Assembly: GCF_000332235.1 (NCBI RefSeq)
Contig: NZ_CM001775.1
Location: forward strand, 3,582,272 to 3,646,271
DNA from: Geminocystis herdmanii PCC 6308
GTDB taxonomy: Bacteria; Cyanobacteriota; Cyanobacteriia; Cyanobacteriales; Cyanobacteriaceae
Direction: 5' to 3'
Length of the DNA stretch: 64,000 nt
In this document: in pieces, positions 1 through 64,000 of the stretch
How the letters are laid out: every line of letters starts with the position of its first letter
How positions within the stretch are numbered: position 1 is the stretch's first letter
Notes under the pieces: generated by a model
Told to the model about the DNA's origin: nothing
Database searches by the model: none
Seen by the model: only the letters and a program-made list of their open reading frames with translations
Position numbers and translations under genes: made by a program

Positions 1-369
1 TATGAAGTAGGCAATACAGAAAATACAATAAACTTTATAAAATACTTAATATCAAAAAATAAGGATAGTCAAATAGTAATAATTTGGGATGGAGCAAAAT
101 ATCATATAAGTAAAGAATTAAAGGAGTATTTAGGAAAAATAAATGAGGGAAAAGAACAAGAAGACTGGTTGGTAAAATGTATAAAATTAGCACCAAATGC
201 ACCGGAACAAAATCCCATAGAAGATGTCTGGTTACAGGGAAAAGAAATATTAAGAAAATACTGGAATATGTGCAAAACCTTCAAAATAGTAAAGTGGTTA
301 TTTGAATGGGCAATTAAAGAACATATATTCAGTTTTCCCAAACTATCAATGTATGCTTCTTTCTCATGA
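1..369 (+). CDS. IS630-type transposase, C-terminal part (runs off left edge)
   Basis: The frame is open from base 1 to a stop at 367-369, so only the C-terminal part of about 122 residues is in the window. It contains a DGAKYH stretch near residue 34 and an APNAPEQNPIEDVW stretch near residue 63. These match the second Asp region and the final PEQNPIE acidic residue of the DDE catalytic core of IS630-family transposases. The reading ends only a few bases from the stop of the convergent CHAT-like gene, so the right end of the insertion sequence probably lies shortly after base 370 and may cut that gene. No terminal inverted repeat could be defined because the left end is missing. Family assignment is fairly secure; the exact IS is unknown. 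Confidence 0.8.
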   Translation, partial: YEVGNTENTINFIKYLISKNKDSQIVIIWDGAKYHISKELKEYLGKINEGKEQEDWLVKCIKLAPNAPEQNPIEDVWLQGKEILRKYWNMCKTFKIVKWLFEWAIKEHIFSFPKLSMYASFS

Positions 370-1839
370 ATCATTCCTGATTGCTATATTCATATCTTGA
401 TAGGTAACTTCTAATTTATCAACTATCACTTTACTAAACTGTTTAAAAAAATTAGGATTAAATTGTTGTTTTAGAGAGACATCATAAAACGTCTCTGCAT
501 GAGCAAAATCTTTATTTGATAATGCTTGGTATAAATTCTCAATTAGTATTTTTGCTTCTTCTTCAAAAGTTATATTTTCAGACTTTGATAGATTATTTAC
601 CAATAAATTAGATATGATTGAAGATAGTTTATTTAAAGAATAATTATTAGTATTTTTAACAGCAAAAAATAATATTAATAAGAATGAAATAGAATAAAAA
701 AATATTTTTACATTCGACTTATTGTTCTTAGAAACTTGAATGTTATCATCAAAAGATATTTTAAAAATAGAATCATTAGGTATTGATAAATTTTGATAAA
801 TTATCGGTAGCCAACTACCTCCGGGAAAATCTTTATCCCATGCCTGTAATCTTTCTCTGGCTTCCCTTAATGCACAAAAAACTGATTTATTTTGTTGTAA
901 AGCGCATAGAAAATTTTTCAGAAATTCTTGGGCAATTAAATCTGGCACTCCTTCCCTCATCACAATTACTTGAGGAATGTTTAATTTACTTAATTCTTGG
1001 GCTAATCCGATACCATCACAGGAGTTAAAAATAGCTAAATTTAATCCTTGTTTTATAGCTTGATTTAAAGCCGTTTTCAATTCATTAATAGTCAGACTTT
1101 CTTGAGGATTAATAAAGATAATTCCTTGATGATTTTCCGTGTGGCTATGCCCTGCAAAAAATAACATATCCCATCCTTCTTTATCCCATAATTTTTGATA
1201 AAATTCGGTAGTTTTTGGTTCAACTCAAAAGGTTATTTCTGCATTTTTAATCTCTTTAATTAAGGCTCGATCGATCTCAACATTTATTCCTTCACTATGT
1301 CCTAATATAGTTAATATTCTTAATTTTTTTCGAGGTTTTTTAGTAATATTTATTTGACTATATTCAGGAGTGCTAATGCCTATTTCTGCTTGTTGATAAT
1401 CTTCTAAAAAATGCCATAAATGCCACGGAAAACGATGTAAAATTATATCTGCTGTTTCTACAATTATCTGTATTTCATCATTAGGGATTAATCTGGTGCG
1501 TAATTTCCTATCGATGGGGGAAAAACTAGGAGAATCTAACCAAAGGTTAAATTTTGTTTCAATTTCTTGACAAAGTTCTTGAAATCCTCTTATAGAAATA
1601 TTTGTAAGTCCTTCTTCTTCCACTTCAAAAAGTCTGCGTCTAGCTACGTCAAAACGCTGATGTAAGGCTTTATAAAGAGTTTGCCAATTATGATTGAGTG
1701 TCGCTAATTCTGGATTAGGGGGCAAACAGCCAATAAATTGCTCAAATCCGCCCTTTTCCGTTCTTAATTGAGCGGTAATATGGGAAAATCCACTATTGAT
1801 GTTTCCTGCACCTAAATTTAAAACAATTAGCTTTGTCAT
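364..1839 (-). pseudogene. CHAT-domain (caspase-like) protein, interrupted by an in-frame TGA and probably cut by an IS
   Basis: One continuous frame of about 491 codons is broken only by TGA at 1225-1227 (codon 205). The first part resembles the N-terminus of cyanobacterial CHAT proteins. The second part carries the CHAT catalytic pair: His231 in FFAGHS and Cys274 in NSCDG, counting across the stop. A hydrophobic segment at about residues 372-395 predicts a membrane anchor, and the remaining C-terminus is short. CHAT proteins are caspase-like Cys proteases, often near sigma factors or effectors. The stop lies upstream of both catalytic residues, so the product is inactive unless the stop is read through or translation restarts at the internal ATG (1165-1167). 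The C-terminus runs into the transposase end, suggesting truncation. Domain call strong; loss of function inferred. Confidence 0.75.
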
Positions 1840-1976
1840 ATTATCAAATCACCCTTAAATCCTCTATTATTTATTGTAAGGGCAATCTTTCATAAAAATC
1901 CGAATTTCAGTTTTCTCATATAAAAAAGATGAAAAATAAGCTAGTATGATATTAGTCATACTTACACATAATTATC

Positions 1977-2186
1977 ATGAAAAAAACTTTATATATTCCC
2001 GATGAATTATGGGAAGAATTAACTAATTATTTGAAACAGCATCCTCAAGAAAATATATCTAGCGTAGTACAAATGGCATTAAAAGAAAAATTACGTCCTC
2101 GTAATGGTGAAGGATTATTAAAGTTAGCAGGAATAGTTAAAAATGCCCCAACAGATGCCTCTACAAATATAAATAACCGCTCATAA
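1977..2186 (+). CDS. Orphan antitoxin-like protein (69 aa)
   Basis: Short protein starting MKKTLYIPDELWEEL, a beta strand then helix typical of ribbon-helix-helix (CopG/Arc-type) DNA-binding antitoxins, followed by SSVVQMALKEKL, which would be the second helix. The C-terminal LLKLAGIVKNAPTDASTNI is a tail I know from cyanobacterial antitoxins paired with PIN-domain toxins. No toxin gene follows: the next 60 bases are open and then a gene runs on the opposite strand. It is therefore either solitary or the survivor of a decayed pair. It is divergent from the CHAT-like gene, with about 137 bases between them. Confidence 0.6.
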   Translation: MKKTLYIPDELWEELTNYLKQHPQENISSVVQMALKEKLRPRNGEGLLKLAGIVKNAPTDASTNINNRS

Positions 2187-2245
2187 ATTGATTATAAAGA
2201 TTTGGTTTTTTTTTGTGATATAGAATTTTGGAATCCTTAACTTAA

Positions 2246-2704
2246 TTATCTTTTCTCAGTCACTTTAATATTAAAATTATCTTCTAACCAAGAAAGTTCT
2301 AATTTCCAATTATTTTGACTTCTTTTTGTCCATTGAAACCAAACTTTTTTGAGATAATTTTCTACTTCTAAATTTGACCAATTATTAATTTTTGCTAGAT
2401 GTTTTTTTGCTTCGGCTTCTTTTCCTCTCACTCTTGCTAATCCTATATGTTTGACTTGATGACAACTGGGGCAAAGGGCAGTTAATCCCATTAGTTTTTG
2501 AATGTATTTTTCATCGTCATAGTGCCAAATTTCGTGACATTCTACGGGATGTTTTGAGCCAACTCCGCCACAAATTTCACATTTATAATTGGCTTTTTTA
2601 TAGGTATCTTTTCTTAATATATCCCATGTTTTTTTGTCCACATGATCTCTGACATTGGAAAACCAACAAGTTTGCGGTACGAGTTCGATCGATAATTTAC
2701 ACAT
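2246..2704 (-). CDS. HNH-like zinc-binding protein (152 aa)
   Basis: Two CxxC pairs (CEIC and CPSC) flank a VECHEIWHYDD stretch, followed by CHQVKHIGLA. This spacing of two zinc-ligand pairs around a His-rich ECHE/HY core fits an HNH-type nuclease fold. The rest has no recognised domain. It stands alone on the minus strand, between an orphan antitoxin-like gene and a helicase gene, which fits an accessory or defence neighbourhood. Nuclease activity is inferred from the motif only; it could also be a structural zinc-finger protein. Confidence 0.6.
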   Translation of the reverse strand: MCKLSIELVPQTCWFSNVRDHVDKKTWDILRKDTYKKANYKCEICGGVGSKHPVECHEIWHYDDEKYIQKLMGLTALCPSCHQVKHIGLARVRGKEAEAKKHLAKINNWSNLEVENYLKKVWFQWTKRSQNNWKLELSWLEDNFNIKVTEKR

Positions 2705-2845
2705 ATTTTTGATGGTATTTAATTTTTTTTGAGTATGAAATTTAAAAATTTTGAGTATTGAATTTTGAACTTTTGATAAAAAAAGATTTAGCCCTATTTT
2801 TCTTTAAGGAGTTTTTAAATAGGGTTAAAATAAAATTTACTAATG

Positions 2846-4129
2846 TTAAGCAACTTGAAATTGAGATGTGATAATTTCTTTATCAAAATCAAGAACATCA
2901 GGATAATTTAAAGCATTTTCAATCAATTCAACCATAGAAGTTTTTTGATTATAAAGTATTACTAAATGATCTCTTGCTCTTGTCATGGCTGTATAAATTC
3001 CAGCTTTCTCGGTAAAATCAGCTTCAGGATTACTTAAATTTTCGTGGGCTTTATCTACTCCTGCGATAATTACAGCGTCAAATTCTACACCTTTTAAGGC
3101 ATTCCATGAGTCCACGATAACATAAGGTCGATCGACTACATTTTTATCTCTTTCTTGGGAAGACATAGGTGCATGATTTTCTACTCCTAAGTTTTTTAAT
3201 TCTTGGCTAATTTGTTTGCGAATATTTTTGTCTCTGGGATGAGTTAAAATTCCGATAGAAGATTCTGGATAACTATCTAAAGCTAATTTTACCTGTTCAG
3301 CAATTTGGCGAGACATATCACCAGAATTGACTTGCATTAGTTGAGGTTGAAGATTAGAACTTCTGGATACTTTTTTTAGAGGCTCAATAATACTTCCAAT
3401 ATTTGGAGTATAAATAATTTTACCTTGATTGTCTCTTTCTCTTTTTTCTACCTTCATATTGGCAGAATCTAAAGCAGGAGTTATAAATTTCCATGCTACT
3501 TCTAAAATTTCTGGAGAGTTTCGATAATTGAAATCAAAAACTTGAGATCGCCCTACCACATCTATACCCAGTTTTTTCCAAGTCCATCCATCTTTACGGC
3601 GATGAGATTGTCCATAAACAGATTGGGTATTATCGTACACGAAAAATAAAGAGTTTGTATCTGGATTTAATACAGCTAAAAGAGCTAGATACCACTCATC
3701 GAAAAAATCTTGAGCTTCATCGATTAATATAGCATCATATTTAACTGAAGAATTTTTCATGTGATCGACAAAATTTTCTCTTAATCGTTTACCATGATTA
3801 TCATCTTCATCATGAGCAAAAGTATAGCCAAAGGAATAACTCCATTTATGAAAGGTACTACATTGTTTTAATTCAATACCTTTTTCTTCTAGTTTTGATT
3901 TGAGCCAACCATTCATAAAGCGGTTATAACTTAAAACTAAAATATTAGTCATACCTGCTTCGATAATTTTTTCGACTCGATTACGCAAAACTAGAGATTT
4001 TCCTGAACCTGCTACGCCACGAACTAAAGCATGAGCATTTATACTAACATTTTTAGCTTTATTTTGTTCTTGATCTAAAATTTCACATCCTAATCTTTGT
4101 TCAATCGTATCTTGAAAGTTAATCCACAT
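2846..4129 (-). CDS. Short UvrD/Rep-like superfamily 1 helicase/ATPase (427 aa)
   Basis: Superfamily 1 ATPase with Walker A GVAGSGKS at residues 38-45, Walker B ILIDEAQD near residue 135, and a C-terminal UvrD-like part (NALKGVEFDAVIIAG, then AMTRARDHLVILY near residue 385) supplying motifs V and VI. At 427 residues it lacks the large 1B/2B insertions of full UvrD/Rep proteins (about 700 residues), so it is one of the minimal SF1 ATPases common in accessory loci. There is no nuclease domain. A promoter-like repeat (4163-4200) lies 34 bases before the start codon. The downstream HNH gene is 141 bases away and may not be co-transcribed. Confidence 0.8.
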   Translation of the reverse strand: MWINFQDTIEQRLGCEILDQEQNKAKNVSINAHALVRGVAGSGKSLVLRNRVEKIIEAGMTNILVLSYNRFMNGWLKSKLEEKGIELKQCSTFHKWSYSFGYTFAHDEDDNHGKRLRENFVDHMKNSSVKYDAILIDEAQDFFDEWYLALLAVLNPDTNSLFFVYDNTQSVYGQSHRRKDGWTWKKLGIDVVGRSQVFDFNYRNSPEILEVAWKFITPALDSANMKVEKRERDNQGKIIYTPNIGSIIEPLKKVSRSSNLQPQLMQVNSGDMSRQIAEQVKLALDSYPESSIGILTHPRDKNIRKQISQELKNLGVENHAPMSSQERDKNVVDRPYVIVDSWNALKGVEFDAVIIAGVDKAHENLSNPEADFTEKAGIYTAMTRARDHLVILYNQKTSMVELIENALNYPDVLDFDKEIITSQFQVA

Positions 4130-4162
4130 AATAGTTATTTCAACTTATTAATTTTGTTCTTA

Positions 4163-4200
4163 CTTACATATCAGGAGAGGTTAGAAAAAATATGCAGAAT
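4163..4200 (-). repeat. Recurrent promoter-like element, copy 1
   Basis: On the minus strand the element reads GCATA, about 18 variable bases, then CTGATATGTAAGT, ending 34 bases before the helicase ATG. Related copies lie at 4930-4968, 5251-5289, 18558-18597, 18881-18917 and 61624-61660. The conserved ends with a spacer of about 17-18 bases suggest a promoter or operator. Confidence 0.5.
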
Positions 4201-4334
4201 AAAAAAAATGACCTGCATACTTTCAGTTAATTAATTAGCTAGTTTGAAATCCCAATAAACAGTAGTAATAGACAAATATCTCTCCTCCTTATCTATAGCA
4301 GGGCTGTTTCATTTTCAAATTTTTGGTTAAGAGG

Positions 4335-4362
4335 GAGTAATGAGTAATGAGTAAAGAGTAAT
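4335..4362. repeat. Four tandem heptamers (GAGTAAT type) in a gene-poor stretch
   Basis: GAGTAAT is repeated four times with one mismatch. It lies in the 346-base gap between the helicase gene and the DUF4258-like remnant; I see no other gene there. Similar period-7 repeats with different heptamers occur elsewhere in the window. Confidence 0.7.
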
Positions 4363-4475
4363 AAGTTTTGATAATTTACCATCATAAATTGATTTTTTTA
4401 ATATTTTTTATTATTAGTTAAAATCTGACGGTAACAAATCGCCCAAATCCCCCAGATTCTAATTTCTAGCCATTT

Positions 4476-4899
4476 TTACCAACTTACTTTGAAACAGCCC
4501 TGCTTATCTATAGGGGCAATAATGCGTAAACCTCGTAAACGATCGATCGTCCGTTCATACATCGTATTTCGTAAGCATTTATCGAGCAGTGTCCATGTAC
4601 GAGCGTTACTATGGAATTGATATTTACCATAAGCCAAAGCAATACGAATCATATCTATACTTGGCGAGGGTATAACTTGAGTTTGGTGAAGGTAGGCAAA
4701 AGGCAAGTAGGCAAAAGGCAACTGTACATTTTGCAACATCAGATTATAACCTTGATGAGTATACATTAATCGCCCGTTGTTGCATCCGTCTTTGAGCGTG
4801 GTTTTCATCATGAGGTTTTCCACTAATGACAAAATCAGGAATTTCCACGATTTTAGGGTCTTTTTCCGTCAGACAATGTAAAATCTTGCTAAGTTTCAT
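4476..4899 (-). pseudogene. DUF4258-like small protein, split by an insertion of about 95 bases
   Basis: Two fragments on the minus strand add up to one protein. From the ATG at 4897-4899 the first reads MKLSKILHCLTEKDPKIVEI and continues to HAQRRMQQRAINV. In a different frame, from about 4657, the second reads IDMIRIALAYGKYQF and continues to the stop at 4476. HA..RM.QR.I joined to .MI..AL.YGK is the pattern I associate with DUF4258-type proteins. Between them lie about 95 bases (roughly 4661-4757) that encode nothing sensible and hold two 15-base repeats, so an insertion plus frame change broke the gene. The recurrent promoter-like element sits 31 bases upstream of the start. The break is seen directly; the family name is moderately sure. 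Confidence 0.65.
4692..4721. repeat. Two 15-base tandem repeats inside the broken gene
   Basis: GTAGGCAAAAGGCAA occurs twice head to tail. Related AGGCAA-type repeats are found at 12444-12471 and about 61866-61881. Here the repeat lies exactly in the segment that interrupts the DUF4258-like gene. Confidence 0.75.
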
Positions 4900-4929
4900 A
4901 GTTTTATCCGCTAATTAATTTTACTTCCT

Positions 4930-4968
4930 ACTTATTTATCAGGAGAGAAATGAGAAATTATGCGCGTG
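4930..4968 (-). repeat. Recurrent promoter-like element, copy 2
   Basis: On the minus strand: GCATAA, spacer, then CTGATAAATAAGT, ending 31 bases before the ATG of the DUF4258-like remnant. It overlaps the last codons of the upstream remnant at 4958-5225, so that reading frame may have ended elsewhere originally. Confidence 0.55.
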
Positions 4969-5225
4969 AGGAGTTTATTTTTTCTATGTTACTTTGTTGA
5001 AAATTGCGATTTACTTTAATTAATTTACCCTTTAACGATTCTACCGATGAAATCATATAATTAATTCTTTTTGCTAACTCCTCCCAATTTCGATCGCTAA
5101 AAGCGGCGCTGCTCGATCGAACTAGGGGCATAAATACGCCAAGCAGGATTCATAATGGAGATAACCCCATCCACATCATCAATATAGTCATTAACTTCAG
5201 ACACACCGCAAATAATAATTTCCAT
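4958..5225 (-). pseudogene. Unrecognised small protein, frameshifted
   Basis: From the ATG at 5223-5225 the frame encodes MEIIICGVSEVNDYIDDVDG, continuing to SSIEQRRF and a TAG at 5097-5099. One base away the reading continues coherently as NWEELAKRINYMISSVESLK, continuing to the stop at 4958-4960. The two parts together would make a protein of about 88 residues, so I read this as a gene with a single frameshift. I do not recognise the family. A promoter-like element lies 26 bases upstream of the start. Both halves could instead be unrelated fragments. Confidence 0.4.
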
Positions 5226-5250
5226 AAGCAATTTTTAACCAGTGAAAGCA

Positions 5251-5289
5251 ACATTTATTTATCAGAAAAAGAATTAATTTTTATGCAAG
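5251..5289 (-). repeat. Recurrent promoter-like element, copy 3
   Basis: On the minus strand: GCATAA, spacer, then TCTGATAAATAAATGT, ending 26 bases before the ATG of the small broken gene. Lacks the CTCC of other copies before the TGATAA block. Confidence 0.5.
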
Positions 5290-5410
5290 ATAATCAGATT
5301 ATTGCTTAAAAATAACTTATACTCTATCTTATTATTGAGATAGCATTTTTAAATCATTTATGGGAATTTCAAATTAATTTTCCCCTTTACTAACAGGGGT
5401 TAAAGGAAAT

Positions 5411-6553
5411 ATGAATCAAATATTAAAAGACTTAACAATTCGTGGTTTTCGTGGTTTTCGAGACATTAAATTATCCGATATGGGTAATATTAATATTATC
5501 GTTGGCAATAACAATTCAGGTAAAACAAGTATTCTTGAAGCTATAGCACTTTTTTGTAACCCACTTGATCCTGTTCGGTGGTTTGAAATCTCAAAACGTA
5601 GTTTTTATTCTGCAAGAGCGTTACGTTATCGACCTGATTTAGAATCGATAAAATGGATTTTTCAAAAACAAGAAATATCCCCGAATAAAGATGAATGTTA
5701 TCAAGAATTAATCATTCAAGCTAATGGTAAAACCACCATTAAAGAATTAACCGCAGAAATAGAGAAAATTTCGGGAATAAGAGTTAGTGAAACTCAAGAT
5801 AATGAGTTAGAAATTGACAACGAAAATACGGTAATAGAAGATGCCATAAACGACATTGGTGGAGAGATAGAATCTCAAGGATTAGAAGTAAATATTAAAG
5901 CCAAATATATCGAAGAAGATAATTTAATTCAGAATCAAGAAATTAAAGAAAAATTCCAATTTTGGGAAGATGAACGTTTTATTTCTAAAAAAAGAAAACA
6001 GGAATTTATTAACACTAATATAGTCTCTCCTGCCTATTCTAATTCCGTTTCGATCGTCTTATCAAGACTTATTTTAGAAGATCAAAAAAACAAAGATGAA
6101 GTATTAAATTTAATCAGATTATTTGATGAACAAATTATAGATATAATGATTCTCACTCCTAAACATTTTGGCAATCTCTATATTAAACACGAAAAATTAG
6201 GATTACCTCCTTTAGATATTTTTGGAGACGGCATCAAAAAAACTATTGCGATGGCTTTGGCGTTACAATCTGCTAAAAATGGCATATTATTAATTGATGA
6301 AATTGAAACCTCTATTCATGTATCCGCTTTAAATGAAATTTTTGCTTGGTTAGTCAAAAGTTGTTTACAACAAAACATTCAATTAATTGTTACAACCCAT
6401 AGTCTTGAAGCAGTGGACGCAATGATTAGTTGCGATAATTCTACAGATAATATTGTCGCTTTTCAGCTTAATAATACTGATAATTCTGTCAAAAGATTTT
6501 CAGGAGATTTGTTAACAAGATTACGTTGGAATAGAGGATTAGATATTAGATAA
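5411..6553 (+). CDS. OLD-like AAA (ABC-type) ATPase (380 aa)
   Basis: ABC/SMC-type ATPase of the AAA_15/AAA_21 kind. It opens with LTIRGFRGFRDIKL, then Walker A GNNNSGKT (residues 32-39), a middle helical insert, a signature-like FGDGIKKTIAMALAL, Walker B GILLIDEIE near residue 295, and a histidine switch TTHS near 328. The following gene starts four bases after its stop and encodes a TOPRIM-like DUF3226 protein. Together they mimic the ATPase and TOPRIM halves of an OLD nuclease split in two. OLD-type and AAA_15+TOPRIM pairs are known in anti-phage systems, but this pairing is not one I can name. It has CGATCG once (about 6053). Confidence 0.8.
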   Translation: MNQILKDLTIRGFRGFRDIKLSDMGNINIIVGNNNSGKTSILEAIALFCNPLDPVRWFEISKRSFYSARALRYRPDLESIKWIFQKQEISPNKDECYQELIIQANGKTTIKELTAEIEKISGIRVSETQDNELEIDNENTVIEDAINDIGGEIESQGLEVNIKAKYIEEDNLIQNQEIKEKFQFWEDERFISKKRKQEFINTNIVSPAYSNSVSIVLSRLILEDQKNKDEVLNLIRLFDEQIIDIMILTPKHFGNLYIKHEKLGLPPLDIFGDGIKKTIAMALALQSAKNGILLIDEIETSIHVSALNEIFAWLVKSCLQQNIQLIVTTHSLEAVDAMISCDNSTDNIVAFQLNNTDNSVKRFSGDLLTRLRWNRGLDIR

Positions 6554-6557
6554 AAAG

Positions 6558-7331
6558 ATGAAATATTGTTACATTGTCACAGAAGGAATCCACGATATAG
6601 AATTTTTAACAAAACTAATCAAAGAATTATTTAGCTTATCCAGAATTAAAAAGCGATCGTTAGTTAATCCATTTTGGGATGAATTAATACCTAAAACATT
6701 CCCTATTAATGATGATTTATTAAAACGTATTCCTGTGCCTTCATTTATTCAAAATGAGCAATATTCTATAGCTTTACATAATGCCACTGGAATTAATAAT
6801 ATTGTTAATACTTTAGAAGAAAGTTTAAGCGTGATTGATACATCAAAATTATTTAGTATTGGTTTAATTTTAGATGCAGATATAGAGGAAAAACCGCAAA
6901 AAAGATTTCAAGATTTAATTCAAGAATTGTCAAAAAAAATAACTCTGATTAATTTTCCATCTTTACAACTTGGGGAAGTTAATATCAGTAATCCTCGATT
7001 TGGTATTTTTATTTTACCCGATAATCAAAATCAAGGTACTTTAGAATCTATTTTAATGGAATGTGCCAAAATTAATTATCCTGATTTACTAGAATCAGCA
7101 ACAGAATATATTGAAGGATTTGATTCAAGTAAATTAACAGCAAAAGAATTAAAAGAATTTAATAAATTAGCGGGTAAGAATAAAGCCATTATATCCAGTA
7201 TGAGTAGCATTTTAAAACCCGGAAAAGCAATCCAAGTTTCCCTACAAGATAATCAATGGATAAATCAAAACAGTCTTGAATTACCCAGTATAATTCTCCT
7301 GCAAAAATTTATTAATGATTTAATTGATTAA
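6558..7331 (+). CDS. DUF3226/TOPRIM-like partner of the ATPase (257 aa)
   Basis: Starts MKYCYIVTEGIHDIEFL, with Glu9 as the first TOPRIM acid, then IGLILDADIEEKPQKRF with Asp106 and Asp108 as the DxD pair. GIFILPDNQNQGTLESIL follows, a stretch I associate with DUF3226. It starts four bases after the ATPase stop, so the two are almost certainly co-translated. The likely role is metal-dependent nucleic-acid cleavage controlled by the ATPase; this is inference from TOPRIM family knowledge. It converges with the methyltransferase gene, with only 15 bases between stops. Confidence 0.7.
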   Translation: MKYCYIVTEGIHDIEFLTKLIKELFSLSRIKKRSLVNPFWDELIPKTFPINDDLLKRIPVPSFIQNEQYSIALHNATGINNIVNTLEESLSVIDTSKLFSIGLILDADIEEKPQKRFQDLIQELSKKITLINFPSLQLGEVNISNPRFGIFILPDNQNQGTLESILMECAKINYPDLLESATEYIEGFDSSKLTAKELKEFNKLAGKNKAIISSMSSILKPGKAIQVSLQDNQWINQNSLELPSIILLQKFINDLID

Positions 7332-7346
7332 GAGTAAAAAGATAGA

Positions 7347-8825
7347 TTATGATAGTTTTATGTAGAACACCCTCTGTATCATTGTCCAATCGTTTAACCA
7401 TTCTCTTTTATTGTAATCTTCAGAAGCAATAAGGCAAAAATTAAGGTTTTCTTCAAAGTTATCCATAAAACTATTTATTCTACTTGTTCTTAATTCATTA
7501 ATATAAGGACTAACACAAATAAAAATATTTATACCTGAGAATGTACTCTCTATTAAAGAAGTAAGATGACTAAGAGAAAATAATTCTACATCCAAAATAT
7601 TAGAAAATATATGAAAAGTTGTATCAACTGATTTATCGATTATAAAATCTTCTTTATTAGTGGAATCTAAATCTTTATTTATAGTAATAATTTCAGCTAA
7701 ATTAGTGAATTTTCGTAAATGTAAAGACGCTCTTGATAGAGCAACCGTTGAAGGTTCAACTAATGTAAATTTATTATTTTGAAAATCCAAATTTTTATTT
7801 TTTAAATAATCACAAAAAACCATACTTCCCATTCCTTGCCCACATCCCCAATCAACAACGTGATTAACTTTAGTTAGAATATTATCATCAATTTTACACA
7901 ACGCATCTAATAATTTAGCTTTGTGCATAGCACTATATCCCACCATATAACGACACAGTTGTTGTTCATTTTCAAGAATGGCTACTCCTCGTTTTAGAGA
8001 ATAGAAAGTTGCTTCAGAATTATCATCTCTCAAACTAAAGTCAAAAGATAATTTTCTTATTTCTTCAAAATTAGCCTCAATTTTTGATAGTGCTTTTGCA
8101 TAATCAGTACCAGTCTCAATTAAAAATACTGGATGCTTATAATCTTGGTAAATTGGTGATACTTTTAAATCAAAATGTTCATCGAGAAGTGTTTGTACTT
8201 TTTTACTAAAAATATCATAATTATCAATACTATAATTAAGGATTTCTGCAAGAAGTGTACTTTTTAAAAATGAATAAGGTTGAGCATTAAAAATATACTC
8301 TTGAATAGTTTTTTTTATATTATAAACACCTTCACTATTAAATTCCCAAAAATGTTTAACAACTTGTAAATAATAATTGATTAAGGTTATAGTTGGCTTC
8401 TCTGAGTTATCTTCTTCAAATTCATCGGCATAAACAAGTTTTTTGATAATGTTTTCTAACCTGTTAGAATAGTCTTCTAGTATTTTAATATCAATGAAAA
8501 AAAGTGCCGCCGCTTCCGTTCGACTACTAACTTGATAATTCTTATTTTTTAAAGTTCCATAAACTAATCTAAACTGAGAAACTAAACCATAACGCTCACA
8601 TACTTCTAACAATAAATTTAAAAAGTTTAGTATTAATAAATCATTAGTATCTAATTGATTAAAAAAACGATTATATTTTGCAATTATATTTTGCAAATCT
8701 CTTGTTTTTTTATGCAAAATGCTATATTTTTGATTCGCAAAATAATCATAGACTTCCTCATAGTTATCTTTTAAAAAAGTAGATAAGGAAGTTTTATCAT
8801 TAATTAATATTAGTTTGTTAATCAT
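7347..8825 (-). CDS. SAM-dependent methyltransferase-like protein (492 aa), last gene of the AlkB-helicase operon
   Basis: The N-terminal 300 residues are helical with no domain I recognise. The C-terminal third has a Rossmann methyltransferase core: VVDWGCGQGMGSMVF near residue 322 is the SAM-binding loop, LVEPSTVALSRA near 353 holds the acidic residue at the end of strand 2, and FICVSPYINELR lies further on. The loop-plus-EPS pattern recalls Rsm22-type rRNA methyltransferases but the rest does not. The gene is 22 bases downstream of the 608-aa gene on the same strand and ends the operon. Substrate (DNA, RNA or protein) cannot be told. No CGATCG occurs in it, unlike most chromosomal genes here. 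Confidence 0.7.
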   Translation of the reverse strand: MINKLILINDKTSLSTFLKDNYEEVYDYFANQKYSILHKKTRDLQNIIAKYNRFFNQLDTNDLLILNFLNLLLEVCERYGLVSQFRLVYGTLKNKNYQVSSRTEAAALFFIDIKILEDYSNRLENIIKKLVYADEFEEDNSEKPTITLINYYLQVVKHFWEFNSEGVYNIKKTIQEYIFNAQPYSFLKSTLLAEILNYSIDNYDIFSKKVQTLLDEHFDLKVSPIYQDYKHPVFLIETGTDYAKALSKIEANFEEIRKLSFDFSLRDDNSEATFYSLKRGVAILENEQQLCRYMVGYSAMHKAKLLDALCKIDDNILTKVNHVVDWGCGQGMGSMVFCDYLKNKNLDFQNNKFTLVEPSTVALSRASLHLRKFTNLAEIITINKDLDSTNKEDFIIDKSVDTTFHIFSNILDVELFSLSHLTSLIESTFSGINIFICVSPYINELRTSRINSFMDNFEENLNFCLIASEDYNKREWLNDWTMIQRVFYIKLS

Positions 8826-8847
8826 AAATGAAATATGTCAATATTTA

Positions 8848-10674
8848 TTACTTATTAAAATTAATTTTGGGATTATTTTCGGAAAATTCCTTTAATTGAT
8901 TTATCGTATCAATAATATCAATTAACTGTTTAGAATCAAAGTCTTTTTTATTTATGTTTAAATGTTGTTTAGCTAAATTCTTTAATTCCTCATAAGTTAG
9001 TTTATAAAAATCAAAACTACTATCACTATTTTTTGATTCAACATTGTTAATAGTCTTATCAGTATTTGTATTTAATAATTCTTCTTTATTTAATTTATTT
9101 TTAGTATTTTCCTTTCTTATATTATCATCTTCTTTCATATAAGAATTATTTTTACAATGGATAATTTCATTATTTAATTCCTCAATTTTTTTCTCATAAT
9201 CAGATTTGATTTGATTTTTTTGACGTTCTTTTTCTTCAATAAAATCATCTTTTAATTTATTATTGATTATATTAAAAAACCATTCTTTTAGTAAAGGCTC
9301 TAAAATATCAGTAATATTTTTCAATATAGCATTTTCATCTATGGCATCTTCTATTTTATTTTTTTTTAACGGAAAAAAATCTAATAATTCTAGGAGATAA
9401 CCCTTAATTCTCGTATAAAGATTCTTAAATATTTTTTCTAAATCTTTTGTATAAATACTATTAGAGTATTCATCTGATAAAAATTCAGTTCTTTTTTGAG
9501 TATAAATTACTGTATCTAAAATTTTATAGTAATCATAACTATCATCTTGGGATTGATTTTCAAATTTAGGTAGCCATTCATCTAAGTAGGAAAATATAGC
9601 AACTTTTGATAATTGTTTTTTATTAAAAGTTCTTTGATAAGCACTTTCTATTAAATAGTAATCCATTTTTGAGTTAAGCTCAAACTTGACTTTTAAATTT
9701 GCATCAATGTCGTCAAATTTATACTCATTACGAAAACTTTTATAACCATTGTATAAACCAAAAACTAAAGCAATTTGTTCAATGTATTGAAATTTATTCT
9801 CTAAAATTTCTCGCAATAATGTTTCAGATGTATATGGTTTATCATTACTTCCATACTGAGCTAAAAAGCATAATAAATATAGTTCTCTATTATGCTCTAC
9901 TAGGTTATCTAAGTTTTGAATTTTATTTTTTAGTCCACCAATTTCCAGATGAATTTGTTTTTCCTCAGCAACACGCTTTAATTCTTCTATTGATAATGGT
10001 TTGTGCTTTATTTCTTTTTGTATTAATTTCCAATCATCTCTTTCGGAATCGGTTAGTAAACCAGAATAATTAAAACCATCTTTTAATATTTTTTTTGCTT
10101 TTAATTTCTCAAAATCACTAGATATTTCTGAATTGATATTAGAAACAAAAGACAAAAAATCGGCAACATTGACTTCTTGACAAACAGAACGCATTAAAGA
10201 AATGCCACCTAGTAAATTATCAAATTTAGAGATATTGTTAGAATAATCTTCTGGTGCTATCTCTTGGTTTTGTGACTCAAAATTGATTTCACTAAAATTA
10301 CTAGGTTCTTCAATCTGAAAAAGAAAGTCTGGGAGGAATGCAGTTCCTTTATTAATTTTATAGCTAATATTTTCTTGATTTTCTTTACTTGTGAACCAAA
10401 TAGTTTTGATCCTAGAAATAGGCAAAGGTTTAGACAATAATTTAAGGTCTTTTTCTTCAGTTTCCACTAAGAAATTTTCATCTTCTGTATCGATAATTAA
10501 CTCTAAACTACAGTCACAATCTTTGATCCATTTACACTGTGATATGAGGATGGCATTAAAATTTGATTGAATATCGTGTATACGGTTTTGATAACAATTA
10601 GCAGAACAAATCAAAGCACTTGAATAATAATGAGATAAATTCTCATAATTGAGAGGCAAATAATATGTTTTCAT
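8848..10674 (-). CDS. Unrecognised 608-aa protein with Cys-rich N-terminus and C-terminal coiled coil
   Basis: I do not recognise the family. The first 60 residues contain several Cys (ICSANC, then CKWIKDCDC) that could bind metal. A long helical middle follows. Residues about 465-515 (EEKERQKNQIKSDYEKKIEE and onward) form a clear coiled coil, then a polar linker, and then FYKLTYEELKNLAKQHLNI near residue 560, which resembles a SAP/HeH-type helix-extended-helix nucleic-acid-binding motif. The gene begins 7 bases after the helicase stop and precedes the methyltransferase by 22 bases, so it is the middle gene of one transcript. Very AT-rich, Asn/Lys/Ile-rich. Perhaps a scaffold or DNA-binding subunit; this is a guess from context. 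Confidence 0.6.
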   Translation of the reverse strand: MKTYYLPLNYENLSHYYSSALICSANCYQNRIHDIQSNFNAILISQCKWIKDCDCSLELIIDTEDENFLVETEEKDLKLLSKPLPISRIKTIWFTSKENQENISYKINKGTAFLPDFLFQIEEPSNFSEINFESQNQEIAPEDYSNNISKFDNLLGGISLMRSVCQEVNVADFLSFVSNINSEISSDFEKLKAKKILKDGFNYSGLLTDSERDDWKLIQKEIKHKPLSIEELKRVAEEKQIHLEIGGLKNKIQNLDNLVEHNRELYLLCFLAQYGSNDKPYTSETLLREILENKFQYIEQIALVFGLYNGYKSFRNEYKFDDIDANLKVKFELNSKMDYYLIESAYQRTFNKKQLSKVAIFSYLDEWLPKFENQSQDDSYDYYKILDTVIYTQKRTEFLSDEYSNSIYTKDLEKIFKNLYTRIKGYLLELLDFFPLKKNKIEDAIDENAILKNITDILEPLLKEWFFNIINNKLKDDFIEEKERQKNQIKSDYEKKIEELNNEIIHCKNNSYMKEDDNIRKENTKNKLNKEELLNTNTDKTINNVESKNSDSSFDFYKLTYEELKNLAKQHLNINKKDFDSKQLIDIIDTINQLKEFSENNPKINFNK

Positions 10675-10681
10675 AGTCTTT

Positions 10682-11665
10682 TTATAATGTTATTGTTTCG
10701 TAAGTATTGGGGTGTAAACCATCGGGAACTGTATCACACAATAAAAATAGATTTCTTCTTGTTCTAGTCAAAGCGACATAGTAATCATTTTCGCTAACTA
10801 CATACAAATTCTTAATATTATCCCTATATAGGTGAAATTTAGGTATTATTACAGTGTCAAATTCTAAACCTTTACAGGACTTGAATGTTGTAATGTGTAT
10901 GTTTTCTATCGTTTCAATTTCGTCTCCGTCATGATAATAACGAGAATAATTAGCACCAATTTCCTTGAGAATTGACTCATAGTAGTCAACCTGTACCTGC
11001 AAAGGTACTAAAATTACCAGATTCTCCGTAGATGGGTTATCTTCAATTAATTCCTTTAAAACATTTTTCACTTTATCATCATTATCCGCTATTACTAATT
11101 TTGGTTTTTGTCCTCTTACTGCCAATTGTTCATTAATGACAAAATGAGGGAAAATGTTTTTTACAAATCTTAGAATTTCCCCTGAGTTTCTAAAATTTTC
11201 GTAAAGCTCATAAGTTTTATTATAGAATAACTCTTGAAGTTGAGATTCTGAACATCCATGGTTATATAGAGATTGTCTCTCATCCGCACCATACGACACC
11301 ATTCTTGCATATTCTCTGATCGTTTGATATTTTTGCAGAGAAACGTCTTGTGCTTCGTCAACAATTATTTCATCATATTGTGATGGTTTCATTGTCCATT
11401 TATAGGTCCTAGCAATACTACTACTTGCATTGTCGTCTTCTCTTTCAGCAACATTTCCAAGATAATATTCTAAAGACTTTGTGTAGGTTAACAATAAACT
11501 TCGTCTTCCCCTACGTTGCCAATTTTCAATATGTCGCCACAAAGATACTACTGTTTTGCCTGTACCTGGTCCTCCTTTCAAATGAAATGGTTGGTCGGTA
11601 AAAACGGCAGCTTGCTGATCTGGAGTCAAGTCATCGATTTTTGGTAATCTAAATTGGTATGGCAT
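10682..11665 (-). CDS. Minimal superfamily 1 helicase/ATPase (327 aa)
   Basis: Begins with a Q-motif-like LTPDQQAAVF, Walker A GGPGTGKT at residues 31-38, Walker B IIVDEAQD near residue 103, then ITTFKSCKGLEFDTVIIPKF and YYVALTRTRRNLFLL as motifs V and VI of the UvrD/RecD-like group. At 327 residues it is under half the length of UvrD and is not related closely to the 427-aa helicase at 2846-4129 (different spacing and flanks). It starts 23 bases after the AlkB gene stop and ends 7 bases before the 608-aa gene, so it is the second gene of the operon. Likely moves on or remodels nucleic acid for the other members. Confidence 0.8.
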   Translation of the reverse strand: MPYQFRLPKIDDLTPDQQAAVFTDQPFHLKGGPGTGKTVVSLWRHIENWQRRGRRSLLLTYTKSLEYYLGNVAEREDDNASSSIARTYKWTMKPSQYDEIIVDEAQDVSLQKYQTIREYARMVSYGADERQSLYNHGCSESQLQELFYNKTYELYENFRNSGEILRFVKNIFPHFVINEQLAVRGQKPKLVIADNDDKVKNVLKELIEDNPSTENLVILVPLQVQVDYYESILKEIGANYSRYYHDGDEIETIENIHITTFKSCKGLEFDTVIIPKFHLYRDNIKNLYVVSENDYYVALTRTRRNLFLLCDTVPDGLHPNTYETITL

Positions 11666-11688
11666 AAATTAATTGTTCAATAATATAT

Positions 11689-12348
11689 TTAACTATAAAT
11701 AACTCTAAAGGTTAAATTGATTCTTGGTGTAACCGCCTTTTTTGTTTTAGGTATTTGATGTAACCAATATTTTTGAGTATCCCCAGCCATTAATAAAAAG
11801 CTCCCGTTAGTTAGCTCAATTGCATAACTCTCTGGATTATTCTTATCTTTAGACTTGAACATAAAACGCCGTGAACCTCCTAAACTTACAGAACCGATAA
11901 TCGGTTTTTTTCCTAGTTCTGGTTCATCATCACTGTGCCAAGCTACACTATCATTACCATTTCTATATAAGTTCAACAATACACTATTAAATTTTACTGG
12001 AGAAAAGCACTCAATTTTATTTTTAATTAAGATTAAAGGTTTAATCCAATTGAGAGGTTGGAGGGTAATTCCTGAATAAACATAAGTCTTATCTGAATCC
12101 CCATACCATGCTGTTAACCGAGGAATAGGCATAGTTTTACCGTAGAGTTTGATTGTCTCCTGTTTCCAAGCTATTTTCTCCTGTAACTCCAGAAAAAGAT
12201 TCTTACTTTGGTCATCGGTAAAAAATTTACGATAAAGAGTGATCTCACTATTTTTCAGAGGAATTCTTTCTCCCTTAACTTTTGATGAGTTAGAAGGATA
12301 AATCTTTGTTTGATAGTTATTGGAAAAGATACTTAACTGCTTGGACAT
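11689..12348 (-). CDS. alkB: AlkB-family 2-oxoglutarate/Fe(II) dioxygenase (219 aa)
   Basis: The C-terminal half holds the full AlkB signature: RLTAWYGD near residue 77, NLYRNGNDSVAWHSDDE with iron ligands His138 and Asp140, GSVSLGGSRRFMFK, then YWLHQIPK with the third ligand His197, and RINLTFR with 2-oxoglutarate/substrate Arg209 and Arg215. The GSVSLG and LGGSRRF segments are typical of the bacterial/eukaryotic ALKBH2/3-like branch, which removes 1-methyladenine and 3-methylcytosine from DNA or RNA. All catalytic residues are present, so it should be active. It is the first gene of a four-gene minus-strand run with a helicase, an unknown protein and a methyltransferase, an unusual setting for AlkB. 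ATG start at 12346-12348. Confidence 0.88.
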   Translation of the reverse strand: MSKQLSIFSNNYQTKIYPSNSSKVKGERIPLKNSEITLYRKFFTDDQSKNLFLELQEKIAWKQETIKLYGKTMPIPRLTAWYGDSDKTYVYSGITLQPLNWIKPLILIKNKIECFSPVKFNSVLLNLYRNGNDSVAWHSDDEPELGKKPIIGSVSLGGSRRFMFKSKDKNNPESYAIELTNGSFLLMAGDTQKYWLHQIPKTKKAVTPRINLTFRVIYS

Positions 12349-12397
12349 AAATAATTTATAAATTCTGTTAAAATTTACCTAGTTTTGAAAAACTCAG

Positions 12398-12507
12398 TAT
12401 ATAGCAATTCTCGTTTTGGTGAGGTACAAAAATTGTCTTTGAAAGGCAAGAGGCAATAGGCAATAGGCAAAAAAAATGTACCTCATAATTTTAAAAAACG
12501 CTATATA
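12398..12507. repeat. MITE-like nested inverted repeat carrying four heptamers
   Basis: Outer ends TATATAGC and GCTATATA, inner arms TGAGGTACA (12420-12428) and TGTACCTCA (12477-12485), and between them four AGGCAA(G/T/A) heptamers at 12444-12471. It lies in the 324-base gap between the divergent alkB and DUF1848 genes; the rest of the gap shows nothing else. Confidence 0.65.
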
Positions 12508-12672
12508 TTCATCACTGCTTATCATTTAATTTATCATTAATTGCTCTGAAATTTACCTTAAAAGCCTCATTTTTTCGTTTTAAATTGGACATCTCGTTAC
12601 TTGTGTTGAATTCTCTTTTTTCGTTAAAATTAAAATCAAAAACCTTTATTTTCTTGAAAAAAAAAATTAATT

Positions 12673-13611
12673 ATGATTATAAGTGTAAGTCGTCGCACCG
12701 ATATACCAGCTTTTTATGCTAAATGGTTTATAAATCGTATTCTTAGTGGTTATTGTACGGTTCCGAATCCTTTTAACCAAAAGCAGATTTCTCATATTTC
12801 TTTAAAGCCCGAAGATGTAAATATTCTTGTTTTTTGGACGAGAAATCCGAAGCCATTATTCCCTTATTTAGAGGAATTAAATCAACGAGGTTATAATTAT
12901 TATTTTCATTTTACAATCACGAATAATCCTGTTTTCTTGGAGACGAATAACCCTCCTCTGGAAACTGCCATTAAAGTCTTTCAAGAATTAGCTGATTTTA
13001 TCGGTTATGATAAAGTAATTTGGCGTTACGATCCTATTGTTTTAAGTAATTTAACTGATGTTGAGTTTCATTTGAATAATTATGAATATATTGCTAAAAA
13101 GTTGTCCAATTATACTCAGAGATGTGTGATTAGTATTTTAGATAGCTATTCTAAAAGTAATAAACGACTTAAGCTACTAGAAAAAGAACATGGTTTTCAC
13201 TTATTTACATTAGAAAATAATAAAGATAAGTTTGATAAATTATTGGTAAATATTGGAAAAATTGCGAAAGACAAAAAACTTGAAATATTTAGTTGTGCAG
13301 AAGAAATTGATTTAGAAAGCTATGGAATAAAACATGGAAAATGTATAGATGATGAATATATTGAAAAAGTGTTTTATAAAGACGTTATTCATAAAAAAGA
13401 TCCTTCACAAAGAGAAGCCTGTGGATGTGTAGTTAGTAGAGATATAGGTATGTACGATACTTGTTTATTTGGTTGCCAATATTGTTATGCAACGACAAAC
13501 TTCGATAAATCAAAGGAAAATAATAAACTTCATAATCCTGAATCATCCTCTCTAATTGAATATTATCAAGAGCCTAAAAACGACAACTTAAATCAGTTAA
13601 CACTGTTTTGA
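12673..13611 (+). CDS. DUF1848 protein with a C-terminal radical-SAM Cys motif (312 aa)
   Basis: Starts MIISVSRRTDIPAFYAKWF and continues with VFWTRNPKPL, YYFHFTITNN and IWRYDPIVL, a pattern I recall for DUF1848. Near the end are CGC (250, 252) and CLFGCQYC (Cys264, 268, 271), an exact CxxxCxxC motif that in radical-SAM enzymes binds the 4Fe-4S cluster; extra Cys at 208 and 224 may also serve. In classic radical-SAM proteins this motif is near the N-terminus, so the order here looks permuted. Members near spore-photoproduct-lyase-like families are thought to work on nucleic acids, but the substrate is unknown. The gene is divergent from alkB (324 bases apart). No CGATCG within it. Confidence 0.75.
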   Translation: MIISVSRRTDIPAFYAKWFINRILSGYCTVPNPFNQKQISHISLKPEDVNILVFWTRNPKPLFPYLEELNQRGYNYYFHFTITNNPVFLETNNPPLETAIKVFQELADFIGYDKVIWRYDPIVLSNLTDVEFHLNNYEYIAKKLSNYTQRCVISILDSYSKSNKRLKLLEKEHGFHLFTLENNKDKFDKLLVNIGKIAKDKKLEIFSCAEEIDLESYGIKHGKCIDDEYIEKVFYKDVIHKKDPSQREACGCVVSRDIGMYDTCLFGCQYCYATTNFDKSKENNKLHNPESSSLIEYYQEPKNDNLNQLTLF

Positions 13612-13644
13612 ATACTAGGTTATATTGATAGCCTAATATACTTA

Positions 13645-14277
13645 TCAATTTATCATTAAATTTTCAACAATAAAACTATCTTCTAATCTTATCTCGATCG
13701 AAATTTTTGTATTTCCTGAAACCTTAAATCTTTTCAACTGAATAATATTATCTTGCTGTCTTGAGATAACAGATTCTTGAACTAAATTACCATCTTCATC
13801 AAATAACATTAACTCTAAATTTGTTGGTAAAAAGGAATTTTCAGTTAAAGAATGTAACTGAATAACTACCGCTAATTTTTGTTCTTCTACTTCCTCACAA
13901 CTAATAACTAAAGCTATCTGATTATTTCCAATATTAATTATTTTACAGGCTTTTATTTCTTTACTTTTAATCATATCCTGTTGACTGCGTAAAGTAGGAG
14001 CAAAACTTAAATTTTTTTCCTGAAATAAAGACTCTAAAGATTGCCACCCATCGTTAAAAATTCCCCCTAGCCATTGAGAAGTATTAATCCAAATTTGACT
14101 TAAAGTTTCGTTTTCTTCCTCATCATCACCCCATGTTTCTAGCCAATCACTTTCTACATCTTCAATATATAAATCAACAAAATTAACCCCGTATTGAAGC
14201 CAATTATCTTGCATTTGACGGGCTTTTAACAAGGCTTGATTGAAACTATCTAAAGGGTTTTCAGTTGTTGTCGTCAT
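13645..14277 (-). CDS. DUF1822-type C-terminal-domain protein (about 210 aa)
   Basis: The last 90 residues (VISCEEVEEQKLAVVIQLH, LELMLFDEDGNLVQESVISR, IIQLKRFKVSGNTKISIEIRLEDSF) closely match the C-terminus of the 474-aa DUF1822 protein at 15037-16461, so the two share a domain. A middle WLGGIFNDGWQSLESLF stretch also matches. The N-terminal 70 residues are acidic and unrelated. I chose the ATG at 14275-14277; a TTG start at 14301 would add eight residues but has no better ribosome site. It is the last of four same-strand genes that begin with the sigma-like gene. Function unknown; DUF1822 proteins are found next to sigma factors and CHAT proteins in cyanobacteria. Confidence 0.65.
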   Translation of the reverse strand: MTTTTENPLDSFNQALLKARQMQDNWLQYGVNFVDLYIEDVESDWLETWGDDEEENETLSQIWINTSQWLGGIFNDGWQSLESLFQEKNLSFAPTLRSQQDMIKSKEIKACKIINIGNNQIALVISCEEVEEQKLAVVIQLHSLTENSFLPTNLELMLFDEDGNLVQESVISRQQDNIIQLKRFKVSGNTKISIEIRLEDSFIVENLMIN

Positions 14278-14322
14278 ATTAATTAGAAAAAAATTGTACA
14301 AATGTCAGATGATATTTTTAAT

Positions 14323-15015
14323 TTAAGCTATTTTTAAGTATTTGCCATCGCTGAGATTATTACTATTATAAAGTGCTAGATTAACGATTCGATCGAGGTA
14401 ATGTTTATCCGCAGGATTATAATTAGAAAATAAACCTCTATTAATTTCCCAAAATTCTAAAGTTTCCTGCCATTTTTTATACTTATCACTTACATATTTA
14501 TCATCAACAGTGGTTAATTGAACACATAAAGATTGATTTTGAGAATGACTAACAATTATATCTGTTGCCATAGAAAAATCAGCGATATATCTTTGAAAAA
14601 TAACCCCGCCTTTTTGATTAATTTTTTGACTTAATACTTGAATTAAAATTTCATCATTTGCTTCATATTCTCCAGCCATTAATTTTTTTTTCCAGATATA
14701 AAGTTTAGCATCTTTACTCCTTAACCATTGAGGGAAAAGAATCGAATACCAATATCTTTCTGTTGCCTTCATTTGCTCGTAAGCCTGTTTTTGTGCTTCT
14801 GAAGAAGACAATTTTTTTAATTCTAACCATACATAACTATCTTGTATTAACTGAATTAAAAAGGCACTAACAAATTTTTTAGAAGTTAATAAACCATTTT
14901 TTTTATCTTTTATCCAAAGATTTATTTCTTGTAATTTATTAGTTAAATCAGGACATATTTTTTGAGCTTCACAAGTCAGTAAATCCAAATGTTGTTTAAC
15001 TTCTTTTCCTTGCAA
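14323..15015 (-). CDS. Unrecognised 230-aa protein in the sigma/DUF1822 cluster
   Basis: No domain recognised. It is Lys/Gln-rich and mostly helical, with a distinct FQRYIADFSMATDIIVSHSQ and LCVQLTTVDDKYVSDKYKKW segment that might form a small alpha/beta domain. The start is a TTG at 15013-15015 with an AGGGAGA ribosome site about nine bases before it; no ATG lies nearby in frame. It sits 21 bases downstream of the DUF1822 gene and about 45 bases upstream of the second DUF1822-like gene, so it is part of that transcript. It may be specific to this lineage. Confidence 0.55.
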   Translation of the reverse strand: MQGKEVKQHLDLLTCEAQKICPDLTNKLQEINLWIKDKKNGLLTSKKFVSAFLIQLIQDSYVWLELKKLSSSEAQKQAYEQMKATERYWYSILFPQWLRSKDAKLYIWKKKLMAGEYEANDEILIQVLSQKINQKGGVIFQRYIADFSMATDIIVSHSQNQSLCVQLTTVDDKYVSDKYKKWQETLEFWEINRGLFSNYNPADKHYLDRIVNLALYNSNNLSDGKYLKIA

Positions 15016-15036
15016 AATAAAAACTCTCCCTTTGAT

Positions 15037-16461
15037 TTATAAAATAAAACTTTCTTGCAAACTAACCTCATTCAAACTAATTTCTAAAGAAAACTTAACA
15101 CCACGAGGCGCTGTAAAACGTTTTAATTGAATACAATTATCATAATCCCTTGAGATGACCGTATCTTGAATTAAATTATTATCCTCATCCAAAGCACTTA
15201 ACTTCAGATTGGGGGGTAAATAATTCTCTCCTTGAGGTGGATAAACTTGCACTGTCACAGTTATTTTATCATCTCTTGTCGGCACACAAGCCATTAATAC
15301 AACGATCGATCGACTACCTAATTTAATGCCTAAATCAATTAACTTCGCCCCAGTCATCATATTTTCTTGGTTATTATCTGAATTTTGACTATTTAAACTA
15401 CGGGTAGCCAAACTCATTTTTTGCCCATTAAATAGGCTATCAGCTTTTAACCAACCTTCAGAAAAAACTCCTTCTAACCAATCACTTATATTGACTAATT
15501 TTTGATGAATATTATTAATATTTTCATTAGGTTGATAATTAGTTAAATTGATTGCGTTATTTTCCTTATTATGTTTTAGATTACTCTCCTTATTATGTTC
15601 TAACTTATGTTTTAAAATATCCTCCTTATTATGTTCTAAATTATCTTTTAAATTACCCTCCTTATTTTGGTTTAAATTATGTTCTAAAATTTCCTCAGAT
15701 AAGAAAATATTTACCTCTCCTGAGTTGAGAAAATGTTGGTATAATTCCTCTCGCCATAAATCATCTGTAATCAAACTCGCCCATTCAGTAAAAGGAATTA
15801 AAAATCTGGGAGAATAGCCATTATTTACCCCCCAATTCTCTATTAAAATATGAGCTTTATTTTCACTAATTTTAGATATTTCAGGGATTGCTACTCGCTC
15901 AGAATCACAAAATTCTCTGGCAACTAGCATGACATTTAAGTCTTCAATTAAATCATCCTTTTCTAAACTATAGGTTTTTTCTAAAGAATTATATTTACCA
16001 ATAGTTTTTAATTGTTGATGAGTGGTATAACCCCAAACTCTTAACCAATTTTCGGTTAAATCTAGCTGAATTGGTAAATAATAATCCGCCTCCCATCCCG
16101 GAATATCAACCCATTCTTGAGGAATATTAAATTTGTCTAAATTATCATTAGTAGTCGGAATTAAAACTATTTTTGTTTTACCAATAGTAATAGTTGTACC
16201 GTTAATAAATTCCCAAATACTATTTAATTTTTCAATAGTAGGATAGAGTTGAGGATTTTCTTCTAAATCTGCTTCTTCCTTTAACCAGTTAATTAAAACT
16301 TCTGCTGAAAGACTATTCAAATAGGCTTGAAAACGAGCTAAATCATAAGAATGTTGCTGAGACTTTTCCCAGTTTATTTGTTTTTCTCGATCGGAAAATT
16401 CCAGCCATAATTGTTCAGGATATAAGTCAATTAATGTTTCTAATTTTTTTAATAGTTTCAT
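15037..16461 (-). CDS. DUF1822 family protein (474 aa) with an Asn/Lys/His repeat linker
   Basis: The N-terminal two thirds (WLEFSDREKQINWEKSQQHS, LNSLSAEVLINWLKEE, then WVDIPGWEADYYLPIQLDL, WLRVWGYTTHQQLK) match DUF1822, a cyanobacterial family of unknown function. Residues about 258-306 form a degenerate tandem repeat around LEHNK(E) units, seen in the DNA at 15550-15690 as repeated TTATGTT blocks; it probably serves as a flexible linker. The C-terminal domain (WLEGVFSEGWLKADSLF onwards) recurs in the 13645-14277 protein. It lies about 154 bases downstream of the sigma-like gene, on the same strand. The repeat length may vary among strains. Confidence 0.75.
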   Translation of the reverse strand: MKLLKKLETLIDLYPEQLWLEFSDREKQINWEKSQQHSYDLARFQAYLNSLSAEVLINWLKEEADLEENPQLYPTIEKLNSIWEFINGTTITIGKTKIVLIPTTNDNLDKFNIPQEWVDIPGWEADYYLPIQLDLTENWLRVWGYTTHQQLKTIGKYNSLEKTYSLEKDDLIEDLNVMLVAREFCDSERVAIPEISKISENKAHILIENWGVNNGYSPRFLIPFTEWASLITDDLWREELYQHFLNSGEVNIFLSEEILEHNLNQNKEGNLKDNLEHNKEDILKHKLEHNKESNLKHNKENNAINLTNYQPNENINNIHQKLVNISDWLEGVFSEGWLKADSLFNGQKMSLATRSLNSQNSDNNQENMMTGAKLIDLGIKLGSRSIVVLMACVPTRDDKITVTVQVYPPQGENYLPPNLKLSALDEDNNLIQDTVISRDYDNCIQLKRFTAPRGVKFSLEISLNEVSLQESFIL

Positions 16462-16615
16462 AATTTTAATTCAAAGTTTATTTTTACATTGTATGAGCAT
16501 AAATTGATTGTTTCAATCTTTATTGATGGTGTTATTAATTATTTATAATTGGTGGGTAAACAAATTAAATTTCCTAATTATTAGGCATAAAACCTGTTTT
16601 TACCCACCCTATAAT

Positions 16616-18292
16616 CTAAATTCTTAATTTTCCATAAGGTGCAGAATAACACCATTTTTCGACAAAATTCGATATTTCTTTATTATCCCTAGAGATATTA
16701 AGATTTAATTTTTGATTAACATAGTCTATTAATTGCTGTTGTAAAATTGATTCTGCCTCATGAATTTCTTGCTTAATTTGTTTTTCAGTTTTATGGACTA
16801 TGTTAGCAAGTTTAGCAAATTTTTCTTTGTCTGAGGTTTTTAATTTTCTTTCTACTTTTAAGTCAAATAACCCTCCATAAAATGAGGAAAGAAGTTGTTG
16901 TTTTTCTGGAGTTAATTGGAGGAAAATAATTTCTAGTTGACGATACAAATCTTTTTGAAAAAAGTTGGATAACCAAGAGGTAATAAATTCATTAACTTCC
17001 TTAATGTCTGGTGAGGTTATTTCTCTTATTTTTTGTTGTTGTTTTTCTATTTTTTGTTGTTCTTTTTCAGTTTCTTCTGATGTTTCTATTCTTTGTAATA
17101 ATGTTTCTCGAATTTGATTAGTTAAACCTTTTAAAAATGATGCTGTAATGCTTTTTCTTTGGCGAGAAACAGTAGTTTGATGAGTGTCTAAAAGTATGGC
17201 AATAGTTGACTGATTTAAACCTAAACCATTGTTAAGAGTTAAGATTATTTTACCTTGATAATCGAGATTTTTTAGTTGATTTTTGAGGATTAAATTTATT
17301 TCACTTCTATTTAGATAAGATAATAAATTATCGTCTTCAGTGTCTTTTTCTTTTGTGTCTAAATTATGAGATAAATCGGCTTCTGTGATGATATTACTAT
17401 CTTTATTTTCTTCGTCAATTTCTTGAGTGGTAAAGCTGTAAGTATAAGCATTAATATGCCTTTGTTGTTGATAGATGTTAACGGCTTCCTGACATTGTGT
17501 CATTATTTTTTCAAATTTGATGGGGGTTAAATTTGTCATAATTTCCGATGATGGAGTTAAGTTTTGAGAGGATAAAATTTGATAGAGTTTGATTATGTCA
17601 TTGATTTGTTTTGGAGTTGGGTTAGTTAATTTTTTATTATTTAAAGTTGGTTGATTTTGACTATAAACTTTTTGGAAACAATCCCAAAGTAGTAAATAAT
17701 CATTGATGGTTTTTTCGTTATAACCTTTGGTATATAATGCGGTTTGTAATAGTTTTTTTGTAATGTTTTTTAGTAATCCCCATTGACTATATTTTCCGAA
17801 GCCGTAGATTTGATAAATTGTGTCATAAATGGCACTTCTTAACCATTTTTCACTATAGGTTTCGACACTAGAATAATCGGGATTAAATTGATTAAATTTA
17901 CTGGTTAATTGTTCGATGTTGGCGGTTTTTTCAATAACAGTATCAAAGGCTGTTAAATAAAATTGGGTGGTTGCTATATTGTCTTTTTCAAGATCAATTT
18001 TAGCAAAGAATTTTTGTACTGCCCAATAACAACTTGATTGAAGATAAGCTACTAAATGGGATTTTGCATAGGGGTTATTATTAACTTTATTTAACCAGTA
18101 TAAAAAGCATTGATTTTCATCAGTAGGTAATTGGAGTTGATTTTTAGCGATATTTCTAGCTAGTTGTACATCTTCTCGCCATTGACATTTGACATAAGGC
18201 ATTTTCCCTTCGATGACGATTTCTTCTACTAATAAAAAACTAGAAAATTTTTGAACTAAACTGCTTCGTGGTGCTAAGTAAGATATTGTCAT
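16616..18292 (-). CDS. Sigma-70-like protein with extended C-terminus (558 aa)
   Basis: A long N-terminal part resembles the atypical sigma factors that accompany DUF1822 and CHAT genes in cyanobacteria. Residues about 330-385 (LKNLDYQGKIILTLNNGLGL, then NQSTIAILLDTHQTTVSRQR) form a sigma region 4-like helix-turn-helix. After it come Glu/Gln-rich coiled-coil residues (EKEQQKIEKQQQKI) and a second helical domain to the end. Canonical region 2 is not obvious to me, so it may be an ECF-like or diverged group 3 sigma factor or a transcription regulator of that origin. It is the first gene of the cluster. It has no CGATCG, but its neighbours do. Confidence 0.6.
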   Translation of the reverse strand: MTISYLAPRSSLVQKFSSFLLVEEIVIEGKMPYVKCQWREDVQLARNIAKNQLQLPTDENQCFLYWLNKVNNNPYAKSHLVAYLQSSCYWAVQKFFAKIDLEKDNIATTQFYLTAFDTVIEKTANIEQLTSKFNQFNPDYSSVETYSEKWLRSAIYDTIYQIYGFGKYSQWGLLKNITKKLLQTALYTKGYNEKTINDYLLLWDCFQKVYSQNQPTLNNKKLTNPTPKQINDIIKLYQILSSQNLTPSSEIMTNLTPIKFEKIMTQCQEAVNIYQQQRHINAYTYSFTTQEIDEENKDSNIITEADLSHNLDTKEKDTEDDNLLSYLNRSEINLILKNQLKNLDYQGKIILTLNNGLGLNQSTIAILLDTHQTTVSRQRKSITASFLKGLTNQIRETLLQRIETSEETEKEQQKIEKQQQKIREITSPDIKEVNEFITSWLSNFFQKDLYRQLEIIFLQLTPEKQQLLSSFYGGLFDLKVERKLKTSDKEKFAKLANIVHKTEKQIKQEIHEAESILQQQLIDYVNQKLNLNISRDNKEISNFVEKWCYSAPYGKLRI

Positions 18293-18557
18293 TATTTATC
18301 GATAAAAAGATTAACTGTTAAAGATTGGCTTAATAAAATTCAGTTTATTTCTTCTGAGGAAATCATTATTTCCTGACAGCTTGAAAGATATGGCAGTGGT
18401 ATTTTTTTCTGCTATATCTATTAGGATTTGAGTTCATTTCCTGTAATATTTGAACTTTCAATACCTCTATCAACAGTTAATTAGTTGTGAGCCTCTGGAT
18501 ATGAGTAATTATGTATGATCATACTTCAGTTTTCCTCCTTCATTGATGATTTTCCTC

Positions 18558-18597
18558 ACATTTATTTATCAGGAGCGATTTTAATTTTTATGCGCAT
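18558..18597 (-). repeat. Recurrent promoter-like element, copy 4
   Basis: On the minus strand: GCATAA, spacer, CTCCTGATAAATAAATGT. It lies 266 bases upstream of the sigma-like gene. On the same strand it is followed by an AAGGAGGA ribosome-site-like sequence and a 13-codon frame beginning MIIHNYSYPEAHN, so it could drive a leader peptide. Confidence 0.45.
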
Positions 18598-18880
18598 CTT
18601 GGATAATTTAAGCACAATAAATTCAAAAATCTCTAATCAAATAGTATATCTCAGATATTGTTAGGTTCTGATCAATACACTTCCACCTGAGTTCGATATA
18701 AAAATAGGTGAGGGCTGACTTGGAAGACTCCGAAGACAGGAAGACAGGAAGATTGTATTTCTGATGAATGAATAAAATTCTCTCAAAAGTACATCAAATA
18801 TTGAGAATTTTTCTCCCTGTCCACTTGTCCACCTGTCTAGTTTTCATCATTTTCTTTATGTCGAACTGAGGTACTTCCGA

Positions 18881-18917
18881 ACTTATATATCAGGAAAAAT
18901 TTAAGAAAATATACAGT
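18881..18917 (-). repeat. Recurrent promoter-like element, copy 5 (degenerate)
   Basis: On the minus strand: TGTATATTTTC, spacer, TCCTGATATATAAGT. A further, weaker relative lies at about 20592-20625. No gene starts directly downstream. Confidence 0.4.
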
Positions 18918-19135
18918 TAATGGAGAGATGTATTAGAGCTTTTAACTGTTAACTAATAGTTTATTATAGTTGTTTATACCTACTCACGGGATAAAGGTTG
19001 ACATTTTTTTTAAAATATGTTAGCTTTTAATGAAGTCGATAACCAAGACTGTTAAAACTATTTAATTTAAAGATTAAATTAAATAAAAATTAGTTATTAT
19101 TCAAGATTAATCAATTAATTAGAATAATAAAAGTA

Positions 19136-19219
19136 GGGTGGGTTACACCCGAATCAACGCTTGTGGACAGTATCAAGCCGACTTGACTGGTAGAAGCAAG
19201 AAGTAAACGTCATAGGTAA
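19136..19219 (+). pseudogene. Remnant of a TnpB C-terminus (IS200/IS605-like scar)
   Basis: The frame reads GWVTPESTLVDSIKPT, stop, LVEARSKRHR, stop. From memory, cyanobacterial TnpB proteins of IS200/IS605 and IS607 elements often end in TPESTLVDSIKPTG.VEARSKR, so this is the last about 27 codons with one Gly changed to stop. The rest of tnpB and any tnpA are absent. TnpB guide RNA normally overlaps this 3' region, so a fossil guide-RNA scaffold could remain. Confidence 0.5.
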
Positions 19220-19330
19220 CTATGAGTAAGTTTTATATAACAGGATAGACTTTACTGATAATTCTTACTAATTATGCTTAGAGGTTTTTCATTAAAGTCT
19301 CTAAATCTTCCCCTGTCTTGCTTTAAATTA

Positions 19331-19519
19331 CTAAAATGGAATGTTATCTAATAAATTAAAATCTTCATCTCCCCATTCGTAATTTTTTAAGATACACTCT
19401 TCTTGTGACTTTAATTGTTTTTCGATTTTGTTTCTGAATTTTTCTAAAGATTCCCAAGGTAAATCATCAGAGGTTTGACAATTCCAAACTTCTTGAAATT
19501 TTGTTGTTTGATGCTCTTT
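19331..19519 (-). other. Open extension of 62 codons directly after the DnaJ-like stop, same frame
   Basis: After the TAA at 19520-19522 the same frame stays open to a TAG at 19331-19333, encoding a plausible polypeptide (KEHQTTKFQEVWNCQTSDDL, later KNYEWGDEDFNLLDNIPF). It has no start codon near its beginning. It is either the tail of an older fused gene, a remnant of a separate gene, or chance. Charged, balanced composition argues mildly for former coding. Confidence 0.35.
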
Positions 19520-20449
19520 TTATCTATCATAATAATTAATCAATTTTTGTCGAGGTTTAAACTGTTCAATTTCCCTAATTTGTTCATATAATTTCTTCTC
19601 TGCTTCACTCACTTCTGAGGGAACAATTACATCTATAATAATTAATTGATCCCCCCTTTCTCCTCTTATATTAGGATAACCTTTATTGGCCAATTTTAAT
19701 CTTTGCCCTGACTTAACTCCTGCAGGTACGTTCATTTTCACTAATCCGTCTATAGTGGGTACTTCGATCGAACCACCAACGATGGCTTCAGCAGGAGTTA
19801 AAGGAATTTCGCAGGAAATATCTGCACCTTGTAACTGAAAAATAGGATGAGGTAATATCAAAATTTTTAAATATAAATCCCCTCCTCGAATACCTTGCCC
19901 TTTTAGTCGTATTTTTTGACCATGATACATACCAGATGGCATATCAACTTCAATCGATCGACCATCCTCTAATTTAATTCTTTCCCTACCGCCAGAAAAA
20001 GCCTTTTCCAGAGGTAAATCTAGTTTAGCCTCAATATCCTTGGGTAGAGAGCGAGGGGGAGGAGTTACCGCCCTTGCCACACGGTTCGTACCGGGGCTAT
20101 AATCACCTACGGGGCGAGTAGGATTAGAGGAGATTCTAGTTTTATTCCCACCATTAGCACTACTAATATTATCCCAAAAGCCTTGAAAATTCTTGGGAGG
20201 AGTAAAACCACTACCACGATTTACAACTCGTTTACCAGTACCCAAAAATTGCAGATCATATTGTTGTCTTTTATGATAATCAGAAAGAATATCATAAGCC
20301 TCGTTAATCTGCTTAAATTTTTCTTCAGCATTAACATCTCCTTGATTTACGTCAGGATGATAACGTCTTGCTAAACTACGAAACTCTTTTTTGATTTCTT
20401 CGGGGGTAGCATCTCTTCTTACCCCTAAAATGGCATAATAGTTGGTCAC
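19520..20449 (-). CDS. DnaJ/CbpA-like Hsp40 co-chaperone (309 aa)
   Basis: N-terminal J domain (NYYAILGVRRDATPEEIKKE) with the HPD tripeptide at residues 31-33, needed to stimulate Hsp70 ATPase. A Gly/Ser/Pro-rich linker (about 75-140) follows, then a DnaJ C-terminal substrate domain (DLPLEKAFSGGRERIKLEDG, GGDLYLKILILPHPIFQLQG, DGLVKMNVPAGVKSGQRLKL). The four-CxxCxGxG zinc finger of type I DnaJ is absent, so it is a type II/CbpA-like protein. Start is GTG at 20447-20449. Heptameric TGGAGAA repeats lie 25 bases upstream. The usual family length is near 300, so the stop at 19520 looks normal. Confidence 0.9.
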   Translation of the reverse strand: MTNYYAILGVRRDATPEEIKKEFRSLARRYHPDVNQGDVNAEEKFKQINEAYDILSDYHKRQQYDLQFLGTGKRVVNRGSGFTPPKNFQGFWDNISSANGGNKTRISSNPTRPVGDYSPGTNRVARAVTPPPRSLPKDIEAKLDLPLEKAFSGGRERIKLEDGRSIEVDMPSGMYHGQKIRLKGQGIRGGDLYLKILILPHPIFQLQGADISCEIPLTPAEAIVGGSIEVPTIDGLVKMNVPAGVKSGQRLKLANKGYPNIRGERGDQLIIIDVIVPSEVSEAEKKLYEQIREIEQFKPRQKLINYYDR

Positions 20450-20473
20450 TGGTGATAAGGAATGAGGAATTAA

Positions 20474-20501
20474 TGGAGAATGGAGAATGGAGAATGGAGA
20501 A
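20474..20501. repeat. Four tandem heptamers (TGGAGAA)
   Basis: Four perfect TGGAGAA units lie 25 bases upstream of the DnaJ-like start. The 299-base gap around it also holds a degenerate promoter-like element and one copy of a 29-base repeat (20632-20660). Confidence 0.8.
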
Positions 20502-20631
20502 TGAATAATATAAAGTTCAGATAATCAGTTATAAAATAAGTTTGTAGTGATGGCTTTAGCCATTTATTAATGAGCTTTAAAAGGCTTATTACGAACTTAT
20601 ATATAAAAAAAATTATATACAGAAATATTTA

Positions 20632-20660
20632 TTATAAGTATTTAAACGAACTTGATATTA
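20632..20660. repeat. 29-base direct repeat flanking the M50 protease gene, copy A
   Basis: TTATAAGTATTTA-NNN-GAACTTGATATTA matches copy B at 21949-21977 at all but three bases. The two copies lie on either side of the site-2-protease gene. Confidence 0.65.
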
Positions 20661-20748
20661 ATCAATAACCCATCGTGAAATAAATTTCTAATAGAAAAAG
20701 TCTCTCTTAGAGACTAATTATTCATTGTTAATTGCTAATTGTCAATAA

Positions 20749-21870
20749 CTAAGCATTGGCATTAGTCATGTGGGATTGTAAAAATTTCACAATACCTTGT
20801 TTTTCAATTAGTCCTACCACGAAACCATCTTCTTTTACAACTGTTAACTCTTGTTCTGGTTGTTGTTCTATTAGTTTAACAACTTCTAGCAAAGAAAGGG
20901 TATCAATAACAGTTGTTACTTCTGCTTTTGATTTCATTAAGTCTGATACGAGGGTTTCATTCCATAATGAGGTAGAAATCGATCGAATTTCATCCACATT
21001 TAAGACACCGATTAAAATACCATTTTCATTAGTGACTAAAAATTTGCGCCATTGTTGTTTACCAATAACATATTCATTAGCAAATTCTCTTAAAGTTAAA
21101 GTATCAGGAATGACGGGGCTTTCGGGTAAAATAGCATCGGCGGCGGTGTAGTGATTCAATTTATCTTCCATTCTGGCGGATTGGGCGGCATTTCCTGCAT
21201 TTTGGAGTAAAAACCAACCAATAAACACTGTCCAAAAGTTACCAAAACCGATAACATTTAATGTACCTAATGCACCAATAATTATAGCAGTCCAACCGAA
21301 AAATTGTCCTACTCTCCCCGCAAAAATTACGCCTTTTTGGGGATTACCTGTGATTTTCCAGACAATAGCTTTTAAAACGTTACCGCCATCGAGGGGTAAT
21401 CCGGGTATCATGTTAAATACTGCTAAAATAAAGTTAATGGTAGCTAGTAACGACACAATGAGACTGAGAGCTAGGGGTAATTGAAAATTAACGCCGATTA
21501 TGGTAAAGATAATAAATAATAGCACACTTACTAAAGGTCCTGCGATCGCCACAAACAACGCTTGTTCGGGGGTTTTGGACTCTTTTTCTAAGGATGCTAA
21601 ACCACCAAAAATAAACAGGGTGATGGATTTAACTTCGATACCTTGCGCCATAGCGACAAAACTATGTCCTAATTCATGGGCTAAAACGGAGGAAAATAGG
21701 AGTAATGAGGTGAAAAGTCCTAATATCCAAGGTAAAATACCGGGTAATTGAGTTTGATAGGCTAAGTCTGTGCCGTAGGTTAAAGTCATTAACCCTAATA
21801 CTAAAAACCATGAGGGATGAATATAGAAGGGAATACCAAATAAACTTCCGACTCTAATATTTCCATTCAT
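20749..21870 (-). CDS. Site-2-protease-like M50 zinc metalloprotease with two CBS domains (373 aa)
   Basis: Integral membrane protease. Several hydrophobic segments fill residues 1-225. The zinc motif HELGH lies near residues 65-69 in VLAHELGHSFVAMAQG, and LDGGNVLKAI near residue 160 supplies the third zinc ligand region. The C-terminus (residues about 245-373) is a CBS pair (TLREFANEYVIGKQQWRKFL, GVLNVDEIRSIST, LLEVVKLIEQQPEQELTVVK), which in this family probably senses adenine nucleotides. S2P proteases cut transmembrane segments, for example of anti-sigma factors. Alone on its strand; a heptamer repeat (ATTGTTA type) precedes its stop region at 20724-20744. Confidence 0.9.
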   Translation of the reverse strand: MNGNIRVGSLFGIPFYIHPSWFLVLGLMTLTYGTDLAYQTQLPGILPWILGLFTSLLLFSSVLAHELGHSFVAMAQGIEVKSITLFIFGGLASLEKESKTPEQALFVAIAGPLVSVLLFIIFTIIGVNFQLPLALSLIVSLLATINFILAVFNMIPGLPLDGGNVLKAIVWKITGNPQKGVIFAGRVGQFFGWTAIIIGALGTLNVIGFGNFWTVFIGWFLLQNAGNAAQSARMEDKLNHYTAADAILPESPVIPDTLTLREFANEYVIGKQQWRKFLVTNENGILIGVLNVDEIRSISTSLWNETLVSDLMKSKAEVTTVIDTLSLLEVVKLIEQQPEQELTVVKEDGFVVGLIEKQGIVKFLQSHMTNANA

Positions 21871-21948
21871 AAAAGTTATTCTCCGAATACAATGTTGATT
21901 AAAATTGCTTGTAAACTTTCTTACATCATGTTCACTAATTATCTATAT

Positions 21949-21977
21949 TTATAAGTATTTATCTGAACTTGATATTA
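21949..21977. repeat. 29-base direct repeat flanking the M50 protease gene, copy B
   Basis: Matches copy A at 20632-20660 except three central bases. The surrounding 461-base gap (21871-22331) shows no gene or hairpin I can support. Confidence 0.65.
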
Positions 21978-22331
21978 TTCGATCGTTTTATTGTGCTTAA
22001 CCTCTATTGTAGAAGATTATGAAAAACTCTAGTTTTATCTCAATTACGGTAATCTACCAAAAAAAGTTCGGTTAGCAGATAGGTTAATAATGAATTAATG
22101 TGATTCAACAAAAACTGAGGGAATTAACTCATTTTAGACACTAAATTATATAATTTAATCATTAAACTCCCAGAAAATTTTATATTTATTTTATTTTTAT
22201 TAAAGAAATCTGTAATTTTATTAAGATAAATGAAGAAAAAGCTCTTCACCTTCATAAATCTGATAGCATTCTAAAAACTAAATCATTCATAATGTAATTA
22301 TCCCATTATTATTATCCAGAGGTATCGATCG

Positions 22332-22490
22332 ATGAAATTTTGTCCTAAATGTAAAGGCAGTGGAAAAATCTTAGAAAAAAGACTCTCGGAATATGTCAAC
22401 TCCTATGATTACTATCCAGTGCCTTGTCCTCATTCTCAACAGGAAGCAACAGCTGTCAACTCTCGCAAATCTTACTCATTGAGTCGATAA
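22332..22490 (+). CDS. Small CxxC zinc-ribbon-like protein (52 aa)
   Basis: ATG at 22332-22334 to TAA at 22488-22490, encoding MKFCPKCKGSGKILEKRLSE and onward. The CPKCKGSGK start is one half of a DnaJ-type CxxCxGxG zinc finger; a later PVPCPHSQQE offers Cys and His ligands to complete a site. Such tiny CxxCxGxG proteins are common in cyanobacteria, with no assigned role. It is on the opposite strand to both neighbours. Conservation of motif and a clean frame support it as real. Confidence 0.65.
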   Translation: MKFCPKCKGSGKILEKRLSEYVNSYDYYPVPCPHSQQEATAVNSRKSYSLSR

Positions 22491-22551
22491 TGTTTATTTG
22501 TAATCGGGCTGTTAATTGTAAAAAGGTATCTATAATTTATCATTGACAGCT

Positions 22552-23304
22552 TTACAGTTTATTAATGTCTTTATTTGAGCCGATAACTACCATGGATAAC
22601 CCCTGAGTCAACACATATTGAGGGGGAGGATTAATTAAAAACTTGTCATCGTTACCAACGGCTAACACGTTTAAACCATATTGACTGCGTAGTTTTACTT
22701 CTGCAAGGGTTTTGCCGTCAAATTCTGGAGGAATAGATACCTCTACTATACTATTATCTGGGTCTAGTTCAAATCGATCGAGAATACCCGGTTTAGTGAG
22801 GGTATAGGCTAATTCACAACCAGCATCGAATTCGGGATAAACCACTAAATCAGCACCCACCTTTTTTAATAACTTACCGTGGGTTTCAGAGGATGCTTTG
22901 GCAACAATATATTTAACTCCTGCCTCCTTCACATTGAGAGTAGTAATAATACTTTCTTCTAAGTAGTTACCAATGGCGATAATGACGGTATCTAATTCAA
23001 AAATACCTGCTTCTTTTAAAGCACTAACTTCAGTACAATCAAGGCGAATGGCATTAGTAGCAATCTTATCGGTTAAGGCTTGGGCAACTAATTTGTCATC
23101 CACATCTACCCCTAAAACATCATGCCCCATATTATAAAGAGTTTCAGATACAGCACGTCCGAACCTACCTAAACCAATAACGCCAAATTGACGGGTACTT
23201 TTTCTAAGACTATTTAAGAATTTTAACGAACCAAGGTCTAAACTAAAAAAGTTTTTAAATCTTTCTTGGGGTGTATTTGAGGAGGGATTATTATTACTAC
23301 TCAT
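22552..23304 (-). CDS. ktrA: K+ uptake regulatory subunit KtrA/TrkA-type RCK protein (250 aa)
   Basis: Rossmann-type RCK-N domain: FGVIGLGRFGRAVSETLYNM with the GxGxxG nucleotide loop, then DVLGVDVDDKLV with the acidic residue that holds NAD(H) or ATP ribose. The RCK-C domain covers about residues 170-245 (FELDPDNSIVEVSIPPEFDG, LAEVKLRSQYGLNVLAVG). It caps the membrane subunit on the cytoplasmic side and gates K+ flow according to bound nucleotide. It begins 10 bases after the KtrB stop, so it is the second gene of a ktrB-ktrA operon. The first 25 residues are a Ser/Asn-rich extension. Confidence 0.9.
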   Translation of the reverse strand: MSSNNNPSSNTPQERFKNFFSLDLGSLKFLNSLRKSTRQFGVIGLGRFGRAVSETLYNMGHDVLGVDVDDKLVAQALTDKIATNAIRLDCTEVSALKEAGIFELDTVIIAIGNYLEESIITTLNVKEAGVKYIVAKASSETHGKLLKKVGADLVVYPEFDAGCELAYTLTKPGILDRFELDPDNSIVEVSIPPEFDGKTLAEVKLRSQYGLNVLAVGNDDKFLINPPPQYVLTQGLSMVVIGSNKDINKL

Positions 23305-23314
23305 ATATATATAG

Positions 23315-24652
23315 TTAACCTACTAACAAATTTTCTGGAGGATAATTAATGCGACTGGGGCGAGGATCACCTATAATAGCACCCATAAATAATAATACTC
23401 CTACTCGTCCCAAATACATCGTAAAAACTAAGGTTAATTTTGCTAATGCGGATAAACTAGCGGTGATACCAGTAGATAAACCAACGGTGGCAAAAGCCGA
23501 CACCACTTCAAACAGGATGGCAATAAATTCAAAGTCGGGATGAAGGAGGGAAATAATTAAAGTCATTACCACTACGGTTACGGCTGAACCAAAAACCACC
23601 GCCATCGCCTTTAATGTTAGAGATACTGGCACTTCCCTTTTGTACATTACCACTTTCTGTTGTCCTCTTAATACCGCTTTGGTACTATTTAATAAAATAC
23701 TCAAGGTTGTGGTTTTAATACCTCCTCCTGTACCACTAGGACTAGCCCCCACAAACATTAAGCCGATGGTAACGAATAATCCTGCTATACTCATTTTACC
23801 TATATCGATCGAATTAAAACCAGCAGTTCTTGTAGTAACAGACTGAAACCAAGATGCAATCAATTTTTCTGATAGGGATAAATTATCTAGGGTATTGGAA
23901 TTATGGGATTCGGTGAGGTAAAATGCGATCGTACCTAAAACTAATAACACAAAAGTAGTCCTAATTACCACCTTAAAATTTAAAGATAGTTCAAACTGAT
24001 GATGAGCTTGAGTGTTAAATTTATCTAGTAGCCAGAAAACACATTCAATGATGACTTGATAACCGATACCGCCAAAAATAATTAAGAGGCTGATAATCAG
24101 GTTAACGGGAATAGAGGTTTGATAACCGATTAAACTATCGGGAAATAAACTAAATCCTGCGTTATTCCATGCACTGATAGAGTGAAAAATCCCTAACCAA
24201 ACACTTTGCCAAAATCCATAATCTTTGATAAATACCGTAAATAATCCTAGTGTTGCCATGGACTCTAAAATAAAGGTGGTGGCAAATACTGATACAATTA
24301 AGTTGCGACTACCCTGCAAAAAAGGTCGATCGAAGGTATCATTCATCGCTAGTTTTTGACGAAAATCGAATTTTTTGCCCATGAGGAGAATGAGAAAAGT
24401 TGTAGTAATCATATATCCTAGCCCTCCCACTTGAATCAGGCACATCAGAAAAAACTCTCCCCACAAGGAAAAATAAGTACCTGTATCCACTACGGTTAAA
24501 CCTGTTACACACACAGCAGAAGTAGAGGTAAATAAAGCCGTAATAAAATTTCCCCATTCTCCTGTTTCCGTGGAAAAAGGCATCATCAATAATAATGTGC
24601 CAAGAGAAATTACAGCTATAAAACCCAGACAAATAGTTCTCGCAATAGTCAT
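23315..24652 (-). CDS. ktrB: K+ (Na+-dependent) transporter membrane subunit KtrB/TrkH (445 aa)
   Basis: Polytopic membrane protein of the SKT (Trk/Ktr/HKT) superfamily with four repeated M1-P-M2 units. Selectivity-filter Gly segments are visible at TSTSAVCVTGLTVVD (loop 1), AWNNAGFSLF (loop 2), VTTRTAGFNSIDIG (loop 3) and FATVGLSTGI (loop 4). KtrB takes up K+ with Na+ in cyanobacteria and is needed for osmotic and salt adaptation. First gene of the operon with ktrA. Tandem TGAATAA heptamers (24662-24689) lie 10 bases before its start codon, in the leader. Length is usual for the family. Confidence 0.9.
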   Translation of the reverse strand: MTIARTICLGFIAVISLGTLLLMMPFSTETGEWGNFITALFTSTSAVCVTGLTVVDTGTYFSLWGEFFLMCLIQVGGLGYMITTTFLILLMGKKFDFRQKLAMNDTFDRPFLQGSRNLIVSVFATTFILESMATLGLFTVFIKDYGFWQSVWLGIFHSISAWNNAGFSLFPDSLIGYQTSIPVNLIISLLIIFGGIGYQVIIECVFWLLDKFNTQAHHQFELSLNFKVVIRTTFVLLVLGTIAFYLTESHNSNTLDNLSLSEKLIASWFQSVTTRTAGFNSIDIGKMSIAGLFVTIGLMFVGASPSGTGGGIKTTTLSILLNSTKAVLRGQQKVVMYKREVPVSLTLKAMAVVFGSAVTVVVMTLIISLLHPDFEFIAILFEVVSAFATVGLSTGITASLSALAKLTLVFTMYLGRVGVLLFMGAIIGDPRPSRINYPPENLLVG

Positions 24653-24661
24653 TTCAATTAG

Positions 24662-24689
24662 TGAATAATGAATAATGGATAATGAATAG
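24662..24689. repeat. Four tandem heptamers (TGAATAA type) in the ktrB leader
   Basis: TGAATAA, TGAATAA, TGGATAA, TGAATAG in a row, starting 10 bases before the ktrB start codon, where the ribosome site would be expected. Confidence 0.7.
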
Positions 24690-24723
24690 ACTTCGACTCA
24701 AAAGATTTTTATTAGTTTGTAGT

Positions 24724-24744
24724 AAGGGTTAAAACCCTTTTTTT
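24724..24744. terminator. Hairpin with T tract downstream of the CysQ-like gene
   Basis: AAGGGTT and AACCCTT pair with a two-base loop, followed by a run of T on the plus strand and preceded by a run of A (T on minus is weaker). It lies 25 bases past the CysQ-like stop and fits a terminator or a dispersed hairpin repeat. Confidence 0.45.
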
Positions 24745-24768
24745 ATTATGGTTTATGCCTAAGTCTTA

Positions 24769-25728
24769 TTAGCTATTCAAAGCAGAAATAACTGCATCAT
24801 GGATTAAACCATTACTCACTACCACCCCTCGATTATCATTCATTTTACTCGCAGTAGCAAAGTCTAGGGGTTTACCATACATATCTGTAACTTTTCCTCC
24901 TGCTTCCTCTACTACGATCGAACCAGCAGCATGATCCCAAATGTTCTCTCTATAATTCGGATATTTAGGGGAGGGTAATCTCAAATATAACCCTGCCTCT
25001 CCCGAAGCAACAATACCATATTTCGCTTGAGAATCCACTCTCACCGAATCCGTAGTAATACCCACCATTTGCGCGATCGTATTTTGTAACTCTTGATCTC
25101 CGTGACTAGCTTCAACACTTTCCACGAAACGAAAACGAGTCTTATCATCAGGAGAAACTACCTGTAATTTACTCCACTCATTACCCGTTAAAGGCATTTT
25201 ATAACTACCCTCCCCCCTAACTGCCACGAAAATATATCCTGTTTCTTCACCATCTAACTTTAAGGCAGGGCATCCCATTATCCCTAGTTTTACCTCTCCA
25301 TCCTCAATTAAAGCTAAAGCAATAGCATATTGATCTTGACGTAAAAACCCTTTTGTGCCATCAATAGGGTCTAATGTCCAAAATTTATTCGTTACTGTAC
25401 CATTTCCATAATCAATCCAGTCTAAAACATTATCCGTCGTCGCCGAAGGAATAATCTCTTTTACATAATCAGTAATCTTATTAATGGTATCTGATGAATC
25501 ACTTTGTCTTAACTCTGTAGCGTCTTCCTCTCCCACAATGGGAATATCAGGGAAAGCCTCTTTTAATGCTTTACAAATTATAGCCTGAGAACCGAAATCT
25601 GCTACCGTAACAGGGCTTTTATCTTGTTTTTCTATAGCTGGAGGAATATTTTGACGTACTTTTTCACATAATTTTGCCGCCTCTGTTACTGCGGAAATAG
25701 CAATTTCTTTTTCAGCTTGATAACTCAT
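24769..25728 (-). CDS. cysQ: 3'(2'),5'-bisphosphate nucleotidase / inositol-monophosphatase family (CysQ/HAL2-like, 319 aa)
   Basis: Metal-dependent phosphatase with the family motifs: PVTVADFGSQAIICKAL, GEEDA near residue 65, WTLDPIDGTKGFL near residue 118 (DPIDGT, metal site), and NIWDHAAGSIVVEEAGGKVTD near residue 262 (WDxAAG). At 319 residues and with KGFLR after the DPIDGT it resembles HAL2/SAL1-type PAP phosphatases, which clear 3'-phosphoadenosine 5'-phosphate from sulfate assimilation. The same fold serves inositol or fructose bisphosphate, so substrate is inferred. Sits upstream of ktrB on the same strand with about 116 bases and a hairpin between, so separate transcription is likely. 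Salt sensitivity links HAL2 and K+ uptake in yeast, which may be coincidence here. Confidence 0.8.
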   Translation of the reverse strand: MSYQAEKEIAISAVTEAAKLCEKVRQNIPPAIEKQDKSPVTVADFGSQAIICKALKEAFPDIPIVGEEDATELRQSDSSDTINKITDYVKEIIPSATTDNVLDWIDYGNGTVTNKFWTLDPIDGTKGFLRQDQYAIALALIEDGEVKLGIMGCPALKLDGEETGYIFVAVRGEGSYKMPLTGNEWSKLQVVSPDDKTRFRFVESVEASHGDQELQNTIAQMVGITTDSVRVDSQAKYGIVASGEAGLYLRLPSPKYPNYRENIWDHAAGSIVVEEAGGKVTDMYGKPLDFATASKMNDNRGVVVSNGLIHDAVISALNS

Positions 25729-25834
25729 AAACCATAATTATTGATGAACAATCATTTATTATCAATCATTTGTCCTATTTTGACTATACTAAAAATTATT
25801 ATAGTTAATAAAAGTATTAGGGAGAAAAATATTC

Positions 25835-26491
25835 ATGAAAGTATTTGTAGCAGGGGCAACAGGAGAAACTGGCAAACGAATTGTGTCGGAATTAGTCAAA
25901 AAAAATATCAGTGTTTGTGCCTTAGTCAGAGATGAAAATAAAGCTAAGGAAATTTTACCTTCTGAAGTAGAGTTAATCATTGGTGATGTGCTTAATCCTG
26001 ATTCTTTTTCTTCGGCTTTAACCCATTGCGATATACTTATTTGTGCTACTGGAGCAACTCCTAGTTTTGACCCAACTGCTTTTTATAAGGTAGATTATGA
26101 AGGTAGTAAAAATTTGATTGATTCAGCGAAGGAAAATAATATCGATAAATTTATTTTTGTTACTTCCTTATGTGTCTCAAGATTTTTTCATCCACTCAAC
26201 TTATTTGGTTTAGTTTTATTTTGGAAAAAACAAGCAGAAAAATATTTAATAGACAGTGGTTTAAATTATACTATTGTACGCCCTGCTGGATTAAAAAATG
26301 AAGATAATCAATATCCTTTAGTTGTTAGTAGTGCTGATACTTTATTTGAAGGTTCAATTCCTCGTGTTAAAGTAGCCCAAGTTTGTGTAGAATCTATTTT
26401 TTACCCTGAAACTAATAATCGTATTTTAGAAATAGTCGCTCAAAAAGATGCTCAATTTCAAGAATGGAATCAATTATTAGGAGGTATTTAA
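25835..26491 (+). CDS. NmrA/SDR-like NAD(P)-binding protein (218 aa)
   Basis: Rossmann fold starting MKVFVAGATGETGKRIVSEL with the GATGxTG loop of atypical short-chain dehydrogenases, then VCALVRDENKAKEIL, IIGDVLNPDSF, and LICATGATPSFDP. A single domain of 218 residues, matching NAD(P)H-binding proteins related to plant/cyanobacterial Tic62 and HCF173-type. The active-site YxxxK is not conserved (KKQAEKYL), so it may bind rather than reduce. Divergent from the CysQ-like gene. Good ribosome-site AGGGAGA lies about 14 bases upstream. Confidence 0.75.
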   Translation: MKVFVAGATGETGKRIVSELVKKNISVCALVRDENKAKEILPSEVELIIGDVLNPDSFSSALTHCDILICATGATPSFDPTAFYKVDYEGSKNLIDSAKENNIDKFIFVTSLCVSRFFHPLNLFGLVLFWKKQAEKYLIDSGLNYTIVRPAGLKNEDNQYPLVVSSADTLFEGSIPRVKVAQVCVESIFYPETNNRILEIVAQKDAQFQEWNQLLGGI

Positions 26492-26590
26492 TTTCATTCT
26501 TTCACCTAAAACCTAACACTTCTCCTCCTCAAAATATTTTTGAAGCAACCCCCTAATTATTCATTTTATATTTATGTTTAAATAATTGAT

Positions 26591-29500
26591 ATGGATCAAG
26601 TTATTCTCATTCTAGGTATTGTCATTATCTTTGTTGTTATCAATTTTTTATTGATACTATACATTTATAAATTAAATAATAATAACTTAAAATTAACCCT
26701 AGAAAAAGACGACTATAAATATAAGTTGTTTAGTCTAAAAGAGAAGGAAACATTACTATCTCAACAACATCTCTATAATTTTGCTATTATTCAAGCCCAA
26801 AATATTATCATTAATACCGTTGATATTGAAATTATCTATGATCAAATCACTGATTTAGTTAATGATGTTTTAAATCTGCGTTTAAGTTATTTATTACAAT
26901 TCATACCTGATAAAAATTACTTTATTATCAAAACCTATAAAGGATTAAAATTAAGTAGTGAAAATCAAAATAATATCTTTACCCTTGAGCATCCTATTTT
27001 GGAAGTTTTTACTACAGATAATAATTTTCTGATTGACGATCGAGAACATCTTAATCTAAAATTAGACTGTCTGAATATTGATCATAAAGAGCAAATAAAA
27101 TCAGCGATTCATTTTAATATTATTAACCCCCTCACCTTAGAAAAAATTGCCATATTAGGATTATATACCGAAGAAAATAATAAGTTTAATACCTTAGAAA
27201 TAGAATTTATCCAAAATATCATTAAAGTTATTCAACAAGGTATTGAAAAAATATCCCAAGCCGATAAATTAAGTTTACTAGAAAGAGCCATTAATAATAG
27301 TACTAATGGCATAATTATTAGTGAAGCAAAACAAGGAAATCCGATCATTTATGTTAATTCAGGATTTGAAAAAATAACCGGTTATTCTAGCAGGGAAGTA
27401 ATAGGTAAAAACTGTAAACTTTTACAAGGAAAAAATACTAATCCACAAGAGATAAATATATTAAGACAAGCTATTATTAATCAACAAAAAACAAAAGTTA
27501 TTCTCTGTAATTATCGTAAAAATAGTACACAGTTTTGGAATGAAGTTTATCTTTCTCCTGTTTATAATCATCAAGGGAAAGTTACCCATTTTATTGGCAT
27601 TCAAAATGATATTACTGAAAAGTATAATATTGAGCAACATTTATCAATTAAAACCCAAGAGTTAGAAGTTTTTAATCAACAATTACACCAGATTAATCAT
27701 CTTAATAATATTGACTACGATTCGATCGAAAATCCCCTTAATTTTTATTTAGAAAAAATTACTAAAATTTTAGAAATAGATATAGCAATTATCTCAGAAT
27801 ATTTAAGCGATAAACATAGAATTATTGCTTTATATAATGAACTCTCTAACGATAACTTATTTACCCAAGAAAATTATTTGATCAACAGTTTAGCACATCA
27901 AGTACTCATCCAAGAAGAAACAATACTGTTCGATAGCACAGCAACCTTTCACGATCGAAATGAAAGTAATGAGCAAAATAATATATTAACTTCACTAATT
28001 CCCGAAGAATTAAATATAATATTATACAGAGGAACTCCTATCTTCATTAATAAACAAATATATGGAGTTATTCATTTATTTAGATTTAGTAATAATCAAT
28101 CTAAAAATATGATACCAGACACCTTAATTGAGTCTATTAGTCAAGCAATTAGTAGGATTATTTTAAGAGAAGAAACCGAATTAGAAAAACAACAAATTAA
28201 TATAGCATTAAAAGAAAGTCAAGAAAGATTAAATAACATACTTTTTTCCTTAGAAGATGTAATTTGGTCAATTCATCCTCAAACATTTCAATTAACATAT
28301 ATTAATGCCGCCGCCGAAACTTTATTCAAATGTCCACTATCAAACTTTTTCAAAAAACGTACTTATTGGCTGGAATTAGTACACCCAAAACAAAAACAAC
28401 AAATTAAAGAAGTTTACTCTAATTTATTCAATATTTCCTTATTAGGAGATAACCTTCAATCCCATGATATAGAATATAAAATTAGGCTCAAAAATGGAGA
28501 AGAAAAATATATTAGAGATAGAGCTCATGTGGTTTATAATGATCAGGGAAAAGTAGTTAGAATTGATGGTATTATTACCGATATTACTAATAAAACAAAA
28601 ATTCAAAAAGCCTTAGAAAAAAGTGAAGAAGAATTTAGACTAATTTTTGAACTTGCGCCTATTGGTATGATGATTACTAATTTAGAAGGAAAAATTATTC
28701 AAGTTAATCAATCTTTTTCTGACTTACTAGCATACCCTCTTTCTAATATTATTAATCAGAAAGAAACTCGCATTTGTCATCCAGAAGATAGAGACAAAAG
28801 TTCTCTATTTAAACAGCGAATGATTACTGAATATTTAGATCAAGATAGTCAAGAAAGAAGATTTTTAGCCTATAATGGCTCAGTAGTTTATACTCTTGTT
28901 AATGCTACGACATTAAGAAATAATCGAGGAGAAATAATCCATTTTATTCAACAAATTATCGATATTTCTCAACTAAAAATTATGGAAGAACAAATATTTT
29001 ATGATGCTTTTCATGATAAATTGACAGGATTGCCTAATCGTTTTCTTTTAATGGACAGATTAAAACAATTTTTAAATAGAAGTATTAAAAATCAGAATAA
29101 TTATTGTGCTATTTTACTCATTGATGTGGATAATTTCAAAAAAATTAATGATAGTTTAGGACATAAAATAGGAGATGATTTATTAGTTTTAATCTCAGAA
29201 AAAATTGTAGATTGTGTAAGAGAAATTGATACGGTTGCTCGTATTAGCGGTGACGAATTTGTGGTATTTTTACCCGATATAAATACAGAAAAAGATAGTC
29301 ATGAAATAGCAGGAAAAATTTTAACTGCCTGTAAATTTAATATATTTTTACACGGACATAATGTCTTCTCTTCTGTAAGTATAGGCGTAACATTAAGTTC
29401 TTTTGGTTATAGAAAATCAGAGGAAATGATTAGAGACGCAGATTTAGCTATGTATCAAGCTAAAGAAAGTGGACGTAATTGTTACCGTATATTTAACCCC

Positions 29501-30340
29501 ACTATGCACACAGATTTAGTCAAAAGATTGAGTTTAGAATCTGCTTTAAGAAAAGCCTTAGAAAAGGAAGAATTAGAGCTTTTTTATCAACCAATTATCA
29601 ATCTCCAAACAGGAATGATAGCAGGATTTGAAGCCTTAATTCGTTGGAATAGTGAGACTCATGGATTTATTTCTCCCGTAGAATTTATCCCCATTGCGGA
29701 AGAAACAGGGTTAATTATTTCTCTAGGAAAATGGATTTTACAAAATGCTTCTCAACAGATAAAAAAATGGGAAAATCAATATCCTGAATTAAAATTATTT
29801 ACGGCGGTTAATGTCTCTAGTAAACAATTATTAAATCCTAATTTTTTACAAGAATTAGATGATATTTTAGCCTCTACTCAAGTGAATCCTTATCTTTTAA
29901 AAGTTGAAATTACTGAAACAATTTTAATGAACAATTATGATCATGCTAAGAATATTTTAACCAAGATTCAAGAACGTCATTTAAAAATTTCTTTGGATGA
30001 TTTCGGTACGGGATATTCTTCTCTTAGTTATCTTCATCGTTTACCTTTTAATACTCTTAAAATCGATCGAGCTTTTATTCAACCCTTGATTCATCTCGAT
30101 CAAAAAAATCCCATTGTAGAAGCGATCGTTACTTTAGCACATAATCTCTCTTTAGATGTGGTAGCCGAAGGAATTGAGACAAAAATTCAAGAAAAAATCC
30201 TCACCAATATTAACTGTAATTATGGACAAGGATATTTATATTCTAAACCTGTCAACGCTGAAGAAGCGACAAAATTTATTGAAAATCAGCTTGAGAAAGG
30301 AGGAAGAATAGAGGAGTTAGGAGAGAGGAGAAATACTTAA
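26591..30340 (+). CDS. Blue-light LOV, GAF, PAS, GGDEF and EAL signalling protein (1249 aa)
   Basis: An N-terminal membrane segment (residues about 3-27) is followed by a GAF domain (about 60-215). A LOV domain (about 233-345) carries the flavin-adduct Cys275 in GKNCKLLQG and the flavin-binding Asn/Gln residues in NYRKNSTQFWNEVYLSPV and FIGIQNDIT. Then a second GAF (about 375-520), two PAS domains (about 535-655 and 665-790), GGDEF (about 800-965) with RISGDEF (motif 886-890) and EAL (975-1225) with EALIRW (EAL at 1014-1016), DDFGTGYSSL and EGIE. The EAL residues are intact, so c-di-GMP hydrolysis is likely. SGDEF replaces GGDEF, a substitution often still active. It should tie blue light and other signals to c-di-GMP turnover. 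Stands alone. Confidence 0.9.
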   Translation: MDQVILILGIVIIFVVINFLLILYIYKLNNNNLKLTLEKDDYKYKLFSLKEKETLLSQQHLYNFAIIQAQNIIINTVDIEIIYDQITDLVNDVLNLRLSYLLQFIPDKNYFIIKTYKGLKLSSENQNNIFTLEHPILEVFTTDNNFLIDDREHLNLKLDCLNIDHKEQIKSAIHFNIINPLTLEKIAILGLYTEENNKFNTLEIEFIQNIIKVIQQGIEKISQADKLSLLERAINNSTNGIIISEAKQGNPIIYVNSGFEKITGYSSREVIGKNCKLLQGKNTNPQEINILRQAIINQQKTKVILCNYRKNSTQFWNEVYLSPVYNHQGKVTHFIGIQNDITEKYNIEQHLSIKTQELEVFNQQLHQINHLNNIDYDSIENPLNFYLEKITKILEIDIAIISEYLSDKHRIIALYNELSNDNLFTQENYLINSLAHQVLIQEETILFDSTATFHDRNESNEQNNILTSLIPEELNIILYRGTPIFINKQIYGVIHLFRFSNNQSKNMIPDTLIESISQAISRIILREETELEKQQINIALKESQERLNNILFSLEDVIWSIHPQTFQLTYINAAAETLFKCPLSNFFKKRTYWLELVHPKQKQQIKEVYSNLFNISLLGDNLQSHDIEYKIRLKNGEEKYIRDRAHVVYNDQGKVVRIDGIITDITNKTKIQKALEKSEEEFRLIFELAPIGMMITNLEGKIIQVNQSFSDLLAYPLSNIINQKETRICHPEDRDKSSLFKQRMITEYLDQDSQERRFLAYNGSVVYTLVNATTLRNNRGEIIHFIQQIIDISQLKIMEEQIFYDAFHDKLTGLPNRFLLMDRLKQFLNRSIKNQNNYCAILLIDVDNFKKINDSLGHKIGDDLLVLISEKIVDCVREIDTVARISGDEFVVFLPDINTEKDSHEIAGKILTACKFNIFLHGHNVFSSVSIGVTLSSFGYRKSEEMIRDADLAMYQAKESGRNCYRIFNPTMHTDLVKRLSLESALRKALEKEELELFYQPIINLQTGMIAGFEALIRWNSETHGFISPVEFIPIAEETGLIISLGKWILQNASQQIKKWENQYPELKLFTAVNVSSKQLLNPNFLQELDDILASTQVNPYLLKVEITETILMNNYDHAKNILTKIQERHLKISLDDFGTGYSSLSYLHRLPFNTLKIDRAFIQPLIHLDQKNPIVEAIVTLAHNLSLDVVAEGIETKIQEKILTNINCNYGQGYLYSKPVNAEEATKFIENQLEKGGRIEELGERRNT

Positions 30341-30734
30341 AAATCAATGTTTTGATTCGAATGTGGTTTAATTCCTCATTCCTCATTTTGTCTTCCTAAT
30401 CGATAAGAATTTTTTATCAACCTCTAATTAACCTAAATTCAATGAATAAATGTAGAGCATTGAATTTGTAGATAAAGGTTAAGAAATTATGTAATTTATC
30501 ATTAAAAATTGATGAACTTTTATTAAGGGGGACAATCACCACTTAACGTAATTAAGGCATCTATCACCAATAACTGACAAGAACAAATCATTTTATCTTA
30601 ATAAAACTTAATATTTTTCCCAATAGTAACCAAAAAAAGAAAATAATGCAAGTTTTTTACGGTTTCTACTAAAAATAAATATGGATTATTAGGGTACAAT
30701 AAAGTTAGAGCAGAGCGTAAGAGGATAAAATTCC
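30341..30734. other. Intergenic stretch without a supported feature
   Basis: About 390 AT-rich bases between the LOV protein and the pentapeptide protein. No open frame of note, no clear hairpin terminator and no repeat I can name. Confidence 0.5.
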
Positions 30735-31181
30735 ATGAATAAATTATTAGCTACAACGATCGCAATTTTAAGCACATTCGCAATCATAAGCTCCGTTAAA
30801 GCTGAAAATCCTGCTCATCGAGAACAATTACTCGAAACTAATCAATGTATGGGATGTGATCTCAAAGGTGTTGATTTACGAGGAGAGCATCTAATTGGTG
30901 CAGACTTGAGAAACGCAGATTTACGATATGCTAACCTTGAAGGTGCTAACCTTGAGGGAGCGGATTTAGATGGTGCAAATTTGCAAGGTGCAGATTTAAC
31001 TAAGGCTTTTTTAACTAACGCTACCATGAATAATAGTAATCTTAACAGTGCAGATTTAAGCTATGCCATTATTTTTGATGCTCAAGTTAAGGGTGCAACC
31101 ATGAATAATATGAACATCGAAAATGCTAGTATTTTTGAAACTAACATTGGTGTTGGTGGAGAATACCCTGAGGAAGAATAA
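30735..31181 (+). CDS. Exported pentapeptide-repeat protein (148 aa)
   Basis: A signal peptide with cleavage likely after SVKA (residues 1-23) precedes a CMGCDL segment and a run of A(D/N)LXX pentapeptides, for example GADLRNADLRYANLEGANLE, then six or so weaker units to residue 130. Pentapeptide repeats fold as right-handed beta-helices. This signal-plus-CMGCDL layout is common in cyanobacteria and likely acts in the periplasm or thylakoid lumen; partner unknown. The acidic C-terminal GGEYPEEE is non-repeat. AGAGGA lies upstream as a probable ribosome site. It is the last host gene before the left att repeat of the integrative element. Confidence 0.85.
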   Translation: MNKLLATTIAILSTFAIISSVKAENPAHREQLLETNQCMGCDLKGVDLRGEHLIGADLRNADLRYANLEGANLEGADLDGANLQGADLTKAFLTNATMNNSNLNSADLSYAIIFDAQVKGATMNNMNIENASIFETNIGVGGEYPEEE

Positions 31182-31264
31182 TTGAATATTAATCAATTTT
31201 TGATATAGCAACTCATATTTTATTTTGATCCACCAATATAATTAATACTCTGAATATTATACTA

Positions 31265-31286
31265 TATCGGAGCGGCGGGATTTGAA
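31265..31286. repeat. Left attachment site (attL), copy of the tRNA-Pro 3' end
   Basis: TATCGGAGCGGCGGGATTTG plus AA, identical to 38424-38445. It is a bare T-arm/acceptor fragment with no 5' half, as expected for the distal duplicate left by tRNA-targeting integration. Confidence 0.85.
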
Positions 31287-31396
31287 ATCAGAATAGTTTT
31301 ATTTTATTATGATTTTAAGCTCACTCACTAACTTAGAATTATTCAAAAATAGTGAGGTTTAGTTAGACTTGCATCAATTTTGCATCATCAAAATAT

Positions 31397-32869
31397 ATGG
31401 ATACTAACGATAACAAAACCTATGAAGGGTACTTTGGAATAATTAGACATTTCAAATTAATCAAACAAGAACTTCCCAAAGGAATAACAATTATTAAGAG
31501 AAACAATAAGCTATCATTACAATTTGCAACTCCTAATAAAAGAAGATCAACTTATAGTATTAATGAAAACTTCACAATTCATGGATTAAATAAAGCATTA
31601 GAAAAAGCGATCGCCGTTGCACAAAAATTAAGCAATTATGAGTCTGAATCTGAATTTTGGCAATGGTATGAAGAAATAATTAAAGGAATAAATAAGAAGA
31701 CTATCAATGATATTATCAGCATTGAAAAAGCTATTGAAACAGTTAAGAAAGAGTTTTTTAGTCGTAAAGATAAACGAGGTCTTAAACGTTCAGAAAGTTG
31801 TCAATCCGATCAAGATTCTTATTACCGTGAAAATGGATTTTATTTTCAAAAATTGCCACAAAATCAAAATATAACTTATCAAATACTATACGATACCTTA
31901 TTTATTTATTGTGATAATAAATATCAAAGAAAATTTCAAGATTGTTTAAGAGCTTTCATTCGATTATGTGACCTTAATAATTTAGATACTATTCGTAAAA
32001 AACTGAGTAAATTTAAAGTATCTAAGGATAAACAAATGTCAGATCAAGAAATTGAAATACAGTCTCCAATGACTATTGAAGAATTTTTATATTTTCGTGA
32101 TTGCTTATTAAATATAAAAGATAAATACCAAAATGATAGAAAATTTTGGTTATTAATATATTCTTTACAAACAATTTACGGATTAAGAATTGGTGAGCTA
32201 TTATCAGCAAAAAATTTAGATAATGATTATCGTTTAAGCGATGAAGCTAATAACAAAAAAAATGATAATACTTTATTTAAAGCAATTTCAAATATTGAGA
32301 ATAAGTCAAATTATTTAGTAGTTACAGATTACAGTTTTAATAATGATAAAACAGCAAAAACTGGTTATAAAATTTGCATTCCTATAATCCCCCCTGATTA
32401 TCCTAATCTATTTGACTTATTAGAAATTAAACAATATATTCCTATTTTTATTGATCGATTAAAACAGTATCAAAAAAGAAAGAATTTTACTTGTTACGCA
32501 CGACAAAACTTAGAAAAATGGTCAATGAAATTTTTAGGACGAAAAATTAGTCAAACTCACACTCTAAGAAAATTAGGTAATGCTAATGGTATCGCAATGG
32601 GATTACCTGATAGTTTAAGGGCAAAAACACTAGGACATAGCATTGATGTTAATTATCGCTATTACCAAAATTTTGATAGTCAACTGATTATAGACTTATT
32701 TGAATCATCAAAAAAACATAAACAACCTATACCTTTTCAATTGGCGGTTAAGTTAGTTGAACAAAAACTTCAAAATATACCTCAAAATGAAGGAGACAAA
32801 ATAAAACCCTTAATGTGGGAATTGCTGAAAGATATTTATCAAGTAGATTTACCAGATAATCTTTTTTAG
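31397..32869 (+). CDS. Tyrosine recombinase / integrase of the element (490 aa)
   Basis: C-terminal catalytic domain with TIYGLRIGELLSAKNL (first Arg, about residue 264), HTLRKLG (His388, Arg391), LGHSIDVNYRYYQ (His414 and candidate nucleophile Tyr420, 422 or 423) and a Lys-bearing beta-hairpin region between. The first 200 residues have a basic helical core-binding part (KTYEGYFGIIRHFKLIKQEL onward). It lies 111 bases inside the left att copy, and so should catalyse integration at the tRNA. Typical tRNA-targeting integrases sit beside the intact tRNA; here it is at the far end. No excisionase gene was recognised. ATG at 31397-31399. Confidence 0.85.
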   Translation: MDTNDNKTYEGYFGIIRHFKLIKQELPKGITIIKRNNKLSLQFATPNKRRSTYSINENFTIHGLNKALEKAIAVAQKLSNYESESEFWQWYEEIIKGINKKTINDIISIEKAIETVKKEFFSRKDKRGLKRSESCQSDQDSYYRENGFYFQKLPQNQNITYQILYDTLFIYCDNKYQRKFQDCLRAFIRLCDLNNLDTIRKKLSKFKVSKDKQMSDQEIEIQSPMTIEEFLYFRDCLLNIKDKYQNDRKFWLLIYSLQTIYGLRIGELLSAKNLDNDYRLSDEANNKKNDNTLFKAISNIENKSNYLVVTDYSFNNDKTAKTGYKICIPIIPPDYPNLFDLLEIKQYIPIFIDRLKQYQKRKNFTCYARQNLEKWSMKFLGRKISQTHTLRKLGNANGIAMGLPDSLRAKTLGHSIDVNYRYYQNFDSQLIIDLFESSKKHKQPIPFQLAVKLVEQKLQNIPQNEGDKIKPLMWELLKDIYQVDLPDNLF

Positions 32870-33660
32870 GTTTTAGTGAAATTCAAAAGTTTTTATCAAA
32901 AATTAACGTAAGCTGTCTGTTTTTACAAAAAAAATAACGTAAATACAAGGTTTTAGAGTCATATATTACATTTATTAAAATTATACATATCAATAGTTAA
33001 AGACTAAACACAGACAAAAAACAGACAACTGCAATTGTAAATATATTTAACTTTAATATTTAAAAGGTTTTCACAAATTTATAAACACAGACAATTAAAC
33101 AGACAAAAACAGACAAAAGATAATGTGAGTAATTCTCAAATTGTTTTTATCTCTGAAAGCATATTTAAAAACCCGTTCTAACTCTGTTTAACTTTTACCG
33201 AACCTTAAAGGATTGGTAGAGAGTTAATGATGGTTAATGATGGTTAATAAGACTAAATCTTTGTAGTGTGATTTTTCTATTGTTAAAATGCTTCTATGAT
33301 TCGGGTTCGTTTAGCGGAGATCCATGTATGTCCACTAGACGAATCGGCATCCTAACGCTATCCAAAAATAACAATAATACTTGAATACTTAAAACAGTTT
33401 GGAACTAAGTTGATAACCTTTACTAACTTGTTTCTATAGGATCAACCCTTAAAGGTTTGATAATGCACAATGACAAGTTAATCATGGTTAACAAAGGGTT
33501 ATATAGATTCAATCCTTTAAGGTTTGAAAATAAACGTCACCCCATATCACCTATTTATGAGTCTCTCTAAAGTTTTTCTAAAATCAAGTAACTACTGTTG
33601 TCATTTTCTGGTTTATTTGTCTGAAATTGAGAGTTTTTATCACTATTGTTAATAGCTATA
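32870..33660. other. AT-rich noncoding region with ACAGACA repeats; candidate recombination or replication site
   Basis: About 790 bases between the integrase and the RHH gene. ACAGACA occurs at 33010, 33021, 33087, 33099 and 33109, and the reverse TGTCTGT at 32914. Two and a half GTTAATGATG units lie at 33223-33250, and related CCTTAAAGG/TTTAAGG stretches near 33431 and 33518. A 20-codon frame at 33297 (MIRVRLAEIHV) is not supported. Spacing of 10-12 bases between several repeats suggests protein-binding arrays. Confidence 0.55.
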
Positions 33661-33996
33661 TTACAGCGATAAAATATCTTTTAAATCTTTGATTAATTGT
33701 CCTGAACCGTTGCTTTTATATCCCGTTTGTTTTAAATCAATTTTATCCATAATTACTTTTAATTTATCGATTATTTCTAAACTCTGACTTTCAAAATTAG
33801 AGTCTAAATTTAACAAAGACTTTTTGACTAAATCTTCAATAGTTCCTGAGATATTACCAGTAGATTTTAGTACTAAGTAAAGTTCCTGATCAATGGTGGT
33901 ATTAATCCGTTTTTTAGGTACATCACCTTGTAATCTATTTTTAGGATTAAGCGCATTGATAGAGTTGTCATTAATATTTTTCTTTAAATATCCCAT
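33661..33996 (-). CDS. Ribbon-helix-helix-like regulator of the element (111 aa)
   Basis: Core KKRINTTIDQELYLVLKSTG, continuing GTIEDLVKKSLLNL, has the strand-helix-helix order of RHH/CopG regulators. A Lys/Asn-rich arm precedes it and a helical tail follows. I place the start at the ATG 33994-33996 (MGYLKKN). The longer frame from 34050 would run through two copies of an 18-base repeat that look like operators, so an upstream start is unlikely. The tail includes QTGYKSNGSG, like a linker. It probably represses itself and perhaps other element genes, and may control copy number or excision. Its MGY(L/F)KK beginning resembles that of the gene at 34396. Confidence 0.6.
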   Translation of the reverse strand: MGYLKKNINDNSINALNPKNRLQGDVPKKRINTTIDQELYLVLKSTGNISGTIEDLVKKSLLNLDSNFESQSLEIIDKLKVIMDKIDLKQTGYKSNGSGQLIKDLKDILSL

Positions 33997-34018
33997 AATA
34001 ATATATTGCATGGATGCA

Positions 34019-34071
34019 ATCAGATAATGTGTATATATTAAATATAGCATTCTATCAGATAATGTGTATAT
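34019..34071. promoter_or_regulatory. Two 18-base direct repeats, likely operator of the RHH gene
   Basis: ATCAGATAATGTGTATAT occurs at 34019-34036 and again at 34054-34071, 35 bases apart, just upstream of the RHH start at 33996. A related GTGTATATAT lies near 34205. Direct repeats upstream of an RHH gene usually mark autoregulation. Confidence 0.65.
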
Positions 34072-34395
34072 GTAACTTTAGTAAAAATAGTATTATGTTT
34101 ACTGTGTAAGTTTGTGAACTGTGATTACTGATAAATAATGAATTGAGGATATATACGCTTATTTTCTATGTAACTCCTATTATGCTTATAATTAATCAGT
34201 GAGTGTGTATATATAGGTAAATGAGCAAAATAAGGTCAAATTAGAGAATATCTATTTAATGAGTCTGTTCTAAATTCTTAAGGTATTTTGATACTACCCT
34301 ATCTTTATTTTTAGGACTTCTTAAAATCGCTTCTAGGTATCGCAGAATTGATATTATGATTAATAGATAAAAATGTAGGGGTACAATAGCAGATT

Positions 34396-35040
34396 ATGGG
34401 ATATTTTAAGAAAAAAAGTATTAGGGGTGAAAATAAATATTATTGGGTGATCGCCAAAAGAGATTCTAAGAAGTTAGGTGGTACTGGTAAAGTCAAAACT
34501 ATAGAATATTATTTAGGCGATCGGTTATGGAATTTAAAATATTTATCTTGGTACTTATGGAATAATGATCTTAAATTAGATGATGTTCTGAATAAATTAG
34601 TCATATTTAGATTAAATGAGCTTGATCTAAAAAATAACGTTAATTATCAAATATCAAAAAAATATAATCTAAGTTTTAGAAGTAATAAAGATTCTAATAT
34701 TGATTTAAGGAAAAAAGGTTATATGGACTTTAAAACCCTTACTCAGTCTTATATAGACAGTATTATTACTGATTATCAAAATTTCAATGAAAACATTAAA
34801 CGTATTGTACATTACTTAAAAAGCTATAACACTTTTATCAAGTGTGCAAATAAAGAAAAATATAAAGATACAGATTCATATCTTTATGATAGTAATTGTG
34901 CTGATGAAGTTTTTTATTTTAGTCAATCTAGCTTAGAAAGTTTACTTAACCAAGTTCCAAAGACTCAAAGAGAGATTGCTAAAGATCGTATTTGGGGATA
35001 TTGCCTAAGAAAATGTCCATTAGAAAAGTTAGACTTATAA
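34396..35040 (+). CDS. Unrecognised 214-aa element protein
   Basis: No named domain. It begins MGYFKKKSIRGENKYYWVIA and then KKLGGTGKVKTIEYYLGD, a basic beta-rich start like that of some transposase-related and plasmid proteins. The rest is helical, with a Cys-containing segment near residues 150-166 (FIKCANKEKY, NCADEVFYF) and a C-terminal CLRKCPLEKLDL. It is encoded between the RHH gene and the replication gene, and is divergent from the former with about 399 bases between. DNA-binding is a guess from the basic N-terminus. Codon use is as AT-rich as the neighbours. Confidence 0.55.
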   Translation: MGYFKKKSIRGENKYYWVIAKRDSKKLGGTGKVKTIEYYLGDRLWNLKYLSWYLWNNDLKLDDVLNKLVIFRLNELDLKNNVNYQISKKYNLSFRSNKDSNIDLRKKGYMDFKTLTQSYIDSIITDYQNFNENIKRIVHYLKSYNTFIKCANKEKYKDTDSYLYDSNCADEVFYFSQSSLESLLNQVPKTQREIAKDRIWGYCLRKCPLEKLDL

Positions 35041-35396
35041 ATTAATCGCTCATTGTTGACTATTCAATTTGAATAATGAGTAAAATTTACCAGTAAATTA
35101 GTTAACAAGTTGTTATAAAGTTTATATCCTATTTTAGGATTGCAAAACGCTATAGCGTTACGATAAAAGCCTTATAAATAAAAGGAAAAAGACGATTTTA
35201 ATTAGATAGTAAAATAACTGAAACGCTATATCCTGAGCAGAGGACTAAGTGACTTTGTGTCAAGTTAACTGGTCAAAATTACTCGTCAAAATACACAATA
35301 CTAATCGATTAAATTTTAGGTTTTCAAATACTGGTAATTTAGTATTATGTACTGATATAATGGATCAAAGTAACCTTCACAATAAAGGAGTTTGAT
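35041..35396. other. Noncoding stretch before the leader ORF
   Basis: About 350 bases with ACGCTATAGCGTTACG (a small palindrome near 35148) and an ACGCTATA copy near 35221; no gene seen. Confidence 0.4.
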
Positions 35397-35453
35397 ATGT
35401 TAACAATTAACAATAAAAAAACCCTTACTATGAAGGGCAAATACAAGCAATAA
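35397..35453 (+). CDS. Possible 18-aa leader peptide with strong ribosome site
   Basis: An AAAGGAG ribosome site lies six bases before ATG 35397-35399. The peptide is MLTINNKKTLTMKGKYKQ and ends at TAA 35451-35453, five bases before a terminator hairpin. A strong ribosome site on so short a frame next to a hairpin suggests regulation by attenuation, or a genuine small protein. Its function is unknown. Confidence 0.45.
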   Translation: MLTINNKKTLTMKGKYKQ

Positions 35454-35457
35454 TAAT

Positions 35458-35492
35458 TTAAGGGATTGTTCGCAGTCCCTTAACTGCTTTTT
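35458..35492 (+). terminator. Rho-independent terminator or attenuator upstream of the replication gene
   Basis: An 11-base stem (one G-T wobble) around a TTCG tetraloop, TTAAGGGATTG then CAGTCCCTTAA, followed by a TTTTT run at about 35488. It sits between the 18-codon frame and the PrimPol gene. Confidence 0.75.
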
Positions 35493-35556
35493 AGCTATAA
35501 TGTTTTTATGAGTGGTGCAAACACTCTTAATAGCAAATTAAAAATCTAATAAGTAT

Positions 35557-37974
35557 ATGATACCAAAAAATCAAGGTTTTTCCCTCAAAAAACTTTACAG
35601 TTCTTCTTGTTTTGCTGTATGTCGTAATAAAGAGTACTATGAGAAATCATGGCAAAAAGGCAAATCTTATGAATATTGCCAAAAACAATTAAGCATCGGT
35701 AAAGCTAATGGTTATGGATTATTGACAGGTGAATTTAACGGCTTCGGTATTGTTGCCATAGATTTTGATGGTGATAGCGCCGATCAAGTCGCTAAAGGTA
35801 TTGGTTCATGGTCACTTAATCAAGATAGTATGTGTTGGTCAAGTGGCAAAAAAGGTCATTATCAGATTGCATATCAGATACCAAATGAACACTTATCTTT
35901 ATGGCAACATATCGGTAAATATGACTTAACCAAATATAAAAGCTATAGCGCTATCAATGGTGATCACCTTGAGATACGTTATCAAGGTTTTGCAAGTGTT
36001 TTACCTCCCTCCGTACATCCTGAAACAGGTTATTACAAATGGATTAAAGAAATACCTCCCCGTTGTTTATCCTTACAAGAATCTTACGATTTACTCAATG
36101 CTTGTTTAATCTTTATCAAGGATAATGAATTATCACCTCAAGATGAATTGAGAATGATTGAAACGGCGTTGTCTTATATTCCTAGTGATGATTATGAGAC
36201 TTGGGTAACGATCGGTATGGCATTGTACAATCATGGACTTGACTTTGATATTTGGGATAAATGGAGTAGTACCAGTGCTAAATATGATGGTAAAGGATTA
36301 GAGAAAAAATGGGATAGTTTCAAAGGCTATAAAGTGGGAATTGGTACATTATTTTACCTTGCCAAAAACAACGGTTTTAATCAATCTCAATGGATGAGAG
36401 AAAACTTAAAACGTAATGTAAAAATACTTTCAAAAACTTATGAACAATCAAGGGATGATATTAATGAAAATAACGTCCCTTTTTTGTATGAACAATTAGT
36501 TAATAAATTAGCAAAACCTGAGATTACAGAATCTCAAAGATACTTAGAAATAGGTCAATTTTCTTCACAATATAAAGTATCCCCTAGCTCACTTGTACAA
36601 GCGATTAAAGCTAAAATAGAACGAGAAAATAAAACTATTGAACTAGACAGTGTTAAATCTAATTTAGACGACTTAATTAATGTACCTAATGAGCAATTAG
36701 ACTTGAATTATATTTTTGGGGATTTATTATCAGATTTAATTAAAGATACAGCAAAGGAAATACCAACTAATCCTGATGCTATTATTACCATTTTATTACC
36801 AGTTTTAGCTTCGGTTATTGGTACAAGGTCAAGAATAATTGTTAATCCAAAAACTCGTTATATTGTGCCGTTTATTATCCGCTCTATGATTGTGGCAAGA
36901 AGTGGTCATAAAAAGAGTCCTACTGCAAGACTAGCGGTCGATCCATTACAAGATATTAATGTTGACTACTATCACCAATACAAGAAAGAATTACAAGCAT
37001 GGCAAGAATTAACTGATGAAGCAAAAAAACAAACTCCTAAACCAGTTCAAAAAAGAACTTTAACTCAAGATAGTACGTTTGATGGTCTAATCAAAATTCA
37101 CTATGAAAACCCTAAAGGTTTACTTTGTTTTGTTGATGAGTTAGCAGGGTATTTCAAAAGAATGAATAAATTTTATAATGGTGATGACATTCAAAGGGAT
37201 TTAGAACTATATGAAGGAAAGCCTTTGATCAAAACCCGTGCTAGTGAAGAAAATAACTATTTTCTTGAAAGAACTGCTATTAGTGTAACAGGAACTATTC
37301 AAGAAGTGGCATTAAAAGAAATCCTTAACAATGAGCATGATTTAACTGGTGTTAGTGCAAGGTGGATTATTTGGGCGGGTAAAATGCCTTTGGGTAAACT
37401 TTCTCAAAGAACTCAAGATGATAATGGTTTCTATGAGGTTAACAGAAATATCATTGACTTATTGTTAAAAGTAGATATTCAAAGTGACTTACTGATAGAC
37501 GATCAAGCCTATGAAATGTTTAGACAGTGGCAACATGGAGTTATGGATAATTTACAAGATTTATCCTTACCACAATTAGAAAATAAGCATAGCAAAATTG
37601 AGAGTGATGTAATTAAGTTTGCTGGTGTATTGCATTATCTTCATTCTATGATTAGTTCAGATTTTATTACTAATGAAATAATCATTAACTCTGAGATTAT
37701 GGCAAGGGCGATCGCATTAGGAAATTATTACCTGAGACATTTTGCTTATATCGTTACCAAATGCCAAGAAAATTTACTTAATAGCCAATTACTGAAAATT
37801 CTTGAATTAGCACACAAAAAAGGTGAAATTACAGCATCAATGGTAAGAGATTATATCAGAGAGTTTAAAACCTTTCCCATAACTGAGATTAACGAATTAC
37901 TATTATCCCTAGTGGAATTAGGTAAAGCTCAACAAATACCCACTAAAAAAGGTATCCGAATCAAGGTAATGTAA
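35557..37974 (+). CDS. PrimPol, PriCT-2 and DUF3987 replication protein (805 aa)
   Basis: Residues about 1-185 form a bifunctional primase/polymerase-type domain: NGYGLLTGEFNGFGIVAIDF followed by DGD gives the catalytic acids near residue 70, and SSGKKGHYQIAYQ then HLEIRYQGFASVLPPS finish it. Residues about 195-275 (LRMIETALSYIPSDDYETWV, MALYNHG, WDKWSS) match the PriCT-2 helical domain. From about 380 a DUF3987-like helicase region follows: IVARSGHKKSPTARLAVDPL in the Walker A position (altered: GHKKSP), LLCFVDELAGYFKRMNKFYN as Walker B, and TAISVTGTIQEVAL. These proteins prime and unwind DNA in plasmids and satellites. It should replicate the excised element. Ends 16 codons before no other gene. 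Confidence 0.82.
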   Translation: MIPKNQGFSLKKLYSSSCFAVCRNKEYYEKSWQKGKSYEYCQKQLSIGKANGYGLLTGEFNGFGIVAIDFDGDSADQVAKGIGSWSLNQDSMCWSSGKKGHYQIAYQIPNEHLSLWQHIGKYDLTKYKSYSAINGDHLEIRYQGFASVLPPSVHPETGYYKWIKEIPPRCLSLQESYDLLNACLIFIKDNELSPQDELRMIETALSYIPSDDYETWVTIGMALYNHGLDFDIWDKWSSTSAKYDGKGLEKKWDSFKGYKVGIGTLFYLAKNNGFNQSQWMRENLKRNVKILSKTYEQSRDDINENNVPFLYEQLVNKLAKPEITESQRYLEIGQFSSQYKVSPSSLVQAIKAKIERENKTIELDSVKSNLDDLINVPNEQLDLNYIFGDLLSDLIKDTAKEIPTNPDAIITILLPVLASVIGTRSRIIVNPKTRYIVPFIIRSMIVARSGHKKSPTARLAVDPLQDINVDYYHQYKKELQAWQELTDEAKKQTPKPVQKRTLTQDSTFDGLIKIHYENPKGLLCFVDELAGYFKRMNKFYNGDDIQRDLELYEGKPLIKTRASEENNYFLERTAISVTGTIQEVALKEILNNEHDLTGVSARWIIWAGKMPLGKLSQRTQDDNGFYEVNRNIIDLLLKVDIQSDLLIDDQAYEMFRQWQHGVMDNLQDLSLPQLENKHSKIESDVIKFAGVLHYLHSMISSDFITNEIIINSEIMARAIALGNYYLRHFAYIVTKCQENLLNSQLLKILELAHKKGEITASMVRDYIREFKTFPITEINELLLSLVELGKAQQIPTKKGIRIKVM

Positions 37975-38423
37975 CTTATTTTCAATATATAAATACAAGA
38001 TATTGAAATATAGTTTATAGAAAAATAGGTAAAAAGTAAAAACAGACAGATTGTCTGTGTTTAAAAAAGATGCTTTTAACTCTTTTAAAACAAGGGTTTT
38101 AAGCATTTTTGTTTTTTAGGTGTCTGTTTTTATGTCTGTGTTTTGGAATCTTTATATAGTAACGGATTAAGGCATTATTACAACGTAATCACAGACAAAA
38201 CAGACAATTTTAGACAGAATATGATCCTTTTCCTTGATTTGAGCGTAAAAGTTTATGTTTACATTTCACTTTAACAACATACCTACTGAGTAATAAATTT
38301 TTAAACACATGATACAAAAACTCAAAATTCATAAATTTAGGATTTTTGCATCAAATTTGCATCAATTATTCTAATTATTAAAAGAGAAAGAACTGAACCG
38401 TAATAAAAATAAGCGATACAGTG
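37975..38423. other. Right-end noncoding region of the element with ACAGACA/TGTCTGT repeats
   Basis: ACAGACA and TGTCTGT form a 17-base palindrome at 38042-38058 (3-base centre). TGTCTGT recurs at 38121 and 38133, ACAGACA at 38191 and 38200. Together with the left cluster these are the main repeats of the element. Otherwise no gene is seen in these 450 bases. Confidence 0.6.
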
Positions 38424-38425
38424 TA

Positions 38426-38502
<77 letters not shown>

Positions 38503-38550
38503 ATCACGATTATCTATTATAGCAATAATAATCTTTTTTGTCAACCTAAC

Positions 38551-38907
38551 CTAAAATAGTTCTAAGGATTGGGAGGCTTGAATTAGCTCTTGAATGACGC
38601 TTTCATCCCAAGTACCTTCACATCCTCTCCCCTGTAAAAGAATAATTCTCAGGGAATATCGATCGAAATATCCTTGAGCCCCCAACCAGATTAAATCACT
38701 TTCCACCTCACAGACGATGGTTTCTTCTTCCATGAGATGTTCACTTATATCTGTAACTGCTTGATCAATTTGTAAGAGAAGATGGCGAAAATCTCGCATT
38801 TCTTTGGTAGTAAGTTCGATCGCCCAGTCTTCACCGCCAATTAAACCCTGATAAACTGGAGCAGATTCTTTCCATCCGATACGCCAACCCTTACCTTTAG
38901 TGATCAA
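38551..38907 (-). CDS. DUF1818 protein (118 aa)
   Basis: Matches the cyanobacterial/plastid DUF1818 family (GKGWRIGWKESAPVYQGLIG, GEDWAIELTTKEMRDFRHLL, EVESDLIWLGAQGYFDRYSL). Single small domain, cytoplasmic, function unknown. The start is TTG at 38905-38907 with AAGGAA about 15 bases upstream; no ATG lies in the same frame. It is 21 bases downstream of rpsF on the same strand and probably shares its transcript, a pairing often seen in cyanobacteria. Confidence 0.8.
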   Translation of the reverse strand: MITKGKGWRIGWKESAPVYQGLIGGEDWAIELTTKEMRDFRHLLLQIDQAVTDISEHLMEEETIVCEVESDLIWLGAQGYFDRYSLRIILLQGRGCEGTWDESVIQELIQASQSLELF

Positions 38908-38928
38908 GCAATTATTCCTTAAACGTTT

Positions 38929-39378
38929 TTATACGGCAACAGTTTCTTCCTCTGGAGTTTCTTCAGTAGAAGAAGTTTCCTCCACAGATTCAGCCACCTC
39001 TACGGGGGTAGAAACTTGAGGTTGTTCGATGGGAGCAATAACAGGAGTTCCTTGTAATTCAGGAATATCTTTTTCTTCAAACTCAAAACCTTTATCAAGT
39101 TTGATAGTAAGATAACGAATTACATTTTCACTTAAACGCATATCTCTTTCAATAATAGCTACTTGAGAACCATCTCCAGTATAATGAGTCAAAATGTAGA
39201 TACCATCTTGAAATTTGAGAATTTGATATGCTAAACGGCGTTTCCCCCAAACTTCCATAGATACTTTTTGGGCACCATTTTGTTTGAGTAAATCACGGTA
39301 TTTGTGTAACTGTTTGTTTACTTGGTCATGGGTTAAATCAGGACGCAAAATAAACATCATTTCGTAAGTGTTAATCAT
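38929..39378 (-). CDS. rpsF: 30S ribosomal protein S6
   Basis: Starts MINTYEMMFILRPDLTHDQV and continues WGKRRLAYQILKFQDGIYIL, the S6 ferredoxin-like fold, binding 16S rRNA with S18 in the small subunit platform. The family is about 95-110 residues; the extra 45 at the C-terminus are Glu/Val/Pro-rich (EIPQVSTPVEVAESVEETSS type), as in many cyanobacterial S6 proteins. Next gene downstream is DUF1818. Its leader (39379-39470) holds an AAGGAGAA ribosome site. Confidence 0.93.
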   Translation of the reverse strand: MINTYEMMFILRPDLTHDQVNKQLHKYRDLLKQNGAQKVSMEVWGKRRLAYQILKFQDGIYILTHYTGDGSQVAIIERDMRLSENVIRYLTIKLDKGFEFEEKDIPELQGTPVIAPIEQPQVSTPVEVAESVEETSSTEETPEEETVAV

Positions 39379-39559
39379 CTGTATTTTTCTCCTTTTGGAC
39401 TAAAAAGGCTTCCCGTGAACCCAAGAAGCAAGGTTTTTTGATTTTACACTATTTTTAAAGTAAAACTCATTGATACTTTTTGATAATAGTGCTTATATAT
39501 TTATAGCAGAAAAAGAAATTATTGCAAAATTATTGAATATTCTTAAAGAAATTGGTATT

Positions 39560-40339
39560 ATGGCACAACGTTATGTGAGGGTAAAAACTACCACAGGACA
39601 GATATACTATGGTAGATTACAACTAAATCGCACAGTAGAAGTTTTAGATGCTCCCCCTTGGTTGAATGGGAAAGTAACAGAGCAAATATTAGAAGATTCG
39701 CAATATCAATTATTAGCCCCTTGCTCCCCCTCTAAAATTGTCGCTGTGGGCAAAAATTATGCAGCTCATGCCGCAGAAATGGGGGGAGAAGTACCAAAAG
39801 AGCCTTTAATTTTTCTTAAGCCTCCTTCTGCTATTATTCCCCATGAACAAAAAATTATCTATCCTAAACAGTCTCAAAGGGTTGATTTTGAAGGGGAATT
39901 GGCTTTAATTATCGGCGATCGCACTAAAAATTGTACGATCGAAGAAGCGAAAAATAAGATTTGGGGATATACGATCGCTAATGACGTAACAGCTAGGGAT
40001 TTGCAGAAAAAAGACGGACAGTGGACAAGAGCCAAAGGATTTGACACTTTTTGCCCCCTAGGTCCTTGGATTGTGCGAGAATTAACATCAGAAGCGAGAT
40101 TACAAACATTTATCAACGAAGATGTAAAAAATCCCAAACAGTCTGCTTTAGTATCGAGTATGGTATTTTCTCCAGAAGAATTAGTGGCTTATATCTCTCA
40201 AATTATGACTTTGTTACCCGGAGATGTCATTTTAACAGGTACTCCCGAAGGTGTTGCCCCCTTAACCGTAGGAAATACAGTAACAGTAGAAATTGAAAGC
40301 ATTGGTAAACTAACTAATCAAATTGAGGCAACTACCTAA
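39560..40339 (+). CDS. Fumarylacetoacetate hydrolase (FAH) family enzyme (259 aa)
   Basis: Core of the FAHD family: KIVAVGKNYAAHAAEMGGEV, PLIFLKPPSAIIPHEQKIIY, VDFEGELALIIGDR with the metal-binding Glu pair, GYTIANDVTARDLQKKDGQW, FDTFCPLGPWI and GDVILTGTPEGVAPL. FAHD enzymes hydrolyse or decarboxylate acylpyruvates and oxaloacetate; the exact substrate is not predictable. I chose ATG 39560-39562 (MAQRYVRV). An in-frame start 30 codons upstream (39470) adds residues that do not match the family. Divergent from rpsF. Start and family well supported, reaction inferred. Confidence 0.83.
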   Translation: MAQRYVRVKTTTGQIYYGRLQLNRTVEVLDAPPWLNGKVTEQILEDSQYQLLAPCSPSKIVAVGKNYAAHAAEMGGEVPKEPLIFLKPPSAIIPHEQKIIYPKQSQRVDFEGELALIIGDRTKNCTIEEAKNKIWGYTIANDVTARDLQKKDGQWTRAKGFDTFCPLGPWIVRELTSEARLQTFINEDVKNPKQSALVSSMVFSPEELVAYISQIMTLLPGDVILTGTPEGVAPLTVGNTVTVEIESIGKLTNQIEATT

Positions 40340-40503
40340 TTGAAGTTGAAATATAAGGACATCTCCAACGAGCTAATCTGAGGACATTTTTTTTATTTCT
40401 TATCTCAAAACTTTGATTTTTCATTCCTTAACCTAATACCTAACACCTTCCCAGCACCAAAATACTATGAGGCAACGCCTAGATATTTTTCCTGTCTTCG
40501 GAG

Positions 40504-40538
40504 TCTTCCTATATCCTGTCTCCTTTCTCCTCTCTCCT
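40504..40538. repeat. Five degenerate heptamers (nnnTCCT)
   Basis: TCTTCCT, ATATCCT, GTCTCCT, TTCTCCT and CTCTCCT follow one another, ten bases before the Tic20-like stop codon. An intergenic period-7 tract like those elsewhere. Confidence 0.6.
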
Positions 40539-40547
40539 ACGGGAATA

Positions 40548-41024
40548 TTACCAAGGCACTTGCCCCGAAGCCGCTTCGGAAATAAGGGGAATGTCAGGAT
40601 ATTTACCAGATACGGACTGAACCATACCATAAATACAACCAATTAAAGTGCCGAGGAAAATAGTATTAAAAATAGTTTCTATTAGTAATCCGCCTCCTAA
40701 TCCTCCTGCAAAAACATTAACGACTAAACTAATTAAAATTAAGAGAATTTCCATGAGAATAGATTGCATGGTATTGAAACGAATAAAATGACTAATACGG
40801 GAATTTCTCACCACCGCAGAATATAAAATGATGAAGAGAATAAAACCACCAAAAGGAATCTGATTAATAATGATTAAAGGGGTTAGAGGAATAGCTAGTA
40901 ATTTTAGAAAAGGAATTTGTGCAAATAAATAAGCCCCAAATTGTAAAGCCGAATAAAGAGGAAATAGATAGACTAATGCACCAAAAATTTTGTCTTTCCC
41001 GTCGGTGGTATTGCGCCAACTCAT
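40548..41024 (-). CDS. Tic20-like membrane protein (158 aa)
   Basis: Polytopic protein with about four membrane segments (residues about 20-40, 55-75, 85-112 and 118-145) around ISHFIRFNTMQSILMEILL, a signature of the Tic20 family. In chloroplasts Tic20 is the inner-membrane protein-import channel; the cyanobacterial homologue has an uncertain role. The start MSWRNTTDGKDKIFGALVYL is the usual Tic20-like beginning. It is downstream of glgP on the same strand, but a hairpin terminator (41080-41113) separates them. Confidence 0.82.
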   Translation of the reverse strand: MSWRNTTDGKDKIFGALVYLFPLYSALQFGAYLFAQIPFLKLLAIPLTPLIIINQIPFGGFILFIILYSAVVRNSRISHFIRFNTMQSILMEILLILISLVVNVFAGGLGGGLLIETIFNTIFLGTLIGCIYGMVQSVSGKYPDIPLISEAASGQVPW

Positions 41025-41079
41025 AAAATTCGTTTATTGATAAAAGTTCACTTACTCCATATTAGCAAAATTGAAAATT

Positions 41080-41113
41080 AGACATCTTCAAGAAATATTT
41101 TCTGAGGATGTCT
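41080..41113 (-). terminator. Hairpin downstream of glgP
   Basis: AGACATC and GATGTCT arms with an inner TCA/TGA pair enclose an A/T loop, 11 bases past the glgP stop and followed on the minus strand by an AT-rich stretch. The TTAGACATC start recurs at about 46379 and 61742, so the hairpin may derive from a dispersed repeat that was adopted as terminator. Confidence 0.55.
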
Positions 41114-41123
41114 ATATTTTTAA

Positions 41124-43643
41124 TTACCCTTGGTAATCATCTAACTCGATTTGTACTGGTTTAACATTCCAAATTTCGTTACAATATTCAGTGATGGTAC
41201 GATCGCTAGAAAACTTAGCCATACGAGCGCTGTTTAAAATAGACATTTTAGTCCATTTTTCTTGATCTTGATAAGCCATGGCAACTTGTTTATGACACTC
41301 CACATAGGAATGATAATCAGCTAAAAGCATATATTGATCATCGTATAAGAGAGAGTCCACAATGGGTTTAAACATTTCAGTATCACCGTGACTGAAATAA
41401 CCACTAGCAATTCGATCGATTACCTCTTTTAACTCAGCATTATTTTCATAGTAATGTCGAGGGTTGTAACCATGAGCTTTAGTTTGAGCAACTTCTTCGG
41501 CAGTTAAACCAAATAAGAAGAAATTTTCTTCCCCAGCTTCTTCCCGAATTTCGATGTTTGCACCGTCTAAAGTACCAATAGTTAACGCACCATTCATGGC
41601 AAATTTCATATTACCTGTACCTGATGCCTCTTTTCCTGCGGTAGAAATTTGTTCGGATACATCAGCCGCAGGATAAATTTTTTGTCCTAAAGAAACGTTA
41701 AAGTTAGGTAAAAATACCACTTTTAAACGTCCTCTGATGTCTGGGTCTTTATTGACTACATCTGCAACACTATTAATTAATTTGATGATCAATTTTGCCA
41801 TAAAGTAACCGGGAGCGGCTTTGCCACCAAAAATGAAGGTTTGTGGTGCAATATGTAAATCTGGATCACGTTTGATGCGATTATAAAGGGTAATGATGTT
41901 TAAAACGTCTAGGTGTTGGCGTTTATATTCATGAATCCGTTTGACTAAGACATCGAAAATAGAGTTAACATCAACTTCGATCGCGCGTTGTTTAAAGATA
42001 TAATCAGCTAATCTCTGTTTATTTGCTTGTTTGATGTCACGCCATTGACGACAAAAATCTGGATCATCTACATATTTCTCGATTTGTTGAATTTGGCTTA
42101 AATCTTTTACCCAACCTTCCCCAATTTTTGAGGTGATGAGTTGTGCTAACTTAGGATTACTTAATACCATCCAACGGCGAGGAGTGACTCCATTGGTTTT
42201 ATTATAGAATTTTTCGGGCCACAGGAAGGCAAAAGCGTTGAGAGTCTCTTGTTTTAAGAGTTGAGTATGTAAGGCGGCTACTCCATTAATAGCGTGACTA
42301 CCAACACAAGCTAAATTTGCCATACGAACTTTTTTACCGTTACCTTCTCCAATAATGGATACGGCGGTGAGTAAATCTTCATTACCCGGATACCATGTGC
42401 GCACATCTTCAAGGAAATGATGGTTAATTTCGTAGATGATTTCTAAGTGACGAGGCAGGAGTTTTTCAAATAAGCTAACATCCCATGTTTCTAAGGCTTC
42501 GGGTAAGAGGGTATGGTTAGTATAAGAAAGGGTTTTTTGGGTAATATACCACGATCGATCCCAGTCTAAACCATGTTCATCCACAAACAAGCGCATCAAT
42601 TCAGCCACGGCAATGGCGGGGTGAGTATCATTAAGTTGAATGGCTACCCTTTCATGGAAATTGTCGAGATTTTTGTTATTGCGTAGGTGAATACGGATTA
42701 AGTCTTGTAAGGATGCCGAAACAAAGAAGAATTGTTGAGCGAGTCTTAATTCTTTTCCTGCTGGGGTGTTATCATTGGGATAGAGTACTTTGGAGATAGT
42801 CTCAGAGTTGATTTTTTCTTCAACGGCTCGATCGTAGTTACCAGCGTTGAAAGCCTCAAAGTTAAACTCCTCACTAGCTTCTGCTTTCCAAAGACGAAGG
42901 GGATTAACGGTATTGGTTTTATAACCCGGTACTGGAGTATCATGGGGAATAGCCAGAACGGTTCGATCGGGTATCCATGAAACACGATAATGTCCTTTAC
43001 TGTCATAATAGCCTTGAGTATAACCGCCTAATTTCACAGGTACTGTTTCATCGGGGCGAGGTAATTCCCAAGGGTTGCCAAAACGTAACCAGTTATCGGG
43101 CATTTCTCCTTGCCAACCATCTCGTAAAAGTTGGAAAAAGATGCCAAATTCGTAGCGAATACCGTAACCAACAGCAGGAATTTCCAAACTAGCTAAAGAA
43201 TCGAGGAAACAGGCCGCTAATCGCCCTAAACCGCCGTTTCCTAAGCCCGGATCGGGTTCTTGCTCAATTAATTCGTTTAAATCTAAGCCTAATTCAGCGA
43301 TAACTTTTTCAATTTCTTCGTAAATATCAAGATTGACTAAGTTATTACCTAAATATCTACCCATCAAAAATTCGGCGGAAAAATAACAAACTAATTTGCT
43401 TTGGGTATTTTTTTTGTAAGTCTCCGTAGTTCTCAAGAAACGATGTAATAACCGATCTCGAATAGTATAAGCTAAGGCTACATAATAATCGTAATTGGAT
43501 GCTTGGGTTCGATCGATACCTTGAATATAGAAAAGGTTATCTAAAAAAGCCCGTTTGAGGGTTTCTGGACTCATGCCAGTACGATCGTCTTCTACTTTAA
43601 TAGTAGGGGTACAAAATAATTCGGAGGTGGTTTCTTGGGTCAT
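41124..43643 (-). CDS. glgP: Glycogen phosphorylase (839 aa)
   Basis: Full-length alpha-glucan phosphorylase, releasing glucose-1-phosphate from glycogen. EPDPGLGNGGLGRLAACFLD (residues about 125-145) begins the catalytic core, KTNGVTPRRWM near residue 488 and VFLPNFNVSLGQKIYPAADV are the usual phosphorylase stretches, and EASGTGNMKFAMNGALTIGT near residue 677 carries the pyridoxal-phosphate Lys. Family length (about 820-850) is met. The N-terminus lacks the Ser-14 regulatory site of animal enzymes. Cytosolic. Located between Tic20-like and a small membrane protein gene, with no other glycogen genes near. Confidence 0.96.
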   Translation of the reverse strand: MTQETTSELFCTPTIKVEDDRTGMSPETLKRAFLDNLFYIQGIDRTQASNYDYYVALAYTIRDRLLHRFLRTTETYKKNTQSKLVCYFSAEFLMGRYLGNNLVNLDIYEEIEKVIAELGLDLNELIEQEPDPGLGNGGLGRLAACFLDSLASLEIPAVGYGIRYEFGIFFQLLRDGWQGEMPDNWLRFGNPWELPRPDETVPVKLGGYTQGYYDSKGHYRVSWIPDRTVLAIPHDTPVPGYKTNTVNPLRLWKAEASEEFNFEAFNAGNYDRAVEEKINSETISKVLYPNDNTPAGKELRLAQQFFFVSASLQDLIRIHLRNNKNLDNFHERVAIQLNDTHPAIAVAELMRLFVDEHGLDWDRSWYITQKTLSYTNHTLLPEALETWDVSLFEKLLPRHLEIIYEINHHFLEDVRTWYPGNEDLLTAVSIIGEGNGKKVRMANLACVGSHAINGVAALHTQLLKQETLNAFAFLWPEKFYNKTNGVTPRRWMVLSNPKLAQLITSKIGEGWVKDLSQIQQIEKYVDDPDFCRQWRDIKQANKQRLADYIFKQRAIEVDVNSIFDVLVKRIHEYKRQHLDVLNIITLYNRIKRDPDLHIAPQTFIFGGKAAPGYFMAKLIIKLINSVADVVNKDPDIRGRLKVVFLPNFNVSLGQKIYPAADVSEQISTAGKEASGTGNMKFAMNGALTIGTLDGANIEIREEAGEENFFLFGLTAEEVAQTKAHGYNPRHYYENNAELKEVIDRIASGYFSHGDTEMFKPIVDSLLYDDQYMLLADYHSYVECHKQVAMAYQDQEKWTKMSILNSARMAKFSSDRTITEYCNEIWNVKPVQIELDDYQG

Positions 43644-43730
43644 ATTTATTTTCCATACTCTCTATAATTTTAAGGTTATACGATTTTGTTTCGATCGAGC
43701 TATTTTTTTTAGATAAAGACTCAGTAAATT

Positions 43731-43758
43731 AATTGAGAATTGAGCATTGAAAATTGAG
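43731..43758. repeat. Four degenerate heptamers (AATTGAG type)
   Basis: AATTGAG, AATTGAG, CATTGAA, AATTGAG in the 182-base gap between glgP and a small membrane protein gene. A short AGGCAA-type stretch (reverse orientation) follows near 43796. Confidence 0.6.
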
Positions 43759-43825
43759 AATTAATGGAGTTTTCCAGAAAAAATTTTTATCTGTTGCCTC
43801 TTGCCTTCAGTTGTACAGTGCCAAA

Positions 43826-44011
43826 TTAATTTACCACTTTTCTTTCGCTCCTCAAAGAAGCAATCAGCCCAAAAGTACCGCCAATCATACCAATAATTAA
43901 CCAGAGTAAAAATGAATTCCCTTTAGTGTCAGCAACGATGGCTGCCGTAAGACCGATCAAACAATGAAGTAGCATTAGTATAAAAACGAAAGTGGGATCA
44001 AAGTTAAACAT
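43826..44011 (-). CDS. Small two-helix membrane protein (61 aa)
   Basis: MFNFDPTFVFILMLLHCLIG begins the first membrane helix (about 8-29), then WLIIGMIGGTFGLIASL the second (about 35-53), with a basic tail RSERKVVN. The N-terminal ATG at 44009-44011 follows AT-rich sequence. I do not recognise the family; it may be a small membrane peptide conserved only among related cyanobacteria. Divergent from ndhD with 115 bases between. Confidence 0.5.
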   Translation of the reverse strand: MFNFDPTFVFILMLLHCLIGLTAAIVADTKGNSFLLWLIIGMIGGTFGLIASLRSERKVVN

Positions 44012-44126
44012 ATTTTATAGGTGTGAAAATTTAATTAAATAGTATTTAAGCAAAAAAATCGTAACAAAAGTTAACAAAATATAGTAAGATAGTCACACTA
44101 AAAATTAAATCTTATATAAAAAGACT

Positions 44127-45773
44127 ATGATAGCGGATCAATTTCCTTGGCTTACCGCAATAATCGCCTTCCCCTTGGTGGCGGCACTGTTTATTCCCTT
44201 AGTACCAGATAAAGAGGGTAAAACCCTTAGATGGTATGCTTTAGGAGTCGGATTGATAGATTTTATATTAATGTGTTACGTTTTCTGGCAACATTACGAT
44301 ACAACTAGCGCCAGTTTGCAACTTGTAGAGCAATATCCTTGGATTCCTGAATTGGGTTTAAGTTGGAGTGTATCTGTAGATGGTTTATCCATGCCTCTGG
44401 TGTTATTGGCAGGTTTAGTGACGACTTTATCGATGTTTTCTGCTTGGCAAGTCGATCGAAAACCCCGTTTATTTTACTTTTTAATGTTACTGTTATACTC
44501 GGCACAAATTGGGGTATTTGTTGCTCAAGATATTTTATTATTATTCATCATGTGGGAATTAGAATTAGTTCCTGTCTATTTATTAGTATCCATTTGGGGT
44601 GGACAAAAAAGACGTTACGCCGCCACAAAATTTTTACTTTATACAGCCTTAGCGTCTATATTTATTCTCGTTGCAGGTTTAGGAATGGCATTATACGGCG
44701 GTGGAGAAATCACCTTCGATATGGTGGCATTAGGATTAAAAGAATATCCCATCGGTTTAGAAGTCTTACTCTATGGAGGTTTATTAATTGCCTTCGGTGT
44801 GAAATTGGCAGTTTTTCCCCTTCATACATGGTTGCCTGACGCGCACGGTGAAGCCTCCTCTCCTGTATCCATGATTTTGGCAGGAGTTTTGTTAAAAATG
44901 GGAGGTTATGGCTTAATTCGACTCAATTTAGGCTTATTACCCGAAGCCCATGTTTATTTTGCTCCAGTCCTCGTGATTTTAGGGGTTGTGAACATAGTTT
45001 ACGGCGGTTTTGCCTCTTTTGGTCAAACCAACATGAAACGCCGTCTCGCTTATTCTTCCGTGTCTCACATGGGTTTTGTATTAATTGGTATCGCTTCTTT
45101 TACTGATTTAGGTATCAGTGGCGCGATGTTGCAAATGTTGTCTCATGGTTTAATTGCCGCCCTCTTATTCTTCCTTGCAGGGGTGACGTACGATCGAACT
45201 CATACCATGTTCTTAGATGAAATGGGAGACATCGGCAAAGCCATGCCCAAAGTTTTCGCACTATTTACAGCTGGTGCAATGGCTTCTCTAGCCTTACCCG
45301 GTATGAGTGGATTTGTCAGTGAATTAGCGGTATTTGTCGGTTTTAGTAATAGCGATGTCTATGATTCAACCTTTCGTACAGCAACAGTGTTTCTAAGTGC
45401 CGTAGGTTTAATTGTGACTCCTATCTATTTACTGTCGATGTTAAGACAACTATTTTACGGTACTGACAAAGTGCAAATGTGTATCATTGGCGATACTGAA
45501 GAAAAAGAAAACTTCGACAACGATCCAGCAGTATGTTTTGGTACAAGTTGTGTTTTACCTAGTCAAGCAGTATATGAAGACGCAAAACCAAGGGAAGTAT
45601 TTATCGCCGCTTGTTTCCTCGCCTTAATTATCAGTGTGGGATTATATCCAAAACTAGCAACGCAACTCTATGACGTGAAAACCGTTGCGGTGAATGCTGA
45701 AATTCGTCAAACTTATACAGAGATTGCCCAAGTAAATACTCCTGTGGTAAGCTCGATCGCTCTTCAGAAATAA
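44127..45773 (+). CDS. ndhD: NAD(P)H-quinone oxidoreductase subunit 4 (NdhD, 548 aa)
   Basis: Proton-pumping subunit of the thylakoid NDH-1 complex (MrpD/NuoM family) with about 14 membrane helices. The conserved helix residues are present: [19 protein letters not shown] (Glu near residue 146, proton channel), [20 protein letters not shown] (Lys and LPDAH near residues 229-241), [11 protein letters not shown] and [35 protein letters not shown]-like stretch near 395 also matches. Length and motif suggest NdhD1/D2 (respiration and cyclic flow) rather than the CO2-uptake forms D3/D4, which are grouped with ndhF3/F4 and cup genes; none is nearby. Followed by a strong terminator. Confidence 0.93.
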
Positions 45774-45797
45774 GGAATTGATTAAAATTAAATTCGT

Positions 45798-45822
45798 AGG
45801 GGTTGAGTAATATTCAACCCCT
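45798..45822 (+). terminator. Terminator of ndhD
   Basis: Nine-base perfect stem AGGGGTTGA / TCAACCCCT with a 7-base loop, 24 bases after the ndhD stop. The T tract is short (TTTC). Confidence 0.75.
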
Positions 45823-45872
45823 TTCAGTGTTAGATTTGAAGAAAAGTTATGACTGTTCAGGGGTAAAATGTT

Positions 45873-46342
45873 ATGCAATCTTTAACGAAAACTAGCTTAA
45901 AAGATTTATATAATGAAGATTATTTAGCGTGGCATGAGAACACTTTAGAGCAAATAAAATAAAGAAATTTGACTGATTTAGATTGGGATCACTTAGAGGA
46001 AGTCTTAAGGAATTTGCTTAGAGATATTAAACGAAGTGGAGAAAGTTATTTAAAACAAATTATTATTCATTTATTGTTAATTGAATATTGGGAAAAAGAA
46101 AGGATAAATCATCGTCACAGGGGAGCAGAAATAACTAATTTTCGTGACGAATTAGATACTGATATGACTACTAATTTACGCAGACATCTTGATAAAGAAA
46201 AAGAGAATATTTATCAAAAATCAGTTAAATATGTGATGATTAAAACTGGTTTAAACAAAAAAATTTTCCTGTTCAATGTCCTTATAATTTACAACAATTA
46301 TTAGATTCTAATTGGTTTCCTGAGAATCTTAATTTAATCTAA
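45873..46342 (+). pseudogene. DUF29 family gene, broken by a stop and a frameshift
   Basis: ATG 45873-45875 begins MQSLTKTSLKDLYNEDYLAW, the usual DUF29 N-terminus. The frame meets TAA at 45960-45962 and then continues LTDLDWDHLEEVLRNLLRDI as expected for the family. A one-base change in the A/T run near 46258-46266 shifts the end, where cysteine-containing PVQCPYNLQQLL and DSNWFPENLNLI match in another frame up to the TAA at 46340-46342. DUF29 proteins are a large cyanobacterial family of unknown function. Both breaks seen directly. Confidence 0.8.
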
Positions 46343-46584
46343 TTTTTTTACATCTCCTTCCCTACTCCACAGAATTTTTATTAGACATCTTCAAAAATAC
46401 AGGCAAGATGCCTGTTCTACGGTGATAAAATCATTAAATATTCATAAATAAATAGCAGTTCGATCGAACTTTAGTTCATGTAACCTCAACAGTTTAATGA
46501 AAAAATCTTAAAAAAATGTAACGAAATGTGAAGCATTAAGATTAAAATGATAAAGAGAAAAAAATGTAAATGAGTAAAAAATAG

Positions 46585-47991
<1,407 letters not shown>

Positions 47992-48002
47992 AAAAACCTT
48001 AT

Positions 48003-48099
48003 TGTCATGGCGAGGGATTGTTTATCTCAAAATTTTGATTAAACTTCCTGATTTCCTGAAGCCATCTCAAAAGGGATTGCTTCGTACCTCGCAATGACA
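48003..48099. repeat. Inverted-repeat element in the crtP-crtB gap
   Basis: TGTCATGGCGAGG (48003-48015) and CCTCGCAATGACA (48087-48099) pair with one mismatch; GGGATTG repeats lie inside. It fills most of the 234-base gap and resembles the small palindromic interspersed repeats of cyanobacteria. Confidence 0.65.
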
Positions 48100-48225
48100 G
48101 AATAAAAAAATTTGAAAGGTTAACTATTTTCGTGATGAAAATTGCTCAGAAAGTGAGACAATACTATAGAATCGTCATTATTCTTATTTTTAAACTTATA
48201 TTTAGCTATTATTCAGCAGGGATGA

Positions 48226-49155
48226 ATGCTGCAACTGCATAAAAAATTACAACCTAAACAACCTTTAGCCACCCCAGAAGAATCTTATGAATACTGTCGT
48301 CAGGTGACGGCAAAGTATTCTAAAACTTTCTATTTGGGTACATTGTTGATGCCTAAAGAGAAACGAAGTGCTATTTGGGCGATATATGTATGGTGTCGTC
48401 GTACCGATGAATTAGTAGATGGTCCTCAAGCCAAGTTTACTACCCCTGAAACCCTTGATTTATGGGAACAACAATTAGAGTCAGTATTCGCTGGGCAACC
48501 GATCGATGATCCTGATGTGGCATTGGTGGATACTCTTAAGCGTTTTCCCATGGATATTCAACCTTTTAGGGATATGATTGCGGGGCAACGGATGGATTTA
48601 TACCGTAATCGTTATGAGACTTTTGAAGAATTAAAACTTTATTGCTATCGAGTAGCCGGGACGGTAGGATTGATGTCCTCTGCTGTATTGGGAGTTGATG
48701 AAACTTATTTGAATGCTCCTTGGTATCAAAAATCGGTTTATATTCCTGAAGAAGAAGCTATCGCTCTTGGCATTGCTAATCAATTAACGAATATCCTCAG
48801 AGATGTGGGTGAAGACAGAGGTAGAAATCGCATTTATCTCCCCCTTGAAGATTTAGCAAGGTTTAACTATAACGAAGAAGATTTATTTAATGGAGTCATT
48901 GACGATCGATGGTATAGTTTAATGCAATTTCAGATCGATCGAGCTAAACAATATTACGAAGACGCTGAAAGGGGAATAAAAGCCTTAAATCCTGATGGAC
49001 GTTGGCCCGTGTGGTCTGCTTTAATGTTGTATCAGGGGATTTTAGATGTCATTGCTAAAAATAACTATGATGTGTTTAATTATCGTGCATTTGTACCAAC
49101 CCCTAATAAAATGCTTTATTTACCCGTTGCGTGGTTAAGGGCTCAAGTTTTATAA
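48226..49155 (+). CDS. crtB: Phytoene synthase
   Basis: Joins two geranylgeranyl diphosphates to phytoene, the first committed carotenoid step. Two Asp-rich motifs are present: RRTDELVDGPQA (DELVD, near residue 65) and NILRDVGEDRGRNRIYLPLE (DxxxD, residues about 195-205). YCYRVAGTVGLM and QLTNILRDVG are family hallmarks. Length 309 is normal. The start ATG at 48226-48228 (MLQLHKKLQPKQPLATPEE) follows a CAGGG-like ribosome site; another ATG four bases upstream is in a different frame. It follows crtP and is probably co-transcribed despite the hairpin between. Confidence 0.95.
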   Translation: MLQLHKKLQPKQPLATPEESYEYCRQVTAKYSKTFYLGTLLMPKEKRSAIWAIYVWCRRTDELVDGPQAKFTTPETLDLWEQQLESVFAGQPIDDPDVALVDTLKRFPMDIQPFRDMIAGQRMDLYRNRYETFEELKLYCYRVAGTVGLMSSAVLGVDETYLNAPWYQKSVYIPEEEAIALGIANQLTNILRDVGEDRGRNRIYLPLEDLARFNYNEEDLFNGVIDDRWYSLMQFQIDRAKQYYEDAERGIKALNPDGRWPVWSALMLYQGILDVIAKNNYDVFNYRAFVPTPNKMLYLPVAWLRAQVL

Positions 49156-49213
49156 AGGAATCAGGAATTAATGCAGTGGAAAAGAAGAAATGGAGAATTA
49201 GTCAAACTGTAAG

Positions 49214-49245
49214 TAGTAGGGGCATAAGGCCTTATGCCCCTACTA
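49214..49245. terminator. 32-base perfect palindrome downstream of crtB
   Basis: TAGTAGGGGCATAAGG and its exact complement abut with no loop. It is 59 bases past the crtB stop; no T tract follows. Could serve as terminator or be a mobile palindromic repeat. Confidence 0.55.
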
Positions 49246-49336
49246 GATGACGTAAGAAATCTACTACTACGCTAGTTTCTGGGTTGTTTGCCTACATCAT
49301 AATCTTTGATTTGGTGTATGGTAGTTCACTTAATCC

Positions 49337-49972
49337 CTACTTATTGGGTTGAGGAGTAAAGCGTAAATAAGGCTTAACCTCTGTTACTCCTTTTGGAAAC
49401 TTCTCCATGGCTTCGGGGGTAGAAATCGAAGGCACAACCACACAATCTCCTCCGTCTTTCCAGTTAGCTGGGGTTGCCACTTGATGATAGTCAGTTAATT
49501 GTAATGAATCAATAACTCTTAAAATTTCATCAAAGTTGCGTCCTGTACTAGCAGGGTAGGTGATGGTTAAACGTAATTTTTTATTAGGGTCAATAACAAA
49601 TACACTTCTAATGGTAAGATTATTTAAAGAATTCGGATGAATCATCCCGTATAAATCAGCAACTTTTCGATCGTCATCCGCAAGAATAGGATAGTTAACG
49701 GTGGTTTTTTGAGTTTCGTTAATGTCGTTAATCCAACCTTTATGGGATTCTACTCCATCAACACTAAGGGCGATAGTTTTGACATTGCGTTGTTGAAATT
49801 CTGGCTGTAAACTAGCAACAGTACCTAATTCGGTAGTACAAACGGGGGTATAGTCAGCCGGGTGGGAAAAAAGAACTACCCAGCTATCTCCTGCCCAATC
49901 ATAAAAGTTAATTTCTCCGATACTGGAGTTTTGAGTAAAGTTAGGAACTACATCCCCTAATTGTAATGTCAT
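49337..49972 (-). CDS. 1-Cys peroxiredoxin (211 aa)
   Basis: Thioredoxin-fold peroxidase of the Prx6/1-Cys class. SHPADYTPVCTTELG holds the peroxidatic Cys45 (PxxxTxxC motif) and Arg is present in SVFVIDPNKKLRLTITYPAS near residue 123. No resolving Cys appears in the C-terminus, and the length and PVATPANWKDGGDCVVVPSI tail match the Prx6 family. It reduces hydrogen peroxide and alkyl peroxides, using glutathione or other thiol. It is convergent with crtB and stands alone. Ribosome site not clear (A-rich). Confidence 0.9.
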   Translation of the reverse strand: MTLQLGDVVPNFTQNSSIGEINFYDWAGDSWVVLFSHPADYTPVCTTELGTVASLQPEFQQRNVKTIALSVDGVESHKGWINDINETQKTTVNYPILADDDRKVADLYGMIHPNSLNNLTIRSVFVIDPNKKLRLTITYPASTGRNFDEILRVIDSLQLTDYHQVATPANWKDGGDCVVVPSISTPEAMEKFPKGVTEVKPYLRFTPQPNK

Positions 49973-50278
49973 AGATTTAAACTTAAATTTGATTTAGATT
50001 CATTAACATTTATAATTGTGTCATATTTATGCCTTTATTTTATCAATTTTTATTTTTCGATCGAATCTTGATAAATCTTGATAATAAAAAGCTCTTATAA
50101 GTACTTATGCAAAATAGATTGTGAATTTTAAAATTAATTAAAATAACTGACATCTTTGTTGCCTCTTGCCTTTTGCATGAGTGCCTTTCATAAAGTAAAC
50201 ATATAATTAATTTTGCCTACTCAGTTATTATTCTATTATTCACCTGATAATCCCCCCCACTACTCGGAGGTAAATGTC
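49973..50278. other. Noncoding region before the pilin-like gene
   Basis: About 300 bases with an AGGCAA-type stretch in reverse orientation near 50159-50177 and an isolated CGATCG near 50060. No gene seen. Confidence 0.4.
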
Positions 50279-51895
50279 ATGTTAAACAATCCCAAATCTT
50301 TCCCAAAAAATAATTTCACTTCTTATGTTATGCGATCATTATGGTTATGCAGTGAACAAAAAGAAATAGGTACAACCCTTGTAACAGGGGTTGCCCTAGG
50401 TTTGATTGCTCTTGGTGGAGCAACCTTAGCCATAGTAAAAGCTAGTCAAAATAAAACTAATACAGCCTCCGATGAACAAACAAAACAAGTATTAGCGATT
50501 ACTGAATCAGGAGTGTCTAATTTAATGGCACAATTAACAAAGCCAACAACTCGTCCTCTCCTATTGAGAAATTTTGATCCTGACAGTTATTTATCAACTG
50601 ATGGCTCTAAAAATAAATGGACTTTAGGAACTTCGGAAGAATTACAATTATCCCCTCCTAGTCCAAATTCTTGTGCTAATCCTACCGCTCGTGAGGCTAC
50701 TGATAGTTTAAATGTCTTAACAGTAAATAGTTCTAATGGTAGTGTACAAAGGAATAAAGTATCTATTGGAGAAGGCTCATCTTCTGGAAAGTATCAATTT
50801 TTAGCATACCGTTATCAAAAGATAACTGACACCAGCAACGGAGAAACAGGAATTGGACGGTTATTAATAGAGGGTGAATTAGATAAAAATATTAAGACAA
50901 AATCAAGAATAGAAGTTTCTTTTCCTGTCACCTTAACAAATGATCCTGGTTTTGACACTGCTTTAATAGCAAATCAAATCAACTTAAGACAATCTGATGC
51001 CATTACTTCAGGGATAATTTGTACTAATCCAGCATTGTGTCCGATAACTTGTTTACCAAGTCAAACCAGTCCGACTTCTTCTCAGTTAAAAACTGCCATC
51101 GGTGGTAGTGATAATAAGGCAGTAGTACATAGTATTCTTAAAGATGGAAGTAATCCAGCCATAACGAAAATCTTAGTAGGGAGTATGACAATTCCTCCGA
51201 TTCCTGCTATTCCTTTAGGAATTACACCTATTTCTTTGGGAGATGTTACCGATAATATCAATTTACCGAGAACTGAAGATACTAAAAATACTATTGATGT
51301 TGACAACACTACTAAAAGTGTTTATTATTATCAAATTGACAATTTAACAAAAAGTAGTATAACCTTGACAGACCCCACTGTTGAATATCGCATCTATATT
51401 TCTGGTACTGTGGAGCAAACAGGTAATGATGATATTAAACTATCAGGAAGTGGAGTCTTAAATGGTGCTCCGAAACCCGGACAAGTGAGAATTTATGGCA
51501 ATTCAACATCGGATGAAAATTGGTTATTTGGTGGAAACTCTTGTACTATGGCTTTCATTCATGCACCTAAAGCAAATATAGGAATTAATGGAGGAGGAAA
51601 TGGTTGTTCAAACCTTCGTTTAGAAAATGCAGTAGCCGATGGTAATCTAATTTTAAATCCAGACCCTAAGTTTACTATAAATAATTTTGTTAGTCCTGAA
51701 AAGACAAATTTTTATGGTGGGGTTTGGGCAAATAGCTATAACGTAATTGGTAATAACAGTAATGCTGGTATTTTTTATGAGCAACCCGGATTGATGAATG
51801 TAATTAGGACAAGTATGGGGGGAGGGTTTCCTCAATTTGAAAAAGGATATATTACTGTAGATAATATATCTTCTTTTACGAGAAAACCTCTTTAA
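50279..51895 (+). CDS. Large pilin-like or exported protein of unknown function (538 aa)
   Basis: A hydrophobic segment, TTLVTGVALGLIALGGATLA at residues about 31-50, follows a short charged start, the layout of type IV pilin/PilX-like proteins with an N-terminal membrane anchor and a large exported domain. The rest is Ser/Thr/Asn-rich beta-type sequence. ATG 50279-50281 (MLNNPKS) has GGAGG eight bases before it; an ATG/other start 22 codons upstream has none, so I chose the downstream start. Neighbours are not pilus genes. The family is not certain; secretion prediction would settle the anchor. Convergent with the UbiD gene. Confidence 0.55.
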   Translation: MLNNPKSFPKNNFTSYVMRSLWLCSEQKEIGTTLVTGVALGLIALGGATLAIVKASQNKTNTASDEQTKQVLAITESGVSNLMAQLTKPTTRPLLLRNFDPDSYLSTDGSKNKWTLGTSEELQLSPPSPNSCANPTAREATDSLNVLTVNSSNGSVQRNKVSIGEGSSSGKYQFLAYRYQKITDTSNGETGIGRLLIEGELDKNIKTKSRIEVSFPVTLTNDPGFDTALIANQINLRQSDAITSGIICTNPALCPITCLPSQTSPTSSQLKTAIGGSDNKAVVHSILKDGSNPAITKILVGSMTIPPIPAIPLGITPISLGDVTDNINLPRTEDTKNTIDVDNTTKSVYYYQIDNLTKSSITLTDPTVEYRIYISGTVEQTGNDDIKLSGSGVLNGAPKPGQVRIYGNSTSDENWLFGGNSCTMAFIHAPKANIGINGGGNGCSNLRLENAVADGNLILNPDPKFTINNFVSPEKTNFYGGVWANSYNVIGNNSNAGIFYEQPGLMNVIRTSMGGGFPQFEKGYITVDNISSFTRKPL

Positions 51896-51930
51896 TGGTA
51901 TTTGTTTTTGTGTGATTTATTCAGCAAACC

Positions 51931-53451
51931 CTATTTAATGGAATTTCCCATTTCATAACCAAATAGATTGGGGTTAACTTCTCCTAAGTTTAGTTCTCCT
52001 AAGCCGTACTCTGCCCATTTTTCCGTGACTTTTTTTCCTATTTCCTCATCGGATTCGAGCACTTCTCCCCATTCGTGATCTGTTTCAGGATATACTTTTG
52101 TGGTGGCATCGATCGCCATTCTACCGCCTAAGCCGATTTTCTCACTAGCAAAATCAAGGGTATCAAAAGGAGTCTCTGGTAAAATAAATACGTCTCTGAC
52201 AGGATCAACTTTTGATGTAATTGCCCAAACTACTTGACGAGGATCACGAATGTTGATTTCTTTGTCAACAATAATCACAAATTTAGTATAGGTGAATTGA
52301 GGTAGCGCACTCCAAAAAGCCATAGCGGCACGTTTTGCCTGTCCGGGGTATGCTTTATCTATGGAGATTACGGCGGCTTTATAGCTTAATGCTTCCATCG
52401 GTAAGAAAAAGTCCGTAATTTCTGATACTTGTTGACGCAAAATAGGAGTATAAATACGGTTAAGGGCGATCGCCATCATGGCTTCTTCTTTGGGGGGACG
52501 ACCGCTAAAGGTGGTAAGATAGATAGGGTTTTTGCGGTGTGTCATGCAGTGGAAACGAATTAGGGGAGAATCTTCCACTCCACCATAATAACCCATGTGA
52601 TCTCCAAAAGGGCCATCAGGTAGCACCTCGCCGGGGGTAATTGTACCTTCTAAGACAAATTCTGAGTCGGCGGGTACTTCTAAATCAAGGGTTTTACACT
52701 TTGCCAGTTTTACTCCTTCTCCACCATATAACCCTGCAAATAACCACTCCGATAAGTCAACGGGGATAGGAGTTGCCGCCGCCAATATAATTAAAGGATC
52801 AACTCCCAGCGCGATCGCAACTTCTAATTTTTTACCCATTAAACTAGCCTTCCTCAGATGTCTTGCACCGCCTCTAACGGATAACCAATGGACTGTCATG
52901 GTTTTATCTGATTGTAATTGTAAACGATAAACTCCTACATTGGGCGTTCCTGTTTCACAATCTTTGGTGATGACTAATCCTAGGGTAATGATTTTTCCAG
53001 CGTCTTTAGGATAAGGACGAATGAGGGGTAAGGTGTTTAAGTCTAAGTCTTTGTCTTCGATGACTACCTGTTGACAAGGGGGAAAATAATCTCTACTCGG
53101 CTTGGCTTTTACTACGTCAAATAATACTTTACCGAAATCGATCGCCTGTGCAATTTTTTTCGGTGGCTTGGGTTGTTGCAACATCCCTAATTTTTTGCCC
53201 AATTCTTCTAATTCTTGGGGATTTTCCATTTTCATCGCCCAACAGACTCTTTCTAATGTACCCAAAAGGTTAACCGCAATGGGATAAGGGGAATTTTTCA
53301 CATTCTCAAACAATAATCCAGCCCCTCCTGCTTGTAACATTCTATTAGCAATTTCGGCAATTTCTAAATCTGAGTCAACTTCTGTTTTAATCCGTTTTAG
53401 TTGTCCTTTTTCTTCTAATAATTCGATAAATTGACGTAAATCTCTAGCCAT
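51931..53451 (-). CDS. ubiD: UbiD-family (prenylated-FMN) decarboxylase (506 aa)
   Basis: MARDLRQFIELLEEKGQLKR and GRPPKEEAMMAIALNRI, IYTPILRQQVSEITDFFLPM, SYKAAVISIDKAYPGQAKRA, KFVIIVDKEINIRDPRQVVW and LPETPFDTLDFAS are family sequence. UbiD needs prenylated FMN and decarboxylates 4-hydroxy-3-polyprenylbenzoate; in cyanobacteria a related step could serve plastoquinone or another aromatic pathway, and the substrate cannot be read from the sequence. The E-R-E catalytic residues lie in the middle and end but I cannot number all of them. No ubiX beside it. Confidence 0.85.
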   Translation of the reverse strand: MARDLRQFIELLEEKGQLKRIKTEVDSDLEIAEIANRMLQAGGAGLLFENVKNSPYPIAVNLLGTLERVCWAMKMENPQELEELGKKLGMLQQPKPPKKIAQAIDFGKVLFDVVKAKPSRDYFPPCQQVVIEDKDLDLNTLPLIRPYPKDAGKIITLGLVITKDCETGTPNVGVYRLQLQSDKTMTVHWLSVRGGARHLRKASLMGKKLEVAIALGVDPLIILAAATPIPVDLSEWLFAGLYGGEGVKLAKCKTLDLEVPADSEFVLEGTITPGEVLPDGPFGDHMGYYGGVEDSPLIRFHCMTHRKNPIYLTTFSGRPPKEEAMMAIALNRIYTPILRQQVSEITDFFLPMEALSYKAAVISIDKAYPGQAKRAAMAFWSALPQFTYTKFVIIVDKEINIRDPRQVVWAITSKVDPVRDVFILPETPFDTLDFASEKIGLGGRMAIDATTKVYPETDHEWGEVLESDEEIGKKVTEKWAEYGLGELNLGEVNPNLFGYEMGNSIK

Positions 53452-53716
53452 GATGATATATAACGAATAAATAATAACGATACTTTAATAATCTTAATAC
53501 TTCTTAACAACCAAATAATTTTTATGGACAAAAATTTTTTACCTTATTTTATTTAAAACAATGCTGTATAACTTGAGATTTAAGATAGCTTTCTGTTTCC
53601 CATGCACAACCCCTATTTAATCGCTAAGAGAGACTTATCCTATTAATCATGAAATTTATTTCTGATTGTATTTTGATATATAATCTAAATCATTCACTAT
53701 AAAATACTGCCTATTG

Positions 53717-55171
53717 ATGAATAATTCACAAGAAGAAACTCCCCTATTAACCCAACTGAAAATATTGGCAAATAAACAAGATGCTCCATTTTATACCCCC
53801 GGACACAAAAAAGGTCAAGGTATAGGTGAACAATTCAAAGAATTAATGGGAGAAAAAGCCTTCCGTATGGATTTACCTGAGTTACCCGAATTAGATAATT
53901 TATTCGCTCCCGAAGGAGTTATCAAAGATGCTCAATCTCTCGCTTCTATGGCTTTTGGGGCACAGGAAACCCGTTTTTTGGCTAATGGTTCAACTTCTGG
54001 CATCATTGCTTCTATCTTGGCTACCTGTGGAGAAGGGGATAAGATAATTTTACCTCGAAATATTCATCAATCAGCGATTTTCGGTTTAATTCTCTCTGGT
54101 GCGACTCCTATCTTTATCAATCCTGAGTATAATCCTGATTTTGATTTATGTTATACTCTTTCTTCGGCTCAAATTGAGGAAGCGTTAACTACTAACGATA
54201 ATGTTAAAGCGGTAATGGTGGTGTCTCCTACTTATCATGGTATTTGTGCAAATTTGACAGAGATAGCCTATGTTACTCATAATTTTACCATTCCATTGGT
54301 AGTAGATTCTGCCCATGGCGCACATTTTTCTTTTCATTCTCAGTTACCTCGATCGAGCTTACAGTGTGGTGCAGATATAGCCATAGAATCGACTCATAAG
54401 GTTTTAGGGGCGATGACTCAGGCTTCTATGCTTCATTTACAAGGCAATTTAATCGATGTCGATCGACTTAATCAATGTTTGCAGATGGTACAATCTTCTA
54501 GTCCTAGTTATATCTTGTTAGCCTCCTTAGATTCTGCTAGGCAACAAATGGCATTGCAAGGAGAAGCATTATTAACTAATACAATAAACTTAGCAAAAAT
54601 TGCTAGAAATGAAATTAAAAAATTAGAATATTTGTCTTTATTAGAATTAGTTGAACCTCAAGAAAACTTTTTTGATTTGGATATAACTAGATTAACTATT
54701 AATGCTCAGAAGTTGGGCTTAACTGGTTTTGAAGTTGATACAATATTAGATAAAAAATTCGGGGTAACTTGTGAATTACCCTCATTATCTCATCTTACTT
54801 TTATTATTTCGATCGGCAATACCTTACAAGATATTGAAAGACTAATAAATAGCTTAAAATCTTTAAAAGTATATGAAAAAAATAATGTGAATAGTAATCA
54901 AATAAACACGATCAAACAAAGTAAAAGTATTTTTAAAATGTCTCCGCGTGAAGCATTTTTTGCTAAGAAAAAAGTCGTCACAAAAAACCTAGCAATTAAT
55001 CAGGTAAGTGCTGAAAATATTTGTCCTTATCCCCCCGGTATTCCTTTAATTATGGCTGGAGAAATTATTACGGAGGAGGCGTTAATTTATTTGGAAGAAA
55101 TTAGCAATTCAGGAGGAATAATCACTGGTGTTAGTGATTCTAGTTTAGCAACTTTTAAGGTTATCAATTAG
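53717..55171 (+). CDS. Orn/Lys/Arg-type PLP decarboxylase family protein (484 aa)
   Basis: Fold type I PLP enzyme. FYTPGHKKGQGIGEQFKELM is the family start, FLANGSTSGIIASILATCGE binds the phosphate, and VVDSAHGAHFSFHSQLPRSS with DIAIESTHKVLGAMTQASML carries Asp, His and the PLP Lys (S-T-H-K, near residue 228). C-terminal domain ends near PYPPGIPLIMAGEIITEEAL. It lacks the wing domain of E. coli inducible decarboxylases. Annotated homologues are called arginine/lysine/ornithine decarboxylases; amino-acid preference unknown. ATG 53717-53719; a TTG one codon earlier is possible. Isolated in the genome context. Confidence 0.88.
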   Translation: MNNSQEETPLLTQLKILANKQDAPFYTPGHKKGQGIGEQFKELMGEKAFRMDLPELPELDNLFAPEGVIKDAQSLASMAFGAQETRFLANGSTSGIIASILATCGEGDKIILPRNIHQSAIFGLILSGATPIFINPEYNPDFDLCYTLSSAQIEEALTTNDNVKAVMVVSPTYHGICANLTEIAYVTHNFTIPLVVDSAHGAHFSFHSQLPRSSLQCGADIAIESTHKVLGAMTQASMLHLQGNLIDVDRLNQCLQMVQSSSPSYILLASLDSARQQMALQGEALLTNTINLAKIARNEIKKLEYLSLLELVEPQENFFDLDITRLTINAQKLGLTGFEVDTILDKKFGVTCELPSLSHLTFIISIGNTLQDIERLINSLKSLKVYEKNNVNSNQINTIKQSKSIFKMSPREAFFAKKKVVTKNLAINQVSAENICPYPPGIPLIMAGEIITEEALIYLEEISNSGGIITGVSDSSLATFKVIN

Positions 55172-55375
55172 TGCTATTTTTTCTCACGCAAAGACGCAAA
55201 GGGTTTTAGTTATTCTCTCTTTTTTTGCTGATTTTTTACCTCTTTCTTCTTTTACTCACAAATATTATTCAAGTTCGCAAAAAAAACTGACACAAAAAAG
55301 CTACTGGTTTTGAGATGCAAATTATTGTAAACTAGGCTTTAAATTGTCAATATTAACTACTTTTATTTAATCAAT

Positions 55376-55588
55376 ATGGGTGAATCTAAAAGAAGAAAAC
55401 AAAGTTTAGGAGAAGATTATGGCAAGGAAGAACGCTTTATTTCTTGGTTGCCCTTGAGTAAAACACAAGCAGAAGATGCTTTTAAATTCACTACTCGTGG
55501 GGCATGGATCGGCATTGGATTGCTAGGGGCGACATGGGTAGTCGTTCGATTTGTCGGACCAACTTTTGGTTGGTGGATGGTTAATTAA
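55376..55588 (+). CDS. DUF2839 small membrane protein (70 aa)
   Basis: Matches the cyanobacterial DUF2839 family: MGESKRRKQSLGEDYGKEER, ISWLPLSKTQAEDAFKFTTR, then one membrane helix GAWIGIGLLGATWVVVRFVG. Function unknown. Upstream (55172-55375) contains a CTCACGCAAAGACGC stretch, typical of dispersed repeats, and no gene. Stop followed at once by heptameric ATTAACA-type repeats at about 55590-55612. Confidence 0.85.
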   Translation: MGESKRRKQSLGEDYGKEERFISWLPLSKTQAEDAFKFTTRGAWIGIGLLGATWVVVRFVGPTFGWWMVN

Positions 55589-55589
55589 T

Positions 55590-55612
55590 CATTAACAATT
55601 AACAATTCTCAA
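55590..55612. repeat. Degenerate heptamers between DUF2839 and mreB
   Basis: CATTAAC, AATTAAC and AATTCTC units fill the 24 bases between the two convergent stop codons. Confidence 0.5.
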
Positions 55613-56644
55613 TTATTTTTTGCGACTTGTGCGCCCTAGTCGATCGTAATCTTCAAGTACTTTTCCTGTACCGTAAACCACACATTTTAGGGGGTTGGGC
55701 GCAATATGGGTGATAATTCCTGTTTCGTTGGCAATTAGGCTATCTAAACCCTTGAGTAATGCACCTCCTCCTGCTAACATGATACCTCGATCGATTATAT
55801 CTCCTGCTAATTCGGGAGGTGTCTGCTCAAGAATTTTTTTGATGGCATCAACGATTAACTCCACTGTATCCGCAATACATTCTCTGATTTCCTCTACGCT
55901 AATGGTAACGGTTTTAGGTAGTCCAGATACGATATTAAGCCCCCTAATTTCCATGTTTTCTTGATCATTATCCGTTGGATAGGCTGAACCAATTTCCATT
56001 TTTATCTGCTCTGCGGTTCTTTCTCCTATAATTAGGTTGTAAGTTCGTTTGAGATAACGCTTAATCGCTTCTGTCACCTCATCCCCCGCAATCCTCACAG
56101 AATCACTGATAACAATGCCTTGAAGGCTTAATACGGCGACTTCCGTTGTCCCCCCCCCAATATCCACAATCATGCTACCTACCGGCTCATCAACGGGCAA
56201 TCCTGCACCAATGGCGGCGGCTACAGGTTCATCGATAAAGTCTATATTATCGATCGCACCAGATATTTCCATAGCGTCTTTTAAGGCTTTTTCTTCCACA
56301 GACGTAATACCACTTGGTACTCCAATAACAATACGAGAACGAGTTAAGTTATTATTCCCCCTCGCTTTTTTGATAAAATCCCTCAGCATCATCTCTGTTT
56401 CTTTGACATCGGTTATCACACCATCTTTTAATGGGCGAACTGTTCTGACATTTTTGGGAGTACGCCCTAACATTTTTTGTGCTTCTTTTCCCGTGGCAAT
56501 TGTTTTATTGGTATCATCATCAATGGCAATGATTGATGGTTCATCAAACACAATATTTTTACCCGGTATATAAATTAATGTATTTGCCGTTCCCAAATCA
56601 ATACCCATATCCTGAGATTCGGAAACTCGATCGAAGAAACCCAT
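55613..56644 (-). CDS. mreB: Rod-shape-determining protein MreB
   Basis: Bacterial actin. MGIDLGTANTLIYIPGKNIV is phosphate loop 1 (DLGTANT), MIVDIGGGTTEVAVLSL phosphate loop 2, and IMLAGGGALLKGLDSLI is the adenosine motif. Length 343 is usual. It forms membrane-bound filaments that direct wall synthesis, in line with a non-spherical or elongated cell. mreC and mreD, normally adjacent, are not seen: downstream is a convergent gene and upstream the COG0523 gene, so mreB is unlinked here. A poly-C stretch at 56153-56160 (from a Gly-Gly-Gly codon run) is in the middle. Confidence 0.96.
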   Translation of the reverse strand: MGFFDRVSESQDMGIDLGTANTLIYIPGKNIVFDEPSIIAIDDDTNKTIATGKEAQKMLGRTPKNVRTVRPLKDGVITDVKETEMMLRDFIKKARGNNNLTRSRIVIGVPSGITSVEEKALKDAMEISGAIDNIDFIDEPVAAAIGAGLPVDEPVGSMIVDIGGGTTEVAVLSLQGIVISDSVRIAGDEVTEAIKRYLKRTYNLIIGERTAEQIKMEIGSAYPTDNDQENMEIRGLNIVSGLPKTVTISVEEIRECIADTVELIVDAIKKILEQTPPELAGDIIDRGIMLAGGGALLKGLDSLIANETGIITHIAPNPLKCVVYGTGKVLEDYDRLGRTSRKK

Positions 56645-56814
56645 TTGTAAATCCTCTATTTCTATCTATAGTAAATTTTTATAATCAAATTATCTTAATC
56701 TACTTCTTTACTTTTTTGTTAATTCTTACAATTACCTACCTTATTCCTTGTAATTTTTCCATAGAAATAGTTGATAATTGGTGGGCAGTGCAACGCCCTA
56801 CCATAAGTTAAATA

Positions 56815-57894
56815 CTAATTACATAAACATTGTTCTAATTGTTGTTTAATTCGATCGCCATCAATATTTTGTCCGATAAAAACTAACTTATTTTCCTTCT
56901 TTTGTCCTTTTTTCCACACATCATCTTCAATGGTGAATCGTTTGCCACTTAAATGAAATATGTGTCGATCGGGACTTTCCTCAAACCATAAAATACCTTT
57001 AGCACGAAAAACATTCACAGGCAATTCATTGTCTAGGAAATTTTGTAATTTACGAATATTAAAAGGCTCATCTCTGACAAAAGAAACGGAAATAAAACCA
57101 TCATTTTCTAAATGATTGGAGTGATGATGATGATCATGGTGATCGTGGTGATCATGTCCGCAGTTGTGATCATGTTCGTGATCTTCTGTACAATGGTGAT
57201 CATGATGATCATGGGATGAATCATCTTCCTCAAAATACTTGTCAGACTCAAATAAACCGACACTCAAGATTAAAGGTAAAGGTACTTGAGATTTTGTAGT
57301 ACGCATGATTCTTGCATCTTGTTTAATATCTCTCAACTTTACTTCTAATAAATCCACATCAGCAGAATCCACTAAGTCGGTTTTATTCAGTAAAATAATA
57401 TCTCCGTAGGCAATTTGATTATAGGCAGCATCACTGTTAAACAAATCAAGACTAAAGTTTTCTGAATCCACTAAGGTTACGATCGAATCTAAGCGCGTCA
57501 TATCTCGTAGTTCAGTACCTAAAAAAGTCAAAGCTACCGGTAAAGGATCGGCTAATCCTGTAGTTTCTACTACTAAATAATCAATTTTTTCTTCTCTTTC
57601 TAAAATTTTATATACTGCTTCCACTAAATCCGAGTTAATAGTACAGCAAATACAACCGTTGCTCAACTCTACCATATCATCATCAGAAGAAACGATTAAA
57701 TCATTATCAATACCGATTTCGCCAAACTCATTCACCAACACCGCCGTTTTTAAACCCTGTTGATTTTGCAAAATGTGATTGAGTAAAGTAGTTTTACCAC
57801 TGCCCAAAAAACCTGTAATGATAGTGACAGGTAAACCTTGCTTTGGTACTTCCATTGTATTTGTTGTTATATTTACTGGTTCTACTTTTGTCAT
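56815..57894 (-). CDS. COG0523 (CobW/ZNG1-like) GTPase with a His-rich metal loop (359 aa)
   Basis: G3E-family GTPase. PVTIITGFLGSGKTTLLNHI is Walker A (near residue 30), the ELSNGCICCTINSDL stretch has the CxCC metal motif (near 75-85), VVETTGLADPLPVALTF is the switch region, and LLNKTDL gives guanine specificity. Residues about 228-258 are a His/Asp-rich run (SHDHHDHHCTEDHEHDHNCG onward) that should bind several zinc ions, as in zinc-metallochaperone COG0523 members. I chose ATG 57892-57894; the longer frame from TTG 57925-57927 is not needed. Members insert zinc or cobalt into target proteins. No Zur-box or zinc ABC gene is visible nearby. Confidence 0.85.
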   Translation of the reverse strand: MTKVEPVNITTNTMEVPKQGLPVTIITGFLGSGKTTLLNHILQNQQGLKTAVLVNEFGEIGIDNDLIVSSDDDMVELSNGCICCTINSDLVEAVYKILEREEKIDYLVVETTGLADPLPVALTFLGTELRDMTRLDSIVTLVDSENFSLDLFNSDAAYNQIAYGDIILLNKTDLVDSADVDLLEVKLRDIKQDARIMRTTKSQVPLPLILSVGLFESDKYFEEDDSSHDHHDHHCTEDHEHDHNCGHDHHDHHDHHHHSNHLENDGFISVSFVRDEPFNIRKLQNFLDNELPVNVFRAKGILWFEESPDRHIFHLSGKRFTIEDDVWKKGQKKENKLVFIGQNIDGDRIKQQLEQCLCN

Positions 57895-57968
57895 AACTTT
57901 AATTTTCGATCGTACAATAAAATTCAATTCTCCATATTATTGTAAACGATTCCCCCTTAGATTCAGAA

Positions 57969-58382
57969 TCATTGACTGGTAATTTTTAAAGTGAAAGGGT
58001 TTTGATTGCCTTGAGCATCCCCCACATAGATAAGATATTTCCCAGCCGCCCATACACCTCCCATTTTTGGGTATTTGTTCGGAGTAGAATCTCCTAGAAT
58101 ACAAAAGCGATCGCCATCAGAAGGTCCTAAAACTAAAAGACTGGGTTTACCTTGACTGGCTTCCACCACGATATTTAATGAATACACCTGTTGACTTAAA
58201 TTAAGAATATGATTCGGTTGATTAGCAATATAACCACAATCGCCACTATTATTATTTCCTCCCGTTGTGCCTTTAATTTGTTGATTATTGGGGATTTGAG
58301 CCAAGGAATTTAAGGGTATAAGTACGATCGAGATTATCCCCCAAAACCATAGCAATTTAAAGGGTTGGACAAAATTAAACAT
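57969..58382 (-). CDS. Small exported protein with a signal peptide (137 aa)
   Basis: An N-terminal signal (residues 1-29, ending SLAQ) precedes about 108 residues of beta-type sequence (CGYIANQPNHILNLSQQVYS, EASQGKPSLLVLGPSDGDRF, GVWAAGKYLIYVGDAQGNQN) that resembles a DUF-type beta-sandwich. Two Cys (near 49 and 92) may form a disulfide. I do not recognise it with certainty. It lies upstream of the COG0523 gene on the same strand with 74 bases between. Confidence 0.6.
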   Translation of the reverse strand: MFNFVQPFKLLWFWGIISIVLIPLNSLAQIPNNQQIKGTTGGNNNSGDCGYIANQPNHILNLSQQVYSLNIVVEASQGKPSLLVLGPSDGDRFCILGDSTPNKYPKMGGVWAAGKYLIYVGDAQGNQNPFTLKITSQ

Positions 58383-58467
58383 GATAATTAATCAACTTTA
58401 GCGATAGTTATTCATTACAATAGACGAAAAGCCATCACAAAATGTTCAGATAATTATTATTAATTTT

Positions 58468-58914
58468 ATGGTAACTAATTCCGCTCCTAGACCTCAAAAC
58501 TTAGAGAAAATAGTCGAAAAATTCAAGCGCCGTGATAACCCCAAACAAAAATATGAACAATTACTCTGGTATGCCAAAAAATTAGCACCCATGGCACAAG
58601 AAGAAAAAACCGAAGCCAATAAAGTATTAGGATGTGTGTCTCAAGTGTATATTACCTCCACCTTAGAAGATAATCAGATATTTTATCAAGGAGATTCTGA
58701 CGCACAATTAGTCAAAGGATTAGTCGCTTTTCTCATCGAAGGTTTAAACGGATTAACCCCTTTAGAAGTGATTAACTTAACCCCTGATTTTATTGAAGAA
58801 ACGGGATTACAAGTAAGTTTAACTCCATCTCGTGCTAATGGTTTTTTTAATATTTTCAAGAAAATGCAACAACAAGCCCTCACCGCCGAAACTAAACTGG
58901 AGAAAGAAAAATAA
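58468..58914 (+). CDS. sufE: SufE-type sulfur acceptor
   Basis: Takes sulfane sulfur from SufS and passes it to the SufBCD scaffold for Fe-S assembly. NLEKIVEKFKRRDNPKQKYE and WYAKKLAPM are typical starts. The active Cys56 lies in NKVLGCVSQVYITS, and GDSDAQLVKGLVAFLIEGLN and GLQVSLTPSRANGF follow. Length 148 is normal for SufE. Located apart from the suf operon, as in many cyanobacteria. Divergent from the exported-protein gene. Confidence 0.93.
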   Translation: MVTNSAPRPQNLEKIVEKFKRRDNPKQKYEQLLWYAKKLAPMAQEEKTEANKVLGCVSQVYITSTLEDNQIFYQGDSDAQLVKGLVAFLIEGLNGLTPLEVINLTPDFIEETGLQVSLTPSRANGFFNIFKKMQQQALTAETKLEKEK

Positions 58915-58940
58915 TCTTTGATTATCCTTATCAAAAAATC

Positions 58941-59008
58941 GTAGGTTGGGTTGAGGTAACGAAACCCAACATTTCACAAAAGTAATGATTTTCACCATCG
59001 GCTATTTT
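58941..59008. repeat. Dispersed repeat after sufE, copy 1
   Basis: Begins GTAGGTTGGGTTGAGGTAAC and is nearly the same as 60674-60735, but carries CCCAACATTTC instead of ATTTC. It lies just upstream of the antitoxin-like gene. Confidence 0.75.
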
Positions 59009-59098
59009 GAGGAAATTTTAACAGAATATTTCGACTTAGAATTAAATGAGAATTTAAAAGTATTTACATTAATTTATCGATTATATTAGAGGTATTTT

Positions 59099-59329
59099 AT
59101 GACTATTGCGGACTTAATAAAAGCAGAAATCGATACTTTCCCTGAAGAATTACAATTATTATTACTAGATTTTATTGCATTATTAAAAAAACGTTATCCC
59201 TCATTAAAAACAGAAAATATTGATTTAGATATTGCTGACAAAATAAATCAAGAATCTTTTATCGGAATGTGGAAAGATAGAGAAGATATTAAAAATAGCA
59301 ATGAATGGGTAAGACAAATTAGAGAGTAA
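59099..59329 (+). CDS. DUF2281-like antitoxin of a broken TA pair (76 aa)
   Basis: MTIADLIKAEIDTFPEELQL and LLLDFIALLKKRYPSLKTEN make a helical domain like the DUF2281 family of cyanobacterial antitoxins, followed by a FIGMWKDREDIKNSNEWVRQ tail, which should bind the PIN toxin. It ends 16 bases before the decayed PIN gene. A GAGG ribosome site precedes the ATG at 59099-59101. Frame intact, but its toxin partner is not functional. Confidence 0.65.
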   Translation: MTIADLIKAEIDTFPEELQLLLLDFIALLKKRYPSLKTENIDLDIADKINQESFIGMWKDREDIKNSNEWVRQIRE

Positions 59330-59345
59330 GAATGGTAGTAATTCA

Positions 59346-59666
59346 ATGAGTAATAAAATTTTAATTGATACGGATATTTTAATCGATATTAGTCGAGAAA
59401 TTCCTACAGCAATTAACCGAATTAAACAAGAAAAATTAGATCATAAACTATGTATAAGAATCATTACTCAAATGGAGTTAATAATTGGTTGTCGCAATAA
59501 AATATAGCAACAAAAACTTAATAAATTTTTGCAAGGATTTTTAATTATTAATATTAATGAATCAATATCAAATCAAGGATGTCAATTATTAGAAAAATAT
59601 CGTCTCACTAAAAATCAAAGTGATTATCGCTTTATCGATGAAATTAATTTACTATCTTATCCTTAG
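59346..59666 (+). pseudogene. PIN-domain toxin (VapC-like), decayed
   Basis: MSNKILIDTDILIDISREIP is the PIN-domain start with the first catalytic Asp, and RIITQMELIIGCRNKI carries the conserved Glu. A TAG follows at 59505-59507. After it the frame continues QQKLNKFLQGFLI and LEKYRLTKNQSDYRFIDEIN to the stop 59664-59666. Between KYRL and KNQSDYRF an intact family member has about 25 residues including the next Asp pair, so that segment is deleted. Stop and deletion make it inactive. Confidence 0.75.
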
Positions 59667-59764
59667 TTAATGTTTTATTATAAGCTCGATCGAACCTTTA
59701 TTTGTCGATGTAGAGATATTTAGATCGATTTTGATTTTTTACTAATCGTTTAATATCTTCTTGT

Positions 59765-60139
59765 TTAAACAATATTTGTTTTTGCAATAGTTAAAAATAA
59801 TTCTGCATGAGTTATTTGTTGTTGTGCCTGTTGATAATTAAGAGCTTGAAATTGTCCATAATCTCCCGTATGTCTCAAGTCTTGAGCATCTAGTAAAAAA
59901 CGATGTAATTCTGAAGGAATTTTTCCTGTTTTAGCAAACTCTTTTCCAAAAGCTGAAATAACCGCACTATGACTAGAAAAATTTTTCCCTTCTTCTTCTA
60001 AAAAAGCCTCCGCCACATAAAACATTGTATAGTAAGAACGGGAAACAGAATAATCATAAAACTTATTTTCTAATAATAATTTCGATGCTAATAAACTTTC
60101 TTCTGCCTTATCTAATAATTCTTTTTGCCTTGGAATCAT
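59765..60139 (-). CDS. HEPN-domain protein of an HEPN/MNT pair (124 aa)
   Basis: The HEPN fold (helical) is seen in MIPRQKELLDKAEESLLASK, YSVSRSYYTMFYVAEAFLEE, HSAVISAFGKEFAKTG and AQDLRHTGDYGQF, as in COG1895. Minimal HEPN toxins usually show R-x4-6-H; here R-S-Y-Y-T-M-F-Y has Tyr where His would be, so RNase activity is uncertain. Its start overlaps the stop of the MNT gene by four bases (ATGA), so the two are translationally coupled. Known pairs act as toxin-antitoxin, with MNT adding AMP to HEPN. Confidence 0.75.
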   Translation of the reverse strand: MIPRQKELLDKAEESLLASKLLLENKFYDYSVSRSYYTMFYVAEAFLEEEGKNFSSHSAVISAFGKEFAKTGKIPSELHRFLLDAQDLRHTGDYGQFQALNYQQAQQQITHAELFLTIAKTNIV

Positions 60140-60462
60140 AATATAATTCCTTCTTGACGAATGTTTCTGATTAAGGCACTATCATAGGTATTAAAATAAT
60201 CTTCTGACATAAATAAACGACTAATTATTTTCTCATATTTTAAAGATAAATCACAAATAATTTTGCCTGTTCTTTCTATTTCATTCCCTATATTAATTTC
60301 TTGATCTTTTAAAAGAATTAATACATCAATATCTGAGTCTTCTTTTGCTGTTCCTTTTGCCTGAGAACCAAATAAAATTACATTAACAAGTTTATCTCGA
60401 TAAATCTCTTGTAATTGCTTTTTAAAAATTAATAAAATAGATTTTATTTCTTGATTAATCAT
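60136..60462 (-). CDS. MNT-type nucleotidyltransferase of an HEPN/MNT pair (108 aa)
   Basis: Minimal nucleotidyltransferase. VILFGSQAKGTAKEDSDIDV, continuing LILLKD, is the GSxxxGxxxxxSDxD motif (Gly-Ser near residue 32, Asp43 and Asp45), the metal-binding core. Length 108 is typical. It is the first gene of the pair and overlaps the HEPN gene by four bases. MntA-type enzymes AMPylate or neutralise the HEPN toxin. Its start is ATG 60460-60462. It should be functional as read. Confidence 0.8.
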   Translation of the reverse strand: MINQEIKSILLIFKKQLQEIYRDKLVNVILFGSQAKGTAKEDSDIDVLILLKDQEINIGNEIERTGKIICDLSLKYEKIISRLFMSEDYFNTYDSALIRNIRQEGIIL

Positions 60463-60476
60463 AATTTATTCTACGC

Positions 60477-60555
60477 TTATTGACGAATTGATTCGATCGA
60501 GATTTCCCTACCTTCCCATAAACCTGCTAAGGAAAAAAATCTTCATCTTTAATAT
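60477..60555 (-). pseudogene. Remnant of an antitoxin C-terminus
   Basis: In one frame: FFSLAGLWEGREISIESIRQ and a stop at 60477-60479, like the toxin-binding tail of small cyanobacterial antitoxins (LAGIWKDRDISLESLRQ type). The upstream segment KDIKDEDF fits in another frame because of one missing T. No intact antitoxin is present. The rest of the 60480-60805 stretch is a repeat and AT-rich DNA with CGATCG motifs. Confidence 0.4.
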
Positions 60556-60673
60556 CTTTTAACTCTTTTTACACTATTTTATCGTGTTTTATTGTTTTAT
60601 GATAAGCTCGATCGAGAAGTGGCGATCGCACGATCGAACCCTTACTTACACCCTTATTCTCTGATAAAATTGT

Positions 60674-60765
60674 AGGTTGGGTTGAGGTAACGAAACATTT
60701 CACAAAAGCAATGATTTTCACCATCGGCTATTTTTGGGTTGCACTTCGTTTAACCCAACCTACAT
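60674..60765. repeat. Dispersed inverted repeat, copy 2
   Basis: Opens GTAGGTTGGGTT and closes AACCCAACCTAC. Bases 60674-60735 match copy 1 at 58941-59008. Possibly a MITE or small palindromic repeat. Confidence 0.75.
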
Positions 60766-60805
60766 TCTATGGCATAATATAAATTGTTGAGTTTCATAAA
60801 AAATC

Positions 60806-61264
60806 ATGACTGAAATTGCTAATATCGATTCAACAGCTTATGTAACAGTACAAGGAAATTATGCCGTTATTAATGAAGGCACAGGCTACGCTATTATTAA
60901 TATCCAAAATAAACAATTTTTAGCCCGTAATATTTCCTCTTTTTTAGATTGTGTTAAAACATTAGAATATATTGCTAGTAAACAAGACAATTCATCTCAA
61001 GACTATCAAGGTTATTCTGAAGATATTAAAACTTCTCAAGAATCTAAACCTTTAACTCCTAAATTTGATGTTAAATCTGATGTTCAAAGATTAATAGAAA
61101 AGTATGCCCCAGAAACAGTTAAAGTTGATAAATCAGTTAATTTTATGAGTCAAAGTCGCTATAAATGTTATGACAAATATGGAAATGTGTTAGGGCGTGT
61201 TAGAGGAAAAGAAGGAAATCGCTATTGGCAATATGGTGATTTCTCAGATGAAAAACATTATTAA
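60806..61264 (+). CDS. Unrecognised 152-aa protein with a truncated copy downstream
   Basis: MTEIANIDSTAYVTVQGNYA and VINEGTGYAIINIQNKQFLA give a beta-rich N-terminus. A Ser/Gln/Pro-rich linker (residues about 60-90) follows, then FDVKSDVQRLIEKYAPETVK, and the C-terminus RYKCYDKYGNVLGRVRGKEG then NRYWQYGDFSDEKHY. No known family. The first 38 codons are duplicated at 61313-61435. ATG 60806-60808. Likely an accessory gene, as its surroundings are TA remnants and repeats. Confidence 0.5.
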   Translation: MTEIANIDSTAYVTVQGNYAVINEGTGYAIINIQNKQFLARNISSFLDCVKTLEYIASKQDNSSQDYQGYSEDIKTSQESKPLTPKFDVKSDVQRLIEKYAPETVKVDKSVNFMSQSRYKCYDKYGNVLGRVRGKEGNRYWQYGDFSDEKHY

Positions 61265-61312
61265 GCATCACATTTACTCAAAACAATAATTTAACTAATA
61301 AAAATAAAAAAT

Positions 61313-61435
61313 ATGAATGAAATTGCTAATATCGATTCAACGGCTTATGTAACAGTACAAGGAAATTATGCCGTTATTAATGAAGGCACAGGCTACGCTA
61401 TTATTAATATCCAAAATAAACAATTTTCAGGTTGA
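61313..61435 (+). pseudogene. Truncated duplicate of the 152-aa gene's 5' end
   Basis: ATG 61313-61315 begins MNEIANIDSTAYVTVQGNYA and stays nearly identical to the gene at 60806 up to IQNKQF, then ends SG and a stop at 61433-61435. The duplication boundary at about 61427 abuts the 68-aa antisense frame. The copy is intact only for its first 38 codons. Confidence 0.75.
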
Positions 61436-61599
61436 TAATTATGTTTTTGACGATTGACAACATTAAAAAAAACCACAAAAGTCAGAGGAGTTAAAGAAAA
61501 TAACATTTGTTTTGTTATTGCGGTGGTAATAACTCCAAAAAAGAAACTTCCTACTGAGAAAAATTCAGCTAATTCTAACCAATTTTGTTTTTTATTCAT
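61393..61599 (-). CDS. N-terminal fragment of a cyanobacterial membrane protein (68 aa)
   Basis: MNKKQNWLELAEFFSVGSFF and FGVITTAITKQMLFSLTPLT with FVVFFNVVNRQ resemble the N-terminal two membrane helices of a cyanobacterial family ending in LNxVNR. The last 13 codons (QPENCLFWILIIA) come from the reverse strand of the duplicated fragment at 61313-61435, so the gene was cut there. Start ATG 61597-61599, 25 bases after a promoter-like element. Probably non-functional. Confidence 0.5.
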   Translation of the reverse strand: MNKKQNWLELAEFFSVGSFFFGVITTAITKQMLFSLTPLTFVVFFNVVNRQKHNYQPENCLFWILIIA

Positions 61600-61623
61600 A
61601 CTTTACTCCTTTTAATCTCTAAT

Positions 61624-61660
61624 TACTTATCAGTCTCATTTTTAAATTTTATGCAATGTG
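61624..61660 (-). repeat. Recurrent promoter-like element, copy 6
   Basis: On the minus strand: GCATAA, spacer, ACTGATAAGTAAT, ending 25 bases before the start of the 68-aa gene. Slightly shorter than the others. Confidence 0.45.
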
Positions 61661-61763
61661 ACACAAAATTTTTAAATAATACATTAAATACTGACAAGAT
61701 AAATGCAAGGTACGATCGTATTTTCACAAAATTTTATTATATTAGACATCGACCATATTTTAG

Positions 61764-61791
61764 GTAGAGACGTAAAATTTTACATCTCTAC
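61764..61791. repeat. Hairpin with 13-base arms
   Basis: GTAGAGACGTAAAA then TTTTACATCTCTAC, with one mismatch in the arms and no loop. It is nested between the TTAGACATC/GATGTCTA arms, and so may be part of one composite repeat. Confidence 0.6.
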
Positions 61792-61909
61792 AACAGTTTG
61801 ATGTATCGAAAATTTAATTTTTTCCAGATGTCTATTGGGCGAGGGCATAATTTTACCTTCGTTGAGGTAGGCAAAAGGCAAGATACAAATAATTTGCCTA
61901 CCATAAGGG

Positions 61910-63523
61910 CTAAAAAGTAAAAGCTGTACGCAATGCTCCCACATATAGGGGATCTCGATCGTTCGCAGGATTAATGCCCACCCAAAAAGCAGGAGTTACG
62001 GAAATATTGTCTGTAAGTTTAAATACATAAAATGTTTCAATTAAAAAAGGTGTATCTTTTGTCGCCACAACATCCGTAGGAATGTTATTTTTATTGGTTA
62101 AAGTACCAGCATAGGGAGGGCTTCCCACGCTTACCGCGCCTAAATTGCCTTCTTTAAATAAATCTGGGAAGGCTAAACTTACTTTCCAATTCCAAATATC
62201 CGCATAATCTCCCCTTCTTGCACCGCCTTCGGCTTTAGAGTTGGTGTACATTCCCCAACCTGACACATTAAAACGGGGGCTAATTTGCCATGACCCAATT
62301 ACGGCATAATGATCAGAAGATGTGGCATTACCATCAAAGGGATCATCAGTATTAGCTACTCCTGTATAACCTAAAAGGGAAAAATCTTGTAAATCTCCCG
62401 TGCCACTATAATCTTTAGCATAGGCAAAGGCGATGCCAGTATTAGCACTAATGTTATAGGTTAATTGGGTGGCAATATTATATTTTCCGTTAAATAAACC
62501 ATTGCCACTTTCGGGGTTACTGCCATTAAGCGCAGAGTAAAGAATCCCTAGATTTAGTTTATCGGTGATGTCGAAATAAGCACCAACTCCGGGTCCTTCA
62601 TAGTCGTTCATGAGATAAATCGGTGCTAAACTAGGAAAAAATGCCACTGATCCTGTGGCAAAATCTGAGGTATAAGGGGAAAGAGGATCAGAAATATCGT
62701 CTAAGGTAATTTTAATTCCTGCTAAGTATAGCTTGACTCGATCGCCCACGGGGAAGCTATATTGAACTTTATTCAAAGATGTATTGTTTTCTCCTCCTGC
62801 ACTAAAGTTAAAGTCAGTTAAGTTACTTCCCCCTCTGGCAAAGTAAAAATTACCCATTTGTAAACGTACTTTTAACAAGTCTTCTCCGCTAAAACTGGTA
62901 TTCAAATCAAGGCGAGTGCGATAATTAGCGGTAATTTGTCCATCGGTGATGGGTGTACCTTTAGGCGCACCTAGGGCGGCAGTTTCGTTACCTCCTACCC
63001 CTGAAAAAACGATGATATTTTCTCCTCGTAGGGTGGTGGTTGTCGAAAAATTATGCTCCTCCAAAAAGGTAATTCTACCGTCTAAGTTATTAACTCTGGT
63101 GTTAAGGGTGGCTAATTCTGTTTCATATTCTGTGGCTAATTTTTTGAGTTTTTCTAAATCTTCTTGGACTACGATCGAACCTTGTTGTATTAATTTTTCG
63201 ATCGAATTTAAACAGGCATTCAATCCTGCGGCAAATTCATAACGACTCATAGCGCGATTACCCCGAAAAGTTCGATCGGGATAACCTACAATACAACCAT
63301 AACGCTCTACAAGACTTCTCAGAGCTTCAAAAGCCCAATCCGTAGGGGAAACATCCCGTAGTTGCGAGACGCTATTAATTTGATTCATGACATTATTATC
63401 GGAATCATAAGCCATAGTTTCCGAATCAATGATTGATTGAGCTTTAGCTGTATTAGAAACGAAAAAATTGCTGATATTGAAGATAACCGCCAAAAATAAC
63501 AGATATTTAAGTTTATTCATCAT
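61910..63523 (-). CDS. SLH-domain OprB-type porin (537 aa)
   Basis: A signal peptide (residues 1-28, ending TAKA) is followed by an SLH domain (VSQLRDVSPTDWAFEALRSL, VERYGCIVGYPDRTFRGNRA, SRYEFAAGLNACLNSIEKLI), which binds the cell wall, a coiled coil (about 110-155), then a beta-barrel to the end (LSPYTSDFATGSVAFFPSLA, NISANTGIAFAYAKDYSGTG, aromatic final residues RTAFTF). Porins of this family carry solutes or iron through the cyanobacterial outer membrane. ATG 63521-63523; a second in-frame ATG follows at 63518. Downstream is a transcription gap. Confidence 0.9.
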   Translation of the reverse strand: MMNKLKYLLFLAVIFNISNFFVSNTAKAQSIIDSETMAYDSDNNVMNQINSVSQLRDVSPTDWAFEALRSLVERYGCIVGYPDRTFRGNRAMSRYEFAAGLNACLNSIEKLIQQGSIVVQEDLEKLKKLATEYETELATLNTRVNNLDGRITFLEEHNFSTTTTLRGENIIVFSGVGGNETAALGAPKGTPITDGQITANYRTRLDLNTSFSGEDLLKVRLQMGNFYFARGGSNLTDFNFSAGGENNTSLNKVQYSFPVGDRVKLYLAGIKITLDDISDPLSPYTSDFATGSVAFFPSLAPIYLMNDYEGPGVGAYFDITDKLNLGILYSALNGSNPESGNGLFNGKYNIATQLTYNISANTGIAFAYAKDYSGTGDLQDFSLLGYTGVANTDDPFDGNATSSDHYAVIGSWQISPRFNVSGWGMYTNSKAEGGARRGDYADIWNWKVSLAFPDLFKEGNLGAVSVGSPPYAGTLTNKNNIPTDVVATKDTPFLIETFYVFKLTDNISVTPAFWVGINPANDRDPLYVGALRTAFTF

Positions 63524-63611
63524 AACTACCTCTAAATTTTTTAAAATAATTACACCTGTTTTCCTGTCTTTCTGTTTTTCTGTCTTCCTGTGTGCCTACT
63601 TTGTCGTTACC

Positions 63612-64000
63612 TTATGTCAAATTGAGATTTTGGGAAGCACTTTTGCGCTTCGCTTGAGCGACGGGATTCATTTTTTGCTCTAACCATTTGAAAGCAAAAG
63701 AGGATAAAGTAGTTAAACATAGATAAACTAAAGCCACCGCAATATAAACTTGAAAGGCTTGAAAAGTACTAGCCACAATTAATTGCCCTTGTCGGAATAA
63801 CTCCGCAAAACCGATAACGGCGACTAAACTGGTATCTTTAATCAAAGTGATAAACTCATTACCCAAGGGAGGCAAAACTCGGCGAAAGGCTTGGGGCATA
63901 ATTACCTCTTTGAGAGTTTGTAATCGATTCATACCCAAGGCTTCACAGGCTTCCCATTGCCCTTTATCGATCGATTCTATGCCCCCTCGGATGATTTCTG
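63612..64000 (-). CDS. Amino-acid ABC transporter permease (HisM/GlnP-like), 3' part
   Basis: The gene runs off the right edge; only the last about 129 residues are seen. Upstream of GMNRLQTLKEVIMPQAFRRV the frame continues GGIESIDKGQWEACEAL, so EACEALGMNRLQTLKEVIMP is the EAA loop that contacts the ATPase. Two membrane segments follow (LIKDTSLVAVIGFAELF, FQVYIAVALVYLCLTTLSSF), then a basic C-terminus. The KDTSL and polar-amino-acid permease pattern indicate glutamine/glutamate or basic amino-acid uptake. It lies 88 bases upstream of the porin on the same strand. Confidence 0.88.
   Translation of the reverse strand, partial: EIIRGGIESIDKGQWEACEALGMNRLQTLKEVIMPQAFRRVLPPLGNEFITLIKDTSLVAVIGFAELFRQGQLIVASTFQAFQVYIAVALVYLCLTTLSSFAFKWLEQKMNPVAQAKRKSASQNLNLT

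Follow-up and report, generated by a model that had tools for sequence, protein, structure and literature searches.

A methyltransferase family beside AlkB or DUF1848, and a putative mobile cassette carrying it in Geminocystis herdmanii PCC 6308

Closest described systems

DarT is described in PMC9503650 as ADP-ribosylating viral DNA, and NADAR or Macro partner proteins are thought to remove its mark. The locus reported here shares with DarT/DarG an ADP-ribosyltransferase (ART) and, in its proposed logic, a modification plus a reversing enzyme. However, its ART belongs to PF22546, the 608-amino-acid (aa) protein in question gave no PF14487 match at E ≤ 0.1, the four genes and those neighbours that were scanned showed no match to Macro, NADAR or ADP-ribosylglycohydrolase, and the reversible mark proposed is a methyl group. 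A UvrD-like helicase links the locus to Gabija, as this helicase partly matches GajB models (E = 4.7e-19), but the cassette contains no GajA-like nuclease (an ATPase-TOPRIM fusion), the adjacent ATPase and DUF3226 genes being separate. The NERD-UvrD candidates (PADLOC C3a187) are matched by methyltransferase-helicase fusions related to this locus (E = 1e-31 and 2e-25), although the NERD part is covered in L063 only (residues 296-864) and not in L061 (442-826).

Motif IV of DNA methyltransferases of the restriction-modification type reads [DNS]PP[YFW]. Like restriction-modification and DISARM-type enzymes, the present methyltransferase (MTase) is SAM-dependent and found beside helicases, whereas on reading it lacks this motif, it matches no DNA-methylase family, and no cognate nuclease was found in the cassette. 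The AlkB of the locus has the sequence and catalytic residues of ALKBH3-like repair enzymes; unlike these, the linked AlkBs adjoin a dedicated methyltransferase, more than once in mobile settings. Finally, PADLOC RTasDUF1848, in which DUF1848 is listed with defence reverse transcriptases, is matched by the DUF1848 protein described below (E = 1.9e-50), but no reverse transcriptase was found among the scanned cassette neighbours. An RT-like ORF lies nearby at a related locus, L067, where it was identified by reading only. No PADLOC model matched the MTase, and the literature searched, which was accessible in part, yielded neither a description of this gene set nor the origin of the PF22546 family.

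Layout and mobility of the locus

The window (the whole 64,000-nt stretch analysed) contains four minus-strand ORFs of 219, 327, 608 and 492 aa, separated by 23, 7 and 22 bases, and the ORF coordinates bear out the common strand and spacings given in a preliminary description. The single transcript it proposed is a reasonable reading for G. herdmanii, but it left out the divergent DUF1848 gene, which is part of the cassette. The features are as follows.

7347..8825, minus strand: class I SAM methyltransferase, 492 aa; cassette gene and recurrent core; 87% identity to the copy at the sister locus L020
8848..10674, minus strand: predicted ADP-ribosyltransferase protein, 608 aa; cassette gene; PF22546, E = 9.3e-24; 80% identity to the L020 copy
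10682..11665, minus strand: minimal SF1/UvrD-like helicase, 327 aa; cassette gene; 95% identity to the L020 copy, dS 0.17
11689..12348, minus strand: AlkB-family 2OG-Fe(II) dioxygenase, ALKBH3-like, 219 aa; PF13532; an addition in G. herdmanii, missing at L020
11675..12615, no strand: AlkB plus upstream region, with no L020 counterpart according to blastn breakpoints and junction sequence
12673..13611, plus strand: DUF1848 protein with a C-terminal CX3CX2C, 312 aa, divergent from the operon; cassette gene; PF08902, E = 1.5e-100

Promoter and terminator counts were at chance level, and no inverted repeat was found upstream of AlkB by script, a second repeat search giving weak arms only.

Three of the functions originally assigned to these genes stood up. 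The AlkB matched PF13532 (E = 1.4e-35) and ALKBH3 (E = 1.7e-40), and the HxD, second His and RxNxTxR residues, reported as intact, are kept in all nine linked AlkBs, including that of the window. Its match to PADLOC CARF_2OG was set aside as unspecific, since four unlinked AlkBs reach similar scores (138-181 bits). The 327-aa protein is indeed a minimal SF1/UvrD-like helicase in which the ATPase and helicase motifs are kept, and the 492-aa protein is a class I methyltransferase, albeit with a weak Pfam match under the family cut-off (Methyltransf_31, E = 0.05). The 608-aa protein had been taken for a coiled-coil protein of no recognized family with a probable HeH helix. Pfam gave no HeH at E ≤ 0.1; instead, residues 3-120 match PF22546 (2CompART) at 84.4 bits against a cut-off of 27, over profile positions 1-119 of 120, and the L020 copy scores 85 bits. 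Thus, by its N-terminal domain, this protein is a predicted ADP-ribosyltransferase, the rest comprising a helical middle and a hypervariable C-terminus, of which the last 113 aligned codons are only 40% identical between the window and L020. PF22546 occurred in 1 of 386 genomes of the phylum and 2 of 388 of the order (overlapping samples). No relatives of the 608-aa protein were detected in plasmids or viral contigs, and the phage comparison returned one chance-level match and none at E 0.01. Its C-terminal coil had a weak match in genome G096 (E = 3.5e-4).

The locus was compared with L020, from a metagenome-assembled genome of the same genus, which carries helicase, ART and MTase in the order seen in the window together with the divergent DUF1848 (93% identical, dS 0.23) but no AlkB, about 257 unrelated bases replacing the window stretch at 11675..12615. 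The shared cassette genes differ from their L020 copies by dS of 0.17-0.23, versus 0.62 and 1.17 for two flanking genes, and helicase and ART are 7 bases apart in both. Among 15 genomes of the family, DUF1848 was present in exactly two, namely those with the helicase-ART-MTase triad. Low dS in the cassette against divergent flanks indicates, as far as sequence comparison goes, that DUF1848, the SF1 helicase, the ADP-ribosyltransferase and the MTase travel together as a mobile cassette, which in the window has gained AlkB. The full set of four genes including AlkB was found in one genome only among those searched, so that of the gene order whose recurrence had been raised, only the last three genes recur, at L020. 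Relatives of the helicase are distant (15 of 194 genomes, including the window's own, and five plasmid records), and in two cases the adjoining proteins showed no likeness to the window ART protein.

The neighbouring ATPase/TOPRIM-like pair (ATPase plus DUF3226, as separate genes) has the PADLOC candidate system PDC-M38 as its best match, but it probably represents an insertion separate from the cassette, since it sits in a stretch without L020 counterpart. The HNH gene reported nearby was not recovered, as no HNH family was detected among the neighbouring ORFs scanned (part of those in the window).

The methyltransferase family and its partners

Clear relatives of the MTase were collected at 15 distinct loci; G047 and L068 (21 bits) were left out of this count as too weak, and L068 has neither AlkB nor DUF1848. 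AlkB lies beside the MTase at eight loci (one with a truncated MTase), DUF1848 at six, and both at the window. By sequence, the MTase belongs to a little-described family with AlkB or DUF1848 beside it at all 15 loci examined. The loci are spread over five cyanobacterial families, Moraxella plasmids and phage-like contigs. A final search for the MTase, covering 107 genomes, added G047 only, with E = 8e-4 over 75 positions, and the initial scans of viral sequences, which used MTase and helicase alignments of two rows each, gave no matches. A 14-member alignment revealed GCG, EPS and HxFSNxLD motifs in the C-terminal domain; the motif I aspartate is missing in three members, and one member is truncated.

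In the seven intact MTase-AlkB pairs the gaps are 3-40 bases, and several loci have the pair without helicase or ART. The chance of finding AlkB as immediate neighbour was roughly estimated at 4e-4 per locus, assuming 5000 genes and 1.1 AlkBs per genome. As a control, neither MTase nor DUF1848 was found at any of 12 unlinked AlkB loci; at one of these, L041, a helicase-like ORF adjoins AlkB (E = 4.7e-7), which counts against the control. The MTase tree implies two or more changes of partner label (AlkB or DUF1848). In this tree as well as in that of AlkB, L058 groups with the plasmid pair from Moraxella, which looks as though MTase and AlkB had been transferred jointly between phyla.

CX3CX2C is a radical SAM signature. 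It is kept in seven of seven DUF1848 copies (in one case a C-terminal fragment), although matches to radical-SAM profiles stayed below threshold (PF04055, E = 0.011, for L061; a viperin model, E = 0.02, for the window copy).

Proposed function and its alternatives

We tentatively favour a mobile nucleic-acid-modification cassette with writer/reverser logic, which probably serves in conflicts with phages or competing elements. The MTase would methylate single-stranded or unwound nucleic acid at an AlkB-reversible position, e.g., N1 of adenine or N3 of cytosine; AlkB, or a radical-SAM-like DUF1848 in its stead, would clear this mark from the nucleic acid of the host cell itself; the helicase would open or load the substrate; and the ADP-ribosyltransferase may be a second effector. 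The probable use in conflict would resemble a toxin and its enzymatic antidote, as with DarT and the enzyme removing its mark. The writing and erasing of methyl marks had been suggested before, and it gains independent support because AlkB adjoins MTase relatives at eight distinct loci other than the window. The MTase and its partner, AlkB or DUF1848, would make up a writer/reverser module whose helicase and effector components can be exchanged. The partner changes on the MTase tree, the intact AlkB residues and the conserved CX3CX2C favour this explanation, and the surroundings are of a defence type, given the PDC-M38-like pair in the window and a viperin near the Moraxella MTase-AlkB pair. 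Against this explanation, the window AlkB is 2,863 bases from the MTase, is missing in L020 and has unlinked AlkBs as nearest kin in the tree, while several loci consist of the MTase-AlkB pair alone, three MTases lack the motif I aspartate and another is truncated. The single genome with the complete set and the lack of a PADLOC model for the MTase also count against it.

Eukaryotic DNA methyltransferases produce off-target lesions that ALKBH2 repairs. By this precedent, the MTase mark could be useful on DNA, rRNA or tRNA, with AlkB or DUF1848 repairing only its off-target lesions and no need for a defence role. This is possible, if doubtful: it explains the tight MTase-AlkB pairs standing alone amid unrelated flanks in five cyanobacterial genomes and accords with the weak similarity of the MTase to a tRNA methyltransferase in PHROG (E = 0.003), but it sits poorly with the patchy spread (9 of 252 genomes of the order), the occurrence on plasmids and phage-like contigs, and the fusion of MTases to helicases and linkage to ART.

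We consider somewhat unlikely a mobile conflict module in which the MTase would write a base-pair-blocking methyl lesion as a toxic act, AlkB or a circularly permuted radical-SAM DUF1848 would be interchangeable antidotes, and larger versions would bring in helicases, fused or adjacent, along with effectors, for instance the ADP-ribosyltransferase.

It is unlikely that helicase and ADP-ribosyltransferase form the working defence pair, with MTase and DUF1848 adjusting it and the window AlkB incidental. Their 7-base spacing in both genomes, the lack of AlkB at L020 and a distant plasmid locus in which genes for a DarT-like ART and an ADP-ribosylglycohydrolase come after that of an SF1 helicase speak for it, but DUF1848 and MTase recur without ART in L057, L061, L063 and L067, and AlkB recurs with MTase. 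That the genes are chance neighbours in a defence island, as the exact four-gene set in a single genome might suggest, is highly improbable and contradicted by the conserved order, the low dS against divergent flanks, the MTase-helicase fusions beside DUF1848 in phage-like contigs, and recurrent pairs at so low an expected adjacency.

If the favoured writer/reverser cassette is correct, some bacteria would use AlkB, known from textbooks as a repair enzyme, as antidote to a dedicated methyltransferase or as eraser of its marks. This would help to explain why additional AlkB genes are patchily distributed, and it would offer a first framework for the function of DUF1848. The MTase-AlkB/DUF1848 pairing is directly testable with a few short genes. 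The recurrence of this MTase beside AlkB or a radical-SAM-like enzyme in unrelated bacteria hints at a mechanism, so far unstudied, by which nucleic acids are marked and unmarked.

Genes of the operon

Four minus-strand ORFs were confirmed where the preliminary description had placed them, separated by gaps of 23, 7 and 22 bases, and Pfam searches assigned three of them as follows.

11689-12348, minus strand: AlkB-family protein (Pfam)
10682-11665, minus strand: SF1/UvrD-like helicase (Pfam)
7347-8825, minus strand: methyltransferase (MTase; weak Pfam methyltransferase matches only)

The window AlkB is similar to human ALKBH3 (E 1.7e-40); its catalytic residues are intact, as are the core motifs of the helicase. 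The 608-aa protein had been regarded as belonging to no known family, a claim that falls since its N-terminal 120 residues match PF22546 2CompART in Pfam (E 9.3e-24); judged by this domain, the protein is an ADP-ribosyltransferase (ART). In the limited literature collection searched (others may differ), we found no origin for the name 2CompART and no mention of DUF1848, the family of the gene upstream of and divergent from the operon.

The MTase matched no DNA-methylase family in Pfam and PADLOC profile searches, the best hints being general methyltransferase models and a phage tRNA methyltransferase family (E 0.003). An alignment of 14 members has ten invariant columns, including GCG of motif I, the E and S of EPS, and the H, S and D of HxFSNxLD; the motif I aspartate is missing in three members (L080-L082, AlkB-linked cyanobacterial loci).

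Recurrent pairing of the methyltransferase with AlkB or DUF1848

A profile built from the window MTase and that of its sister locus L020 was run on 338 further genomes of the phylum and matched relatives in two: at L057, MTase and DUF1848 are arranged tail to tail, and at L058, AlkB begins 3 bases after the MTase. Outside the phylum, the search covered plasmids, phages and viral contigs. It revealed MTase followed by AlkB in a single Moraxella osloensis strain, on two plasmids that share this region, and DUF1848 followed by MTase-helicase fusions on viral contigs and a faecal phage scaffold (L061 with its duplicate L062, and L063). Further scanning yielded L064 and L067, both with DUF1848; at L064, DUF1848 is a C-terminal piece and the MTase carries a fused DEAD/Helicase_C helicase. 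A profile of seven members was then run on 252 genomes of the order and matched 9 (the genome samples of these searches overlap), namely three known and six new, and AlkB adjoins the MTase at all six new loci. One of these, L083 (8088-9085, genome G541), has an intact AlkB next to a truncated MTase fragment, which would fit loss of the writer with retention of the reverser. A TerB-like gene (10424-10726, E 2e-7) directly follows the fusion at L061, and an ORF resembling, by reading only, a diversity-generating reverse transcriptase (1694-2728) lies near DUF1848 and MTase at L067.

After duplicates (L060 and L062) were merged and the weak matches L068 and G047 left out, 15 distinct MTase loci remained, not all independent, since the window and its sister locus L020 are close kin, as are L080-L082. 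AlkB adjoins the MTase at eight (L058, L059, L078-L083), DUF1848 occurs without AlkB at six (L020, L057, L061, L063, L064, L067), the window alone has both, and no locus has neither; the excluded L068 has neither. Because the MTase was the sole query, the partners were not selected for. The seven intact MTase-AlkB pairs have gaps of 3-40 bases; in the window, 2,863 bases and two genes separate the two.

In the MTase tree, the DUF1848-linked L057 falls inside a group of AlkB-linked members (96/96). Branches with good support require two or more changes of partner, the details being unsure because several branches are long. L058 groups with L059, L078 with L079, and L080-L082 with one another in the AlkB tree and the MTase tree alike, as expected if the pairs were inherited or transferred jointly. 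All seven DUF1848 copies carry CX3CX2C, the radical-SAM signature, at the C-terminal end, and radical-SAM and viperin matches were both subthreshold. DUF1848 is thus a possible permuted radical-SAM enzyme that would fill the place of AlkB. A genome search of the DUF1848 carrier G157 detected no AlkB.

Exchange of the cassette and origin of the window AlkB

A single scan of the species-genome collection, sensitive to close relatives only, found a sole relative of the 608-aa protein, at L020 in G392/G395, a cyanobacterial MAG of the same genus. Gene order is the same, with identities of 95% (helicase), 80% (ART protein) and 87% (MTase), and DUF1848 (93% identical) is again upstream and divergent. 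The first 120 residues of the ART protein are 95% identical, and its C-terminus is hypervariable (40% over the last 113 aligned codons). DUF1848 and the genes for helicase, ART and MTase have dS values of 0.17-0.23, against 0.62 and 1.17 in the two flanking genes compared, which indicates either that the exchange of these four genes as one cassette is more recent than that of the flanks compared, or that the flanks were replaced. Of the 15 family genomes, only two have DUF1848, and these are the two that carry the helicase-ART-MTase triad.

L020 has no AlkB, similarity to the window ending at 12616 and restarting at 11674. Tandem GCCTATT-type heptamers lie upstream of AlkB (12445-12468) within the stretch absent from L020, where shuffling expects 0. 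AlkB was detected, one copy each, in 14 of the 15 family genomes. Three same-genus copies (G392, G391, G145) share 72-80% identity with each other and 54-60% with the window AlkB, which has a long branch in the tree, next to the unlinked copies of the family (93/96), and is the sole AlkB detected in its genome. The window gene therefore takes the place of the usual AlkB, as a copy that has either diverged or been acquired, and lies upstream of the helicase of the cassette. The AlkB of another same-genus genome, G393 (L044, 12917-13552), is very diverged (43-47% to the others), as if AlkB were frequently replaced in this genus.

As controls, 12 unlinked AlkB loci of the family (14.5-18 kb each) contained neither MTase nor DUF1848, and both were likewise absent from two further short loci; at one control, L041, a helicase-like ORF adjoins AlkB. 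Seven AlkB-linked genomes were searched, with no other AlkB in five and a second copy in two.

Neighbouring genes and proposed working

Beside the cassette lie AAA ATPase and DUF3226 (TOPRIM-like) genes (5411-7331), a pair matching PDC-M38A (E 4e-76) and PDC-M38B (E 9e-16) of a known candidate defence system in PADLOC; also near the cassette are another SF1 helicase and an ORF with a CHAT domain (2846-4129 and 364-1167). In the Moraxella MTase-AlkB region (L059, 2868-11033, and L060), a viperin gene lies upstream of the pair, and genes for a single-stranded DNA-binding protein, DuOB, DUF488 and mSLOG-DUF4326 follow it. DUF4326 and SLOG domains are linked to processing of ADP-ribose derivatives (PMC9503650), a loose tie to the window ART. 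On a Cereibacter plasmid (L037, 5413-9187), an SF1 helicase, a DarT-like ADP-ribosyltransferase and an ADP-ribosylglycohydrolase occur in succession.

The sequences establish which genes are present and in what order, that they were transferred together, that the pairing recurs, that fusions occur and that motifs are intact. The closest published logic found for modification and reversal is DarT with its removing enzyme (PMC9503650), but the cassette itself does not belong to the DarT system. We infer that the MTase would methylate nucleic acid and that AlkB or DUF1848 would reverse this methylation, with the helicase serving in loading and the ART as effector; the cassette may be used in conflict.
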